This document shows, one piece after another, positions 1-64,000 of a DNA stretch of 64,000 bases. The notes beneath the pieces were generated by a model. The model saw only the letters and a program-made list of their open reading frames with translations. It had not been told where the DNA came from and did not search any database. Position 1 is the stretch's first letter; every line of letters starts with the position of its first letter. Source of the DNA: Archivesica marissinica (Eukaryota > Mollusca > Bivalvia > Venerida > Vesicomyidae); contig CM026397.1 of assembly GCA_014843695.1 (NCBI GenBank), positions 52,376,101 through 52,440,100 on the forward strand. The letters run 5' to 3'. The position numbers were made by a program, and so were the translations under genes.

Positions 1-179
1 TGAATCAGAAAATCACATTTAGACAAGTTCATTTATCAAAATGGGTAATTATGTCTAAAAATAGTCATATCACTGGCAAAAAGTGCAGATCCTGATGAGA
101 CGGCTCGTCACGAGCCGGCTCATCTGGATCTACACTTTTTGTAAGCCTATTTAGAGGTCTGTGGTGTTGAAAGAGTTAA
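1..179 (-). mobile_element. MITE-A copy (TTAA, piggyBac-like), cut by window start
   Basis: The right part of the MITE-A consensus: AAAAGTGCAGATCC, the palindromic core around CGGCTCGTCACGAGCCG, then TAGAGGTCTGTGGTGTTG and a terminal TTAA at 176-179. The other terminus lies outside the window. Non-autonomous; no coding capacity. Confidence 0.85.
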
Positions 180-1064
180 GCAAAACAAAAAATTGTACAG
201 TAAATAATTCTTCATCAATGATATGAACAATGTTTTGTGTGTTGTAGGACCCTCACATGTGAAAATTGTCACAAATGTGAAAATGAATATACATGAAAAC
301 ATATGACAAATGTGAAAACTTGCTTGTTGTATACCGTATGTGAAGAAAATGATACACATGGCTTAGAAAAACCAGGTTAACACACATCAATCTCAAAACA
401 AGCAAGTTTAGTCACTGAATGATGGATGAATTTAATTCAAATTATGCCGCCCTTTGGTCACAGTTTTCCATGCTAGTTAAAATCATGTCCATGTCATGCA
501 CTAACCAATTCATGTATTTGATTGATACTTCAGACAATGCTGTCCATTCATAAAAACTTCATAAAAACTTCTAAAATAATCAAGTTAGATAACTCTTGGA
601 TAAATAAAGTGCAAATTATGGCCATTTTTCGCCTCGTTGAATATTTGTATGAAAACTACCATCAAGTCCATATCTCATTATTTGGTGTATTATAAATATG
701 TTCTAATGATCTCCTCTGAGATATGATATATAAAATACTCTGTAACCTGTGCCGACATTTCAGTGGGATAACCCCTTTCCCGATGTAAATATTTAGACTC
801 GGCGAAATCCGGAACAAGTACGGCCGGCACATACGGGACTTAGATTAAAATAATATGAAACATTTATTTCCCTTTGTTAAAATATGCCTTTGGCCGTTTT
901 TGAGTACTTGGTTTTGAAATTTAGCTCTAAACTGGAGTATAAGGCGCGGCAGACTTTTGGATACTATTTTGGATGAAAATACCTGCGTCTTATATATAGA
1001 AGGTTATGGTATCTACAATGATAGGATCCAGTTATCTACACTATTCACACTCGTCAACAGGACA
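180..1064. other. AT-rich non-coding stretch
   Basis: Apart from the R7 copy at 735-1011, nothing recognisable. Confidence 0.6.
735..1011 (-). mobile_element. TACCGTA-ended repeat (family R7) copy
   Basis: In reverse it starts TACCATAACCTTCTATATAT then AAGACGCAGG, and continues with TATACTCCAGTTTAGAGC and AAAGGGAAATAAATGTTTCA, matching 55091-55312. The far end is not resolved. Confidence 0.65.
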
Positions 1065-1293
1065 TTAACCCTTTCAACACCACAGACCTCTAAATTGGCT
1101 TACAAAAAAGTGTAGATCCAGATGAGCTGGCTCGTCAGGATCTGCACTTTTTTCAAGTAATATAACTAATTTTAGAAAAATAATTACCCATTTTGATAAA
1201 TGAACTGATCCAAATGTAATTTTGTTATTAATTTATTGGTCTAAAAATATCATGGACCAGTCCATGTCAGTTACTTGGTGTTGAATGGGTTAA
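1065..1293 (+). mobile_element. MITE-A copy, complete, TTAA at both ends
   Basis: Begins TTAACCCTTTCAACACCA and ends TGGTGTTGAATGGGTTAA, which are near-perfect inverted repeats of about 18 bp with TTAA targets. The internal hairpin is partly deleted (GATGAGCTGGCTCGTCAGGA). A TTAA target and a terminus starting CCC are hallmarks of piggyBac-superfamily elements; superfamily assignment is inferred because no transposase is present. Confidence 0.85.
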
Positions 1294-1410
1294 GATTCCC
1301 GACCATGAATATATGATTTCCAGCATAGTAAGGGTTAAATTGGGACGTAACTTCTGTCTAGAGAAAAATTGGCCTAAAATATGACTAGCTTGACATATGA
1401 AGAACACATA

Positions 1411-1540
1411 ATTTCTACAGATATCTCAAGTTGACATTCATGATATTCGTGATATTCACAATTTATGACTACATAATTTCTACAGATATCTTGAGTTGAC
1501 ATTCGTGATATCTTCCTTACATTCACAATTTATTACTAAC
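1411..1540. repeat. Imperfect direct duplication
   Basis: ACATAATTTCTACAGATATC followed by CAAGTTGACATTC/GAGTTGACATTC occurs twice, about 65 bp apart, each ending ATTCACAATTTAT. Confidence 0.7.
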
Positions 1541-1811
1541 GGGTCGGGTCAGGTCACATTGCAAAGTCAGACTTGGACAAATAATTATTGTTTTTATGAT
1601 TTATAGAGGAGAAAAAGATAAACCACATAAACATTAGAGAAACGATGCAATCACTCTGCGGCTTATTGGCACTCACCGTCTTATTCAGAAATATTGCTTC
1701 ATTGTATTTTCGTAATTGAATTTAGAAACTGATTCTGTGTTTGTGTGTCTGGCAGCAATTATAATCTTTTCAAAATATTCACTAGATTTATTTATTGTCT
1801 TTTCATTAAAA

Positions 1812-2036
1812 TTGGCACCTCCATGGTAGCATGTTCGCTTCATGTGCGAAAGGCCCGAAGGTCGGGCACAGCAGCTAATGTAGTCATTATGATTGTGCCC
1901 TTAGCACTGTATGTACATTCCACATTGCCTCTCTCCCATGGCGGTAGATTCCATCAGGAATTAAGTCTCGAGAGCAATTAATCTAACAATGTAAAAACTT
2001 GTTTCGCAATCGAGCTACAATAAATTTGTATAAACT
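1812..2036 (+). mobile_element. SINE S1 copy
   Basis: tRNA-like head (GGTAGCATGTTCGCTTCATG), body with ATTGTGCCCTTAGCA and CACATTGCCTCTC, then the S1 tail ACTTGTTTCGCAATCGAGCT and AATAAATTTGTATAAAC. B box degenerate. Decayed, non-coding. Confidence 0.78.
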
Positions 2037-2526
2037 GATGGATACGGTGTGCACCTTGGAGTTGAGATGTTGTGAGTTCGAACCAACCAGAACCATGGTG
2101 GTTGTGTCCATATATGCAAGACAATTTCATCCACATTGCCTCTTCTCTCTCCCTCATGCCGATGTATTCCATAAGGAATGAGGTCTCGAGGGTGATCCAC
2201 ATTGCCTCTTCTCTCTCCCTCATGCCGATGTATTCCATAAGGAATGAGGTCTCGAGGGTGATCCACATTGCCTCTTCTCTCTCCCTCATGCCGATGTATT
2301 CCATAAGGAATGAGGTCTCGAGGGTGATCCACATTGCCTCTTCTCTCTCCCTCATGCCGATGTATTCCATAAGGAATGAGGTCTCGAGGGTGATCCACAT
2401 TGCCTCTTCTCTCTCCTTCATGCTGATGTATTCCATAAGGAATGAGGTCTCGAGGGTGATTCACATTGCCTCTTCTCTCTTCCTCATGCCGATGTATTCC
2501 ATAAGGAATGAGGTCTCGAGAGTGAT
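2037..2526 (+). mobile_element. SINE S1b copy with its body amplified
   Basis: Head GATGGATACGGTGTGCACCT and B-box-like GTGAGTTCGAACCAACC; the following 66-bp body segment is repeated six times (next entry). The usual AACTTGTTTCGCAATC tail is reduced to AACTCAAGTTGTAAAAA after the last unit. Confidence 0.75.
2131..2526. repeat. 66-bp minisatellite derived from the SINE S1 body, 6 copies
   Basis: Units start at 2131, 2197, 2263, 2329, 2395 and 2461, each CCACATTGCCTCTTCTCTCT, then CCCTCATGCCGATG, then AATGAGGTCTCGAGGGTGAT. Single-copy versions of the same segment are in SINE S1 at 42838 and 61535 (reverse). Unit length 66 is divisible by 3, which leaves open frames on both strands with no sign of coding. 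Confidence 0.92.
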
Positions 2527-2565
2527 TAAACTCAAGTTGTAAAAAATAATTCGCGTTGTGGAATA

Positions 2566-2745
2566 TTCACTATTCAATTTAACTCTTTGCACACTAGCTG
2601 TGAAAATAACGTCGAAATATATCAAGTTACATCGTAGCTGCTCAATTCATTCACTATTCAATTTAACTCTTTGCACACTAGCTGTGAAAATAACATCGGA
2701 ATATATCAAATTACATTAGAATTACATCGTAGCTGCTCAATTCTG
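2566..2745. repeat. 84-bp direct duplication
   Basis: TTCACTATTCAATTTAACTC at 2566 recurs at 2650; both continue TTTGCACACTAGCTGTGAAA. The second copy carries an extra TTAGAATTACAT. Confidence 0.85.
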
Positions 2746-2885
2746 ATGAAATTCCAGGACATATTTCCAACGTTTTTCAGTTACAAATAAGAGAAAAAAC
2801 ATATGATTATTATTGTCGTCTGCTACAATTATTTGAACTATTTATAGGTTTCATTTTACCCAGCATGCTGTCTGAAATCAAAACA
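2735..2885 (+). repeat. Dispersed repeat R8 copy
   Basis: GACATATTTCCAACGTTTTT, TTGTCGTCTGCTACAATTAT, TTGAACTATTTATAGGTTTC, TTTTACCCAGCATGCTGTC. Similar to 49715-49850, 52640-52800 and, in reverse, 37555-37745. Possibly a third TTAA-type MITE whose left end is the ACTCTTTGCACACTAGC copies just upstream. Confidence 0.6.
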
Positions 2886-2920
2886 AATGATCATATCGTA
2901 TAACCATATGGTGAATATAT

Positions 2921-3116
2921 TAACCCTTTGCACACTAGCGGCAGATAAATTCACTTTTACAAACAGCATAGAGCCAGATCAGACGGCACATAACGTGCCA
3001 TCTGACCAGGCTCTATGCTGTTTGCTATTCGGATAGTGGAGCTATTACACAGCGGCTGATCTGGATCTATGTTGTTTGCAAATGTGATTTTATTGATTCA
3101 GCAGACAAAGTGTTAA
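2921..3116 (+). mobile_element. MITE-B copy, TTAA at both ends
   Basis: Starts TTAACCCTTTGCACACTAGC and ends GCAGACAAAGTGTTAA. Internally it carries paired blocks such as AGCATAGAGCCAGATCAG and GGCTCTATGCTGTTTGC that fold on each other. Same target and CCC start as MITE-A but a different body, so a second piggyBac-like non-autonomous family (inferred). Confidence 0.82.
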
Positions 3117-3145
3117 TAAATGAAAATGTAATATTAGTTTATCCT

Positions 3146-3362
3146 ATGTGGAGCCTCGGTGGTTAATGGATACGGTGTTATCACCGAGGTGTTGCGGGTT
3201 TGAACCCCACCAGAACCACGGTAGTGGTGACCTTACCTTAGGCAAGACACTTGATCCACATTGCCGCTTCTTTCTCCCTCATGGTTCTGGATTCCATCAG
3301 CAACGAGGCCTTGAGAGAAGCTATATTAGAGTTGTAAGAACTTGTTTCGCAATCTAACTAAA
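3146..3362 (+). mobile_element. SINE S1b copy, complete head
   Basis: Head TGGATACGGTGTTATCACCG with B-box GCGGGTTTGAACCCCACC, body GACACTTGATCCACATTGCC, tail GTAAGAACTTGTTTCGCAAT. Best preserved S1b in the window. Confidence 0.82.
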
Positions 3363-3378
3363 CGGAATGTGTACACTC

Positions 3379-3443
3379 TAGGCTATTATTAGTCTATACC
3401 AGATCCGTGTAGGCTATTATTAGTCTATACCAGATCCGTGTAG
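3379..3443. repeat. 32-bp direct duplication
   Basis: TAGGCTATTATTAGTCTATA then CCAGATCCGTG, present twice in tandem just after SINE S1b. Confidence 0.85.
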
Positions 3444-3991
3444 AACAAGGACATCTTGTAAATAGACTTAAAACACAAGAGTTTGTATGTTCAATGTATG
3501 CCTGCATCATAACTTGGAGGTGACCGTGTTATGTAAAACAGGTTATCTACCACCGGAACATGCTTGTCTTTCAGATCAATCTTAATTTACATAACGTAGA
3601 CTATAGTTATGTTGTTGTATATGCAACGTTTATATATTACCATAATCTTGCGAGAATTTATATAAAAAATTTGGGAAATTGTCAATTTAAAAAGTATATA
3701 CATGCCTTTATTCGAATACTGGCACCGGCATCATACGGTGCCAATCAAGCATTCGCCTTAAATTAAAAATTAATTAAATTGAAAGTTGCATGTACAGCTA
3801 GCTACAAGTGGTGCTTACATTCAATTAACTTCATCTCGTGCATTGTTGAAAACCTCATTATGCATTTACTTAGAATGTGCTGCCTACCAAGATCTTCTAA
3901 GGAGCTGAGTAAATTACCTCCCTTTTTGTATATTTTGTTGCAAAGTCACTACAATGGACTTTAACCAGACTTGGTATAGCAGACATGATGT

Positions 3992-4027
3992 ACCGTAATC
4001 CTTTGTATATAAGACGCATGTTAAAAT
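3992..4027 (+). mobile_element. R7 terminal fragment
   Basis: TACCGTAATCCTTTGTATAT then AAGACGCATGTTAAAA, the R7 terminus, abuts the truncated S3 copy at 4029. Confidence 0.6.
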
Positions 4028-4028
4028 A

Positions 4029-4243
4029 AATGGTAACGTGCTGGACTGGTAATCCAGGGATCGTAGGTTCGATCCCCCGTCTGACCCTAATAAAATTAAC
4101 CGTCTTTCAGATATGACTTTAAACCGAGGTCTCATGTCGGTGCTGTATACTGTTCACGTAAAAGAACCAGAGGAGACTCTGGAATGGGTCTCTGTCTGTA
4201 TTATTGCACTTATAGCGACGATAAATAAACGTGAAACACACAC
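4029..4243 (+). mobile_element. SINE S3 copy, 5' truncated with internal deletion
   Basis: tRNA-like CTGGACTGGTAATCCAGG, B box AGGTTCGATCCCCC, GTCTTTCAGATATGACTTTA, GAACCAGAGGAGACTCTGGA, and ACGATAAATAAACGTGAAAC. The CTAATCTCTTCAGGAGGCG segment is deleted. Confidence 0.85.
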
Positions 4244-4496
4244 GCAGAGAAATTCCATGGAAAAAACCTTATTCATCTGAGCAAAGAAAAGAATCAAAAC
4301 TTGTGAAAACGCGAAAAGAATGGGACATTTTGAAATTCATTAGCATTTTGAAAACTTGAGAATGACTTTTGGGTATAAGAGTACTAAAATAAGTGTGTGA
4401 GATGTATCAGTACACAAATCAGTTAATGGCACGTTCGGCAAACATCTTTGTTACTAATCGGTTGTTTGCAAAACAGCTAACGGTGATATGTATGTA

Positions 4497-4693
4497 CGTA
4501 AGTCACTAGGTACCTAGACTCAATGAAATCTGGAAACCGAACGGAACTTAGATAATAATAACGAAAGATTTATTTCCCTTTGTTGCAATGCGCCATTTGT
4601 CCGTTTTGATTTATGGGGGAAATGTTATCGAGTTGGACACAGTTTTGAATGCAAATATTTGCATCTTATAAATAAACTATAACGATATTATAA
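4497..4693 (-). mobile_element. R7 copy, diverged
   Basis: Shares TTTATTTCCCTTTGTTGCAA, GACTCAATGAAATCTGG and a GCATCTTATAAATAAAC terminus with the other R7 copies. Confidence 0.6.
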
Positions 4694-5282
4694 TACATCA
4701 TAATTAAGTTTTCACCACTGTGTTGATTTATATATTCACGGTGTTTAAAACGGAAATTACAATTATATCATTCACTATTTTTAGAAAGGTATTTTGTTAG
4801 ACATTTATTGTCTGTTTGACATGGAAACAATGCCGTTTGAGATGGGAATTAGCATTGAAAGTGAATGAATGTTCTGAAACATGGGTTCTATTACCACACT
4901 TGTCACATAATTCATCATGCATCACAGCGTCTCTCAGTTAGAACAGTTTTCATACTTGACAAGACTTCAGTCGAGTTTTTCCAGTTAATTATTATGTAAA
5001 TTATGCTTGTTTTGCCATGTGACTTGTCAAGAGTCGCACAATTAAAGTGACGTTAAAACCGGAAATGTATATATTTTGTTAGCTGAAAGTCTGGGTCATC
5101 GGAACCTTGGTATAAATGTGATGGACGGGACTCGTTGTGGTATCAAGGTGCAACATTGTCCAATGTGTCTATGTAGTCACATTTACACAATCAAGTTTTA
5201 GCTTGCTGGCTTGAATCTCGTACTTTAATTCATAAAAAGGTAGACGTTTAATGTTGCATAAGCAGAAATAAAGTGTGGCTAC

Positions 5283-5521
5283 GATATGTGACTTCAAATC
5301 ACCTGCTCCTTGTTGCTGCAGGATCGAATCCCACTGGGGGGGGTGTTGAATTCTTTCAAGTGAGGAAGCATTCCAACTGGCTTGTGGAAGGTCGGTGGTT
5401 CTACTAGCACCAGTCCGTGCATTAAATACTGCTCACTGGGGCACCTGAAGTCTTCCTCCACCAGTTATAGCTGGAGGGTCGCCAGCTGTTGTCGCGACTT
5501 TAAACCCAATACTCAAACAAA
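5283..5521 (+). mobile_element. SINE S6 copy, head truncated
   Basis: GACTTCAAATCACCTGCTCC, B-box-like GGATCGAATCCCACTGG, TTCTTTCAAGTGAGGAAGCA, TAGCTGGAGGGTCGCCAGCT, tail GCGACTTTAAACCCAATAC. The A-box half is missing. Confidence 0.78.
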
Positions 5522-5599
5522 GTACTGTCATTATGTCAGCTATTATGTGACCCATATAGCGAAAACTACAAACACACAACTTTGTTATATCAACTATAC

Positions 5600-5685
5600 T
5601 TGTACAAGTAATCAAGTAGTCGGTCAGTTTTTTGAAGTATACTTGTTCAAGTAATTGAGTACTCAGTTTTTTGAAGTCAATCAAA
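5600..5685. repeat. ~45-bp imperfect tandem duplication
   Basis: ACTTGTACAAGTAATCAAGT...CAGTTTTTTGAAGTA is followed by ACTTGTTCAAGTAATTGAGT...CAGTTTTTTGAAGTC. Confidence 0.7.
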
Positions 5686-5764
5686 TTTGAATCTTGAGAA
5701 GAAGTATAAACAATAGTTACGACTGGGTCAATAAAATACCCGCAGCGCCAAACGATGCCATATA

Positions 5765-8700
5765 AAGTGCACTGGTAAAGTAGCTTACGCACTGATAAAG
5801 TAGCTAGCACACTGATAAAGTACTTTACCCACTGATAAAGTAGCTTACCCACTGATAAAGTACCTTACCCACTGATAAAGTACCTTACCCACTGATAAAG
5901 TAGCTAACCCACTGATACAGTAGCTAACCCACTGGTAAAGTAGCTAGCGCACTGGTAAAGTAGCTAACCCACTGATACAGTAGCTAACCCACTGATAAAG
6001 TACCTTACCCACTGGTAAAGTAGCTAACACACTGATAAAGTACCTTACCCACTGATAAAGTACCTTACCCACTGATACAGTAGCTAACCCACTGGTAAAG
6101 TACCTTACCCACTGATAAAGTACCTTACCCACTGATACAGTAGCTAACCCACTGGTAAAGTACCTTACCCACTGATAAAGTACCTTACCCACTGATACAG
6201 TAGCTAACCCACTGGTAAAGTACCTTACCCACTGGTAAAGTACCTTACCCACTGATAAAGTACCTTACCCACTGGTAAAGTAGCTAACCCACTGATACAG
6301 TAGCTAACCCACTGATAAAGTACCTTACCCACTGATAAAGTACCTTATCCACTGGTAAAGTAGCTAGCACACTGATACAGTAGCTAACACACTGATAAAG
6401 TAGCCAGCACACTGATACAGTAGCTAACACACTGATACAGTAGCTAACACACTGATAAAGTAGCTAGCACACTGATACAGTAGCTAACACACTGATACAG
6501 TAGCTAACACACTGATAAAGTACCATTACCCACTGATAAAGTACCTTACCCACTGATAAAGTACCTTACCCACTGATAAAGTACCTTACCCACTGATACA
6601 GTAGCTAACCCACTGGTACAGTAGCTAACCCACTGATAAAGTAGCTAGTGCACTGATACAGTAGCTAACGCACTGATACAGTAGCTAACCCACTGATAAA
6701 GTAGCTAGCACACTGATACAGTAGCTAACACACTGATACAGTAGCTAACACACTGATAAAGTACCTTACCCACTGATAAAGTACCTTACCCACTGATAAA
6801 GTACCTTACCCACTGATACAGTAGCTAACGCACTGATACAGTAGCTAACCCACTGATAAAGTAGCTAACCCACTGATACAGTAGCTAACCCACTGATACA
6901 GTAGCTAACCCACTGATACAGTAGCTAACGCACTGGTACAGTAGCTAACCCACTGATACAGTAGCTAACCCACTGGTAAAGTAGCTAACCCACTGATAAA
7001 GTAGCTAGCACACTGATACAGTAGCTAACCCACTGATACAGTAGCTAACCCACTGGTACAGTAGCTAACCCACTGATACAGTAGCTAACCCACTGGTAAA
7101 GTAGCTAACCCACTGATACAGTAGCTAACCCACTGATAAAGTAGCTAACCCACTGGTAAAGTAGCTAACGCACTGATACAGTAGCTAACCCACTGATACA
7201 GTAGCTAGCACACTGATATAGTAGCTAGCACACTGATACAGTAGCTAACACACTGATAAAGTACCTTACCCACTGATACAGTAGCTAACCCACTGATAAA
7301 GTAGCTAACGCACTGATACAGTAGCTAACCCACTGATACAGTAGCTAGCACACTGATAAAGTAGCTAGCACACTGATACAGTAGCTAACACACTGATAAA
7401 GTAGCTAACCCACTGATACAGTAGCTAACCCACTGATAAAGTAGCTAACCCACTGATACAGTAGCTAACCCACTGGTAAAGTAGCTAACCCACTGATACA
7501 GTAGATAACCCACTGATAAAGTAGCTAACACACTGATACAGTAGCTAACCCACTGGTAAAGTAGCTAACCCACTGGTAAAGTAGCTAACGCACTGATACA
7601 GTAGCTAACCCACTGATACAGTAGCTAGCACACTGATATAGTAGCTAGCACACTGATACAGTAGCTAACACACTGATAAAGTACCTTACCCACTGATACA
7701 GTAGCTAACCCACTGATAAAGTAGCTAGCACACTGATACAGTAGCTAACCCACTGGTACAGTAGCTAACCCACTGATACAGTAGCTAACCCACTGATAAA
7801 GTAGCTAACGCACTGATACAGTAGCTAACCCACTGATACAGTAGCTAGCACACTGATAAAGTAGCTAGCACACTGATACAGTAGCTAACACACTGATAAA
7901 GTACCTTACCCACTGATACAGTAGCTAACCCACTGATAAAGTAGCTAGCACACTGATACAGTAGCTAACACATTGATAAAGTACCTTACCCACTGATAAA
8001 GTACCTTACCCACTGGTAAAGTAGCTAACCCACTGATACAGTAGCTAACCCACTGATAAAGTACCTTACCCACTGATAAAGTACCTTACCCACTGGTAAA
8101 GTAGCTAACCCACTGGTAAAGTAGCTAGCACACTGATAAAGTACCTTACCCACTGATACAGTAGCTAACCCACTGATACAGTAGCTAACCCACTGATAAA
8201 GTACCTTACCCACTGATAAAGTACCTTACCCACTGGTAAAGTAGCTAACCCACTGATACAGTAGCTAACCCACTGATAAAGTAGCTAACACACTGATAAA
8301 GTACCTTACCCACTGATAAAGTACCTTACCCACTGATACAGTAGCTAACCCACTGATAAAGTAGCTAACCCACTGATACAGTAGCTAACACACTGATACA
8401 GTAGCTAACACACTGATAAAGTACCTTACCCACTGATAAAGTACCTTACCCACTGATACAGTAGCTAACCCACTGGTACAGTAGCTAACCCACTGATAAA
8501 GTAGCTAGTGCACTGATAAAGTAGCTAACCCACTGATACAGTAGCTAACGCACTGATAAAGTAGCTAACCCACTGATACAGTAGCTAACCCACTGGTAAA
8601 GTAGCTAACCCACTGGTAAAGTAGCTAACCCACTGATACAGTAGCTAACCCACTGATACAGTACCTTACCCACTGGTAAAGTAGCTAACCCACTGATACA

Positions 8701-11700
8701 GTAGCCAACCCACTGATACAGTACCTTACCCACTGGTAAAGTAGCTAACGCACTGATACAGTAGCTAACCCACTGGTAAAGTAGCTAGCACACTGATAAA
8801 GTACTTACCCTCTGATACAGTAGCTAGCACACTGATAAAGTACCTTACCCTCTGATACAGTAGCTAACCCACTGATAAAGTAGCTAACGCACTGGTACAG
8901 TAGCTAACCCACTGATACAGTAGCTAACCCACTGATACAGTAGCTAACCCACTGGTAAAGTAGCTAACCCACTGATAAAGTAGCTAGCACACTGATACAG
9001 TAGCTAACCCACTGATACAGTAGCTAACCCACTGGTACAGTAGCTAACCCACTGATACAGTAGCTAACCCACTGGTAAAGTAGCTAACCCACTGATACAG
9101 TAGCTAACCCACTGATAAAGTAGCTAACCCACTGATACAGTAGCTAACCCACTGGTAAAGTAGCTAACCCACTGATACAGTAGATAACCCACTGATAAAG
9201 TAGCTAACACACTGATACAGTAGCTAACCCACTGGTAAAGTAGCTAACCCACTGGTAAAGTAGCTAACGCACTGATACAGTAGCTAACCCACTGATACAG
9301 TAGCTAGCACACTGATAAAGTAGCTAGCACACTGATACAGTAGCTAACACACTGATAAAGTACCTTACCCACTGATACAGTAGCTAACCCACTGATAAAG
9401 TAGCTAGCACACTGATACAGTAGCTAACCCACTGGTACAGTAGCTAACCCACTGATACAGTAGCTAACCCACTGATAAAGTAGCTAACGCACTGATACAG
9501 TAGCTAACCCACTGATACAGTAGCTAGCACACTGATAAAGTAGCTAGCACACTGATACAGTAGCTAACACACTGATAAAGTACCTTACCCACTGATACAG
9601 TAGCTAACCCACTGATAAAGTAGCTAGCACACTGATACAGTAGCTAACACATTGATAAAGTACCTTACCCACTGATAAAGTACCTTACCCACTGGTAAAG
9701 TAGCTAACCCACTGATACAGTAGCTAACCCACTGATAAAGTACCTTACCCACTGATAAAGTACCTTACCCACTGGTAAAGTAGCTAACCCACTGGTAAAG
9801 TAGCTAGCACACTGATAAAGTAGCTAGCACACTGATAAAGTACCTTACCCACTGATACAGTAGCTAACCCACTGATAAAGTAGCTAGCACACTGATAAAG
9901 TACCTTACCCACTGATACAGTAGCTAACCCACTGATACAGTAGCTAACCCACTGATAAAGTACCTTACCCACTGATAAAGTACCTTACCCACTGGTAAAG
10001 TAGCTAACCCACTGATAAAGTAGCTAACCCACTGATACAGTAGCTAACCCACTGATAAAGTAGCTAACACACTGATAAAGTACCTTACCCACTGATAAAG
10101 TACCTTACCCACTGATACAGTAGCTAACCCACTGATAAAGTAGCTAACCCACTGATACAGTAGCTAACACACTGATACAGTAGCTAACACACTGATAAAG
10201 TACCTTACCCACTGATAAAGTACCTTACCCACTGATAAAGTACCTTACCCACTGATACAGTAGCTAACCCACTGGTACAGTAGCTAACCCACTGGTACAG
10301 TAGCTAACCCACTGATACAGTAGCTAACGCACTGATAAAGTAGCTAACCCACTGATACAGTAGCTAACCCACTGGTAAAGTAGCTAACCCACTGATACAG
10401 TAGCTAACCCACTGATACAGTACCTTACCCACTGGTAAAGTAGCTAACGCACTGATACAGTAGCTAACCCACTGATACAGTAGCTAACCCACTGATAAAG
10501 TACCTTACCCACTGATACAGTAGCTAACCCACTGATAAAGTACCTTACCCACTGGTAAAGTAGCTAACCCACTGATAAAGTACCTTACCCACTGATAAAG
10601 TACCTTACCCACTGATAAAGTAGCTAACCCACTGATAAAGTAGCTAACCCACTGATAAAGTACCTTACCCACTGATACAGTACCTACCCACTGGTAAAGT
10701 AGCTAACCCACTGATAAAGTACCTTACCCACTGATACAGTACCTTACCCACTGGTAAAGTAGCTAACCCACTGATAAAGTACCTTACCCACTGATAAAGT
10801 ACCTTACCCACTGGTAAAGTAGCTAACGCACTGATAAAGTACCTTACCCACTGGTAAAGTAGCTAACCCACTGATAAAGTAGCTAACACACTGATAAAGT
10901 ACTCCACTGATAAAGTACCTACCCACTGATACAGTAGCTAACCCACTGATAAAGTACCTTACCCACTGGTAAAGTAGCTAACCCACTGATAAAGTAGCTA
11001 ACCCACTGATACAGTAGCTAACCCACTGATAAAGTAGCTAACCCACTGGTAAAGTAGCTAACCCACTGGTAAAGTAGCTAACCCACTGATAAAGTACCTT
11101 ACCCACTGGTAAAGTAGCTAACCCACTGATACAGTAGCTACCACAAAACCCACAAACACCCACTGATAAAGTACCTTACCCACTGATACAGTAGCTAACC
11201 CACTGATAAAGTAGCTAACCCACTGATACAGTAGCTAACACACTGATACAGTAGCTAACCCACTGATAAAGTACCTTACCCACTGATAAAGTACCTTACC
11301 CACTGATACAGTAGCTAACCCACTGGTACAGTAGCTAACCCACTGATAAAGTAGCTAGTGCACTGATAAAGTAGCTAACCCACTGATACAGTAGCTAACG
11401 CACTGATAAAGTAGCTAACCCACTGATACAGTAGCTAACCCACTGATAAAGTAGCTAACCCACTGGTAAAGTAGCTAACCCACTGATACAGTAGCTAACC
11501 CACTGATACAGTACCTTACCCACTGGTAAAGTAGCTAACCCACTGATACAGTAGCTAACCCACTGATACAGTACCTTACCCACTGGTAAAGTAGCTAACG
11601 CACTGATACAGTAGCTAACCCACTGGTAACACTGATAAAGTACTACCCCTGATAAGTACTACCCACTGTAAGTACCTAACCCACTGATACAGTAGCTAAC

Positions 11701-14700
11701 CCACTGATACAGTAGCTAACCCACTGGTAAAGTAGCTAACCCACTGATAAAGTAGCTAGCCACTGATAAGTAGCTAACCCACTGATACAGTAGCTAACCC
11801 ACTGATAAAGTAGCTAACCCACTGATACAGTAGCTAACCCACTGGTAAAGTAGCTAACCCACTGATACAGTAGCTAACCCACTGATAAAGTAGCTAACCC
11901 ACTGATACAGTAGCTAACCCACTGGTAAAGTAGCTAACCCACTGATACAGTAGCTAACCCACTGATAAAGTAGCTAACCACTGATACAGTAGCTAACCCA
12001 CTGGTAAAGTAGCTAACCCACTGGTAAAGTAGCTAACACCACTACCCACTGTACAGTAGCTAACCCACTGTAAGTACTACCCACTGTAAAGTAGCTAACC
12101 ACTGATAAGTAGCTAACCTAAGTACTACCACTGATAAAGTACCTACCCACTGATACAGTAGCTAACCCACTGATAAAGTAGCTACCACTGTAAGTACTTG
12201 ATAAGTACTACCCACTGATAAAGTACCTTACCCACTGGTAAAGTAGCTAACCCACTGATACAGTAGCTAACCCACTGATAAAGTACCTACCCACTGATAA
12301 AGTACCTTACCCACTGGTAAAGTAGCTAACCAGCTAACCCACTGATAAAGTAGCTAACGCACTGATAAAGTACCTTACCCACTGGTAAAGTAGCTAACCC
12401 ACTGATACAGTAGCTAACCCACTGATAAAGTACCTTACCCACTGATACAGTAGCTAACGCACTGATAAAGTACCTTACCCACTGGTAAAGTAGCTAACCA
12501 CTGGTAAAGTAGCCAACCACTGGTAAAGTAGCTAACCACTGGTAAAGTAGCTAACGCACTGATAAAGTACCTTACCCACTGGTAAAGTAGCTAACCACTG
12601 GTAAAGTAGCTAACCCACTGATAAAGTAGCTAACGCACTGATAAAGTAGCTAACGCACTGATAAAGTAGCTAACCCACTGATAAAGTACCTTACCCACTG
12701 ATACAGTACCTTACCCACTGGTAAAGTAGCTAACGCACTGATAAAGTACCTTACCCACTGGTAAAGTAGCTAACCCACTGATACAGTAGCTAACCCACTG
12801 GTAAAGTAGCTAACGCACTGATAAAGTACCTTACCCACTGATAAAGTACCTTACCCACTGATAAAGTACCTTACCCACTGATAAAGTACCTTACCCACTG
12901 GTAAAGTAGCTAACCCACTGATACAGTAGCTAACCCACTGATACAGTACTACCCACTGATAAGTAGCTAACCCACTGATAAAGTACCTTACCCACTGATA
13001 CAGTAGCTAACCCACTGGTAAAGTAGCTAACCCACTGATAAAGTACCTTACCCACTGGTAAAGTAGCTAACCCACTGATACAGTAGCTAACGCACTGATA
13101 AAGTACCTTACCCACTGATAAAGTACCTTACCCACTGATAAAGTACCTTACCCACTGATAAAGTAGCTAACCCACTGGTAAAGTAGCTAACGCACTGATA
13201 AAGTACCTTACCCACTGGTAAAGTAGCTAACGCACTGATAAAGTACCTTACCCACTGGTAAAGTAGCTAACCCACTGATAAAGTACCTTACCCACTGATA
13301 CAGTAGCTAACCCACTGATAAAGTAGCTAACCCACTGGTAAAGTAGCTAACCCACTGGTAAAGTAGCTAACCCACTGATAAAGTACCTTACCCACTGGTA
13401 AAGTAGCTAACCCACTGATACAGTAGCTAACCCACTGATACCGTACCTTACCCACTGATACAGTAGCTAACCCACTGATAAAGTACCTTACCCACTGATA
13501 CAGTAGCTAACCCACTGGTAAAGTAGCTAACCCACTGATACAGTAGCTAACGCACTGATAAAGTACCTTACCCACTGATAAAGTAGCTAACCCACTGATA
13601 AAGTAGCTAGCACTGATAAAGTACCTTACCCACTGGTAAAGTAGCTAACCCACTGGTAAAGTAGCTAACCAACTGATACAGTAGCTAACCCACTGATACA
13701 GTAGCTAACCCACTGATAAAGTAGCTAACGCACTGATAAAGTACCTTACCCACTGATAAAGTAGCTAACCCACTGATACAGTAGCTAACCCACTGATACA
13801 GTAGCTAACCCACTGGTAAAGTAGCTAACGCACTGATAAAGTAGCTAACCCACTGGTAAAGTAGCTAACACACTGATACAGTAGCTAACCCACTGATAAA
13901 GTAGCTAACCCACTGGTACAGTAGCTTACCCACTGATAAAGTAGCTAACCCACTGGTACAGTAGCTAACCCACTGATAAAGTAGCTAGTGCACTGATACA
14001 GTAGCTAACCCACTGATAAAGTAGCTAGTGCACTGATACAGTACGTTACCCACTGGTAAAGTAGCTAACGCACTGATAAAGTACCTTACCCACTGATACA
14101 GTAGCTAACCCACTGATACAGTAGCTAACCCACTGATACAGTAGCTAACCCACTGATACAGTAGCTAACCCACTGATAAAGTAGCTAGTGCACTGATACA
14201 GTACCTTACCCACTGATACAGTAGCTAACCCACTGATAAAGTAGCTAGTGCACTGATACAGTAGCTAACACACTGATACAGTAGCTAACACACTGATAAA
14301 GTACCTTACCCACTGATACAGTAGCTAACCCACTGATACAGTAGCTAACCCACTGATACAGTAGCTAACCCACTGATACAGTACCTTACCCACTGATACA
14401 GTAGCTAACCCACTGATACAGTAGCTAACGCACTGATACAGTACCTTACCCACTGATACAGTAGCTAACCCACTGATAAAGTAGCTAGTGCACTGATACA
14501 GTAGCTAACCCACTGATACAGTAGCTAACGCACTGATACAGTACCTTACCCACTGATACAGTAGCTAACCCACTGGTAAAGTAGCTAATGCACTGATACA
14601 GTAGCTAACCCACTGATACAGTAGCTAACGCACTGATACAGTAGCTAACCCACTGATAAAGTAGCTAACCCACTGATAAAGTACCGTATGTCGATGTGCA

Positions 14701-14926
14701 TGGCCAAGTGGTTGATGTCGATGTGCATGGCCAAGTGGTTGATGTCGATGTGCATGGCCAAGTGGACACACCAAACACACCAACCCACTGATACAGTAGC
14801 TAACCCACTGGTAAAGTAGCTACTGCACTGATACAGTAGCTAACCCACTGATACAGTAGCTAACGCACTGATACAGTAGCTAACCCACTGGTAAAGCAGC
14901 TAACCCACTGATAAAGTACCGTATGT
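5765..14926. repeat. 20-bp minisatellite/satellite array, ~9.1 kb, about 450 units
   Basis: Unit CACTGATAAAGTAGCTAACC with three main variable sites: GATAAAG/GATACAG/GGTAAAG, GTAGCTAAC/GTACCTTAC and CC/CG/AC joints. Variant order is repeated over long distances: the segment with unique variants GTAGATAACC (7501) and CATTGATAAA (7970) recurs at 9180 and 9650, offset 1679 bp. A further partial copy starts near 11166. Since 20 is not divisible by 3, no unit-periodic protein is possible. From ~10.68 to ~12.35 kb the unit is broken by many small deletions. Confidence 0.95.
14687..14765. repeat. Three 27-bp units inside the end of the 20-bp array
   Basis: TATGTCGATGTGCATGGCCA and AGTGGTTGATG, three units, then an A/C-only insert (ACACACCAAACACACCAA) and a return to 20-bp units until 14926. 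The 20-to-27 junction AAAGTACCGTATGTCGATG occurs here and again at 14915. Confidence 0.9.
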
Positions 14927-16970
14927 CGATGTGCATGGCCAAGTGGTTGATGTCGATGTGCATGGCCAAGTGGTTGATGTCGATGTGCATGGCCAAGTGG
15001 TTGATGTCGATTGCATGGCCAAGTGGTTGATGTCGATGTGCATGGCCAAGTGGTTGATGTCGATGTGCATGGCCAAGTGGTTGATGTCGATGTGCATGGC
15101 CAAGTGGTTGATGTCGATGTGCATGGCCAAGTGGTTGATGTCGATGTGCATGGCCAAGTGGTTGATGTTGATGTGCATGGCCAAGTGGTTGATGTGCATG
15201 GCCAAGTGGTTGATGTTGATGTGCATGGCCAAGTGGTTGATGTCGATGTGCATGGCCAAGTGGTTGATGTCGATGTGCATGGCCAAGTGGTTGATGTGCA
15301 TGGCCAAGTGGTTGATGTGCATGGCCAAGTGGTTGATGTTGATGTGCATGGCCAAGTGGTTGATGTCGATGTGCATGGCCAAGTGGTTGATGTCGATGTT
15401 CATGGCCAAGTGGTTGATGTCGATGTGTATGGCCAAGTGGTTGATGTCGATGTTCATGGCCAAGTGGTTGATGTCGATGTTCATGGCCAAGTGGTTGATG
15501 TCAATGTTCATGGCCAAGTGGTTGATGTTGATGTTCATGGCCAAGTGGTTGATGTCGATGTTCATGGCCAAGTGGTTGATGTCGATGTGCATGGCCAAGT
15601 GGTTGATGTTGATGTTCATGGCCAAGTGGTTGATGTCGATATGCATGGCCAAGTGGTTGATGTCGATGTTCATGGCCAAGTGGTTGATGTCGATATGCAT
15701 GGCCAAGTGATTGATGTCGATGTTCATTGCCAAGTGGTTGATGTCGATGTTCATGGCCAAGTGGTTGATGTCGATGTGCATGGCCAAGTGGTTGATGTCG
15801 ATATGCATGGCCAAGTGATTGATGTCGATATGCATGGCCAAGTGGTTGATGTCGATGTTCATTGCCAAGTGGTTGATGTTGATGTTCATGGCCAAGTGGT
15901 TGATGTTCATGGCCAAGTGGTTGATGTTGATGTTCATGGCCAAGTGGTTGATGTCGATATGCATGGCCAAGTGATTGATGTCGATGTTCATTGCCAAGTG
16001 GTTGATGTCGATGTTCATGGCCAAGTGGTCGATGTTCATGGCCAAGTGGATGATGTCGATATGCATGGCCTAGTGGTTGATGTTGATGTTCATGGCCAAG
16101 TGGTTGATGTCGATGTTCATGGCCAAGTGGTTGATGTCGATGTTCATGGCCAAGTGGTTGATGTCGATGTTCATTGCCAAGTGGTTGATGTCGATGTTCA
16201 TGGCCAAGTGGTTGATGTCGATATGCATGGCCTAGTGGTTGATGTCGATATGCATGGCCTAGTGGTTGATGTTGATGTTCATGGCCAAGTGGATGATGTC
16301 GATATGCATGGCCTAGTGGTTGATGTCGATATGCATGGCCAAGTGGTTGATGTCGATATGCATGGCCAAGTGATTGATGTCGATGTTCATTGCCAAGTGG
16401 TTGATGTCGATGTTCATGGCCAAGTGGTCGATGTTCATGGCCAAGTGGATGATGTCGATATGCATGGCCTAGTGGTTGATGTCGATGTTCATGGCCAAGT
16501 GGTTGATGTCGATGTTCATGGCCAAGTGGTTGATGTCGATGTTCATGGCCAAGTGATTGATGTCGATGTTCATGGCCAAGTGATTGATGTCGATGTTCAT
16601 GGCCAAGTGATTGATGTCGATGTTCATTGCCAAGTGGTTGATGTTCATGGCCAAGTGGTTGATGTCGATGTTCATGGCCAAGTGGTTGATGTTGATGTTC
16701 ATGGCCAAGTGGTTGATGTCGATGTTCATGGCCAAGTGATTGATGTCGATGTTCATTGCCAAGTGGTTGATGTTCATGGCCAAGTGGATGATGTTGATAT
16801 GCATGGCCTAGTGGTTGATGTCGATGTTCATGGCCAAGTGGTTGATGTCGATATGCATGGCCAAGTGGTTGATGTCGATATGCATGGCCAAGTGGTTGAT
16901 GTTGATGTTCATGGCCAAGTGATTGATGTCGATATGCATGGCCAAGTGGTTGATGTCGATTACTTCAAAT
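14922..16970. repeat. 27-bp array derived from a tRNA-like SINE A box, ~76 units
   Basis: Unit GATGTCGATGTGCATGGCCA + AGTGGTT, with 21-bp short units (GATGTGCATGGCCAAGTGGTT minus GTCGAT). TGGCCAAGTGG matches the pol III A-box pattern TRGYNNAGTGG. The left half is uniform (GTGCATGG); the right half mixes GTTCATGG, ATGCATGG, CATTGCC and GGCCTAG variants, and a ~130-bp block at 15961 recurs at 16360. The last unit continues into SINE S6 at 16970. Confidence 0.94.
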
Positions 16971-17175
16971 CACTTGCCCCTCGCCGCTGTAGGTTCGAAT
17001 CCCACTGGGAGTGTCGAATTCTTTCAAGTGAGGAAGAATTCCAGCTTGCTTGTAGAAGATCGGTGGTTCTACCAGGGTGCCCTTCCATGCCAGAAATACT
17101 GTCCTAAGGGGCTGATGAGAGACCCGTGTGACCTAAGCTGTTTGTGCAACTTTATAGACACCCAAAACAAACATT
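16940..17175 (+). mobile_element. SINE S6 copy fused to the 27-bp array
   Basis: GGCCAAGTGGTTGATGTCGA runs directly into TTACTTCAAATCACTTGCCC and B box GTAGGTTCGAATCCCACTGG, then AATTCTTTCAAGTGAGGAAG and tail GTGCAACTTTATAGACACCC. The A-box end of this SINE is the last unit of the array. Confidence 0.83.
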
Positions 17176-17904
17176 AACACGTGCAAAGATAAATTCTTAT
17201 GCAAATTGTTTGTCCATTCTATTGTGACATATATATTTTTCTGTGAAATATAGGGTGACAAATGAAGAAAGATCAAAATAAGGGCTATGTAAAAAGAAAT
17301 ATGTTGTTTATATGTGAATAAATTACAAAACGATTTTACTATATGTGCATTACTGTCATTTGTGAATGATATACGACACTTCTTGAACAACAGCATAAAG
17401 TATTACAACATATCTAATTAAGTAATGAATTCATACAAAATTAATTAGCTTACAAACAGGAAACGGGGAACATAAGCTAAGAAATCTTGACAGTTCTTTA
17501 TTGTTTTGTGTTGTTGGTTTTTTTTTTGGTTTTATATTGCACCAACAATGGTCATATTGGCGACTCTTCAGTTATTTCTGGTGGAGGAAGTAAGACTTGG
17601 GGGGTGCCCCTCCGAGACGTATTTCAGGCACGGACGGGCACCCAGGTAGAACCACCGTCCTATGCCGTTGGTATAGATAATCACATTGTCTTTAACAAAA
17701 ACATAAAAATATATCGAAATTGCATAGCACGTAATTAAAGCAATAATATTACATTTAACCTTCCAAAAATATTCATTTGAGCGCACAAGTTGTCATATAA
17801 AAGCACTATAACTGACATATTAATGAGGTAACAAAAGATTTTTGTGAATAAAAAGGATTTGCCGCCTAAAATGTCATTTTCTGTGAGCAAATATATGCTA
17901 AGCC
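17176..17904. other. Non-coding AT-rich stretch
   Basis: Only the S6 fragment at 17562-17665 is recognisable. Confidence 0.6.
17562..17665 (-). mobile_element. SINE S6 3'-half fragment, reverse
   Basis: GGCGACTCTTCAGTTATTTC and CGTATTTCAGGCACGGACGG match the complement of the 61040-61135 segment of S6. Confidence 0.7.
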
Positions 17905-19463
17905 ACCTGGATGTTTCGCGACACACACCTGGATGTACTTAACCCTTTCAACACCACAGACCTCTAAATAGGCTTACAAAAAGTGTAGATCCAGATGAGC
18001 CGGCTCGTGACGAGCCGTCTCATCAGGATCTGCACTTTTTGCCAGTGATATGACTATTTTTAGACATAATTACCCATTTTGATAAATGAACTTGTCCAAA
18101 TGTGATTTTCTGATTCATTTATTGGTTTATGAATATCATGGACCAGTCCATGTGAGTTACTTGGTGTTGAATGGGTTAACTGTACGTAACTTCTAAGCAT
18201 AAGACAATTTCGCAACACACACCTGGATGTACTTAACCGTTTGTAACTTCCAAACATAGGACAGTTTCGCGACACACACCTGGATGTACCTAACTGTACA
18301 TAACTTGTAAACATAGGACACACACCTGGATGTACCTAACTGTACGTAACTTCTAAACATAGGACACACACCTGGATGTACCTAACTGTACATTACTTCT
18401 AAACATAGGACACACACCTGGATGTACCTAACTGTACATAACTTCTAAACATAGGACACACACCTGAATGTACCTAACTGTACATAACTTCTAAACATAG
18501 GACACACACCTGGATGTACCTAACTGTACGTAACTTCTAAACATAGGACACACACCTGGATGTACCTAACTGTACGTAACTTCTAAACATAGGACACACA
18601 CCTGGATGTACCTAACTGTACGTAACTTCTAAGCATAGGACACACACCTGGATGTACCTAACTGTACGTAACTTCTAAACATAGGACACACACATGGATG
18701 TACCTAACTGTACGTAACTTCTAAACATAGGACACACACCTGGATGTACTTAACTGTACGTAACTTCTAAACATAGGACACACACCTGGATGTACCTAAC
18801 TGTACATAACTTCTAAACATAGGACACACACCTGGATGTACTTAACTGTACATAACTTCTAAACATAGGACACACACCTGGATGTACTTAACTGTACGTA
18901 ACTTCTAAACATAGGACACACACCTGGATGTACCTAACTGTACGTAACTTCTAAACATAGGACACACACCTGGATGTACCTAACTGTACGTAACTTCTAA
19001 ACATAGGACACACACCTGGATGTACTTAACTGTACGTAACTTCTAAACATAAGACAGTTTCGCAACACACATCTGGATGTACTTAACTGTTCGTAACTTC
19101 TAAACATAGGACAGTTTCGCGACACACACCTGGATGTACTTAACTGTACGTAACTTCTAAACATAAGACAGTTTCGCGACACACACCTGGATGTACCTAA
19201 CTGTACATAACTTCTAAACATAAGACAGTTTCGCGACACACACCTGGATGTACTTAACTGTACGTAACTTCTAAACATAAGACAGTTTCGCAACACACAT
19301 CTGGATGTACGTAACTGTACATAACTTCTAAACATAGGACAGTTTCGCGACACACATCTGGATATACTTAACTGTTCTAAGCATAAGACAGTTTCGCGAC
19401 ACACATCTGGATGTACCTAACTGTACATAACTTCTAAACATAGGACAGTTTCGCAACACAGTT
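17905..19463. repeat. 46/57-bp minisatellite with a MITE-A inside
   Basis: Unit CCTGGATGTACCTAACTGTA, CGTAACTTCTAAACATAGGA, CACACA (46 bp); longer units carry CAGTTTCGCGACACACA (57 bp). Short units fill 18325-19040; long ones flank both sides. MITE-A occupies 17939-18179. Confidence 0.93.
17939..18179 (+). mobile_element. MITE-A copy inserted inside a minisatellite unit
   Basis: Flanks are GGATGTAC|TTAA on the left and TTAA|CTGTACGTAAC on the right. Joining the flanks with one TTAA gives exactly the surrounding array unit (GATGTACTTAACTGTACG). This is a direct empty-site comparison proving TTAA duplication and precise insertion. Confidence 0.93.
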
Positions 19464-19986
19464 AAGTGTATTCCATCACACCAATACATCAATTATACCA
19501 CCAAAAAGTCCGCCATTTTTGTTTATTTACAAAATAGAGCACATAAATTGTTTCGATAACTTTCGTAAATCAGTTGGAACCATGTAAAAAAGTATATTGC
19601 AATAAAGAACGTCACTTACCTCCTAATTTGGCTGCGATATTTCAATTGAAATTACTGTTGTATCTAATAAGAAGAGATTAACTTAGTGACTCTTTCTGGT
19701 AACATTTCCTCAGCGAGTCGATGAAATCTCATAAAATCTCAAGACGGCCGAGAACTAACGAGATTACCCCAGATCCTGTCAATCAAATAGATCCTGATGA
19801 CATAAATATTAGAGCGTTATTTAACAGTTATTTAACAGCTAACGTGGAGAGAGTTAATAATGATTACTATTCATATCGCCTAGTAGCAGGTGGGGGATAT
19901 ATGAATGTCTTTCTGTCCACTGTAATGGGTATATTTACGTTGTTAGAAGAACAATATGTGTTTTGTGTAATGGTCAAATGATAGCT
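19464..19986. other. Unique stretch between two arrays
   Basis: An 86-codon frame starting at 19721 contains DPVNQIDPDDINIRALFN but matches nothing I know and has no splice context. Left uncalled. Confidence 0.5.
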
Positions 19987-21676
19987 CTTAATAAGTATCG
20001 TAGATAGATCAATGGGGGTAGCGACGTATATAAGTATCGTAGATAGATCAATGGGGGGTAGCGACGTATATAAGTATCGTAGATAGATCAATGGGGGTAG
20101 CGACGTATAAGTATCGTAGATAGATCAATGGGGGTAGCGACATATAAGTATCGTAGATAGACCAATGGGGGTAGCGACATATATAAGTATCGTAGATAGA
20201 TCAATGGGGTAGCGACGTATAAGTATCGTACATAGATCAATGGGGGTAGCGACGTATATAAGTATCGTAGATAGATCAATGGGGGTAGCGACGTATATAA
20301 GTATCGTAGATAGATCAATGGGGGTAGCGACGTATATAAGTATCGTAGATAGATCAATGGGGGTAGCAACGTATAAGTATCGTAGATAGACCAATGGGGG
20401 TAGCGATGTATAAGTATCGTAGATAGATCAATGGGGGTAGCGACATATATAAGTATCGTAGATAGATCAATGGGGGTAGCGACATATATAAGTATCGTAG
20501 ATAGATCAATGGGGGTAGCGACGTATATAAGTATCGTAGATAGATCAATGGGGGTAGCGACGTATATAAGTATCGTAGATAGATCAATGGGGGTAGCGAC
20601 GTATAAGTATCGTAGATAGATCAATGGGGGTAGCGACGTATATAAGTATCGTAGATAGACCAATGGGGGTAGCGACGTATATAAGTAGCGTAGATAGACC
20701 AATGGGGGTAGCGACGTATATAAGTATCGTAGATAGATCAATGGGGGTAGCGACGTATATAAGTATCGTAGATAGATCAATGGGGGTAGCGACGTATATA
20801 AGTATCGTAGATAGACCAATGGGGGTAGCGACGTATATAAGTATCGTAGATAGATCAATGGGGGTAGCGACGTATATAAGTATCGTAGATAGACCAATGG
20901 GGGTAGCGACATATATAAGTATCGTAGATAGATCAATGGGGGTAGCGACGTATAAGTATCGTAGATAGACCAATGGGGGTAGCGACGTATATAAGTATCG
21001 TAGATAGATCAATGGGGGTAGCGACGTATAAGTATCGTAGATAGATCAATGGGGGTAGCGACGTATAAGTATCGTAGATAGACCAATGGGGGTAGCGACG
21101 TATAAGTATCGTAGATAGACCAATGGGGGTAGCGACATATAAGTATCGTAGATAGACCAATGGGGGTAGCGACGTATAAGTATCGTAGATAGATCAATGG
21201 GGGTAGCGACATATAAGTATCGTAGATAGACCAATGGGGGTAGCGACGTATATAAGTATCGTAGATAGATCAATGGGGGTAGCGACATATATAAGTATCG
21301 TAGATAGATCAATGGGGGTAGCGACATATATAAGTATCGTAGATAGATCAATGGGGGTAGCAACATATATAAGTATCGTAGATAGATCAATGGGGGTAGC
21401 GACGTATATAAGTATCGTAGATAGACCAATGGGGGTAGCGACGTATATAAGTATCGTAGATAGATCAATGGGGGTAGCGACGTAATAAGTATCGTAGATA
21501 GATCAATGGGGGTAGCGACATATATAAGTATCGTAGATAGATCAATGGGGGTAGCGACGTATAAGTATCGTAGATAGATCAATGGGGGTAGCGACGTATA
21601 AGTATCGTAGATAGATCAATGGGGGTAGCGACATATATAAGTATCGTAGATAGATCAATGGGGGTTGCGACGTAGA
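19987..21676. repeat. 37/39-bp minisatellite, ~44 units
   Basis: Unit AAGTATCGTAGATAGATCAA, TGGGGGTAGCGACGTATAT; a 2-bp TA loss gives 37-bp units; GATCAA/GACCAA and GACG/GACA variants intermix. The 39-bp length leaves several frames open on both strands, which is not evidence of coding. Confidence 0.94.
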
Positions 21677-22389
21677 AATCATTTTTCCGAATCAAATTTG
21701 TGCGGAATTTTAATATAACCTGCACAAATATTGAATCATTTCGATAGAATGTGCAGAGCGAATGCATGTTCCTGCCATGTTGATTCAAAGCCTCTTACAT
21801 AGAAACTTAGGTTTCAAATAGCTATAATTTGTGGCTATTTTTCGTGTCTGCTCCCACATGAGAAATTTTAGAATGACCATATTATATTAGATGTACAGAA
21901 TGTGACACAATTTAAATGTAAACAATACCGAGACGGCTTCAGTTTCTTATTGCTCACCGCCGGAATAATGTACTGCTTGATGTTTTACGATGCTAATACC
22001 TGCAATATCGTGTTAAATTTAAACATCAATCACTATTTTATTTTGTTGTAGGAGGACGCTTTTGTCTTCTCCTTATTGATTGCTTCACCTATAGCATTTC
22101 AACCGAGGTTGAATCTGTAACGGCCACTGGCGCATCCGGTGATTACATATTACAAGCAATTCTCCACATGCACTGATAGATATATATGTCTGCAGGCAGC
22201 CATTAAAGACTCTCTATGCCTTTGCTTCCTTATCCTGTTGAAATATATGGAGACGTATATTTTTACGAGCATGAGTATGTCGGGGAAAACCTCCATTTGA
22301 AGAGTACTGCACAAAAACGATGAAAATCTATCCTATGATTTATATGAGTCATAACTGGAATTAGTGCTGCACACAAATGTGACCTAGAA
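21677..22389. other. Unique non-coding stretch
   Basis: No family, ORF or hairpin recognised. Confidence 0.6.
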
Positions 22390-25300
22390 TAGATACTGAT
22401 CATTATTCACTGCGGCATTGTGATGTCCTCCGGTGCACAGGTTCACTATACTGACCATTATTCACTGCAGCACTTGTCTCTTGCACATGTTCCACAATAC
22501 TGGCCATTATTCACTGCGGCACTACGATGTCCGGTGCACATGTTCCACAATACTGGCCATTATTCACTGCGGCACTACGATGTCCGGTGCACAGGTTCCA
22601 CAATACTGACCATTATTCACTGCTGCACTTGTCTTGTGCACAGGTTCACAATACTGGCCATTATTCACTGCAGCACTTGTCTGTTGCACATGTTCCACAA
22701 TACTGGCCATTATTCACTGCGGCACTACGATGTCCGGTGCACAGGTTCCACAATACTGACCATTATTCACTGCGGCACTACGATTTCCGGTGCATAGGTT
22801 CCACAATACTGACCATTATTCACTGCTGCACTTGTCTTGTGCACAGGTTCACAATACTGGCCATTATTCACTGCAGCACTTGTCTGTTGCAGATGTTCCA
22901 CAATACTTGCCATTATTCACTGCGGCACTACGATGTCCAGTGCACATGTTCCACAATACTGGCCATTATTCACTGCGGCACTGCGATGTCTGGTGCACAT
23001 GTTCCACAATACTGGCCATTATTCACTGCGGCACTGTGATGTCCGGTGCACATGTTCCACAATACTAACCATTATTCACTGCGGCACTACGATTTCCGGT
23101 GCATAGGTTCCACAATACTGACCATTATTCACTGCTGCACTTGTCTTGTGCACAGGTTCACAATACTGACCATTATTCACTGCTGCACTTGTCTTGTGCA
23201 CATATTCACAATACTGACCATTATTCACTGCAGCACTTGTCTTGTGCACATATTCACAATACTGACCATTATTCACTGCTGCACTTGTCTTGTGCACATA
23301 TTCACAATACTGACCATTATTCACTGCAGCACTTGTCTTGTGCACATATTCACAATACTGACCATTATTCACTGCAGCACTTGTCTTGTGCACAGGTTCA
23401 CAATACTGACCATTATTCACTGCAGCACTTGTCTTGTGCACATATTCACAATACTGACCATTATTCACTGCTGCACTTGTCTTGTGCACATATTCACAAT
23501 ACTGACCATTATTCACTGCAGCACTTGTCTTGTGCACATATTCACAATACTGACCATTATTCACTGCAGCACTTGTCTTGTGCACAGGTTCACAATACTG
23601 ACCATTATTCACTGCAGCACTTGTCTTGTGCACATATTCACAATACTGACCATTATTCACTGCTGCACTTGTCTTGTGCACATATTCACAATACTGACCA
23701 TTATTCACTGCAGCACTTGTCTTGTGCACATATTCACAATACTGACCATTATTCACTGCAGCACTTGTCTTGTGCACATATTCACAATACTGACCATTAT
23801 TCACTGCAGCACTTGTCTTGTGCACATATTCACAATACTGACCATTATTCACTGCAGCACTGTGATGTCCGGTGCACATATTCACAATACTGACCATTAT
23901 TCACTGCAGCACTGTGATGTCCGGTGCACATATTCACAATACTGACCATTATTCACTGCTGCACTTGTCTTGTGCACATATTCACAATACTGACCATTAT
24001 TCACTGCAGCACTGTGATGTCCGGTGCACATATTCACAATACTGACCATTATTCACTGCTGCACTGTGATGTCCGGTGCACATATTCACAATACTGACCA
24101 TTATTCACTGCAGCACTGTGATGTCCGGTGCACATATTCACAATACTGACCATTATTCACTGCAGCACTGTGATGTCCGGTGCACATATTCACAATACTG
24201 ACCATTATTCACTGCAGCACTGTGATGTCCGGTGCACATATTCACAATACTGACCATTATTCACTGCAGCACTTGTCTTGTGCACATATTCACAATACTG
24301 ACCATTATTCACTGCTGCACTTGTCTTGTGCACATATTCACAATACTGACCATTATTCACTGCAGCACTGTGATGTCCGGTGCACATATTCACAATACTG
24401 ACCATTATTCACTGCAGCACTGTGATGTCTGGTGCACATATTCACAATACTGACCATTATTCACTGCAGCACTGTGATGTCTGGTGCACATATTCACAAT
24501 ACTGACCATTATTCACTGCAGCACTGTGATGTCCGGTGCACATATTCACAATACTGACCATTATTCACTGCGGCACTGTGATGTCCGGTGCACATGTTCC
24601 ACAATACTGACCATTATTCACTGCAGCACTGTGATGTCCGGTGCACATGTTCCACAATACTGACCATTATTCACTGCAGCACTGTGATGTCCGGTGCACA
24701 GGTTCCACATTACTGACCATTATTCACTGCGGCACTACGATGTCCGGTGCACAGGTTCCACAATACTGGCCATTATTCACTGCGGCACTACGATGTCCGG
24801 TGCACATATTCACAATACTGGCCATTATTCACTGCAGCACTGTGATGTCCGGTGCACAGGTTCCACAATACTGACCATTATTCACTGCAGCACTGTGATG
24901 TCTGGTGCACATATTCACAATACTGACCATTATTCACTGCAGCACTACGATGTCCGGTGCACAGGTTCCACAATACTGACCATTATTCACTGCAACACTG
25001 TGATGTCCGGTGCACAGGTTCCACAATACTGGCCATTATTCACTGCGGCACTACGATGTCCGGTGCACATATTCACAATACTGGCCATTATTCACTGCAG
25101 CACTGTGATGTCCGTGCACAGGTTCCACAATACTGACCATTATTCACTGCAGCACTGTGATGTCTGGTGCACATATTCACAATACTGACCATTATTCACT
25201 GCAGCACTACGATGTCCGGTGCACAGGTTCCACAATACTGGCCATTATTCACTGCAGCACTGTGATGTCCGGTGCACAGGTTCCACAATACTGGCCATTA

Positions 25301-26516
25301 TTCACTGCAGCACTGTGATGTCCGGTGCACAGGTTCCACAATACTGGCCATTATTCACTGCAGCACTATGATGTCCGGTGCACAGGTTCCACAATACTGG
25401 CCATTATTCACTGCAGCACTGTGATGTCCGGTGCACAGGTTCCACAATACTGGCCATTATTCACTGCAGCACTGTGATGTCCGGTGCACAGGTTCCACAT
25501 TACTGACCATTATTCACTGCAGCACTGTGATGTCCGGTGCACAGGTTCCACCATACTGGCCATTATTCACTGCAGCACTGTGATGTCCGGTGCACAGGTT
25601 CCACCATACTGGCCATTATTCACTGCAGCACTGTGATGTCCGGTGCACAGGTTCCACAATACTGGCCATTATTCACTGCAGCACTGTGATGTCCGGTGCA
25701 CAGGTTCCACCATACTGGCCATTATTCACTGCAGCACTGTGATGTCCGGTGCACAGGTTCACAATACTGGCCATTATTCACTGCAGCACTGTGATGTCCG
25801 GTGCACATATTCACAATACTGACCATTATTCACTGTAGCACTGTGATGTCCGGTGCACATATTCACAATACTGACCATTATTCACTGCAGCACTGTGATG
25901 TCCGGTGCATAGGTTCCACATTACTGACCATTATTCACTGCAGCACTGTGATGTCCGGTGCACAGATTCCACAATACTGACCATTATTCACTGCAGCACT
26001 GTGATGTCCGGTGCACATATTCACAATACTGACCATTATTCACTGCAGCACTGTGATGTCCGGTGCACAGGTTCCACATTACTGACCATTATTCACTGCG
26101 GCACTGTGATGTCCGGTGCACATGTTCCACATTACTGACCATTATTCACTGCAGCACTGTGATGTCCGGTGCACATGTTCCACAATACTGACCATTATTC
26201 ACTGCAGCACTGTGATGTCCGGTGCACAGGTTCCACAATACTGACCATTATTCACTGCAGCACTGTGATGTCTGGTGCACAGGTTCCACATTACTGACCA
26301 TTATTCACTGCAGCACTGTGATGTCCGGTGCACATGTTCCACATTACTGACCATTATTCACTGCAGCACTGTGATGTCCGGTGCACAGGTTCCACAATAC
26401 TGACCATTATTCACTGCAGCACTGTGATGTCCGGTGCACAGGTTCCACAATACTGACCATTATTCACTGCAGCACTGTGATGTCCGGTGCACAGGTTCCA
26501 CATTACTGACCATTGT
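22390..26516. repeat. 48-53-bp minisatellite, ~80 units, with 192-bp higher-order repeat
   Basis: Shared core CATTATTCACTGCAGCACT and CACAATACTGAC. One class has GTGATGTCCGGTGCACAGGT (52-53 bp), the other TGTCTTGTGCACATATTCA (48 bp). Between 23.1 and 23.85 kb the 48-bp class is ordered in a four-unit pattern, so the CACAGGTTCAC variant recurs 192 bp apart (23393, 23585). Confidence 0.94.
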
Positions 26517-26950
26517 TCAAATCGTCACTCGTCCGGTTCAGAACAAATTTCCAATTCAGTAGTTGCTCATTATAATAATTTGTGACCACAAGGGCTGAAT
26601 ATTTAGATCACTCTATCATATACTACTGCATTGTCTAGTAGTATATGGAGATTTATTGGAACTATAACAGTTTATTGTTTGAATTTATTCAGGTAGATTT
26701 TATTCAGGTAGATTCTCTGTACTGGTAATGGTAATAGATTTAATGATGACGGGATAGACAGGTTTAGTGTTTATAGATGACTAGGTGACAGGCAGACAAT
26801 TATGAGAAATAAACTTGCATGAAGGCACCCTTGACACCTGCCAAGAAGAACGTACATAGAGATAGTCACATACACATATATGTCACTGACCAACCAGTTA
26901 AATCTGAAGCAATTCGGCAAGAACAAGAGCGCATAATTAAGGACTGAATC

Positions 26951-27058
26951 GTTTCCATTGGGGTATGAACTACATCGAGCATGTTTAAAGTGTGTGTAGG
27001 CCAAAGGCATCCACGGTAACTCTAACACGCCCAGTGTAGTTCATACCCCGATGGAAAC
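26951..27058. repeat. 108-bp inverted repeat with 24-bp arms
   Basis: GTTTCCATTGGGGTATGAAC then TACA at 26951-26974 is mirrored by TGTAGTTCATACCCCGATGG then AAAC at 27035-27058, with one mismatch. The loop is 60 bp. Hairpin-forming; could be a tiny MITE, but no target duplication is evident. Confidence 0.8.
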
Positions 27059-27489
27059 TATTAACCAGCGATTCATTACTTATATTCACATTAATTATTC
27101 TTTTCAATGATACAAAGAAAAATAGTGCATTTGAAATGTTATTTAGTTCAGATTTGTAAGTTGATGTGGTGGAACTGGTGAATCCTTGGATCAGCGTAAA
27201 TTGTAAAGACAACACGCCTTTCCTTGCGAGGAATATGCATAACACTGCGAATGCGCAGCCCGTAACTTCGAGTGTGCATGTCAGCTACATATCATTGGTG
27301 AGAAACATGCGAACATTTATTCAATCAGGGTACATAATTATGTTCATCGAAGAAACTGCAAAAGCGATGTAAATATAGGAGAATAGAACAGGGAGAAGAA
27401 CTGTTCTGCCATAATTTAGAGTTATCTTGCTTTCAGACTTACTTGTTAGACTCTGCTTTATGAATGTTTCTACCCCGAGAGAAACAAGG

Positions 27490-27752
27490 TCCGCCTCCGT
27501 GGTTACGGTCGCTGACTTGTATACCACTGTAACCTATCATCACTGATGGTCACGGGTTCGAGTCCCGCTCAGGCCGTGTCTCATTTATATGAAAAAGTTG
27601 GCAGTTTCTTACGGAGGTTGGTGCACCCAAGTACTGGTTAACCGCTGGAGCCTGCCCAGGAAAGGTGTTGTTAAGTAAACTGCCCCCCGGCGATAGAGCC
27701 CGAAATGGTGCTGATGCAGGCGTAAAACCCGAAATATAACATATAACATAAC
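27490..27752 (+). mobile_element. SINE S4 copy
   Basis: TCCGCCTCCGTGGTTACGGT head, B box CACGGGTTCGAGTCCCGC, body TGAAAAAGTTGGCAGTTTCT, tail CGATAGAGCCCGAAATGGTG and GCAGGCGTAAAACCCG. Compared with the 44821 copy it lacks CGAGTGG in the A box. Confidence 0.86.
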
Positions 27753-27795
27753 TGAGAGAAACAAATATTCGTTATTAATATGCCTAATTAATTAT

Positions 27796-28023
27796 GTCCG
27801 ATTAGCGCAGTGGTTAGCATGCTCGCTTCTCACCAATGCAACCCGGGTTTGATCCTCGGACCGGGAAGTATGCGAGATGGTACGGTGGTCGCCAGGTACT
27901 CCAGTTTCCTCACACACGAATGACCACATATATGCTTTCATCCATGCCAACGAAAGTGATTAATATAAGTTGTTAGAACTTGCTTCGCAATCGTTATAAA
28001 ATAAATAGTTTAAACTTTTTTTT
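27796..28023 (+). mobile_element. SINE S2 copy, complete with 9-bp target-site duplication
   Basis: Head GTCCGATTAGCGCAGTGGTT (A box TTAGCGCAGTGG), B box GGGTTTGATCCTCGG, body ATGACCACATATATGCTTTC, tail TTAGAACTTGCTTCGCAATC. Flanked by ATTAATTAT at 27787-27795 and again at 28024-28032, a target-site duplication that fixes both ends. Confidence 0.9.
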
Positions 28024-28032
28024 ATTAATTAT

Positions 28033-29176
28033 TGAAATGTCAAAATACGTTGTCCCCGGGTTACAGTTCTAGAATATAATTTCCAGATTAATGCTAATTA
28101 TTGTTGATTATAGATCAAATGTCATTCACCGTGTATTTCCGCATACAGAAAATCAAACAATCTAAAATCGCTATTCAGTTCTTGCCTACGCGCGCCAGTC
28201 TCGGATCCAATGATAACTTGCCTTGTTTGAAGTCTGTCGTGCGAGAAACTACTTCCTTGTGGCTACAAAATGGCATAACTGGTGTTATTTATTTTACTTG
28301 CAATTATCGAAATAGTAAGAATTATTATTCCACCAATGAAAATCTTCCTTCAATAATGTATAAACAAACCATTTTACCAGTTTTATTTTCTAGATAAATT
28401 TACAAAAGAACACCTTACCCTCATGAATTTATGTTTACACTAAAATATAATTAATTGTCGTCTACATAATATTATCCCGATCGTGAATTTGGATGTCCAC
28501 ACGGGTGAATTTAAGATTTCACTAAGCTATCAGACATTTGAAAATCGCACAAGAAAAGCTCACACAATAATGATGATGATGTGATTTCCAGTAATTTTCA
28601 AAACCCGAGGCATGTAAATGTGACTTTAAATTGTTTTCGACTATCGGACAGTAGCCAGGGGTGTAGCCAGCGATTTTGAATGTGTAGGCCCGACTGGATA
28701 TGAATTATATCTAATTTTATGTGACATCCAAATTGACAACCCATCTCTTCCTCATACCACAATCTGACCCCATACAGTTTTTTATTAATTATTTGGAGTT
28801 TTAGATTTTTTATTTTCTGGGACAATCTGCAGGCCCAGGCCTTCATGGCCTTATAGTAGCTATGTGCGTGTAGTGTATGATTAATATGCACAATTACAGC
28901 GAGTCAATGAACTAATTGTCTAAATGCATGACTTGGTAAATGGTCCAGTGTCGTGATGAATGATTGTCAACCTTGTGCCAAATTCTAGTTATTTATGAAA
29001 CTAGCCTGCTTGACCTCTATGTTTGATTGGATGTTATAGTTTGTTGCGTGTGTGTTCTTGATTGCCGGATAATATATTTGTGTTTGCTTTGTGTAAACAT
29101 TACAACAAAAACTCAACATGATGTTCACATGTCATTGCTAGGGCAGTCTGGTTCTATGACGTTATTTGTCATTGTT
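28033..29176. other. Non-coding stretch
   Basis: Nothing recognised; a 98-codon frame at 28101 has no family resemblance. Confidence 0.55.
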
Positions 29177-29236
29177 TTTTGTTTATCCGATGCTGGCTAT
29201 TTCCTTTTTTGTTTATCCGATGCTGGCTATTTCCTG
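29177..29236. repeat. ~31-bp tandem duplication
   Basis: TTTGTTTATCCGATGCTGGC then TATTTCCT, two copies. Confidence 0.85.
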
Positions 29237-29270
29237 ATTTCTTACGCTTAAGTATGGCATTTATGATATA

Positions 29271-29467
29271 CCACACGAATGACCACATTTACGCTTTCAT
29301 CCGCGCCAACGAGAGTGTTCTGTGGGCACCAAATCGGACAGGTGGGTTTTCTTTGAGTACTCTTGTTTCCTGCCACATGAAGGACCACATAATACGCTTT
29401 TATCTGCGCCAACGAGAGTGATTAATCTAAGTTGTTAAAGCTTGTTTCACAATCTTTGTAAATAAAT
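29271..29467 (+). mobile_element. SINE S2 copy, rearranged
   Basis: The body segment CACACGAATGACCACATTTA...AACGAGAGTG occurs at 29271, then CAAATCGGACAGGTGGGTTT and a second body (GAAGGACCACATAATACGC) leading to the tail AAGCTTGTTTCACAATC. A partial internal duplication; no head. Confidence 0.75.
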
Positions 29468-29610
29468 AAAGATTAAACTTTGAAATATAATTTTTTATTT
29501 AGAACCCCAATTCTATTGACCGTTTACACAGACAGTGTTTACATGAAAGAACATGAAAAACTCATGCAATTGTTTGGGAATGATTGTTCAAACGTCTGTG
29601 AATTCTCGAT

Positions 29611-29800
29611 TTAACCTGTAACCTGCCAATCACGCCTAAAGCCAGATCAGACAGCACAGAAAGTACACAGAATGTGACGTCTGATCAGGCTCTATGCTGT
29701 TTGCTATTTGGACAGTGGAGCTAAAACAGTTGTCTGAATAGCAAACAACACAGATCCTGATCAAACACGACGTTACGCTGTGGCTCATTTATTTAGTTAA
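29611..29800 (+). mobile_element. MITE-B copy, diverged
   Basis: TTAACCTGTAACCTGCCAAT at left; AGGCTCTATGCTGTTTGC, then TATTTGGACAGTGGAGCTAA inside; TTAA at 29797-29800. Termini are decayed. Confidence 0.7.
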
Positions 29801-29918
29801 TGCGATAAAATTTGGCCAAAATATTTACTGTTGAATTATACGCACTTTGAGTAGTACTATGGCAATATTTCAATATCATAGTGCAACCTGAAGAAATATT
29901 AGAAACAGAGGTTTACAT

Positions 29919-30162
29919 TTAACCCATTCAACACCAAGTAACTGACATGGACTGGTCCATGATATTTTTAGACCAATAAATTAATAACAAAATTACATTT
30001 GGATCAGTTCATTTATCAAATTGGATAAAAAAAATTCTAAAAATAGTTATATTACTTGAAAAAAGTGCAGATCCTGATGAGACGGCTCGTCACGAGCTGA
30101 CTCATCTGGATCTACACTTTTTTGTAAGCCAATTTAGAGGTCTGTGGTGTTGAAAGGGTTAA
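29919..30162 (-). mobile_element. MITE-A copy, complete
   Basis: TTAACCCATTCAACACCAAG at the left and GTTGAAAGGGTTAA at the right, with the central CGGCTCGTCACGAGC palindrome. Reverse orientation relative to the 1065 copy. Confidence 0.87.
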
Positions 30163-30362
30163 GTACATTAAAGCCCTAGTTTGTTTGCAGTTAGCGTTGT
30201 AGGGATTTCACGGCCTCGATACCCCGTTAACACTGGGCGCGGGTATGAGCCTGATGTTTTTCGAGATTGCAGCACAATGTCAATTCACTCGTTACGTCTT
30301 TATTTATTATAGTTCTTGATATACAATTACTCAACTATAACGTCTTAACTATAACGTGTAGC

Positions 30363-30402
30363 ACGCTAATGGTAACGCTAATGGTAACGCTAATGGTAAC
30401 GG
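30363..30402. repeat. 12-bp tandem repeat, 3 units
   Basis: ACGCTAATGGTA three times. Confidence 0.9.
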
Positions 30403-30580
30403 TTATCTGAAATTAATAATAAACTACTATCAAAACAGAGAAACAAACTTACACGTAATTAACAAAACATGTAATAAACCAACTAATTTGAAACAATTAC
30501 TTATCTTTGTAACAAACATTACATCAGTCCGTAAATTGTTCTTACAAGATACATGTAATACAAATTATTAACACAAGACT

Positions 30581-31402
30581 TACCGTATTTAGCTATGTAT
30601 AGTGCGCACATTTCTTACTGAAAACCTCATCCATTTTATCTACTGCGCATTATACACCAGTACAGACATCAGGACATTTTTTTCCGGACCAAAATTTACC
30701 AATATTTCGTGAAAAAACTGAAATTCGACCCGAACGGCCCACAGTCATTCTATAAGTTGTTACATTCGACAAACGTTATAAACTAGCTATTAAAACCAGT
30801 TGCCGATAGTCTATATAAATAAATGAAATGAATAAGACCACAAAATTAGCATATTTTTCGTTTATTTTGGCAAACGTTGAAGAATTTAATTGAAATTAGT
30901 AAATGCATAAAAAAATGGCGATTTGATAACATCACGTGGTTTTATCGTATGTAATATTTCCCGTACTTTTCGCGTACTTCGCCGTACAATGTACAATGCA
31001 TAAAAAAAAACTTTTTTGGCTGCAGTATTTCAATTGTTTGTAGCGATAATTAATTTCGACAAACCTTTCACAATGGGTCCCAGTTAATTAGGTAGGCTAC
31101 ACGTGTTGAGAAGTTTGAGCATCTGCTGACATGTTTGAGAACGTGTTGAGATGTTTGAGAACGTGTCGAGAAATTTGAGCAGGTGTGTCTGAGTGCGTTA
31201 CCGTTACTCGATGAGGTATCTCGAGTGATTAATATAAGTTGTAAAAATCACGGAGCACAATTTTTAGCGATTCTTGAGAAATGTTAAATTTTGACTTGGA
31301 AAATTGCGTTTTTCACGTGCGCAGTATACATCGGAACTCAGTTTTCCCCCGATTTTCGTGCCAAATCGTGGGTGCGCATTATACACGATAGCGCACTATA
31401 CA
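30581..31402. mobile_element. TACCGTA-ended DNA element, ~820 bp, inverted termini
   Basis: Left TACCGTATTTAGCTATGTAT then AGTGCGCAC; right GTGCGCATTATACACGATAG then CGCACTATA, an imperfect inverted repeat. Non-coding. Includes a ~20-bp tandem block (31102-31183, GAGAAGTTTGAGCA/GAGATGTTTGAGAA) and an S1-like tail scrap (CTCGAGTGATTAATATAAG at 31211). Confidence 0.6.
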
Positions 31403-31477
31403 TTTATTAGAGATTTATTCTGATAATATGCAGAAAGTATACATCATATTGCATCAAATCGCTTCATTTGGGAAAAA

Positions 31478-31708
31478 ACAGACGGATCTGTAGTCCAATG
31501 GTAACACGCGGGACTTGTAATCCAGGGATCGATCCCCCGTCTGACCCTAATAAATTAACAGCTTTACACCGTGCACGTAAAAGAACCAGAGGAGACTCTG
31601 GAATGGGTCTGTCTGTATCATACTCCAAAATCTAAAATGACTAATCTCTTCAGGAGGCGTCGCTCATATGGGCAACCAGTAGCGACAATAAATAAACGTA
31701 AAACACAT
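31478..31708 (+). mobile_element. SINE S3 copy
   Basis: ACAGACGGATCTGTAGTCCA head, anticodon-like GGGACTTGTAATCCAGGGAT with the following B box partly lost, GAACCAGAGGAGACTCTGGA, ATCTCTTCAGGAGGCGTCGC, AATAAACGTAAAACACA. Confidence 0.86.
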
Positions 31709-31983
31709 ATTCATTTGGAAAAAGCATTCCCCTGGGAGCATCGCATCTGTATAAGTATACAACCTACAGCTCTATACCCCACACCCACAACATGTGTACG
31801 CACAAATACATGTTGGCAATCTGTTACTGTCTATATTACCATGGAATTATGTGACATCATATACCTGTAATTATAATAATAATTGATGGTCTACAATCAT
31901 GCTATGTTAATTATGATATGCTGAGATTATGATTTATGATTTATTAGGTCTTGTAAATTGCTTGGTGACATTTGTGTCTGCTA

Positions 31984-32238
31984 TTACCGAGCATGATATA
32001 GCAGTATACACAACCGGGATTACCGAGAATGATATAGCAGTATAAAAAACTGGGATTACAGAGCATGATATAGCAGTATACTCAACCGGGATTACCGAGC
32101 ATGATATAGCAGTATACTCAACCGGGAATACCGAGCATGATATAGCAGTATACACAACCGGGATTACCGAGCATGATATAGCAGTATACACAACCGGGAT
32201 TACAGAGCATGATATAGCAGTATACACAACCGGGATTC
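31984..32238. repeat. 36-bp minisatellite, 7 units
   Basis: GAGCATGATATAGCAGTATA, CACAACCGGGATTACC; unit starts 31990, 32026, 32062, 32098, 32134, 32170, 32206, exactly 36 bp apart. Confidence 0.93.
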
Positions 32239-32257
32239 ATACAGCAATACCTATGAT

Positions 32258-32335
32258 AATGTGCCTCCACCGCGTAATGGATACAACATCCGCCTCAGTG
32301 GTTATTAGTTTGAGCCACATACTTCACTTAATTTA
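32258..32335 (+). mobile_element. tRNA-like SINE head fragment
   Basis: TGTGCCTCCACCGCGTAATG, ACATCCGCCTCAGTGGTTAT, then TAGTTTGAGCCACATAC, a degenerate A/B-box arrangement like S1b. No tail seen. Confidence 0.4.
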
Positions 32336-32402
32336 TACTGCAACATCAATGATATGGTGTAAGATTCACATCGCATTGCATTTCCAGTTTTATGAACGTA
32401 TA

Positions 32403-32707
32403 CAGTCAAACCTGCCTTAAGCAGCCAGCCAAGGGAATCACAGAAAGTGGCTGCTTAGCTCAGGTGGCTGCTTAATACAGGTCATTTATATAATAAAACA
32501 ATATCTGGAAACTGGCTGCTTTGTACAGGTTTGCTGATTTAACAGAGATGACCAATAACACGGGTTTTACTGTATATGCTGTATGTATCCATTTTCGTAT
32601 GAATTTCCTCAATTGTTTTATTATACGTTTGACCCGTATTAAGCAGCCACCTGTGCTAAGCAGCCACTGTGATTCCCTTGGCTGGCTGCTTACGACAGGT
32701 TTGACTA
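32403..32707. mobile_element. MITE-C, ~305 bp with ~80-bp inverted repeats
   Basis: Left CAGTCAAACCTGCCTTAAGC, then AGCCAGCCAAGGGAATCACA; right AAGCAGCCACTGTGATTCCC, then TTGGCTGGCTGCTTACG and CAGGTTTGACTA. CAGT termini next to TA at the left suggest Tc1/mariner affinity (inferred; the right TA is imperfect). A fragment of the family lies at 50917-50990. Confidence 0.78.
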
Positions 32708-32947
32708 TTAGTGTTGTATGTTACACTGACATATCTGGAAATGTCTCAGGGTAGATATCAATTCCTTTTACGTTGTAGAAAGATGTGGGGTTTTTTCAAC
32801 AAAGAGCAGGAAATTATGTAGTATTCTCGCGAAAGGATTATAGTTGTGTGCATGGTCATTATTGAAGGGGAATATTGATGCTTGTTAGAAGTTGTAACCA
32901 ATTTCCATATAATACTGGAACTTTCTCTTCTGTAATCGCCATCAGTT

Positions 32948-33135
32948 TCATCATCACCCATCAGCAAACATCATCCATGATCATCTATCTTCACACATCA
33001 TCATCTATCATAATGAATATCATCACCCATCAGCATACATCATTATCATCCACCATCATCATCCATTATCGTCATCATCATATTCAACATCATCATCTGT
33101 CACTTGTCCAACATCATCAGCATCATCAGCTGTCT
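32948..33135. repeat. Degenerate ATC-rich microsatellite
   Basis: Many CATCATCA runs interspersed with CACCCATCAGCA and CATCCA; simple-sequence DNA, not coding. Confidence 0.85.
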
Positions 33136-33434
33136 TGGAAGAAGAACACACTATATCGTGAAAAAATGCAATAATCGGTGTAAAGTGATTATCACACACC
33201 ACAACATTTTTACAGAGACACGCGAGAAAACATAATTGACTTGCTCAATTAGCAAATGAGGGGGAGGTGTATATTAGCAATAAAATCATTGTGATTAGAA
33301 AAAAACTAGAAAAAAACTAGAAAAAAAATGAATATACGATTATTTGATCATAATTATCGTCTGATCATAGAACTTTTTAGCGCTCTACTGTGCTACAGCC
33401 TCTAGCCTCTATAGTATTGGCAGAATTTTATGGT

Positions 33435-33634
33435 AGTGCCGCTGTCATGTGATATTTTCACACGCCTATTTTTTCACGTGAAAAAAATGCCATGAGATTA
33501 CCCCCCCCCCCCCCCCCCCCTACGAGACTTGGTTAGGGTTAAAATATTGGGGGGCGGGTGAAGGGGTGAAAATCTCATGGTATTTTTTTCACCCATAATA
33601 TTGCGCGGGTGAAAATCTCATGTGACACCGCCCA
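33435..33634. mobile_element. Foldback element with a C homopolymer, 130 bp before the PDE4 exon
   Basis: GTGCCGCTGTCATGTGATAT and TTCACGTGAAAAAAATGCCA on the left pair with TCTCATGGTATTTTTTTCAC and GAAAATCTCATGTGACACCG on the right. A run of about 22 C starts near 33500. Not coding. Confidence 0.7.
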
Positions 33635-33764
33635 TGTACCGTGTGCGACTCCCCAAGATTTAGGGATTTTGCGTGCCCACTGCTAGTCTTGTGCTCCTGC
33701 AATATTGATATATATACGAACCTGACTTCGGTGTATTCTCTATATTCGTTTTTTATGATTTTAG

Positions 33765-33877
33765 ATGAAAATTACCAGAAGATGGCAATCGAGACTCTTG
33801 AGGAGTTGGACTGGTGCATGGATCAGTTGGAGACCATACAAACACATCGGTCTGTTAGTGATATGGCTTCCAGCAAG
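33765..33877 (+). CDS. PDE4: PDE4 (dunce-type cAMP phosphodiesterase) internal exon, start of UCR2
   Basis: Single internal exon of a cAMP-specific 3',5'-cyclic phosphodiesterase 4. Seen: the frame reads [14 protein letters not shown], then [15 protein letters not shown], then SVSDMASSK, and stops matching PDE4 exactly at the GT donor. From knowledge of the family, this matches the N-terminal part of upstream conserved region 2, [17 protein letters not shown] in vertebrates and ETLEELDWC...[11 protein letters not shown] in fly dunce. UCR2 contacts UCR1 and folds over the catalytic pocket to inhibit cAMP hydrolysis; the capping helix and the catalytic domain lie in later exons not seen here. 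The acceptor is a T-rich tract ending TTTTAG at 33764; the donor is AAG|GTGAGTA at 33878. The exon enters with one codon base supplied by the previous exon (here G of GAT would otherwise be the acceptor G) and ends on a complete Lys codon. Reading on past the donor meets a stop within the second repeat unit, consistent with splicing at 33877. The last 36 bp are also the first part of the downstream minisatellite. Confidence 0.93.
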
Positions 33878-35564
33878 GTGAGTACACAGCCATACCGACA
33901 CACCAGTCCGTTAGTGATATGCCTTCCAGCAAGGTGAGTACACAGCCATACCAACACACCAGTCTGTTAGTGATATGCCTTCCGGCAAGGTGAGTACACA
34001 GCCATACCAACACACCTGTCCGTTAGTGATATGCCTTCCAGCAAGGTGAGTACACAGCCATACCAACACACCAGTCCGTTAGTGATATGCCTTCCAGCAA
34101 GGTGAGTACACAGCCATACCGACATACCTGTCCATTAGTGATATGCCTTCCAGCAAGGTGAGTACACAGCCATACCTGTCCATTAGTGATATGCCTTCCA
34201 GCAAGGTGAATACACAGCCATTCCTGTCCGTAGTGATATGCCTTCCAGCAAGGTGAGTACACAGCCATACCGACAACCGTCGTGTGATATGCCTTCCAGC
34301 AAGGTGAGTACACAGCCATACCGACATACCTGTCCGTAGTGATATGCCTTCCAGCAAGGTGAGTACACAGCCATACTGTCTAGTGATATGCCTTCCAGCA
34401 AGGTGATAACAGCCATTCCTGTTAGTGATATGCTCCAGCAGGTGAGTACACAGACCTACCTGTCCGTAGTGATATGCTTCCAGCAAGGTGAGTACACAGC
34501 CATACCTGTCCGTAGTGATATGCCTTCCAGCAAGGTGAGTACACAGCCATTCCTGTCCGTAGTGATATGCCTTCCAGCAAGGTGAGTACACAGCCATTCC
34601 TGTCCGTAGTGATATGCCTTCCAGCAAGGTGAGTACACAGCCATTCCTGTCCGTAGTGATATGCCGTCCAGCAAGGTGAGTACACAGCCATACCGACATT
34701 ACCTGTCCGTTTGTGATATGTCTTCCAGCAACGTGAGTACACAGCCATACCGACATACCTGTCCCTTAGTGATATGTCTTCCAGCAAGGTGAGTACACAA
34801 CCATACCGACATACCTGTCCCTTAGTGATATGTCTTCCGGCAAGATGAGTACACAGCCATACCGACATACCTGTCCCTTAGTGATATGTCTTCCAGCAAC
34901 GTGAGTACACAGCCATACCTGTCCGAAGTGATATGGCTTCCAGCAAGGTGAGTACACAGCCATACCTGTCCGTTTGTGATATGCCTTCCAGCAAGGTGAG
35001 TACACAGCCATACCTGTCCGTAGTGATATGGCTTCCAGCAAGGTGAGTACACAGCCATACCTGTCCGTAGTGATATGCCTTCCAGCAAGGTGAGTACACA
35101 GCCATACCAACATACCTGTCCCTTAGTGATATGTCTTCCAGCAAGGTTAGTACACAGCCATATCAACATACCTGTCCATTAGTGATATGGCTTCCAGCAA
35201 GGTGAGTACACAGCCATACCGACATACCTGTCCATTAGTGATATGCCTTCCAGCAAGGTGAGTACACAGCCATACCGACATACCTGTCCATTAGTGATAT
35301 GCCATCCAGCAAGGTGAGTACACAGCCATACCGACATACCTGTCCGATAGTGATATGGCTTCCAGCAAGGTGAGTGCACAGCCATACCGACATACCTGTC
35401 TGTTTGTGATATGCCTTCCAGCAAGGTGAGTGCACAACCATACCGACATACCTGTCCATTAGTGATATGCCATCAAGCAAGGTGAGTACACAGCCATACC
35501 GACACACCAGTCCGTTAGTGATATACCTTCCAGCAAGGTGAGTACACAGCCATACCGACATACC
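33842..35564 (+). repeat. Minisatellite made of the PDE4 exon 3' end plus its splice donor, 33 donor-like sites
   Basis: Tandem array with a 56-bp unit (shorter 44-50-bp variants in the middle). The first unit is the real exon end: 36 bp of coding sequence from 33842 plus 20 bp of intron. Later units repeat TTAGTGATATGCCTTCCAGC followed by AAGGTGAGTA. I count 33 donor positions including the true one, starting 33877, 33933, 33989, 34045, 34101 and 34157 (exact 56-bp spacing), and ending at 35537. Translated in the exon's phase, each full unit again reads [12 protein letters not shown] or close. Most donors keep GTGAGT; a few are altered (GTGAAT near 34205, GTGATA near 34402, GTTAGT near 35145, ATGAGT near 34842). 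The array runs into the N gap, so its true length is unknown. Confidence 0.93.
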
Positions 35565-36564
35565 NNNNNNNNNNNNNNNNNNNNNNNNNNNNNNNNNNNN
35601 NNNNNNNNNNNNNNNNNNNNNNNNNNNNNNNNNNNNNNNNNNNNNNNNNNNNNNNNNNNNNNNNNNNNNNNNNNNNNNNNNNNNNNNNNNNNNNNNNNNN
35701 NNNNNNNNNNNNNNNNNNNNNNNNNNNNNNNNNNNNNNNNNNNNNNNNNNNNNNNNNNNNNNNNNNNNNNNNNNNNNNNNNNNNNNNNNNNNNNNNNNNN
35801 NNNNNNNNNNNNNNNNNNNNNNNNNNNNNNNNNNNNNNNNNNNNNNNNNNNNNNNNNNNNNNNNNNNNNNNNNNNNNNNNNNNNNNNNNNNNNNNNNNNN
35901 NNNNNNNNNNNNNNNNNNNNNNNNNNNNNNNNNNNNNNNNNNNNNNNNNNNNNNNNNNNNNNNNNNNNNNNNNNNNNNNNNNNNNNNNNNNNNNNNNNNN
36001 NNNNNNNNNNNNNNNNNNNNNNNNNNNNNNNNNNNNNNNNNNNNNNNNNNNNNNNNNNNNNNNNNNNNNNNNNNNNNNNNNNNNNNNNNNNNNNNNNNNN
36101 NNNNNNNNNNNNNNNNNNNNNNNNNNNNNNNNNNNNNNNNNNNNNNNNNNNNNNNNNNNNNNNNNNNNNNNNNNNNNNNNNNNNNNNNNNNNNNNNNNNN
36201 NNNNNNNNNNNNNNNNNNNNNNNNNNNNNNNNNNNNNNNNNNNNNNNNNNNNNNNNNNNNNNNNNNNNNNNNNNNNNNNNNNNNNNNNNNNNNNNNNNNN
36301 NNNNNNNNNNNNNNNNNNNNNNNNNNNNNNNNNNNNNNNNNNNNNNNNNNNNNNNNNNNNNNNNNNNNNNNNNNNNNNNNNNNNNNNNNNNNNNNNNNNN
36401 NNNNNNNNNNNNNNNNNNNNNNNNNNNNNNNNNNNNNNNNNNNNNNNNNNNNNNNNNNNNNNNNNNNNNNNNNNNNNNNNNNNNNNNNNNNNNNNNNNNN
36501 NNNNNNNNNNNNNNNNNNNNNNNNNNNNNNNNNNNNNNNNNNNNNNNNNNNNNNNNNNNNNNNN
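35565..36564. other. Assembly gap, exactly 1000 N
   Basis: An uninterrupted run of N whose round length suggests a placeholder. It separates two unrelated arrays, the PDE4 donor minisatellite on the left and a 20-bp array on the right, so both arrays probably extend into it. Confidence 0.99.
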
Positions 36565-37046
36565 TGACCGTTACTATGTGTTTGTGACCATTACTATGTG
36601 TTTGTGACCGTTACTATGTGTTTGTGACCTTTACTATGTGTTTGTGACCGTTACTATGTGTTTGTAACCGTTACTATGTGTTTGTGACCTTTACTATGTG
36701 TTTGTGACCGTTACTATGTGTTTGTGACCGTTACTATGTGTTTGTGACCTTTACTATGTGTTTGTGACCGTTACTATGTGTTTGTGACCTTTACTATGTG
36801 TTTGTGACCGTTACTATGTGTTTGTAACCGTTACTATGTGTTTGTGACCTTTACTATGTGTTTGTGACCGTTACTATGTGTTTGTGACCGTTACTATGTG
36901 TTTGTGACCTTTACTATGTGTTTGTGACCGTTACTATGTGTTTGTGACCTTTACTATGTGTTTGTGACCGTTACTATGTGTTTGTAACCGTTACTATGTG
37001 TTTGTGACCTTTACTATGTGTTTGTGACCGTTACTATGTGTGTGAC
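36565..37046. repeat. 20-bp array with 160-bp higher-order repeat, ~24 units
   Basis: Unit TGACCGTTACTATGTGTTTG with CCG/CCT and TAACC variants. From the first TAACC unit the order repeats every eight units: TAACC at 36665, 36825 and 36985. Begins at the N gap. Confidence 0.94.
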
Positions 37047-37125
37047 TTATTTGTTTCACTACTACTTTGTCAATGTATGTGGTATTTGTAATGGTATGGG
37101 GAAGCGCTTCTATGTGGGAATGTAT

Positions 37126-37258
37126 AATAGAACCAAGAGTGGCTTCCAAGTGTGAAAGGGTTATGATGGATTCCATCAGATAGGAGATCTTGAGAACAAT
37201 TGGACTGATGTTATAAGAACCCTGCAATTGAGCAAAAATAAATGTGTACAGACAGGAC
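37126..37258 (+). mobile_element. SINE S1 3' fragment
   Basis: Retains ATGGATTCCATCAGATAGGA, GAGATCTTGAGAACAATT and a decayed tail (AGAACCCTGCAATTGAGCAA, AATAAATGTGTACAGAC). No head. Confidence 0.65.
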
Positions 37259-37554
37259 ATGAAACAAACCGTAGTCAAATTTGTTTTCGAAATTCTACCT
37301 GCTCAAAATAAATGACAAAAAAACGTTGGAGCAAACTTTCTACTCACCCTTTACCATATCTTCAGGATGAAACTGGCAAGAGGAACCAGTTGCACAAGAT
37401 TTTATGTTGATTAATAATCAAGTAGATAAACTTCAAGTGGGGGGGGGGAGATTTGTTTATCAGTTAAAACTATTAAAATACCTTCTGTTTCCTCTGTCCT
37501 GGTCGTAAGATTTTAGCCCTTTAGTTATTGTTCAGTGTGCTTTTTTAGGTCACC

Positions 37555-37745
37555 TGAATATAAGAAACCAGTGTGAGTGACACAGTCTTAGCTCCTTGCA
37601 TGCTGGGTAAATTAAAGCTATAAATACAAAAGAATTATAGCAGACAACAATATGAGTGATGATTTTTTTTTCCACATTTGTAACTGAAACAAAAATCTGG
37701 ATTATCTCATGGAATTTCATTAGAACTGTAATTACTACATATTTA
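37555..37745 (-). repeat. Dispersed repeat R8 copy, reverse
   Basis: CCTTGCATGCTGGGTAAATT, AGCTATAAATACAAAAGAAT, AGCAGACAACAATATGAG, TCATGGAATTTCATTAGAAC match the complement of the 49.5-kb and 52.6-kb copies. Confidence 0.6.
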
Positions 37746-37764
37746 ACTGTTATTGTCACCTCTA

Positions 37765-37886
37765 GTGTGTGTGTGTGTGTTGTGTGGTGTGGTGTGGTGT
37801 GGTGTGGTGTGGTGTGGTGTGGTGTGGTGTGGTGTGGTGTGGTGTGGTGTGGTGTGGTGTGGTGTGGTGTGTGCGCGCGCGCGCGT
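37765..37886. repeat. TGTGG pentanucleotide microsatellite with flanking GT and CG runs
   Basis: GTGTGTGTGTGT, then about 20 units of GGTGT, then GTGCGCGCGCGCGCG. Open in three frames as a composition artefact. Confidence 0.95.
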
Positions 37887-38176
37887 GGAGTCGAGTCGCA
37901 GAATCCACAGTGGGAGAATTATTCATAAGCTATCACAGTCGATTTTATCACTTACTTATCATGATCATCTGTCGGAGAGAAATGTAAATAGACAAAAGAA
38001 AAATGGAGAATATTCAAGAAAATTTGATTAAATATTTTATCTAAATCTCCAATCTGTAATCACAATGTAGATTGTATGGCTACATCATAAGCTACTTGGC
38101 ATCCCTGGGCTTCAGCCAGAGTTCTTTGACCTCAAATATTTTTGTCGGTACCGTAAACAAGGTAATTGTAATATAA

Positions 38177-38217
38177 CAATGGTACTTTAAGTAAGTAAAT
38201 GGTACTTTAAGTAAGTA
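38177..38217. repeat. 20-bp tandem duplication
   Basis: AATGGTACTTTAAGTAAGTA twice. Confidence 0.85.
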
Positions 38218-38529
38218 CGGCAATGTGATTATCATTCAGCACATTCCAGAAGATTTTGACAGGAAGGTGCTATAACAATTTTGGCCAGTTTTTGTGAAAG
38301 AAGCAGTTGTAGATTTTGGCAGAGTTTGTGACAGCACTGTGCATAGGGATGATGGTAGTTGATATAGCATAATGCCTGCACTTTGATGCTTCCAATTAGC
38401 CAGCCTTCTGTTTAAGATATTTATAGCTGGGTAAATGTTTGCATTCCTTGGAAGCTATTTTTTGGTATGTGGAATTATGAAAATATCATAGAGTTAGTTA
38501 GTTCATTCAAGTCAAAGTATTTTAGCTGC

Positions 38530-38640
38530 ATTGATGAAAACTTACAGACAGGTTTTTTATCTGCATTGGTGAAAACTTACAGACGGGTTTTTATCTGCAT
38601 TTTTTGAAAACTTTGGAACGTTTTTTTAGCTCCATTTATG
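38530..38640. repeat. ~32-bp imperfect repeat, 3 units
   Basis: GAAAACTTACAGACAGGTTT then TTTATCTGCATT, followed by two diverged copies. Confidence 0.75.
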
Positions 38641-38953
38641 ATAACTTATGGAAGTCCATCACGTAGGAAGTGACAATTCATATTGAAAATGTGATTAGTT
38701 TCTGTCTAATCCATCTCAAATACTGGTTTTTAACTGACTCTATGGTTGGTGAAGTTTCTGATATATTGGTATAGATCATTCTAGATATTTGATGCCGATT
38801 AGTCAAATGTTTTTCTGAGTATTTCTTTGTATGATTTGTGGGGTTGCCGGGGAATTCTTCAACGAATAAGAGCATCTTCTGTAATGTGCACCATCTTCCA
38901 AAGAAATAAAAATACTAATAAAGTTCTGGATGCGTCGCCCCAATTACCAATCA

Positions 38954-39200
38954 TTAACCCATTCAACACCAAGTAACTCACATGAACTGGTCCATGATAT
39001 TTTTAAACCAATAAATTAATAATAACAAAATTACATTTGGATCAGTTCATTTATCAAAATGGGTAAAAAAAATTCTAAAAATAGTTATATTACTTGAAAA
39101 AAGTGCAGATCCTGATGAGACAGCTCGTCACGAGCCGGCTCATCTGGATCTACACTTTTTTGTAAGCCTATATAGAGGTCTGTGGTGTTGAAAGGGTTAA
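38954..39200 (-). mobile_element. MITE-A copy, complete
   Basis: Starts TTAACCCATTCAACACCAAG and ends GGTGTTGAAAGGGTTAA, with an intact central palindrome. Near-identical to the 29919 copy, so probably the same subfamily. Confidence 0.87.
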
Positions 39201-39498
39201 GGGGTGATGATAAATAAACGTATCCGTCACCCCCAAACCCCCCCAAAGTGTATTACATTAAGATTTCACACTATCATAAGCAGATATTTGTGGGGTTTCT
39301 GCCTGAAGGCTGTTTGCATAGGAGTATATGTATAACATACAAGAGCATTAACATTTATAGAGGTTAATGATATAAGAGGTGGTCAATGTCTCACCAATCA
39401 TATTTAACGATCGTTATTGCACATACATTATAGGTGACGATTAAGCCATCAAATATACCTTGTAATTAATCACTGCGTATACACAATTGATGCATGCA

Positions 39499-40900
39499 GG
39501 ACATACGAGTGATGTACTTGATTAATAATTAATAGGACATAAGAATGATGTACTTGATTAATAATTAAAAGGACATAAGAATGATGTACTTGTTTAATAA
39601 TTAAAAGGACATAAGAATGATGTACTTGATTAATAATTAATAGGACATAAGAATGATGTACTTGATTAATAATTAATAGGACATAAGAATGATGTACTTG
39701 ATTAATAATTAATAGGACATAAGAATGATGTACTTTTTTAATAATTAAAAGGACTTAAGAATGATGTACTTGTTTAATAATTAAAAGGACATAAGAATGA
39801 TGTACTTTTTTAATAATTAAAAGGACTTAAGAATGATGTACTTGATTAATAATTAATAGGACATAAGAATGATGTACTTGTTTAATAATTAAAAGGACAT
39901 AAGAATGATGTACTTGATTAATAATTAATAGGACATAAGAATGATGTACTTGTTTAATAATTAAAAGGACATAAGAATGATGTACTTGTTTAATAATTAA
40001 TAGGACTTAAGAATGATGTACTTGTTTAATAATTAAAAGGACATAAGAATGATGTACTTGTTTAATAATTAAAAGGACATAAGAATGATGTACTTTTTTA
40101 ATAATTAAAAGGACTTAAGAATGATGTACTTGTTTAATAATTAAAAGGACATAAGAATGATGTACTTGATTAATAATTAATAGGACATAAGAATGATGTA
40201 CTTTTTTAATAATTAAAAGGACTTAAGAATGATGTACTTGTTTAATAATTAAAAGGACATAAGAATGATGTACTTGTTTAATAATTAAAAGGACATAAGA
40301 ATGATGTACTTGATTAATAATTAATAGGACATAAGAATGATGTACTTGATTAATAATTAATAGGACATAAGAATGATGTACTTGATTAATAATTAATAGG
40401 ACATAAGAATGATGTACTTTTTTAATAATTAAAAGGACTTAAGAATGATGTACTTGTTTAATAATTAAAAGGACATAAGAATGATGTACTTGTTTAATAA
40501 TTAAAAGGACATAAGAATGATGTACTTGATTAATAATTAATAGGACATAAGAATGATGTACTTGATTAATAATTAATAGGACATAAGAATGATGTACTTG
40601 ATTAATAATTAATAGGACATAAGAATGATGTACTTTTTTAATAATTAAAAGGACTTAAGAATGATGTACTTGTTTAATAATTAAAAGGACATAAGAATGA
40701 TGTACTTTTTTAATAATTAAAAGGACTTAAGAATGATGTACTTGTTTAATAATTAAAAGGACATAAGAATGATGTACTTGTTTAATAATTAATAGGACAT
40801 AAGAATGATGTACTTGATTAATAATTAATAGGACATAAGAATGATGTACTTGTTTAATAATTAAAAGGACTTAAAAATGATGTACTTGATTAATAATTAT
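39499..40900. repeat. 36-bp AT-rich minisatellite, ~39 units
   Basis: AGGACATAAGAATGATGTAC, TTGATTAATAATTAAT. Three tail types (GATTAATAATTAAT, GTTTAATAATTAAA, TTTTTAATAATTAAA) co-vary with ACATAAG/ACTTAAG, indicating block copying. Unit spacing is strictly 36 bp. Confidence 0.94.
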
Positions 40901-41766
40901 GGGACTTTGCTATTTAGCAAGTTTTTCACTTCCCATGTACACATAGTCAATCACCACTGATGGTTGTGCTTAGTGCAACAAAGTAATCGTGTGTATAAAT
41001 TCCTAAAATATTCTCGCAAATGTCAACTTTATTTCATGAATTATACTTTATGATGTACAATTTCACCACAGAAAATGGATCCATCTGAGGAAGTGTACAG
41101 AGCTGATATATTCCAATATACAGGAGTGGTCAAACCCATATATAGGAGCTGGTACTCCGTAGATGTCTGTGTACACTCCTGTATACACACCTGAGAGTTT
41201 AAAGCGAAACTATAATATGTGTTTATGAATAGAGAACGTGATAAATGTTGTGAAGAATCCACATATATTGGCTCTATACAAAACATTTATGTTTCATAAT
41301 GGCTACTTAATACAAGTCATTGGTAGAACGATGCCATATAGCACCGGGAACATCTCTAATGAAACTATTTATTTATTATCTTACAAGTTTCATGCTGGAC
41401 AAATATGTCATAAAATATGATATTTGAGAAGACTATGACGTCAATTTTGCTGTGAATTGGAAGTAATCAGATTGAAAATAACTTTGTGAGCACTAACCTT
41501 TCCATGTCCACTTAATTAATTACATTATAGACAAACATATCGAAGAAATACATGTTGCCGTTAGCGACATAAAACCAGGTTTTTAGAAATACATAAAACC
41601 AGATTTTTATTTCTAAAACTGCCTACTTTTTAAGGAAAACCTTATGATATGTATTGTAATAGTTGCATGCAATGCCTTTAATAATAGAAAATTATAAATG
41701 ATGTAAACTTTTGATTGAACACTGTAATTTTCCTCTATGTTCCATTCATGTCAAACATCTTGGTAT
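40901..41766. other. Non-coding stretch
   Basis: Nothing recognised. Confidence 0.55.
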
Positions 41767-41938
41767 AAACTTTATTTATTTTATTATAGCAATTGCGAAA
41801 CAAGCTTTAACAACTTATATTAATCACTCTCGTTGGCGAGGATGAATGCGTATATGTAGTCATTCGCGTGGGCGGAAACCGGAGAATACCCACCTGTCTT
41901 ATCGAGCGACCACCGTACCATCTCGCATACTTCCCGGT
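41767..41938 (-). mobile_element. SINE S2 copy, reverse, head truncated
   Basis: GCAATTGCGAAACAAGCTTT, TTAATCACTCTCGTTGGCGA, CCGGAGAATACCCACCTGTC, then ATCTCGCATACTTCCCGG, where similarity stops before the tRNA-like head. Confidence 0.82.
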
Positions 41939-41947
41939 AACATACAT

Positions 41948-42135
41948 GTTGCGACGACCTAGACATGTTTACGTGTGCAGGCTTAGCCGAGTCCTAAGCG
42001 GTTAAGCAGTACTGAGCAATGTGTGCGAGATCCTTAGCAAGGACATTACTTACACAGCATTGTCGAGTATCGAACCCATAACCCCTCTATTCCAAATCCG
42101 ATGCTCGGATTAGGCCTCGTATGCCACGCAAACAC
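41948..42135 (-). mobile_element. Possible decayed tRNA-headed repeat
   Basis: On the minus strand GGTTATGGGTTCGATACTCG resembles a B box and CATACGAGGCCTAATCCGAG lies upstream. Borders are not defined and no second copy was found. Confidence 0.35.
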
Positions 42136-42329
42136 TATCTACTTTATAGTGCAACGGTAGCGTCGAGGTTTGTGCGACATTTCCAAGTGTATTTCATGCT
42201 GCTGAGACATTTGACTAATTCATTATACAATTTAAAAGAACAACCTTTATTTCTTTTAGTAGAACTGTCATTAATGTTATTGCTAAGCTTTGCAGCTTAA
42301 TGCATGATACTACACAGATATATTGTAGC

Positions 42330-42400
42330 ATCAAAGAGGTATTTTAATGACTTAAAGAAGTATTTTAATGCCTTAAAGAAGTATTTTAATGACTTATATA
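42330..42400. repeat. ~26-bp repeat, 3 units
   Basis: AAGAAGTATTTTAATGACTT and close variants three times. Confidence 0.85.
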
Positions 42401-42721
42401 GATTGTTGTCTCCAAGCGTGGAATATTAATAATCATCGACTCATTTAGAATGAAATTAGATGTGGGTGTGTAACTAGATGTGGGTGTGTGGCTAGGGATG
42501 ATATAGATATATTTCTGATACTGATAATTGAGAAATTTGAACATTTTTTACTTGTTGGTTTTATTGCTTGTTGAACGACAAAGCTCAACTTTAAGCCAGG
42601 CAGATATCTTACTTGCTGGATATTTATAGCAGGTAAAGAAGTATTAAAGAAGTCACAAAGCTGCAATTAAAATGGTAGTGAGAGGCGTGCAGATTATAAC
42701 TCCTGAACAAATCTAATGTCG

Positions 42722-42964
42722 TGGAAGTCGTGATAGCGCCGTGGTATCGCGTTTAGCTTCAGGTGCAAAGTCCCAGAGTTTGAGCCTCGCTGGAGCCGTT
42801 ACGTTACGATTGTGCTCTTTGGCAAGGCATTTAAATTCCACATTGCCTCTTCTCTCTCCCTCATGGCGATGGATTCCATCATGAAAGTGGTCTCTCGAGA
42901 GAATCATATAAGTTGTAAGAACTTGTTTCGCAATCAGGCTAAAATAATTGTGTGCAACAAATCT
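42722..42964 (+). mobile_element. SINE S1 copy, full length
   Basis: A box in GATAGCGCCGTGGTATCGCG, B box GAGTTTGAGCCTCGC, then GTGCTCTTTGGCAAGGCATT, CACATTGCCTCTTCTCTCTC, and tail AACTTGTTTCGCAATCAGGC. RNA polymerase III-type head; mobilisation would need a LINE partner recognising the tail. Confidence 0.85.
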
Positions 42965-43015
42965 AAAGCATCCTGATCCACGCGAGATGTTCCAACTATT
43001 TCTGTACATTTAGTA

Positions 43016-43205
43016 TTGAGCTCGATCGCGAAATAAGTTTTACAACAGTAAATTAATAGCTCTTGACACCTCATTCCTGATGAAATCCATCGCCACGAGG
43101 GAGAGTGAAGAGGCAATGTGGATTTAAGTGGCTTGCCTAAGAACACCACTAGCCGTGGTTCTCATGCAGTTCAAACTCGCAACCTATCAGTTCTAATGCA
43201 GATAC
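43016..43205 (-). mobile_element. SINE S1b copy, reverse
   Basis: Reads in reverse: tail GATCGCGAAATAAGTTTTAC, body GAAATCCATCGCCACGAGGG, CACTAGCCGTGGTTCTCATG, B-box complement TCAAACTCGCAACC. Fifty bases from the forward S1 at 42722, forming a head-opposed SINE pair. Confidence 0.8.
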
Positions 43206-43347
43206 GGAGGATTTTTCCGACTGATTGAATATTCATACCAAGTTTGCATCAAACCGCTCCAAATCATCGAACAGGTTTCCCAAGTGGACCTAGTGCAGCT
43301 GTAGCTGAACTAAACGTGATAATACCACCAATACTTGTCTCCGGACA

Positions 43348-43766
43348 TACCGTACTTACTCGCGTATAAGGCAGGATTTTTACCACCAGATTAATGTCTC
43401 AAAAATGGCTGGTTCCCTTCCATCTTACAAGCGAATGAAATTGTTTTTTAAAATCACTTTGTTCCAACTCAATAATTGATGAATTTTGAAATAACAGAAA
43501 GGGTATTACAAAGCATAGACTTTGACAGCTCTATCTTTAAACTGAACTTGGCAATATCACTTTAGCAAATCAAATTTATTGTTGTGCGTCTGTGCATTAT
43601 TTTATGATTTGACATAATTTACAGTGCTTTTACAGTACAATTTGTGCGATCTTTACTTATGAGCACTTTCCATTTTCTCAACCCGTCTTATACGCGGGTC
43701 TATGCAAAATACCACTGATTTACGACCCAAAGTTGTGGGTCGTCTTATAGGCGAGTTAATATGGTA
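43348..43766. mobile_element. TACCGTA-ended MITE, ~419 bp
   Basis: Left TACCGTACTTACTCGCGTAT then AAGGC; right GTCTTATAGGCGAGTTAATA then TGGTA. The termini are inverted repeats of about 25 bp. A second internal ACCCGTCTTATACGCGGGT echoes the terminus. No coding capacity; superfamily not assigned. Confidence 0.72.
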
Positions 43767-43862
43767 TATGCCTTATTGGAATTTGTGGTAAAGTAATGAC
43801 ACAATGGTTGATAACTGTGGTTGTACAAGATTCGTACCTGATATACATATAAGAGACATACC

Positions 43863-44062
43863 AGTCTCTGTGGTATAAAGAGCGAGAATGTTGAAGGTTC
43901 GAACCACGTCATTGATTCATTCTGACAGCCCGTTTGTGATCCACCAGCTAGTTATATAATGGTTACTGATTGCCCATCATTCTGGCGCCTGACATGCAAG
44001 AATAGGATTCATGATGTTCATAAAAGATGTCTCAAAAAGTCAGAAATGCATGGCTGGCCCTT
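43863..44062 (+). mobile_element. SINE S5 copy, interrupted by MITE-A
   Basis: Head remnant AGTCTCTGTGGTATAAAGAG, B box GAAGGTTCGAACCACGTC, body AGCTAGTTATATAATGGTTA, AAAGTCAGAAATGCATGGCT. It resumes at 44678-44699 with GGCACTATAATTAACAAACA after the MITE and its 46-bp array. Confidence 0.86.
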
Positions 44063-44309
44063 TTAGCCCTTTCAACATTACATACCTCTAAATAGGCCTA
44101 CAAAAGGTGTAGATCCAGATCCGGCTCGTGATGAGTTCTCATCAGGATCTGCACTTTTTGCCAGTAATATTAGTATTATATTACTATGCAAATGCAAAAT
44201 TACCCATTTTGATAAATGAACTGGTCCAAATGTAATTTTCTTATTAATTTATTGGTCTAAAAATATCATGCACCAGTCCATGTCAGTTATTTGGAGTTGA
44301 ATGGGTTAA
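44063..44309 (+). mobile_element. MITE-A copy inserted in SINE S5
   Basis: The left target is mutated to TTAG (44063-44066), followed by CCCTTTCAACATTACA; the right TTAA is at 44306-44309. S5 sequence ends GGCTGGCCCTT just before it and resumes at 44678 after an amplified terminus. The intact S5 copy has a TTAA at 60639-60642 at this very position. Confidence 0.88.
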
Positions 44310-44677
44310 TATCATGCACCAGTCCATGTCAGTTACTTGGAGTTGAATGGGTTAATATCATGCACCAGTTCATGTCAGTTACTTGGTGTTGAATGGGTTA
44401 ATATCATGGACCAGACCATGTCAGTTACTTGGTGTTGAATGGGTTAATATCATGGACCAGACCATGTCAGTTACTTGGTGTTGAATGGGTTAATATCATG
44501 CACCAGTCCATGACAGTTACTTGGAGTTGAATGGGTTAATATCATGCACCAGTCCATGGCAGTTACCTGGAGTTGAATGGGTTAATATCATGCACCAGTC
44601 CATGTCAGTTACTTGGAGTTGAATGGGTTAATATCATGCACTTGTCCATGGCAGTTACCTGGAGTTGAATGGGTTAA
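44310..44677 (+). repeat. 46-bp array built from the MITE-A terminus, 8 extra copies
   Basis: Eight exact-length 46-bp units follow the MITE right end. Each runs TATCATGCACCAGTCCATG... to GAGTTGAATGGGTTAA; TTAA ends at 44355, 44401, 44447, 44493, 44539, 44585, 44631 and 44677. Units differ by GGAG versus GGTG and CACCAG versus GGACCAG, so some were copied as blocks. Every unit recreates a TTAA next to a MITE terminus. Confidence 0.93.
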
Positions 44678-44807
44678 TGGCACTATAATTAACAAACACT
44701 GTACTGTATGCTGTATAGGCTAAAATTCTTTTAAATCAATGTTGTTTATCTAGATGTCTTCCACCCTTTGAACACCTATAAGAAACCTTCACCATAGCTA
44801 TCAATCT

Positions 44808-45102
44808 ACAGACGGATCTGACCGCCTCCGTGGTCGAGTGGTTACGGTCGCTGACTTGTATACCACTGTAACCTATCATCACTGATGGTCACGGGTTCGA
44901 GCCCCACTCAGGCCGTGTCTCATTTATATGAAAAAGTTGGCAGTTTCTTACGGAGGTTGGTGCACCCAAGTACTGGTTAACCGCTGCAGCCTGCCCAGGA
45001 AATGTGTTGTTAAGTAAACTGCCCACCGGCGATATAGCCCGAAATGGTGCTGATGCAGGCGTAAAACCCAAAATATAACATATAACATAACAGACGGATC
45101 TG
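44808..45102 (+). mobile_element. SINE S4 inserted in SINE S3, 13-bp target-site duplication
   Basis: S4 (44821-45089) with A box GTGGTCGAGTGGTTACGG and B box CACGGGTTCGAGCCCC is flanked by ACAGACGGATCTG at 44808-44820 and 45090-45102. That 13-mer is the S3 5' end, so S4 landed within the first bases of an existing S3. Confidence 0.92.
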
Positions 45103-45339
45103 TAGTCCAGTGGTAATACGGTTCGATCCCCCGTCTGACCCTAATAAAATTAACAGTCTTTCAGATGGGACTTTAAACCGAGGTCTCGTGTCGGTGCTTT
45201 AGAACCAGAGGAGACTCTGGAATGGGTCTCTATCTATATCATTGCACTATCCTCTAAAATCTAAAATTACTAATCTCTTCAGGAGGCTTCGCTCATATGG
45301 GCAACCGGTAGCGACGATAAATAAACGTAAAACACACAG
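45091..45339 (+). mobile_element. SINE S3 copy split by SINE S4
   Basis: CAGACGGATCTGTAGTCCAG followed directly by ACGGTTCGATCCCCCGTC: the anticodon arm is missing. Ends AAATAAACGTAAAACACACA. The host duplication GCTATCAAT lies at 44797-44805 and 45340-45348, outside both SINEs. Confidence 0.88.
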
Positions 45340-45501
45340 GCTATCAATGTGAGTTATCTGTTTCATGACGTCAATAGTTTTCCCTAAAGTGACAAACACT
45401 ACTTTGAACAATTGTGATTATGGCGCCCCATGTGCATTCTGCAAACAAGACTAAGCCTCAATCTCCGATCACATCTCTGTATCGGAAACACTCACTGCTA
45501 C

Positions 45502-45747
45502 TTAACCCTTTCAACCCCACAGGCCTCTAAATAGGCTTATGAAAAGTGTAGATCCAGATGAGACGGCTCGTGATGAGCCGTCTCATCAGGATCTGCACTT
45601 TTTTGCCAGTAATAATTATTACTATTTTTAGATAAAATTACCCATTTTGATAAATGAACTGATCCAAAGGTAATTTTCTTATTAATTTATTGGTCTGAAA
45701 ATATCACGCACCAGTCCATGTCAGTTACTTGGGGTTGAATGGGTTAA
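45502..45747 (+). mobile_element. MITE-A copy abutting a MITE-B pair
   Basis: TTAACCCTTTCAACCCCAC to GGGGTTGAATGGGTTAA. Its right TTAA (45744-45747) is also the left TTAA of the next MITE-B, so one element inserted at the end of the other. Confidence 0.87.
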
Positions 45748-46013
45748 ACCATTAAAATGCTGAATAAATTGGACGGAATGTGCCAAACATCATAGATCCA
45801 TAGCAGTCACGACATAGCACACATCTGATCAGGATCTATGATGTTTGCTATTCAGCCAAGTGTTTTAGCTCCGCTTTCAGCGCCACTATCCGAATAGCAA
45901 ACAGCAGAGAGCCTAATGAGACGACAAGTTCTGTGCACATTCTGTGCCATCTGATCTGGCTCTATGCTGTTTGCAAAAGCTAATGTTTTTGTTTCCAGCA
46001 TTGTAAGGGATAA
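45744..46013 (-). mobile_element. MITE-B copy 1 of a tandem pair
   Basis: TTAAACCATTAAAATGCTGA at left; body with CTATGATGTTTGCTATTCAG and TCTATGCTGTTTGCAAAAGC; the right end CCAGCATTGTAAGGGATAA shares its (mutated) TTAA with the next copy. Confidence 0.8.
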
Positions 46014-46212
46014 CCCTTAAAATGCTGAATAAACTGGAAGGAATGTGTCTGACCAAGATCTATGATGTTTGCTATTCAGACAAGTGTTTTAGCTTCACTA
46101 TCCGAATAGCAAATCAGATAGCAAGTCTGATCAGACAGCAAGTTCTGTGCATATCTGATCTGACTCTATGTTGTTTGCAAAAGCAAGTTTAGTTGGGGGA
46201 TTAGCAGGTTAA
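46010..46212 (-). mobile_element. MITE-B copy 2 of a tandem pair
   Basis: Starts at the shared ATAA with CCCTTAAAATGCTGAATAAA and ends GGGGGATTAGCAGGTTAA at 46212. About 80% similar to copy 1 by eye, with an internal deletion (ACCAAGATCTATGATG). Confidence 0.8.
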
Positions 46213-46715
46213 CGGTTAATAATGATACTATATTAGTAATAACTCCTATATCTGAATAACTTGCTAAATTTTGAGTATGCTAAGAGGACTAATTGTCTGT
46301 TTTGTTTTGCAATGGTAACATTATTACGAACACAAATGTATATTTATAGAGACATTCTCCTGACAAGCAACTTCCATTCATTAATTAAATATGCCTTTAT
46401 AAGCGGAAATAGCAATTATATATAAAATGTATATATGTGTATATATATATATAGTACTACAAGGTCAATGCTCGAAGGTGTAAGGCTGTAGCATAAATCA
46501 TTAATTCTTACGATGGTGTTTCCTTTTCATTAATAAAGACATGCAATGACCTAGTTTGCTTGAGAACATATTTCTACAATCCTTGTTTAGTGGGAGCTCC
46601 TTTATGTTTCATCCAACTCTCAGCACCTGGTTACTCTGGGCAACGCATCAGCATAGCAATTATATTTATATATTAATAAATATAAGTCATTTTATTTATT
46701 GGAGGAGAGTGCATG

Positions 46716-46925
46716 TGTAGTTTATACAAATTTATTTTAGCTCAATTGGGAAACAAAGTTTTTACAACTTATATTAATCACTATTATTCCTGGTGGAATC
46801 CGTCGCCACGAGGGAGAGAGACGACGTGGAATTTAAATGCCTTGCTTAAGGGCACAATCACGGCTCCAGCGGCGCTCAAACTCGGGGCCTTTCGAACCTG
46901 AAGCGAACAGGCTATGATGGCTTAC
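46716..46925 (-). mobile_element. SINE S1 copy, reverse
   Basis: Tail complement TTTATTTTAGCTCAATTGGG, body GGAATCCGTCGCCACGAGGG, AATGCCTTGCTTAAGGGCAC, then B-box complement GCGCTCAAACTCGGGGCC and CTGAAGCGAACAGGCTA. Confidence 0.82.
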
Positions 46926-47683
46926 ACATTCCAAATAGTAAATGATAGTGTAAGATGCTGAAGACCGATTCCAGAAGCATTTTTTACATACCAGGTGTAT
47001 AATGCCGATACATGACACCTCTGTTTTCGGAGAATTGGAGCTACGAATGGAGCACAATGACAACAATATTAAAGCAGCATTACATCGTAATAAATGATGT
47101 TTTGGGTAAAATATAAATACTAATGTGTGTGTGTTTACAAAAATTGAAATAGTCACTCAGAAACGATAAAATTCCAATAAATTTAAACCGTCGTATATGC
47201 GAATTTGTTTATCAACACACGAAATGTAAACACGCACATCGCGCATGCGTGAAACAACAAGAGGATGTAGAAAACAACGTATATATTTTGAACATGAAAG
47301 ACTATCTATCTATCTTCCTCTAATGTCGAACCCCTCGCGAGGATGTAGACATGTCCCTAAAAGACTTAGCTAACAGAGGTATGAATCAACATATCAAGTT
47401 AAAAAAAGACAACGTGGGACAAATTGGAACGATGCATTCCGAATGTAAACAAGTGCGGACGATGCGTTCCAGTTGTAAACAAGTGCATGACCGATCGACT
47501 CGGAAAGTCCTACTTTCGGTTTCGAGTTTGTTTTATCGCAAAAAACACTGTTTACCAAATGAATATAAGCATACAAAGTATAATGTTAGAATGTGTAGCA
47601 GCATTGCTACCCATATGTAAAAAATTTCAAATATCTTTTATTTCATACGATTTAATAGATTGTAAGATTGTAAATATTATTAA
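46926..47683. other. Non-coding stretch
   Basis: Only the 47417 duplication. Frames across 47424-47933 run through the tRNA-like fragment and are not called. Confidence 0.55.
47417..47482. repeat. ~30-bp imperfect duplication
   Basis: GGAACGATGCATTCCGAATG, TAAACAAGTGC, then GGACGATGCGTTCCAGTTGT, AAACAAGTGC. Confidence 0.75.
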
Positions 47684-47760
47684 GGTTAGATGGTGGATCG
47701 AACCTACGATTCCTGGATTCGCAGTCCAAGTTGTTAACCACTGGATCACTGGCTGTCTGT
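47684..47760 (-). mobile_element. tRNA-like SINE head fragment, reverse
   Basis: On the minus strand: CAGTGATCCAGTGGTTAACA (A box), TGGACTGCGAATCCAGG anticodon-arm-like hairpin and GTAGGTTCGATCCACC (B box), similar to the S3 head. No S3 body follows, and terminal pairing is poor, so it is not called a tRNA gene. Confidence 0.55.
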
Positions 47761-47845
47761 ATAACATCAACATACCTTATTGCCTGTGGGTTATTTCATT
47801 TTGTTATATAATAATTATGAAAACCGTGTGCAAACAAGCACCTGT

Positions 47846-48167
47846 CACTGACAGGGATCATTCTAGAGGGCGATGTGGGCGAAATTGTTGCCCTAGGGAC
47901 CCTGACTTCGCCCTCTGGGGCACTTCTCCCTAAGAAAAAAAATGTTTTTTGGTTTTTACGATTTTCAAACAAAATTGTGTCTAGTCTACACTGGCCCATT
48001 ATAAAGCACTCCTTTTATTCAAATGTTGTATTTAATTGTATTTAATTGTTGTACTGTGCATTTTAACCCTATTTTGCAGAAGTATATTAAAGAACACCAT
48101 TTAAGGAAGCGATCACGCGCTTTCTCACTTCTCCCAAAAATTATGACCTAGAATGAACCCTGCACTG
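47846..48167. mobile_element. Possible DNA element with CACTGACAGG/CAGTGCAGGG termini
   Basis: CACTGACAGGGATCATTCTA at the left mirrors TAGAATGAACCCTGCACTG at the right. The interior is non-coding with a GCCCTAGGGACCCTGAC block. One copy only, so the family is unconfirmed. Confidence 0.45.
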
Positions 48168-48328
48168 AAACCTTTTCCTTCTTAAGAGATGCAGACTTTA
48201 ACTTACCAATCAGCATCAAGCAGTCCCCAGTTACCTCCCCCACCATCACAGAAGTTCCGGGTAATTTTGTTCAGCTTCAAATAGAGTTTTCTGTTTGTCG
48301 ACTACTAATGTGTCATTGTATGTGGACT

Positions 48329-48561
48329 GTCCGATTAGCGCAGTGGTTAGCACGCTCACTTCTCACCAATGCAACCTCGGACCGGGAAGTATGTGAGGTG
48401 GGACGGTTGTCGCCAGATCGGACAGGTGGATTTTCTCCGGGTACTCCGGTTTCCTCCCACACGAATGACTACATTTACGCTTTCATCCGCTCCAACGAGA
48501 GTGATTAATATAAGTTGTTAGAACTTGCTTCGCAATCATTGTAAAATAAATAAAATTTAAA
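48329..48561 (+). mobile_element. SINE S2 copy, full length with B-box deletion
   Basis: GTCCGATTAGCGCAGTGGTT to TTAGAACTTGCTTCGCAATC. CCAATGCAACCTCGGACC shows loss of the GGGTTTGATC box B. It retains the TCGGACAGGTGGATTTTCTC segment missing from the 27796 copy. Confidence 0.85.
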
Positions 48562-48700
48562 CTTTATATGGAATTGTTAATCGTGAGTCTAAAGTAGTGT
48601 TTAGGCAATATATAGGTCCCAAAATCATAATCGTTTATCGGTTGTAATCGGTTAGTAATGTATGACTTATGTATTAGTACTAATGCCACGAATGATATAT

Positions 48701-48947
48701 TGGTAGCACGCTGAACTGGTAGTCCAGGGATCGCAAGTTCGATCCCCCGTCTGACCGTAATAAAATTAAAAGTCTATAAACCGAGGTCTCGTGTCGGTGC
48801 TGTACTCATGTAAAAGAACCAGAGTACACTCAATTATTACACTATCCTGCAAAAATCTAAAATGACTAATCTCCAAATGACTAATCTCTTCAGGAGGCGT
48901 CACGCATATGGGCAACCGGTAGTGACAATAAATAAACGTAAAACACA
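48701..48947 (+). mobile_element. SINE S3 copy, 5' truncated
   Basis: TGGTAGCACGCTGAACTGGT, AAGTTCGATCCCCCGTCTGA, then GGTCTCGTGTCGGTGCTGTA. CCAAATGACTAATCTC is tandemly doubled near 48860. Ends AAATAAACGTAAAACACA. Confidence 0.84.
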
Positions 48948-49470
48948 AGGTATATTGAAGTCTGCTTCATAGTGAGAAACTGGGCATATACTTTCATTAT
49001 AATATCTGAATAATCTCGTGTATAAAAAAAGTAACAATTCAGCTTTTTTTAAATGTTTGATTTATATTGTCAACAACCGCGAAAACAACTGTGCTTAAGT
49101 TATCACCCAAGTTTATATATCACGTCGCAGTCCATTTTTGACCCTCCGGACATAAACTATTTTATACCAAAATCAGCCGAAAGTCATACTGATAAAATAA
49201 ATATTTATGCGCTGTTTGATTATGAGAAAATGTGATCGATTATTGCCGATTATGGTCGTTTCCAATTATAATCGATGATCCGCCCACTACAGTCGAGACG
49301 TTTCTATGTGGGACTTTGTAATTAAAAGTCAGAATAATGTGCTTACTTTAGAATTTGCTGCACATTGATTTATGATTTATCCAAATATCCAAAGAGCGAA
49401 TAATTAGAAATCGTGTTTATTGTGTTATATTTCCGTTTTACAACAATGAATTATTCATTGGTTTTTTTGA
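48948..49470. other. Unique AT-rich stretch
   Basis: Nothing recognised. Confidence 0.55.
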
Positions 49471-49722
49471 GTCAAATACGACATGGAATTTCATTGGAAT
49501 TGTGTCGTAGCAATGCATTCTACTGAAAACAAAGTCAAATACGACATGGAATTTCATTAGAATTGTGTCGTAGCAATGCATTCTACTGAAAACAAAGTCA
49601 AATACGACATGGAATTTCATTAGAATAGTGTTGTAGCAATGCATTCTACTGAAAACAAAGTCAAATACGACATGGAATTTCATTAGAATTGTGTCGTAGC
49701 AATGCATTCTACTGAAATTTCA
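49471..49722 (+). repeat. 63-bp array within an R8 copy, 4 units
   Basis: Units start at 49471, 49534, 49597 and 49660: GTCAAATACGACATGGAATT, TCATTAGAATTGTGTCGTAG, CAATGCATTCTACTG. The R8 body continues to about 49850 (GACGTATTTCCAGTGTC, GAATTTGTCGTCTGCTGC). Another array grown inside a dispersed repeat. Confidence 0.88.
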
Positions 49723-49850
49723 TGACGTATTTCCAGTGTCTTTAAATATTTTTTAATTTACTAATATGAAAAACAAATTAATGAATTTGTCGTCTGCTGC
49801 AATTATTTGAAGTATTTATATAGACTTAATTCATTTCCCAGCGTTTATAA

Positions 49851-50409
49851 ATTACCTCCCTTTATGAATATTTATTATTAAGATCACTAATAAAATTGTC
49901 AATGGTACCGGGATAAATTTTGGTTTCTAGTTTTACATTTCCATTTGAAGACAACCTAAAACAAGAAAGAAAGTGGCTTTCAATAATCCATTCCTTGCCA
50001 ACTGACCTAGTAGAAAGATACGAGACAAATATCATTCAAGCACTTTTTTGACAAGGATGTGTTTTAATAGTACAAAACTCTACGGATGCCATTTATTTCT
50101 TTTGCCATTAAAACTACTGTTAAGCCGTTCAGACAGAATCAATTTCAAGCCATAAAATATCGTGTAGCTGAGATATTTGTCATTAACACATCATTAGTGC
50201 ATCACTTGATGTGCTACAAATTGTCTCTTCAATAAAATAAAATCGTTCAAGAAATAATTCCCCCAAGGACAAATTTTATGTATCGGAGGAGATATAGAGT
50301 GCATACTGTATTGCGTACAATAACTCGCCATTACTAAATATGCCGCTTTATCCCGATAATGGGGGAATTATCTTATTAGCACCAAACTTGGTTTTTATAG
50401 AGTAGGCGG
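49851..50409. other. Unique AT-rich stretch
   Basis: Nothing recognised. Confidence 0.55.
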
Positions 50410-50576
50410 TAAACCCTTTCAACACCACAGACATCTAAATTGGCTTACAAAAAAGTGTAAACATAATTACCCATTTTGATAAATGAACTTGTCCAAATGT
50501 GATTTTCTGATTAATTTATTGGTCTAAAAATATCATGGACCAGTCCATGTCAGCTACTTGGTGTTGAATGGGTTAA
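50410..50576 (+). mobile_element. MITE-A deletion derivative
   Basis: Left end TAAACCCTTTCAACACCACA and right end GGTGTTGAATGGGTTAA are kept, but the central palindrome and the second half of the stem are gone: AAAAGTGTAAACATAATTACC bridges the deletion. About 167 bp against about 245 bp for full copies. Confidence 0.8.
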
Positions 50577-50612
50577 CCAGTAAGTGGCGACTGCAGAATA
50601 TGGTTCCACATT

Positions 50613-50918
50613 AGTGGACTGGTGCATGATATTAACCCATTCAACACCAAGTAACTGACATGGACTGGTGCATGATATTAACCCATTCAACACCAAGTAA
50701 CTCACATGGACTGGTCCATGATATTCATAGACCAATAAATGAATCAGAAAATCACATTTGGACAAGTTCATTTATCAAAATGGGTAATTATGTCTAAAAA
50801 TAGTCATATCACTGGCAAAAAGTGCAGATCCTGATGAGACGGCTCATCACGAGCCGGCTCATCTGGATCTACACTTTTTGTAAGCCTATTTAGAGGTCTG
50901 TGGTGTTGAAAGGGTTAA
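50613..50918 (-). mobile_element. MITE-A copy with duplicated 46-bp terminus
   Basis: The full element runs from TTAA 50678-50681 to TTAA 50915-50918. Upstream lies one further complete 46-bp terminal unit (TTAA at 50632-50635) and a partial one (GGACTGGTGCATGATA). This is the same 46-bp unit amplified at 44310, at an independent locus and in the opposite orientation. The right TTAA runs into AAGCAGCCAACCAAG, part of the CAGTCAAACC inverted-repeat family. Confidence 0.85.
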
Positions 50919-50990
50919 GCAGCCAACCAAGTGAATCACAGACGTGTTTGCTTAGTACAAGTGGCTGCTTAGCACAAGTGGCTGCTGTTC
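50917..50990 (+). mobile_element. MITE-C fragment, interrupted at its TTAAGC
   Basis: AAGCAGCCAACCAAGTGAAT, GTGGCTGCTTAGCACAAGTG. Begins at the right TTAA of MITE-A, matching the CTTAAGCAGCCAGCC target in the intact copy at 32417. The left remainder of the element is not visible on the far side. Confidence 0.65.
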
Positions 50991-51109
50991 GTTTAAGTCA
51001 TTCCCCCCTCCATGCATAAAGTGACCGGCAAACTGTGTCTGTGTTTGATTGGTTTGTCGGTTTACTTCTTAGAACAAGCATCACTACAGAGTAATTAATC
51101 ATAAATATA

Positions 51110-51782
51110 TGGCATACGCTGCACGGTAAAGTCTATGGCATACGCTGCACAGTAAAGTCTATGGCATACGCTGCACGGTAAAGTCTATGGCATACGCTGC
51201 ATGGTAAAGTCTATGGCATACGCTGCACGGTAAAGTCTATGGCATATGCTGCACGGTAAAGTCTATGGCATACGCTGCACGGTAAAGTCTATGGCATACG
51301 CTGCACGGTAAAGTCTATGGCATACGCTGCACGGTAAAGTCTATGGCATACACTGCATGGTAAACAACCAACACAACCCAAACACAACGCACGTAAAGTC
51401 TATGGCATACGCCACAACACAACCCCAAACCAACCTGCACGGTAAAGTCTATGGCATACCTGCATGGTAAAGTCTATGGCATACGCTGCACGGTAAAGTC
51501 TATGGCATACGCTGCATGGTAAAGTCTATGGCATATGCTGCACGGTAATGTCTATGGCATACGCTGCACGGTAAAGTCTATGGCATACGCTGCACGGTAA
51601 AGTATATGGCATACGCTGCACGGTAAAGTCTATGGCATACGCTGCACGGTAAAGTCTATGGCATACGCTGCATGGTAAAGTCTATGGCATACGCTGCACG
51701 GTAAAGTCTATGGCATACGCTGCATGGTAAAGTCTATGGCATACGCTGCATGGTAAAGTCTATGACATTTGCTGCACAGTGT
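51110..51782. repeat. 26-bp minisatellite, ~25 units
   Basis: TCTATGGCATACGCTGCACG, GTAAAG. Variants GCATGG/GCACGG. Interrupted at 51364-51440 by A/C-only stretches such as CAACCAACACAACCCAAACA. Confidence 0.93.
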
Positions 51783-51987
51783 GTAAGCAGGTGTTGTCAT
51801 TGATGGATTATTTAATATAGAATCTCTGGGGAAGTTGCTAGGATGTAAATGTCATTACAATTAAAGTGTCCTTACTGCCAAGGTTTACTGTAAGTATGTG
51901 TTGGTATAACCAGTACACCATAACTATTTATAGATGTAGGAATTCAAGGCCCAATAATAAACTAGGAAACCTTCTATTGCTTTCTTA

Positions 51988-52252
51988 CAGCCGGATCACT
52001 GGACTGGTAATTCAGGGATCACAGGTTCGATCCCCCGTCTGACCCTAATAAAATTAACAGTCTTTCAGATGGGACATTAAACCGAGGCCTCGTGTCGGTG
52101 CTGTACACTGTGCACGTAAAAGAACCAGAGGAGACTCTGGAATGGGTCTGTATTATTGCACTATCCTCCAAAAATCTAAAATGACTAATCTCTTCCGGAG
52201 GCGTCGCTCATATGGGCAACCGGTAGAGACGATAAATAAACGTAAAACACAT
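51988..52252 (+). mobile_element. SINE S3 copy with head deletion
   Basis: ACAGCCGGATCACTGGACTG joins the first bases of the head to the anticodon arm. CACAGGTTCGATCCCCCGTC and the full body follow to AATAAACGTAAAACACAT. Confidence 0.85.
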
Positions 52253-52384
52253 ATTGCTAGCATATTTCAGCTAGACCTTCAACATAGTGAAACATGTGTG
52301 TATGACATGCAAGGGCACATATTGTTGACCGACCAATAGTTGTCTATATATTATTTTTCAACTCTTTGCATACTAGCGGTGAAA

Positions 52385-52633
52385 TTAACCCTTTGCCTGC
52401 TGAGGAAATAAAATCACATTTGCAAACAACACAGATCCAGATCAGCCATGGTGTAACACCGCATCTGATCAGGATCTATGTTTTTTTCTATTCACTCAAG
52501 TGTTTTAACTCCACTATCCGAATAGCAAGCAGCATAGAGCCTGATTAGACGGCACGTTTTGTGCCCCGTCTGATCTGGCTCTATGCTGTTTGCAAAAGTG
52601 ATTTTTATCTGCTGCCAGTGTGCAAAGGGTTAA
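52385..52633 (-). mobile_element. MITE-B copy, complete
   Basis: TTAACCCTTTGCCTGCTGAG to GTGTGCAAAGGGTTAA with both folded half-palindromes intact. It follows a decayed terminus of the same kind (AACTCTTTGCATACTAGC, 52360-52384), so it probably inserted next to an older copy. Confidence 0.83.
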
Positions 52634-52639
52634 CAGTCA

Positions 52640-52800
52640 AATATGTTGTAGAATTTCATTAGAATTATAACGACACAATTCTATTGAACTTCCGTGACAT
52701 ATTTCCAGAGTTTGCAGTTACAAATTAGAAAAACACATTAATGAATTGTAGCAGACTACAATTATTTGAACTATTTATAGAATTTATTTTATCCAAGGCA
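52640..52800 (+). repeat. Dispersed repeat R8 copy
   Basis: GTCAAATATGTTGTAGAATT, TTCATTAGAATTATAACGAC, GACATATTTCCAGAGTTTGC, GTAGCAGACTACAATTATTT, TTTATTTTATCCAAGGC. Confidence 0.6.
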
Positions 52801-53002
52801 ATACATACCACCAAGCTCAAAAATAGGAAAGTCTGAGGCAGCTGATGGCGACTAAAATGCTGGCTGGTATATCACAAGGAAATCAATATGAAACAGTATG
52901 GTGTCTTAAGACACATTTCAGCAGTCAAAATAATTGACTACAACAGTTACAGACTACACGTCAGCACACATAAGTATATAAGTAAGCCAAAGCCATCATG
53001 TT

Positions 53003-53294
53003 ACAGATGGATCTGTAGTCCAGTGGTAACACGCTGGACTGGTAATCCAGGGATCGCAGGTTCGATCCCCCGTCTGACCCTAATAAAATTAACAGTCTTT
53101 CAGATGGGACTTAAAACCGAGGTCTCCTGTCGGTGCTGTACACTGTGCACGTAAAAGAACCAGAGGAGATTCTGGAATGGGTCTCTGTCTGTATCATTGC
53201 ACTATCCTCCGAAAATCTAAAATGACCAATCTCTTCAGTAGGCGTCGCTCATATGGGCAACCAGTAGCACGATAAATAAACGTAAAACACACAC
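53003..53294 (+). mobile_element. SINE S3 copy, full length reference
   Basis: Head ACAGATGGATCTGTAGTCCA, A box TAGTCCAGTGG, anticodon arm CTGGACTGGTAATCCAG, B box CAGGTTCGATCCCCC. The loop CTGGTAA resembles a tRNA with a GGT anticodon (Thr), an inferred ancestry. The ~210-bp unrelated body and ACAC-rich tail show that it is a SINE, not a tRNA gene. Confidence 0.9.
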
Positions 53295-53857
53295 ATGTAA
53301 AGCACTACAAATGTACCACACACGCTTGCACAAATTTATGTTTGCTTCTGAAATGGTGTTCCAAATAAAATCTGATCAATGTTATATTACATATCTTTTA
53401 AATTTTAATGTTAGACAGATGGTGGCATCCAGAATTGAGGAAGCAGTCACGAATGAACTGAACGAATGAACTGAACGCTTTGATCTCAGATCGTGAGGCT
53501 TTAATTTCCAAAGAATGTATGTTACCTGACGTAAATTGGTTTTATTCTTGGCAAATTGATTGGGAATGTTCCTTGCTCATTATGTGTGCGAGACGTACTT
53601 TTGTGTTTTACAATTAGCAGTTTGGTACATGCAGCACCTACACAATCGTCCTTGGTAGCTTCTTTTGTTGTTGTTTTATTGTTATTTGCTGGAAAAATAA
53701 TGTTCAACATAACTGCCAAAGAATGTAAGCATTCTCGTGCTAGTTTCATGTGAACGTTGGGTTTAAAGGTGCAGAGGTACAATCCAATATGCCATACATA
53801 ACACATGGCAAACCCAGTTTTAAATGTGTGAAATACACTTGTAACGATCGTACAAGC
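53295..53857. other. Unique stretch
   Basis: Frames on both strands up to 94 codons; none with family resemblance. Confidence 0.5.
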
Positions 53858-54094
53858 TTAACCCTTACTGTTCAGGAAATTAGTATATTATTCATTTTTG
53901 CAAACAACAATAGACCCAGATCAGATGGTACAGAACATGCACATAATGTGATCAGGATCTGTGGCACTAAAACACTTGGCTGAATAGCAAACCACATAGA
54001 TCCTGATCAGACGCGGTGTATAAATTGTTGCAGCTGATCCAGATCTATGTTGTTTGCGCATTCCTTCTAATTTATTCAGCATTTTAAGGGTTAA
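53858..54094 (+). mobile_element. MITE-B copy
   Basis: TTAACCCTTACTGTTCAGG at left, GCATTTTAAGGGTTAA at right; inside, GCAAACAACAATAGACCCAG and GATCCAGATCTATGTTG form the characteristic fold. Confidence 0.8.
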
Positions 54095-54173
54095 ACAATT
54101 TGCATCGATATATATGTATACTATCAACATAATATTTTTATTTGTAGCTATCTTGTATACAATATACTTAACC

Positions 54174-54232
54174 CGGCGCGATATAGCCGGAACTATGCTG
54201 ATGCGCTGTTAAACCAAATACTCGCTCACTCA
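54174..54232 (+). mobile_element. SINE S4-like tail fragment
   Basis: CCCGGCGCGATATAGCCGGA, ATGCTGATGCGCTGTTAAAC and a CTCACTCAC end match the S4 tail (CGGCGATATAGCCCGAAATG). No head or body. Confidence 0.6.
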
Positions 54233-54243
54233 CAATTTGCATA

Positions 54244-54491
54244 TTAACCCATTTCATTCTGGATACATTTAAAGGCTTTTGCAAACAACATAGATCCAGA
54301 TCAGCCGCAGTGTGACGCTGCATGCTGATCAGGATCTATGTTGTTTGCTACATAGCCAAGTGTCTTAGCAAGATCATCTGAATAGCAAACAGCATATAGC
54401 CTGATCAGACGGCATGTTCCGTGGCGGTTGATCTGGCTCTATGTTCTTTGCAAATACTGTTTGAGCAGTATCCAGAATGAAATGGGTTAAC
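54244..54491 (-). mobile_element. MITE-B copy with ATTTCATTCTGGATAC-type termini
   Basis: TTAACCCATTTCATTCTGGA and TCCAGAATGAAATGGGTTAA are perfect inverted repeats, better preserved than in other MITE-B copies. The body matches the family (AACATAGATCCAGATCAGCC, GCATATAGCCTGATCAGACG). Confidence 0.85.
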
Positions 54492-55090
54492 AATGATAAT
54501 TAAAGCCAATTGAAATTTGTTGCTGTGCTTTTTCAAATGTTTGCAAATGGCATTAAATGCCAATGGCGGTGAAAGACCATTGTATGATTTCCCAAAGTCG
54601 GGTTGAAAAAACTTGAAAAACATGTATCATTTCAGACGGCAGCATTCATTTTGTACGAGAAGTGTATGTATATATCCATTCTCATTGTTTTCGGAGTGAA
54701 GGTTTTTTGAACCCAAAATTTATTTTTATTTTAGTCAAGGTCAAAAATAGACCAAATATGCCAGAAATTTCCACACATGATCCACTTATAAACATGGCAA
54801 CAGAAGATATATTGCTGCTATCATCTGGCCTTGTTTTTTCTAATATGTTAGGTTGTTATGAAATTAATGTCAACCCACTGAAGATGGGACAGATATACAT
54901 TATCTGGGCATTGTCCACTGCTGTCCTTCCTGTATCCCATTACAATTCGTGTTCAGCTAATTATGATGCCTAATGCTGTTATAAATGTTGACCCACTGGT
55001 CCACTGAAGGTTTGACAGATTTCTACAATTAACCAATTCTCCACTACTGTTCGTTCGGTGTATGTCACATCACAATATATTTTGAGATAC
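54492..55090. other. Unique stretch with a weak internal duplication
   Basis: TCAACCCACTGAAGATGGGA (54871) is loosely repeated as TTGACCCACTGGTCCACTGA (54989), both followed by CCACTGCTGT/CCACTACTGT; an old duplication, no gene. Confidence 0.5.
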
Positions 55091-55312
55091 CGTAATCGTC
55101 TATATATAAGACGCATGTTTTTTCCCCTCCAAAATAGTATGCAAAAGTCTGCTGCGTCTTATACTCCAGTTTAGAACTAAATTTTATTGTTTCCCGGACT
55201 CAAAAACGGCAAATGGCATATTACACCAAAGGGAAATAAATGTTTCATACTATTTTACTCTAAGTCGCGCATGTACATGTTTCGGATTTCGTTGAGTCTA
55301 AATATATCTACA
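55091..55312 (+). mobile_element. R7 copy
   Basis: TACCGTAATCGTCTATATAT then AAGACGCATGTTTTTTCCCC, CTGCTGCGTCTTATACTCCA, AAGGGAAATAAATGTTTCAT, CGGATTTCGTTGAGTCTAAA. Homologous to 735-1011 in reverse. Confidence 0.68.
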
Positions 55313-55612
55313 TGTGAAAATCATTCAAAGTTAAAAATGTTATTTATTTTACGGTAAAAAGAAATAGCAACTATAGATAGAAAATAGATTATTTTAAAAT
55401 GAAAATCAACAAAAACAATTATTTATTGAATGACAATTAATGATAGTTCACAGGAAATAGCTTAGCAAGCTATGCAAACAACCAAATTACTGACTGCTGT
55501 TTGGCGTATGTGCCACCAATTATGAGAACCCCTTGATAATGTGTTGACTAGGTATTGATTGACATGATGAAATTAAGTCATTTTAAATAACTTTCTTACC
55601 TGCGCATGTGAC

Positions 55613-55899
55613 ACAGACGGATCTGTAGTCCAGTGGTAACATGTGGGGACTGGTAATCCAGAGATTGCTGGTTCGATCCCCCGTCTGACCATAATAAAAT
55701 AACAGTCTTTCAGATGGGACTTTAAACCGAGGTCTCGTGTCGGTGCTGTACACCGTGCATGTAAATGAACCAGAGGGGACTCTGGAATGAGTCTCTGTCT
55801 GTACATATATCATTGCACAATCTAAAATGACTAATCTCTTCAGGGGCATCGCTCATATGGGCATTCGGTAGCGACGATAAATAAACGTAAAACACACAC
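55613..55899 (+). mobile_element. SINE S3 copy, full length
   Basis: ACAGACGGATCTGTAGTCCA to AAATAAACGTAAAACACACA; head contains GGGGACTGGTAATCCAGAGA and GCTGGTTCGATCCCCCGTC. All body blocks present with minor indels. Confidence 0.89.
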
Positions 55900-56507
55900 T
55901 GATTGTATTAATAAAGTCATGAGCAGATTTCATACAAAGCACATGAGAAGTTATCCGCCTATGCCGAAGCACATGGGTACACAAAGCAGGAGAGATTGAA
56001 TATGGCATATTTATTAACTGTCATTAGCACGAAATCCTTGCTAATCACAGTCATCATGTGCGTTTTATACAGCAAATAAGTATTTTTCCCCTGGAATTTC
56101 TCTGGGTTTTTTAACTGCATATTATACTGCTGTGTGACATCACTGCGTGTCTGTAATTTTAATGAAAAGGACACTGACCAGCATTGTAAGAATTCATTAG
56201 GTTATTTAAAGATTTATAGTACTGCCTCATACTAAACGAGCATTGACCTATTGACCTAGTACTATATATATATATATCTGTATCCTCATAAAATTAATAT
56301 GAAGAAGATACTTCTGGATGCATCGCCCCGAACAATCGGTGTAGGGTGGAGGGGACGATAAATAAACTTATGCAAGAAAAGCAACATAACACGCTTGTGA
56401 AGTGCATGAAGATTGAGTTAATGTTGAGCCCAATCGAATGTGTAGTAACCACCCAAGCACACTCCTCAATACAGAGTATATAAGTATATAACATATTTGA
56501 CATAGTA

Positions 56508-56794
56508 ACAGACGGATCTATAGTCCATTGGTAACACGCTGGACTGGTAATCCAGGGATCGCAGGTTCGATCCCCCCCCCGTCTGGCCCTAATAATAATA
56601 AGTCTTTCAGATGGGAGATTAAACCAAGGTCTCGTGTCGGTGCTGTACACCGTGCATGTAAAAGAACCAGAGGAGACTCTGGAATGGGTCTCTGTCTGTA
56701 TCATTGCACTATCCTCCAAAAATATCTCTTCAGGAGGTGTCGCTGATATGGGCAACCGATAGCGACGATAAATAAACATAAAACACACACACAT
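56508..56794 (+). mobile_element. SINE S3 copy, full length
   Basis: ACAGACGGATCTATAGTCCA, CTGGACTGGTAATCCAGGG, then a B box extended by a C run (TTCGATCCCCCCCCCGTCTG). Ends AATAAACATAAAACACACAC. Confidence 0.89.
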
Positions 56795-56892
56795 AAGACA
56801 GTATATGCCAGGCCCGTAAACATGTTTTTCATAGGGGGGGTTCAGGAGTCCAAACAAGAGCATGTAGCGCAATCCGCATCATTTGACGGGGC

Positions 56893-57113
56893 TTTAGTTT
56901 ATACAAAATTATTTTAGCTCAATTGCATAACAAGTTCTTACAACTTTTATTAATCACTCACGAGACCTCATTCCTGATGGAATCCATCGCCACGAGGGAG
57001 AGAGTAGAGGTATTTGCCCAAGGGTACAATCGTGGCAGCTCCAGCAGTGAACTCCGGGCCTTTCGCACCTGAAGCGAACACGCTACCACTGCACTATCAT
57101 GACTTCTACTGGC
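56893..57113 (-). mobile_element. SINE S1 copy, reverse, near full length
   Basis: ATTATTTTAGCTCAATTGCA, GGAATCCATCGCCACGAGGG, TTCGCACCTGAAGCGAACAC, ending GCACTATCATGACTTC (complement of the GAAGTCGTGATAGCGC head). An internal deletion removes the CACATTGCC segment. Confidence 0.84.
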
Positions 57114-57410
57114 CAAGGTTTGAAGCCTCTCCTCTCCCAAGATTTTTTTTAAAAACCTCAATGCCTGGGTGCATTTGATGCTTTTTTGTGTAATGAAGAA
57201 ACATTGTCCTCATACGACTTCAACTATGTATTACACAGAATAGAAAGATTATATCGTCCAGCGCCACAATTTGGCATTGCAACATTTTGTTTTCTCTATT
57301 TTTATTATGCTGAGCAATTATTTATATACAATGAACATTTCTGGTTGCCCAAAACGGAGTAGTTCAACCTAGTATAAGCAACATTAACAGAGAACATGCT
57401 AATAAAGTAC

Positions 57411-57632
57411 TTAACCCATTCAACACCGAGTAACTGACATGGACTTGTGCATGATATTTTTAGACCAATAAATGAATAAGAAAATTAATCTTTGGACCAG
57501 TTCATTAATCAAAATGGGTAATTTTATCTAAAAATAGTAAAAATTATTACTGGCAAAAAGTGCAGATCCTGATGAGATCTACACTTTTTGTAAGTCTATT
57601 TAGAGTCCTGTAGTGTTGAAAGCTAGGGTTAA
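57411..57632 (-). mobile_element. MITE-A copy with deleted hairpin core
   Basis: TTAACCCATTCAACACCGAG at the left and a diverged right end (GTGTTGAAAGCTAGGGTTAA). The central palindrome is reduced to GATCCTGATGAGATCTACAC, i.e. one hairpin arm is lost. Confidence 0.8.
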
Positions 57633-57970
57633 TTAAATATAAGGAAACCTAGGCGACCAATCACATATTGGGTTGAATTTGCAACAATAATAATTATATT
57701 TGGGTTTCATAAAGTGGATATAGGAAAATTAAATTTTAATAAATTTATCGGCAAAAAAGTGGACCGTGGCAGATTTAGAGGGATGCATGCACACCCATTG
57801 CACCCTCACTGTTTGCATGTGCACTTCTTTCAAAATGCGTCATTGCTGTCATTAGATCATGCCCGGCACCTAGTTTCAGAGTATGTTTATTTTGCAGATG
57901 TTTTAACAATTTAAAACAGATGGTAAAATCCTACAAGACATCGAGATCTCTCTATACAACAGCCATGTTC

Positions 57971-58027
57971 TTGGATCTACACTTTTTTGTAAGCCTATTT
58001 AGAGGCCTGTGGTGTTGAAACGGTTAA
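57971..58027 (-). mobile_element. MITE-A right-end fragment
   Basis: Only the last ~57 bp remain: GGATCTACACTTTTTTGTAA, then TATTTAGAGGCCTGTGGTG and a terminal TTAA at 58024-58027. Confidence 0.75.
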
Positions 58028-58071
58028 TTATCAATCATCCTTGCAATTTCGTGGTTCCCAGTCTTTGGTTT

Positions 58072-58361
58072 TGTAAGACGAACCCACAGCTTCCTTGTTT
58101 CAATCATCAATGTATTGCTTATCCAGTTTTGTAAGACGAACCCACAGCTTCCTTGTTTCAATCATCAATGTATTGCTTATCCAGTTTTGTAAGACGAACC
58201 CACAGCTTCCTTGTTTCAATCATCAATGTATTGCTTATCCAGTTTTGTAAGACGAACCCACAGCTTCCTTGTTTCAATCATCAATGTATTGCTTATCCAG
58301 TTTTGTAAGACGAACCCACAGCTTCCTTGTTTCAATCATCAATGTATTGCTTATCCAGCTT
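58072..58361. repeat. 58-bp minisatellite, 5 near-identical units
   Basis: AACCCACAGCTTCCTTGTTT, CAATCATCAATGTATTGCTT, ATCCAGTTTTGTAAGACG; starts 58081, 58139, 58197, 58255, 58313. Near-identity suggests recent expansion. Confidence 0.95.
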
Positions 58362-59034
58362 GAACACTGCCTTGTAGATAAGATTTACTAAAAACCTTAT
58401 GAAAATATTGTCATGACTGGCACAAAAATAATATTTAGCGATGTATGAAATGGTGGAACAGATTAAATTCGATTAAATTTTTGATGAATACTTATACTTA
58501 CTTAGTCTGTCAGATCCTAGATCATCAGTCTTGCTTCGTTGAAATCTGCAAACGGGATGTATTATATTATAACTTTGTGTAGCTTTCAGTAGCTAAGTAG
58601 TGCAACAAAGAAAAAACTTGCAAAATGCAGCTTGTCTCACCTAAGATATGAAGGGCAAATAAATATGTATATATAGGTATTTTGGCAATTGATGAAGAAA
58701 GTAAATAGGTGAATGAAATTGATGATTGCTTTGCTTCAAGTTTTCTAATGACTTGGCAAGTACTCAAGCATCTGTCATAAAGTTAACAACAGAAGAATTT
58801 TATGGTTGTCTATAAGTTTACCAGGTCACAGGAGCAATAACTACACAGAACACCTCAAAGTAACATTTGTAGATATAAAATATACTTGTATCGTAGACAT
58901 AGATAGATATAGATGTAGACGCAGTAGTTTTCGACATAAAAAATGTAAAGATTATTCATGTACATTGGTTTTTAGTTTAATAATATTTTATTATATATAC
59001 ATGCAAACAACATGCATTAATGCTATAGTGTTAA
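58362..59034. other. Unique AT-rich stretch
   Basis: Nothing recognised. Confidence 0.55.
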
Positions 59035-59100
59035 GAAATTTAAGAGGGCGCTAATGAAGATTAGTTCAGAACTAATTAGGTCACCCTCTATAAATAAAGA
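59035..59100 (+). other. Hairpin resembling a retroelement 3' end
   Basis: AAGAGGGCG, then the perfect palindrome TTAGTTCAGAACTAA, then TCACCCTCT and AATAAAG. GAGGG/CCCTC arms flank the palindrome. A stem-loop followed by a simple tail can be the end of a LINE, but there is no ORF upstream to support this. Confidence 0.35.
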
Positions 59101-59127
59101 AATATATCTATCTATCTATATTCTACA

Positions 59128-59602
59128 CAGTCATATATATATATGTACAGTCTGACACACAGTCATATATATATATATGTACAGTCTGACACACAGTCAT
59201 ATATATATATATATGTACAGTCTGACACACAGTCATATATATATATATGTACAGTCTGACACACAGTCATATATATATATATGTACAGTCTGACACACAG
59301 TCATATATATATGTATGTACAGTCTGACACACAGTCATATATATATGTACAGTCCGACACACAGTCATATATTTATATATACAGTCCGACACACAGTCAT
59401 ATATATATATATATACATACAGTCTGACTCGCAGTCATATATATATACAGTCCGACACACAGTCATATATATACAGTCCGACACACAGTCATACATATAT
59501 ATATATATACAGTCCGACACACAGTCATATATATATACAGTCCGACACACAGTCATACATATATATATACAGTCCGACACACAGTCATATATATACACAG
59601 TC
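59128..59602. repeat. Compound TA-microsatellite/minisatellite
   Basis: CACACAGTCATATATATATA...TGTACAGTCTGACA, unit 24-40 bp depending on TA run length; SNP classes TCTGACAC (left) and TCCGACAC (right). Confidence 0.93.
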
Positions 59603-60413
59603 CAACTAAACCATATCAAACGGTACCATCCGACCTGCTTATGAACGCTTCTATATATCTGAATCTCCCTCCAAAATAAGAGCCGAATTAGAAGTATCCT
59701 CCTACATGTCCATTCCAAACGTGGCCTGGACCACATCATTTTGTTTCTTGCCAGTAACTTCTAGTACCTTCCAGATGTGATAAAAGGCCCACCAGAAACC
59801 AAGTTGACAAAATGTTGATAATTGAATCAAAAGAGCAGCTCTCACTACTTGTTTGTACATGGATTGTATAATTGTTCCCAAAAACAAACTCAATCTGTCT
59901 GCATTGCATAATTATGTCTTGAATATTAATGAAAAGGAAGGACACTGAACATCATCGTAAGAATTTTTTAGACTGCTTGTGATTGGCGGGCAATAAGTAA
60001 ATAAATCATACCCGTTGAACTAATAAGCCCCGCCTTTTTATTTCTATAAAGTCTAGTGGTTAGGATTGAATATGCATGCAGTCCCCAGCTGTCCCTCATT
60101 TGTACATAAATACATACCTAAATGAACCTATTCTTTCAGCTGATACCTGCACTATCAATTAGCTAACCAATATAAGCACCATCCTGTACATGTTTGTGTA
60201 TGCCATTTACCTCAGTACTTCTAGTACTTGTAGAAAACAATTTGTAATCTTTTGTAATCTTAAGATACAAATACAACCTAATGGGGTTGCTGACTTGTTT
60301 ATTATATATATAATACGTTTGATCTAGTGAACATTTATTTTCTGGCCAGTTATTATAAGAGGAACTGCACCACAAGTGCCAATCTTATATATTAATATAA
60401 TAATATTTGTGTC
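59603..60413. other. Unique stretch
   Basis: Frames at 59702-59945 on the minus strand are short and unrecognised. Confidence 0.55.
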
Positions 60414-60678
60414 TACCGTCTCCGTGGCCCAGTGGTTAAGGCGTCTACGGAGCGGGAGGTCGAAGGTTCGAATCTCGTCAGGGGTTCGTTCTGATATGGC
60501 CGGTTGGGGAGCCGCCAGCTAGTTAAATAATGGTTACCGATTGCCTACCAGCCTGGTGCCTGGCATACAAGCATAGGATTCGGGAAGTACTGATGTTCAT
60601 AAAAAGAGGTGTCTCATAAGTCAGAAATGGCTGGCCCTTTAAATAGGGGTGACACTATAATAAACAAACACACACTAT
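60414..60678 (+). mobile_element. SINE S5 copy, intact
   Basis: CTACCGTCTCCGTGGCCCAG (A box TGGCCCAGTGG), B box GAAGGTTCGAATCTCGTC, body CCAGCTAGTTAAATAATGGT, GGCTGGCCCTTTAAATAGGG, tail CACTATAATAAACAAACACA. The TTAA at 60639-60642 is the empty-site equivalent of the MITE target in the other copy. Confidence 0.88.
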
Positions 60679-60985
60679 ATTATATATCTCTATATAATTA
60701 CGTCTTATATATTGATTGACCCACATAATGTCGGTTCACAGCCCTATGACGTCATGCTCTTTCTTGTGGTCAGTAGAACGATGTCAATGCCTCTAACTTG
60801 GTGCTTTAATAGTTATGTCAGTAATTGCTTCAATGTAGAAAGTGCATGCGATATTTGATACCTAAAGGTGAAACTTGCCAGAATTGCTACTTGCCAATAT
60901 AATCTGCACATGAACATGTTATTGGAAGCTTAGTTGATACAACAAAGAATGTCAGTACTGAATGCTCGGGTCAGTGACATTCTCA

Positions 60986-61160
60986 TTGGGTGGCCGAGTG
61001 GTTAAGTTCGTTGACTTCAAAACAGTTGCCCCTCACAGCTCGAATCCCACCTTTATGACCTGTGCCTGAAATACTGCTTGTAAGGGCATGCGGGGGTTCC
61101 ACCTCTGCCAATAATAGCTGGAGAGTCGCCATATGACCTAAGTAAGCCGTTGGTGCCATG
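60986..61160 (+). mobile_element. SINE S6 copy with intact head
   Basis: GGGTGGCCGAGTGGTTAAGT is a good A box (Leu/Ser-tRNA-like), followed by GTTGACTTCAAAACAGTTGC and B box CTCGAATCCCACC, then AGCTGGAGAGTCGCCATATG. It shows the ancestral form of the head from which the 27-bp unit can be derived. MITE-A inserted at its tail. Confidence 0.85.
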
Positions 61161-61401
61161 TTAACCCTTTCAACACCACACACCTCTAAATAGGCTTACA
61201 AAAAGTGTAGATCCAGATGAGCCGGCTCGTGACGAGCCATCTCATCAGGATCTGCACTTTTTGCCAGTGATATGACTATTTTTAGACATAATTACCCATT
61301 TTGATAAATGAACTTGTCCAAATGTGATTTTCTGATTCATTTATTGGTTTATGAATATCATGGACCAGTCCATGTGAGTTACTAGGTGTTGAATGGGTTA
61401 A
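61161..61401 (+). mobile_element. MITE-A copy inserted at the tail of SINE S6
   Basis: Complete: TTAACCCTTTCAACACCACA to GTTGAATGGGTTAA. The S6 body ends at its left, and CCCCAAAAAAAAACACAC, an S6-like A/C-rich tail, resumes at its right, matching the TTTAAACCCAA target seen in the S6 copy near 5505. Confidence 0.85.
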
Positions 61402-61472
61402 GCCCCAAAAAAAAACACACACATTCTCATTGCTCCTTTTGTTTTGTACCCAACACAGTTGTATGAACTTGG

Positions 61473-61710
61473 TTTAGTTTATACAAATTTATTTTAGCTC
61501 GATTGCGAAACAAGTTCTTTCAACTTATGTTAATCACTCTCGAGACCTCATTCCTGATGGAATCCATCGCCATGAAGGAGAGAGAAGAGACAATGTGGAA
61601 TTTAAATGCCTTGCCTAAGGGCACAATCGTAACGGTTCCAGCGGGGCTCGAACTCCAGACCTTTCGCACCTGAAGCGAACGCGCATCCACAGCGCTATCA
61701 CGACTTCCAC
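61473..61710 (-). mobile_element. SINE S1 copy, reverse, full length reference
   Basis: The cleanest copy: TTATTTTAGCTCGATTGCGA, ATGGAATCCATCGCCATGAA, AATGCCTTGCCTAAGGGCAC, GGGGCTCGAACTCCAGACC (B box), AGCGCTATCACGACTTCCA (A-box head). Confidence 0.87.
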
Positions 61711-62198
61711 TTGGTGAACTGGGTAATCAGTTACCTGATTACAAAACAAAGCAGCAATGGATTTTTGAAATGTGGGAAGGGAGAGAAAGCAGTGGGTTCA
61801 GTAATATAACTATGCTAATATCTAGAATTACTGGGCCAATTATTAAATGGTCGTATATTTCTGGGGGAAGGCGGTCGGTCACTCAGGGCAGTCATCAGAA
61901 TTCAGCAGAATAACAAAGCTAATATCTTAGAATTACTGGGCGAATTAGTAAATGGTCATTGTAATAATAGTCTTGGCTTAGTGCAGCATACAGATGAAGC
62001 ATTTCAAGAGACCAAGAGTGTACCAAATGAAGCATTTCCCATTCCAAAGGGTGACATTTCCAGAGCCCAAATGGGATACCGCTCATTCAAAATTGGAGGC
62101 ATTTAACATGATCAACTGAACAACATAAGAAACTTCCATTAACTTTGCTTGAACATAACTTGATGATCCGTGGGGGGGGGGGATTGTTATGTTTGCAT
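61711..62198. other. Unique stretch
   Basis: A weak duplication (TCTAGAATTACTGGGCCAAT at 61831, CTTAGAATTACTGGGCGAAT at 61927), otherwise nothing. Confidence 0.55.
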
Positions 62199-62445
62199 TT
62201 AACTCTTTCAACCCCAAGTAACTGACATGGATTGGTGCATGCTATTTTTAGACCAATAAATTAATAAGAAAATTACCTTTGGACCAGTTCATTTATCAAA
62301 ATGGGTAATTTTATCTAAAAATAGTAATAATTATTACTGGCAAAAAAGTGCAGATCCTGATGAGACGGCTCGTCATGAGCCGGCTCATCTGGATCTACAC
62401 TTTTTCATAAGCCTATTTAGAGGCCTGTGGGGTTGAAAGGGTTAA
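62199..62445 (-). mobile_element. MITE-A copy, complete
   Basis: TTAACTCTTTCAACCCCAAG to GGGGTTGAAAGGGTTAA. Shares CCCC-type termini and TTATTACTGGC internal sequence with the 45502 copy, marking a second MITE-A subfamily. Confidence 0.86.
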
Positions 62446-62531
62446 AGGAGTGTTCCATCATCCTTTAGTAGAAACTGGAAGAAAGTTTGACCAAGTGTGG
62501 AAGGAGTTAAGAACAAACATACTTCTTAATC

Positions 62532-62737
62532 TTAACCTGCCGATCACAACTGAAGTCACTGTTGCAAACAACATAGAGCCAGATCAGACGGCACACTATG
62601 TAACGGCATAACGGTAGAGCTGTCTGATCAGGCTCTATTTTGCTATTTGGATAGTGGAGCTAAAAGACTTGGCAACATAGATCCTGATGATCTGTTTGCA
62701 AAAGTGATTTTATTTACTCAGCAGGCAAAAGAATTAA
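62532..62737 (+). mobile_element. MITE-B copy
   Basis: TTAACCTGCCGATCACAACT to TCAGCAGGCAAAAGAATTAA; body with CATAGAGCCAGATCAGACGG and CTATTTGGATAGTGGAGCTA. The central fold is partly deleted. Confidence 0.78.
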
Positions 62738-62797
62738 TTAAAAATGCATGGATTTATTGTATGTTTTTAAAAAAATTATTTCAATTTTCACTTCAAG

Positions 62798-63785
62798 GAA
62801 GTGTTTGGAATAGGATTTGCTTCAGGGAAGTGTTTGGTTCAGTGTTTGGTTTAGTGTTTGGTTCAGGGTTTGGTTCAGTGTTTGCTTCAGGGAAGTGTTT
62901 GGTTCAGTGTTTGGTTCAGTGTTTGCTTTAGGGAAGTGTTTGGTTCAGTGTTTGCTTTAGGGAAGTGTTTGGTTCAGTGTTTGGTTTAGGGTTTGGTTCA
63001 GGGTTTGGTTTAGTGTTTGCTTCAGGGTTTGGTTTAGTGTTTGCTTCAGGGTTTGGTTTAGTGTTTGCTTCAGGGAAGTGTTTGGTTCAGTGTTTGGTTT
63101 AGGGTTTGCTTCAGGGAAGTGTTTGGTTCAGTGTTTGGTTTAGGGTTTGGTTCAGTGTTTGCTTCAGTGTTTGCTTCAGGGTTTGGTTCAGGGAGGTGTT
63201 TGCTTCAGGGTTTGGTTCAGGGGGGAAGTGTTTGGTTCAGGGAAGTGTTTGGTTCAGGGATGTGTTTGGTCCAGGGAAGTGTTTGGTCCAGGGAAGTGTT
63301 TGGTTCAGGGAATGGTTCAGGGAAGTGTTTGGTTCAGGGAAGTGTTTGGTCCAGGGAAGTGTTTGGTTCAGGGAAGTGTTTGGTTCAGGAAAGTGTTTGG
63401 TCCAGGGATGTGTTTGGTTCAGGGAAGTGTTTGGTCCTGGGAAGTGTTTGGTTCAGGGAAGTGTTTGGTTCTGGGAAGTGTTTGGTTCAGGGAAGTGTTT
63501 GGTTCAGAGGGAAGTGTTTGGTCCAGGGAAGTGTTTGGTCCAGGGAAGTGTTTGGTTCTGGGAAGTGTTTGGTTCAGGGAAGTGTTTGGTCCAGGGAATT
63601 GTTTGGTTCAGGGAAGTGTTTGGTTCAGAGGGAAGTGTTTGGTTCAGGGAAGTGTTTGGTCCAGGGAAGTGTTTGGTTCAGGGAAGTGTTTGGTTCAGAG
63701 GGAAGTGTTTGGTTCAGGGAAGTGTTTGGTTCAGGGAAGTGTTTGGTTCAGGGAAGTGTTTGGTTTAGGGAAGTGTTTGGTTAAC
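62798..63785. repeat. 17-bp minisatellite, ~55 units
   Basis: GAAGTGTTTGGTTCAGG, with a less regular GTTTGGTTCAGT/GTTTGCTTCAGG zone at the left (62.8-63.2 kb) and uniform units at the right; occasional AGAGG inserts. Apparent open frames are due to unit composition. Confidence 0.94.
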
Positions 63786-64000
63786 CAAACTTCAGGGTCA
63801 CCATTACTTACATCACTACAACAAAAAATAATAATTATTAACAAAAACCACAACGTCAATAAAATAATGTGTCCTAACTCCAATGTTAATTACAACACGC
63901 TGTTGTACTTTTGAACTTTTTGTTTACATTCGGTACTTATTTAGTTGCGGTTACTTTTGTCTGTCTTTTCGAGTTCATGTGTATTTATAATTTGTCTTTT

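Follow-up and report, generated by a model that had tools for sequence, protein, structure and literature searches.

In the PDE4 gene of the vesicomyid bivalve Archivesica marissinica, the end of the UCR2 exon is followed by a series of near-identical copies of itself, most of them carrying a donor-like 5' splice site, which raises the question whether these additional donors take part in the regulation of the gene or are only tolerated, and whether such an arrangement is peculiar to this exon. We analysed a window of 64,000 nucleotides (positions 52376101-52440100 of contig C12 in the 1.54-Gb genome), for which the initial annotation had described an exon-intron boundary amplified into 33 donor-like splice sites and had suggested that spliceosome binding, transcript diversity or PDE4 level could depend on the length of the array.

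Structure of the UCR2 array and its host gene

The UCR2 exon, which encodes (D) and 37 residues and is immediately preceded by the acceptor ...GATTTTAG, was identified by its match to PDB 4wzi (PDE4B, E=2.4e-14). Together with this PDE4 match, the unit structure bears out that an exon-intron boundary of PDE4 was amplified, with 36 exonic and 20 intronic bases in the first 56-bp unit. Tandem Repeats Finder called the array at 33850-35564 with a period of 56 and approximately 32 copies, and cutting at the unit anchor yielded 33 units, of which unit 33 is interrupted by an assembly gap; 16 of the 32 complete units are exactly 56 bp long. The authentic exon boundary lies at the array edge, unit 1 being the exon unit, and all 32 other copies are located downstream of it. 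The 33 units that had been counted are therefore present, but position 35564 is not the end of the array: because the array runs into 1000 N, 33 units is a lower bound. The gap probably also hides more of the array.

Table 1. Coordinates of the features discussed (positions within the window) and loci with boundary-spanning arrays.
Feature	Position or locus	Strand	Basis or remark
PDE4 UCR2 exon, 113 bp	33765..33877	+	PDB 4wzi match, tblastn with PDE4, open frame, splice context
Founder unit, last 36 exon bases (33842-33877) and first 20 intron bases	33842..33897	+	direct reading, unit list
56-bp minisatellite, 33 units (42-57 bp), cut by gap	33842..35564	+	TRF, unit list, alignment
True donor AAG/GTGAGTAC	33878..33885	+	U1 duplex -12.1 kcal/mol
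Donor sites of 32 decoy units	33934..35545	+	31 with GT
First in-frame TGA on reading past donor 1	33935..33937	+	overlaps donor 2
Assembly gap, 1000 N	35565..36564	.	adjoins the UCR2 array
PDE acceptors with array	L038, L042, L043, L047, L049, L057		
PDE donors with array	L039, L043, L050, L055, L063		
TBC acceptors with array	L065, L084		
TBC donors with array	L066, L073, L082, L083, L087, L089		

Ten PDE4 exons (UCR1, linker, UCR2, hinge and catalytic) were found in order on the plus strand from 52340981 to about 52496720, spanning approximately 156 kb, and their matched stretches are free of stops. As the genome search, in addition, found no second copy of UCR2, a pseudogene or duplicate locus, which the initial annotation had listed as a way in which its proposal could fail, is not supported. 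Among full-length proteins, its best relatives are the PDE4 sequences from Mercenaria, Mactra, Mya and Dreissena, all heterodont bivalves, with 80% identity over the query for Mercenaria; the top-scoring record is partial and named Chaetura pelagica (74% identity over 68%). The genome accordingly belongs, most probably, to a heterodont bivalve. The next conserved exon (FKRMLNREL..., 31 residues in Mercenaria) was found neither in the 78 kb to the hinge exon nor genome-wide. It is absent from the assembled interval up to 52487663, and since the sole gap of this interval adjoins the UCR2 array, the exon probably lies in that gap. The intron after the UCR2 exon may consist mostly of array. A search of 264 kb around the gene for the part of PDE4 that precedes UCR1 (residues 1-113 in Mercenaria) was negative, and this part may be located further upstream; with this 5' part and one conserved exon missing, the intactness of the gene is not fully established. 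Elsewhere in the window, a 20-bp array of approximately 447 copies occupies positions 5770-14683, and a tRNA-like sequence (Rfam, 39 bits), possibly a tRNA-derived repeat, is located at 53009-53081.

The claim that most copies keep a strong donor proved correct. The GT is kept in 32 of the 33 units, unit 20 (AAGATGAG) being the exception, the exact 14-mer CAGCAAGGTGAGTA is present in 22, and the U1 duplex energy is -10 kcal/mol or lower for 27. The eight other PDE4 donors (-5.6 to -8.3 kcal/mol) are all weaker than these 27, and none of 3000 GT sites sampled in the rest of the window reached the value of the exon donor. The reading-frame argument likewise held: use of donor 2 would add 56 bases and shift the frame, the TGA of Table 1 being spliced away, and the products of donor 3 and all later donors would retain this stop. 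The statement that many units keep a 12-residue peptide was, on the other hand, too strong, as the three forward frames taken together contain two exact occurrences of the peptide and 23 of its SDMxSSK core.

Comparison with known boundary repeats and proposed origin

Repeats of this kind have been described in lancelets. According to PMC3087553, lancelet mirages are tandem repeats across exon-intron boundaries, in which both exon ends can be duplicated and copy number differs between haplotypes; globin RT-PCR and earlier Adh3 data suggest that splicing is undisturbed, and the copies could still serve as cryptic sites. Troponin C (TnC) and PGBD5 were added in PMC3902484, so that the amphioxus mirages described include those of Adh3, BflGb6, BflGb9, TnC and PGBD5; AG/GT signals are present in many, not all, copies, the units measure 10-160 bp in Adh3 and the globins, and both papers report that the mRNA is spared. 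As in mirages, the unit of the UCR2 array crosses an exon-intron boundary, with the authentic boundary at the edge and the other copies intronic, and going by the sequence of a single assembly it appears to have the defining structure of a mirage. Unlike the amphioxus examples, it is found in a bivalve, comprises at least 33 units as opposed to the 3 and 6 given for the two BflGb6 haplotypes, and is one of two arrays in the same gene; furthermore, the frequency of such arrays was here measured across 60 exons of two families.

A further parallel is the 31-bp VNTR of human CBS, c.1444_1467+7(16_21), which is polymorphic in length with 16-21 copies and whose unit, by its cDNA name, comprises 24 exon and 7 intron bases and thus one donor per copy (PMC2630376). 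The UCR2-array unit similarly contains an exon end and a donor; gene and phylum differ, and it is for CBS that length polymorphism is established. In the Rogers model of intron gain, introns arise via tandem duplication of AGGT segments (ATP2A1, potato RdRp; PMC4974935), and tandem duplication multiplies splice signals there as it does here. Unlike in that model, no new intron was seen, and the UCR2-array copies sit in an old, conserved intron. Besides the lancelet and CBS cases, our literature search, conducted mostly at the level of listings, recognised no minisatellite at a splice boundary.

We consider it most probable, at approximately 0.8, that the UCR2 array is a mirage-type minisatellite, that is, an enlarged duplication across a donor whose copies are intronic and tolerated rather than used, and that such arrays are found at many exon edges of this bivalve. 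The array would have begun as a tandem duplication across the end of the UCR2 exon and the adjoining donor and would have grown, probably through slippage or unequal exchange, with the extra copies placed on the intron side and the exon unit, at the edge, remaining under coding selection. Splicing would most likely proceed from donor 1, because this donor is joined to the real exon and transcribed first and because later donors yield frameshift or stop products. The rare products of later donors would presumably be removed by decay, and with donor 1 in use and these products decayed the copies would be tolerated. Arrays of this type recur at many donors and acceptors of the genome.

Frequency of boundary-spanning arrays in the genome

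The initial annotation treated the array as unique, a view that did not survive a survey of two gene families. Among 120 edges of 60 PDE and TBC exons, 19 carry a boundary-spanning array (95% interval 10-24%), namely 11 of 68 edges in the PDE family (PF00233) and 8 of 52 in the TBC family (PF00566); the UCR1 and UCR2 arrays of PDE4, being the starting point, are excluded from the 19. The unit of each positive array contains 6-63 exon bases. Donors and acceptors are both affected, the copies lie exclusively on the intron side in all 19 cases, and at L043 a single exon is flanked by one array on either side. For PDE, 36 PF00233 rows were reduced to 34 exons once two array copies of an exon on C16 had been set aside; 33 of these exons were read as separate loci, and the remaining one (PDE4 52491920) was read within the joined region. 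The TBC sample comprised 26 of 30 PF00566 rows; two that fall within long open frames (C2, C10) and two that belong to a duplicated segment of C15 were left out. On C15, two TBC exons at 22961275-22962702 recur with identical scores at 22972403-22973830, 11,128 bases away, the segment having been duplicated either recently in the genome or in the assembly.

A common test was applied to exon edges and control points, by which copies cover at least 6 bases on both sides of the point and are present on one side of it only. It was passed by all 19 positive edges and failed by four borderline TBC edges. The other 101 edges were judged by self-BLAST at the ends of domain matches, which stood in for splice sites. 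Three features make 19/120 probably a lower bound, namely the use of domain-match ends, the presence of gene ends among the edges, and TBC flanks of 170 bp. Two PDE loci (L044, L048) were not counted, their units containing no exon bases at the judged splice site, and neither were the TBC arrays at the L064 acceptor and L072 donor (no exon bases in the unit), the L065 donor (2 bases) and the L068 acceptor (3 bases). In L044, a two-copy 13-bp duplication (oriented positions 537-562) begins two bases before the putative donor GT and is perhaps a newborn boundary array.

The alternative that survives best is coincidence, according to which arrays are everywhere in a minisatellite-rich genome and some straddle exon ends by chance. 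Arrays of period at least 8 do occupy 93,556 of the 264,000 bases around PDE4 (35%), and PDE4 alone, with two boundary-spanning arrays against 0.33 expected among 19 boundaries, presents a weak excess. Moreover, six of nine other genomic sites of the 14-mer of the UCR2 donors were inspected (L001-L006, four of them look-alikes on C2), and none of the six carries an array. The family survey argues against chance, however, since random positions satisfied the same test at a rate of 2.9% in the PDE4 region (46 of 1563) and of 4.7% in the PDE loci (35 of 740), and array density predicts 1.7-2.4% per edge. The binomial P values for 19/120 against the two control rates are 3e-9 and 4e-6, and the Fisher P against the larger is 4e-5; all should be read as approximate, given that control points drawn from the same locus depend on one another. 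The controls were random positions unmatched for base composition, and their rate is raised because the territory open to them included the arrays of UCR1, UCR2 and L038. Coincidence thus appears unlikely.

Beyond the mirage-type reading of the single array, the survey would be compatible with exon-intron junctions being hot spots at which minisatellites arise or survive, approximately one junction in six founding an array in which its donor or acceptor is multiplied; this we propose tentatively, at somewhat under even odds. Edges might be favoured because boundary arrays are longer-lived, deletions that take the exon end often being purged and deletions of intronic arrays being free, or because transcription or replication makes junctions prone to breakage.

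Are the decoy donors maintained by selection?

In the functional proposal, the donor ladder would regulate PDE4, with competing donors or bound U1 tuning productive splicing and array length acting as the dial. The superior predicted U1 pairing of 27 of the 33 donors over every one of the eight other PDE4 donors is in its favour, as is the human CBS repeat, which spans a boundary and, going by the title of a study, is reportedly linked to reduced CBS activity. We compared substitutions per column across the 31 decoy units, excluding the seven anchor columns used for cutting. In the nine donor-core columns 5 of 276 letters are changed, which is no special conservation among these units, as 7 of 32 nine-column windows are equally or less variable.

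At the end of the PDE4 UCR1 exon, a sister array of 22 units of approximately 115 bp occupies 52341038-52343509 on C12 (L018), with GGTTAG in the exon unit and in the last unit and GGCTAG in all 20 internal units; as these read GC at the donor, all the internal decoys have lost the GT. Another PDE exon on C16, which by its motif we take to be PDE9-like, is accompanied by about five 68-bp units that start with the exon end, and three of the five have lost the GT. In a motif scan, GTAAGT donors numbered 10 at L055, whose array has 10.6 copies, and 8 at L050, with 9.0 copies. Since decoys at the UCR1 and C16 exons have lost the GT while these two ladders look intact, upkeep of the donors is not a general rule. 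The retention of GT in 32 of the 33 UCR2 units could also mean function, and in the sequence recent homogenisation and selection are not fully separable for these donors. Given, in addition, that lancelet mirages are described as splicing-neutral and that similar ladders are found on many other exons, we regard a regulatory role as unsupported and improbable, more so than coincidence. Finally, mis-assembly next to the gap that made or scrambled the copies is a very remote explanation, as no N lies near the UCR1 array and N were present in just one of the 33 PDE loci (L038) and in none of the 26 TBC loci, although the UCR2 array does stop at the 1000-N gap and alignment revealed small indels in units 8-13, where an uncorrected assembly error may be present.

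Implications

The UCR2 array adds a molluscan case to a kind of repeat already known, and the frequency of such arrays in this genome is the unexpected result and the part worth pursuing. If approximately one edge in six founds a minisatellite, either tandem duplication is directed to junctions or selection spares the arrays there. Boundary arrays are, furthermore, raw material for intron gain, and their ladders of near-identical donors or acceptors would offer a direct measurement of how one splice site is chosen among many. If the hot-spot reading is true, many genes would carry genuine splice-site ladders, the spliceosome would have to ignore all but the exon-attached copy, and the genome would constitute a natural library for measuring how splicing discriminates between identical sites that lie close together.
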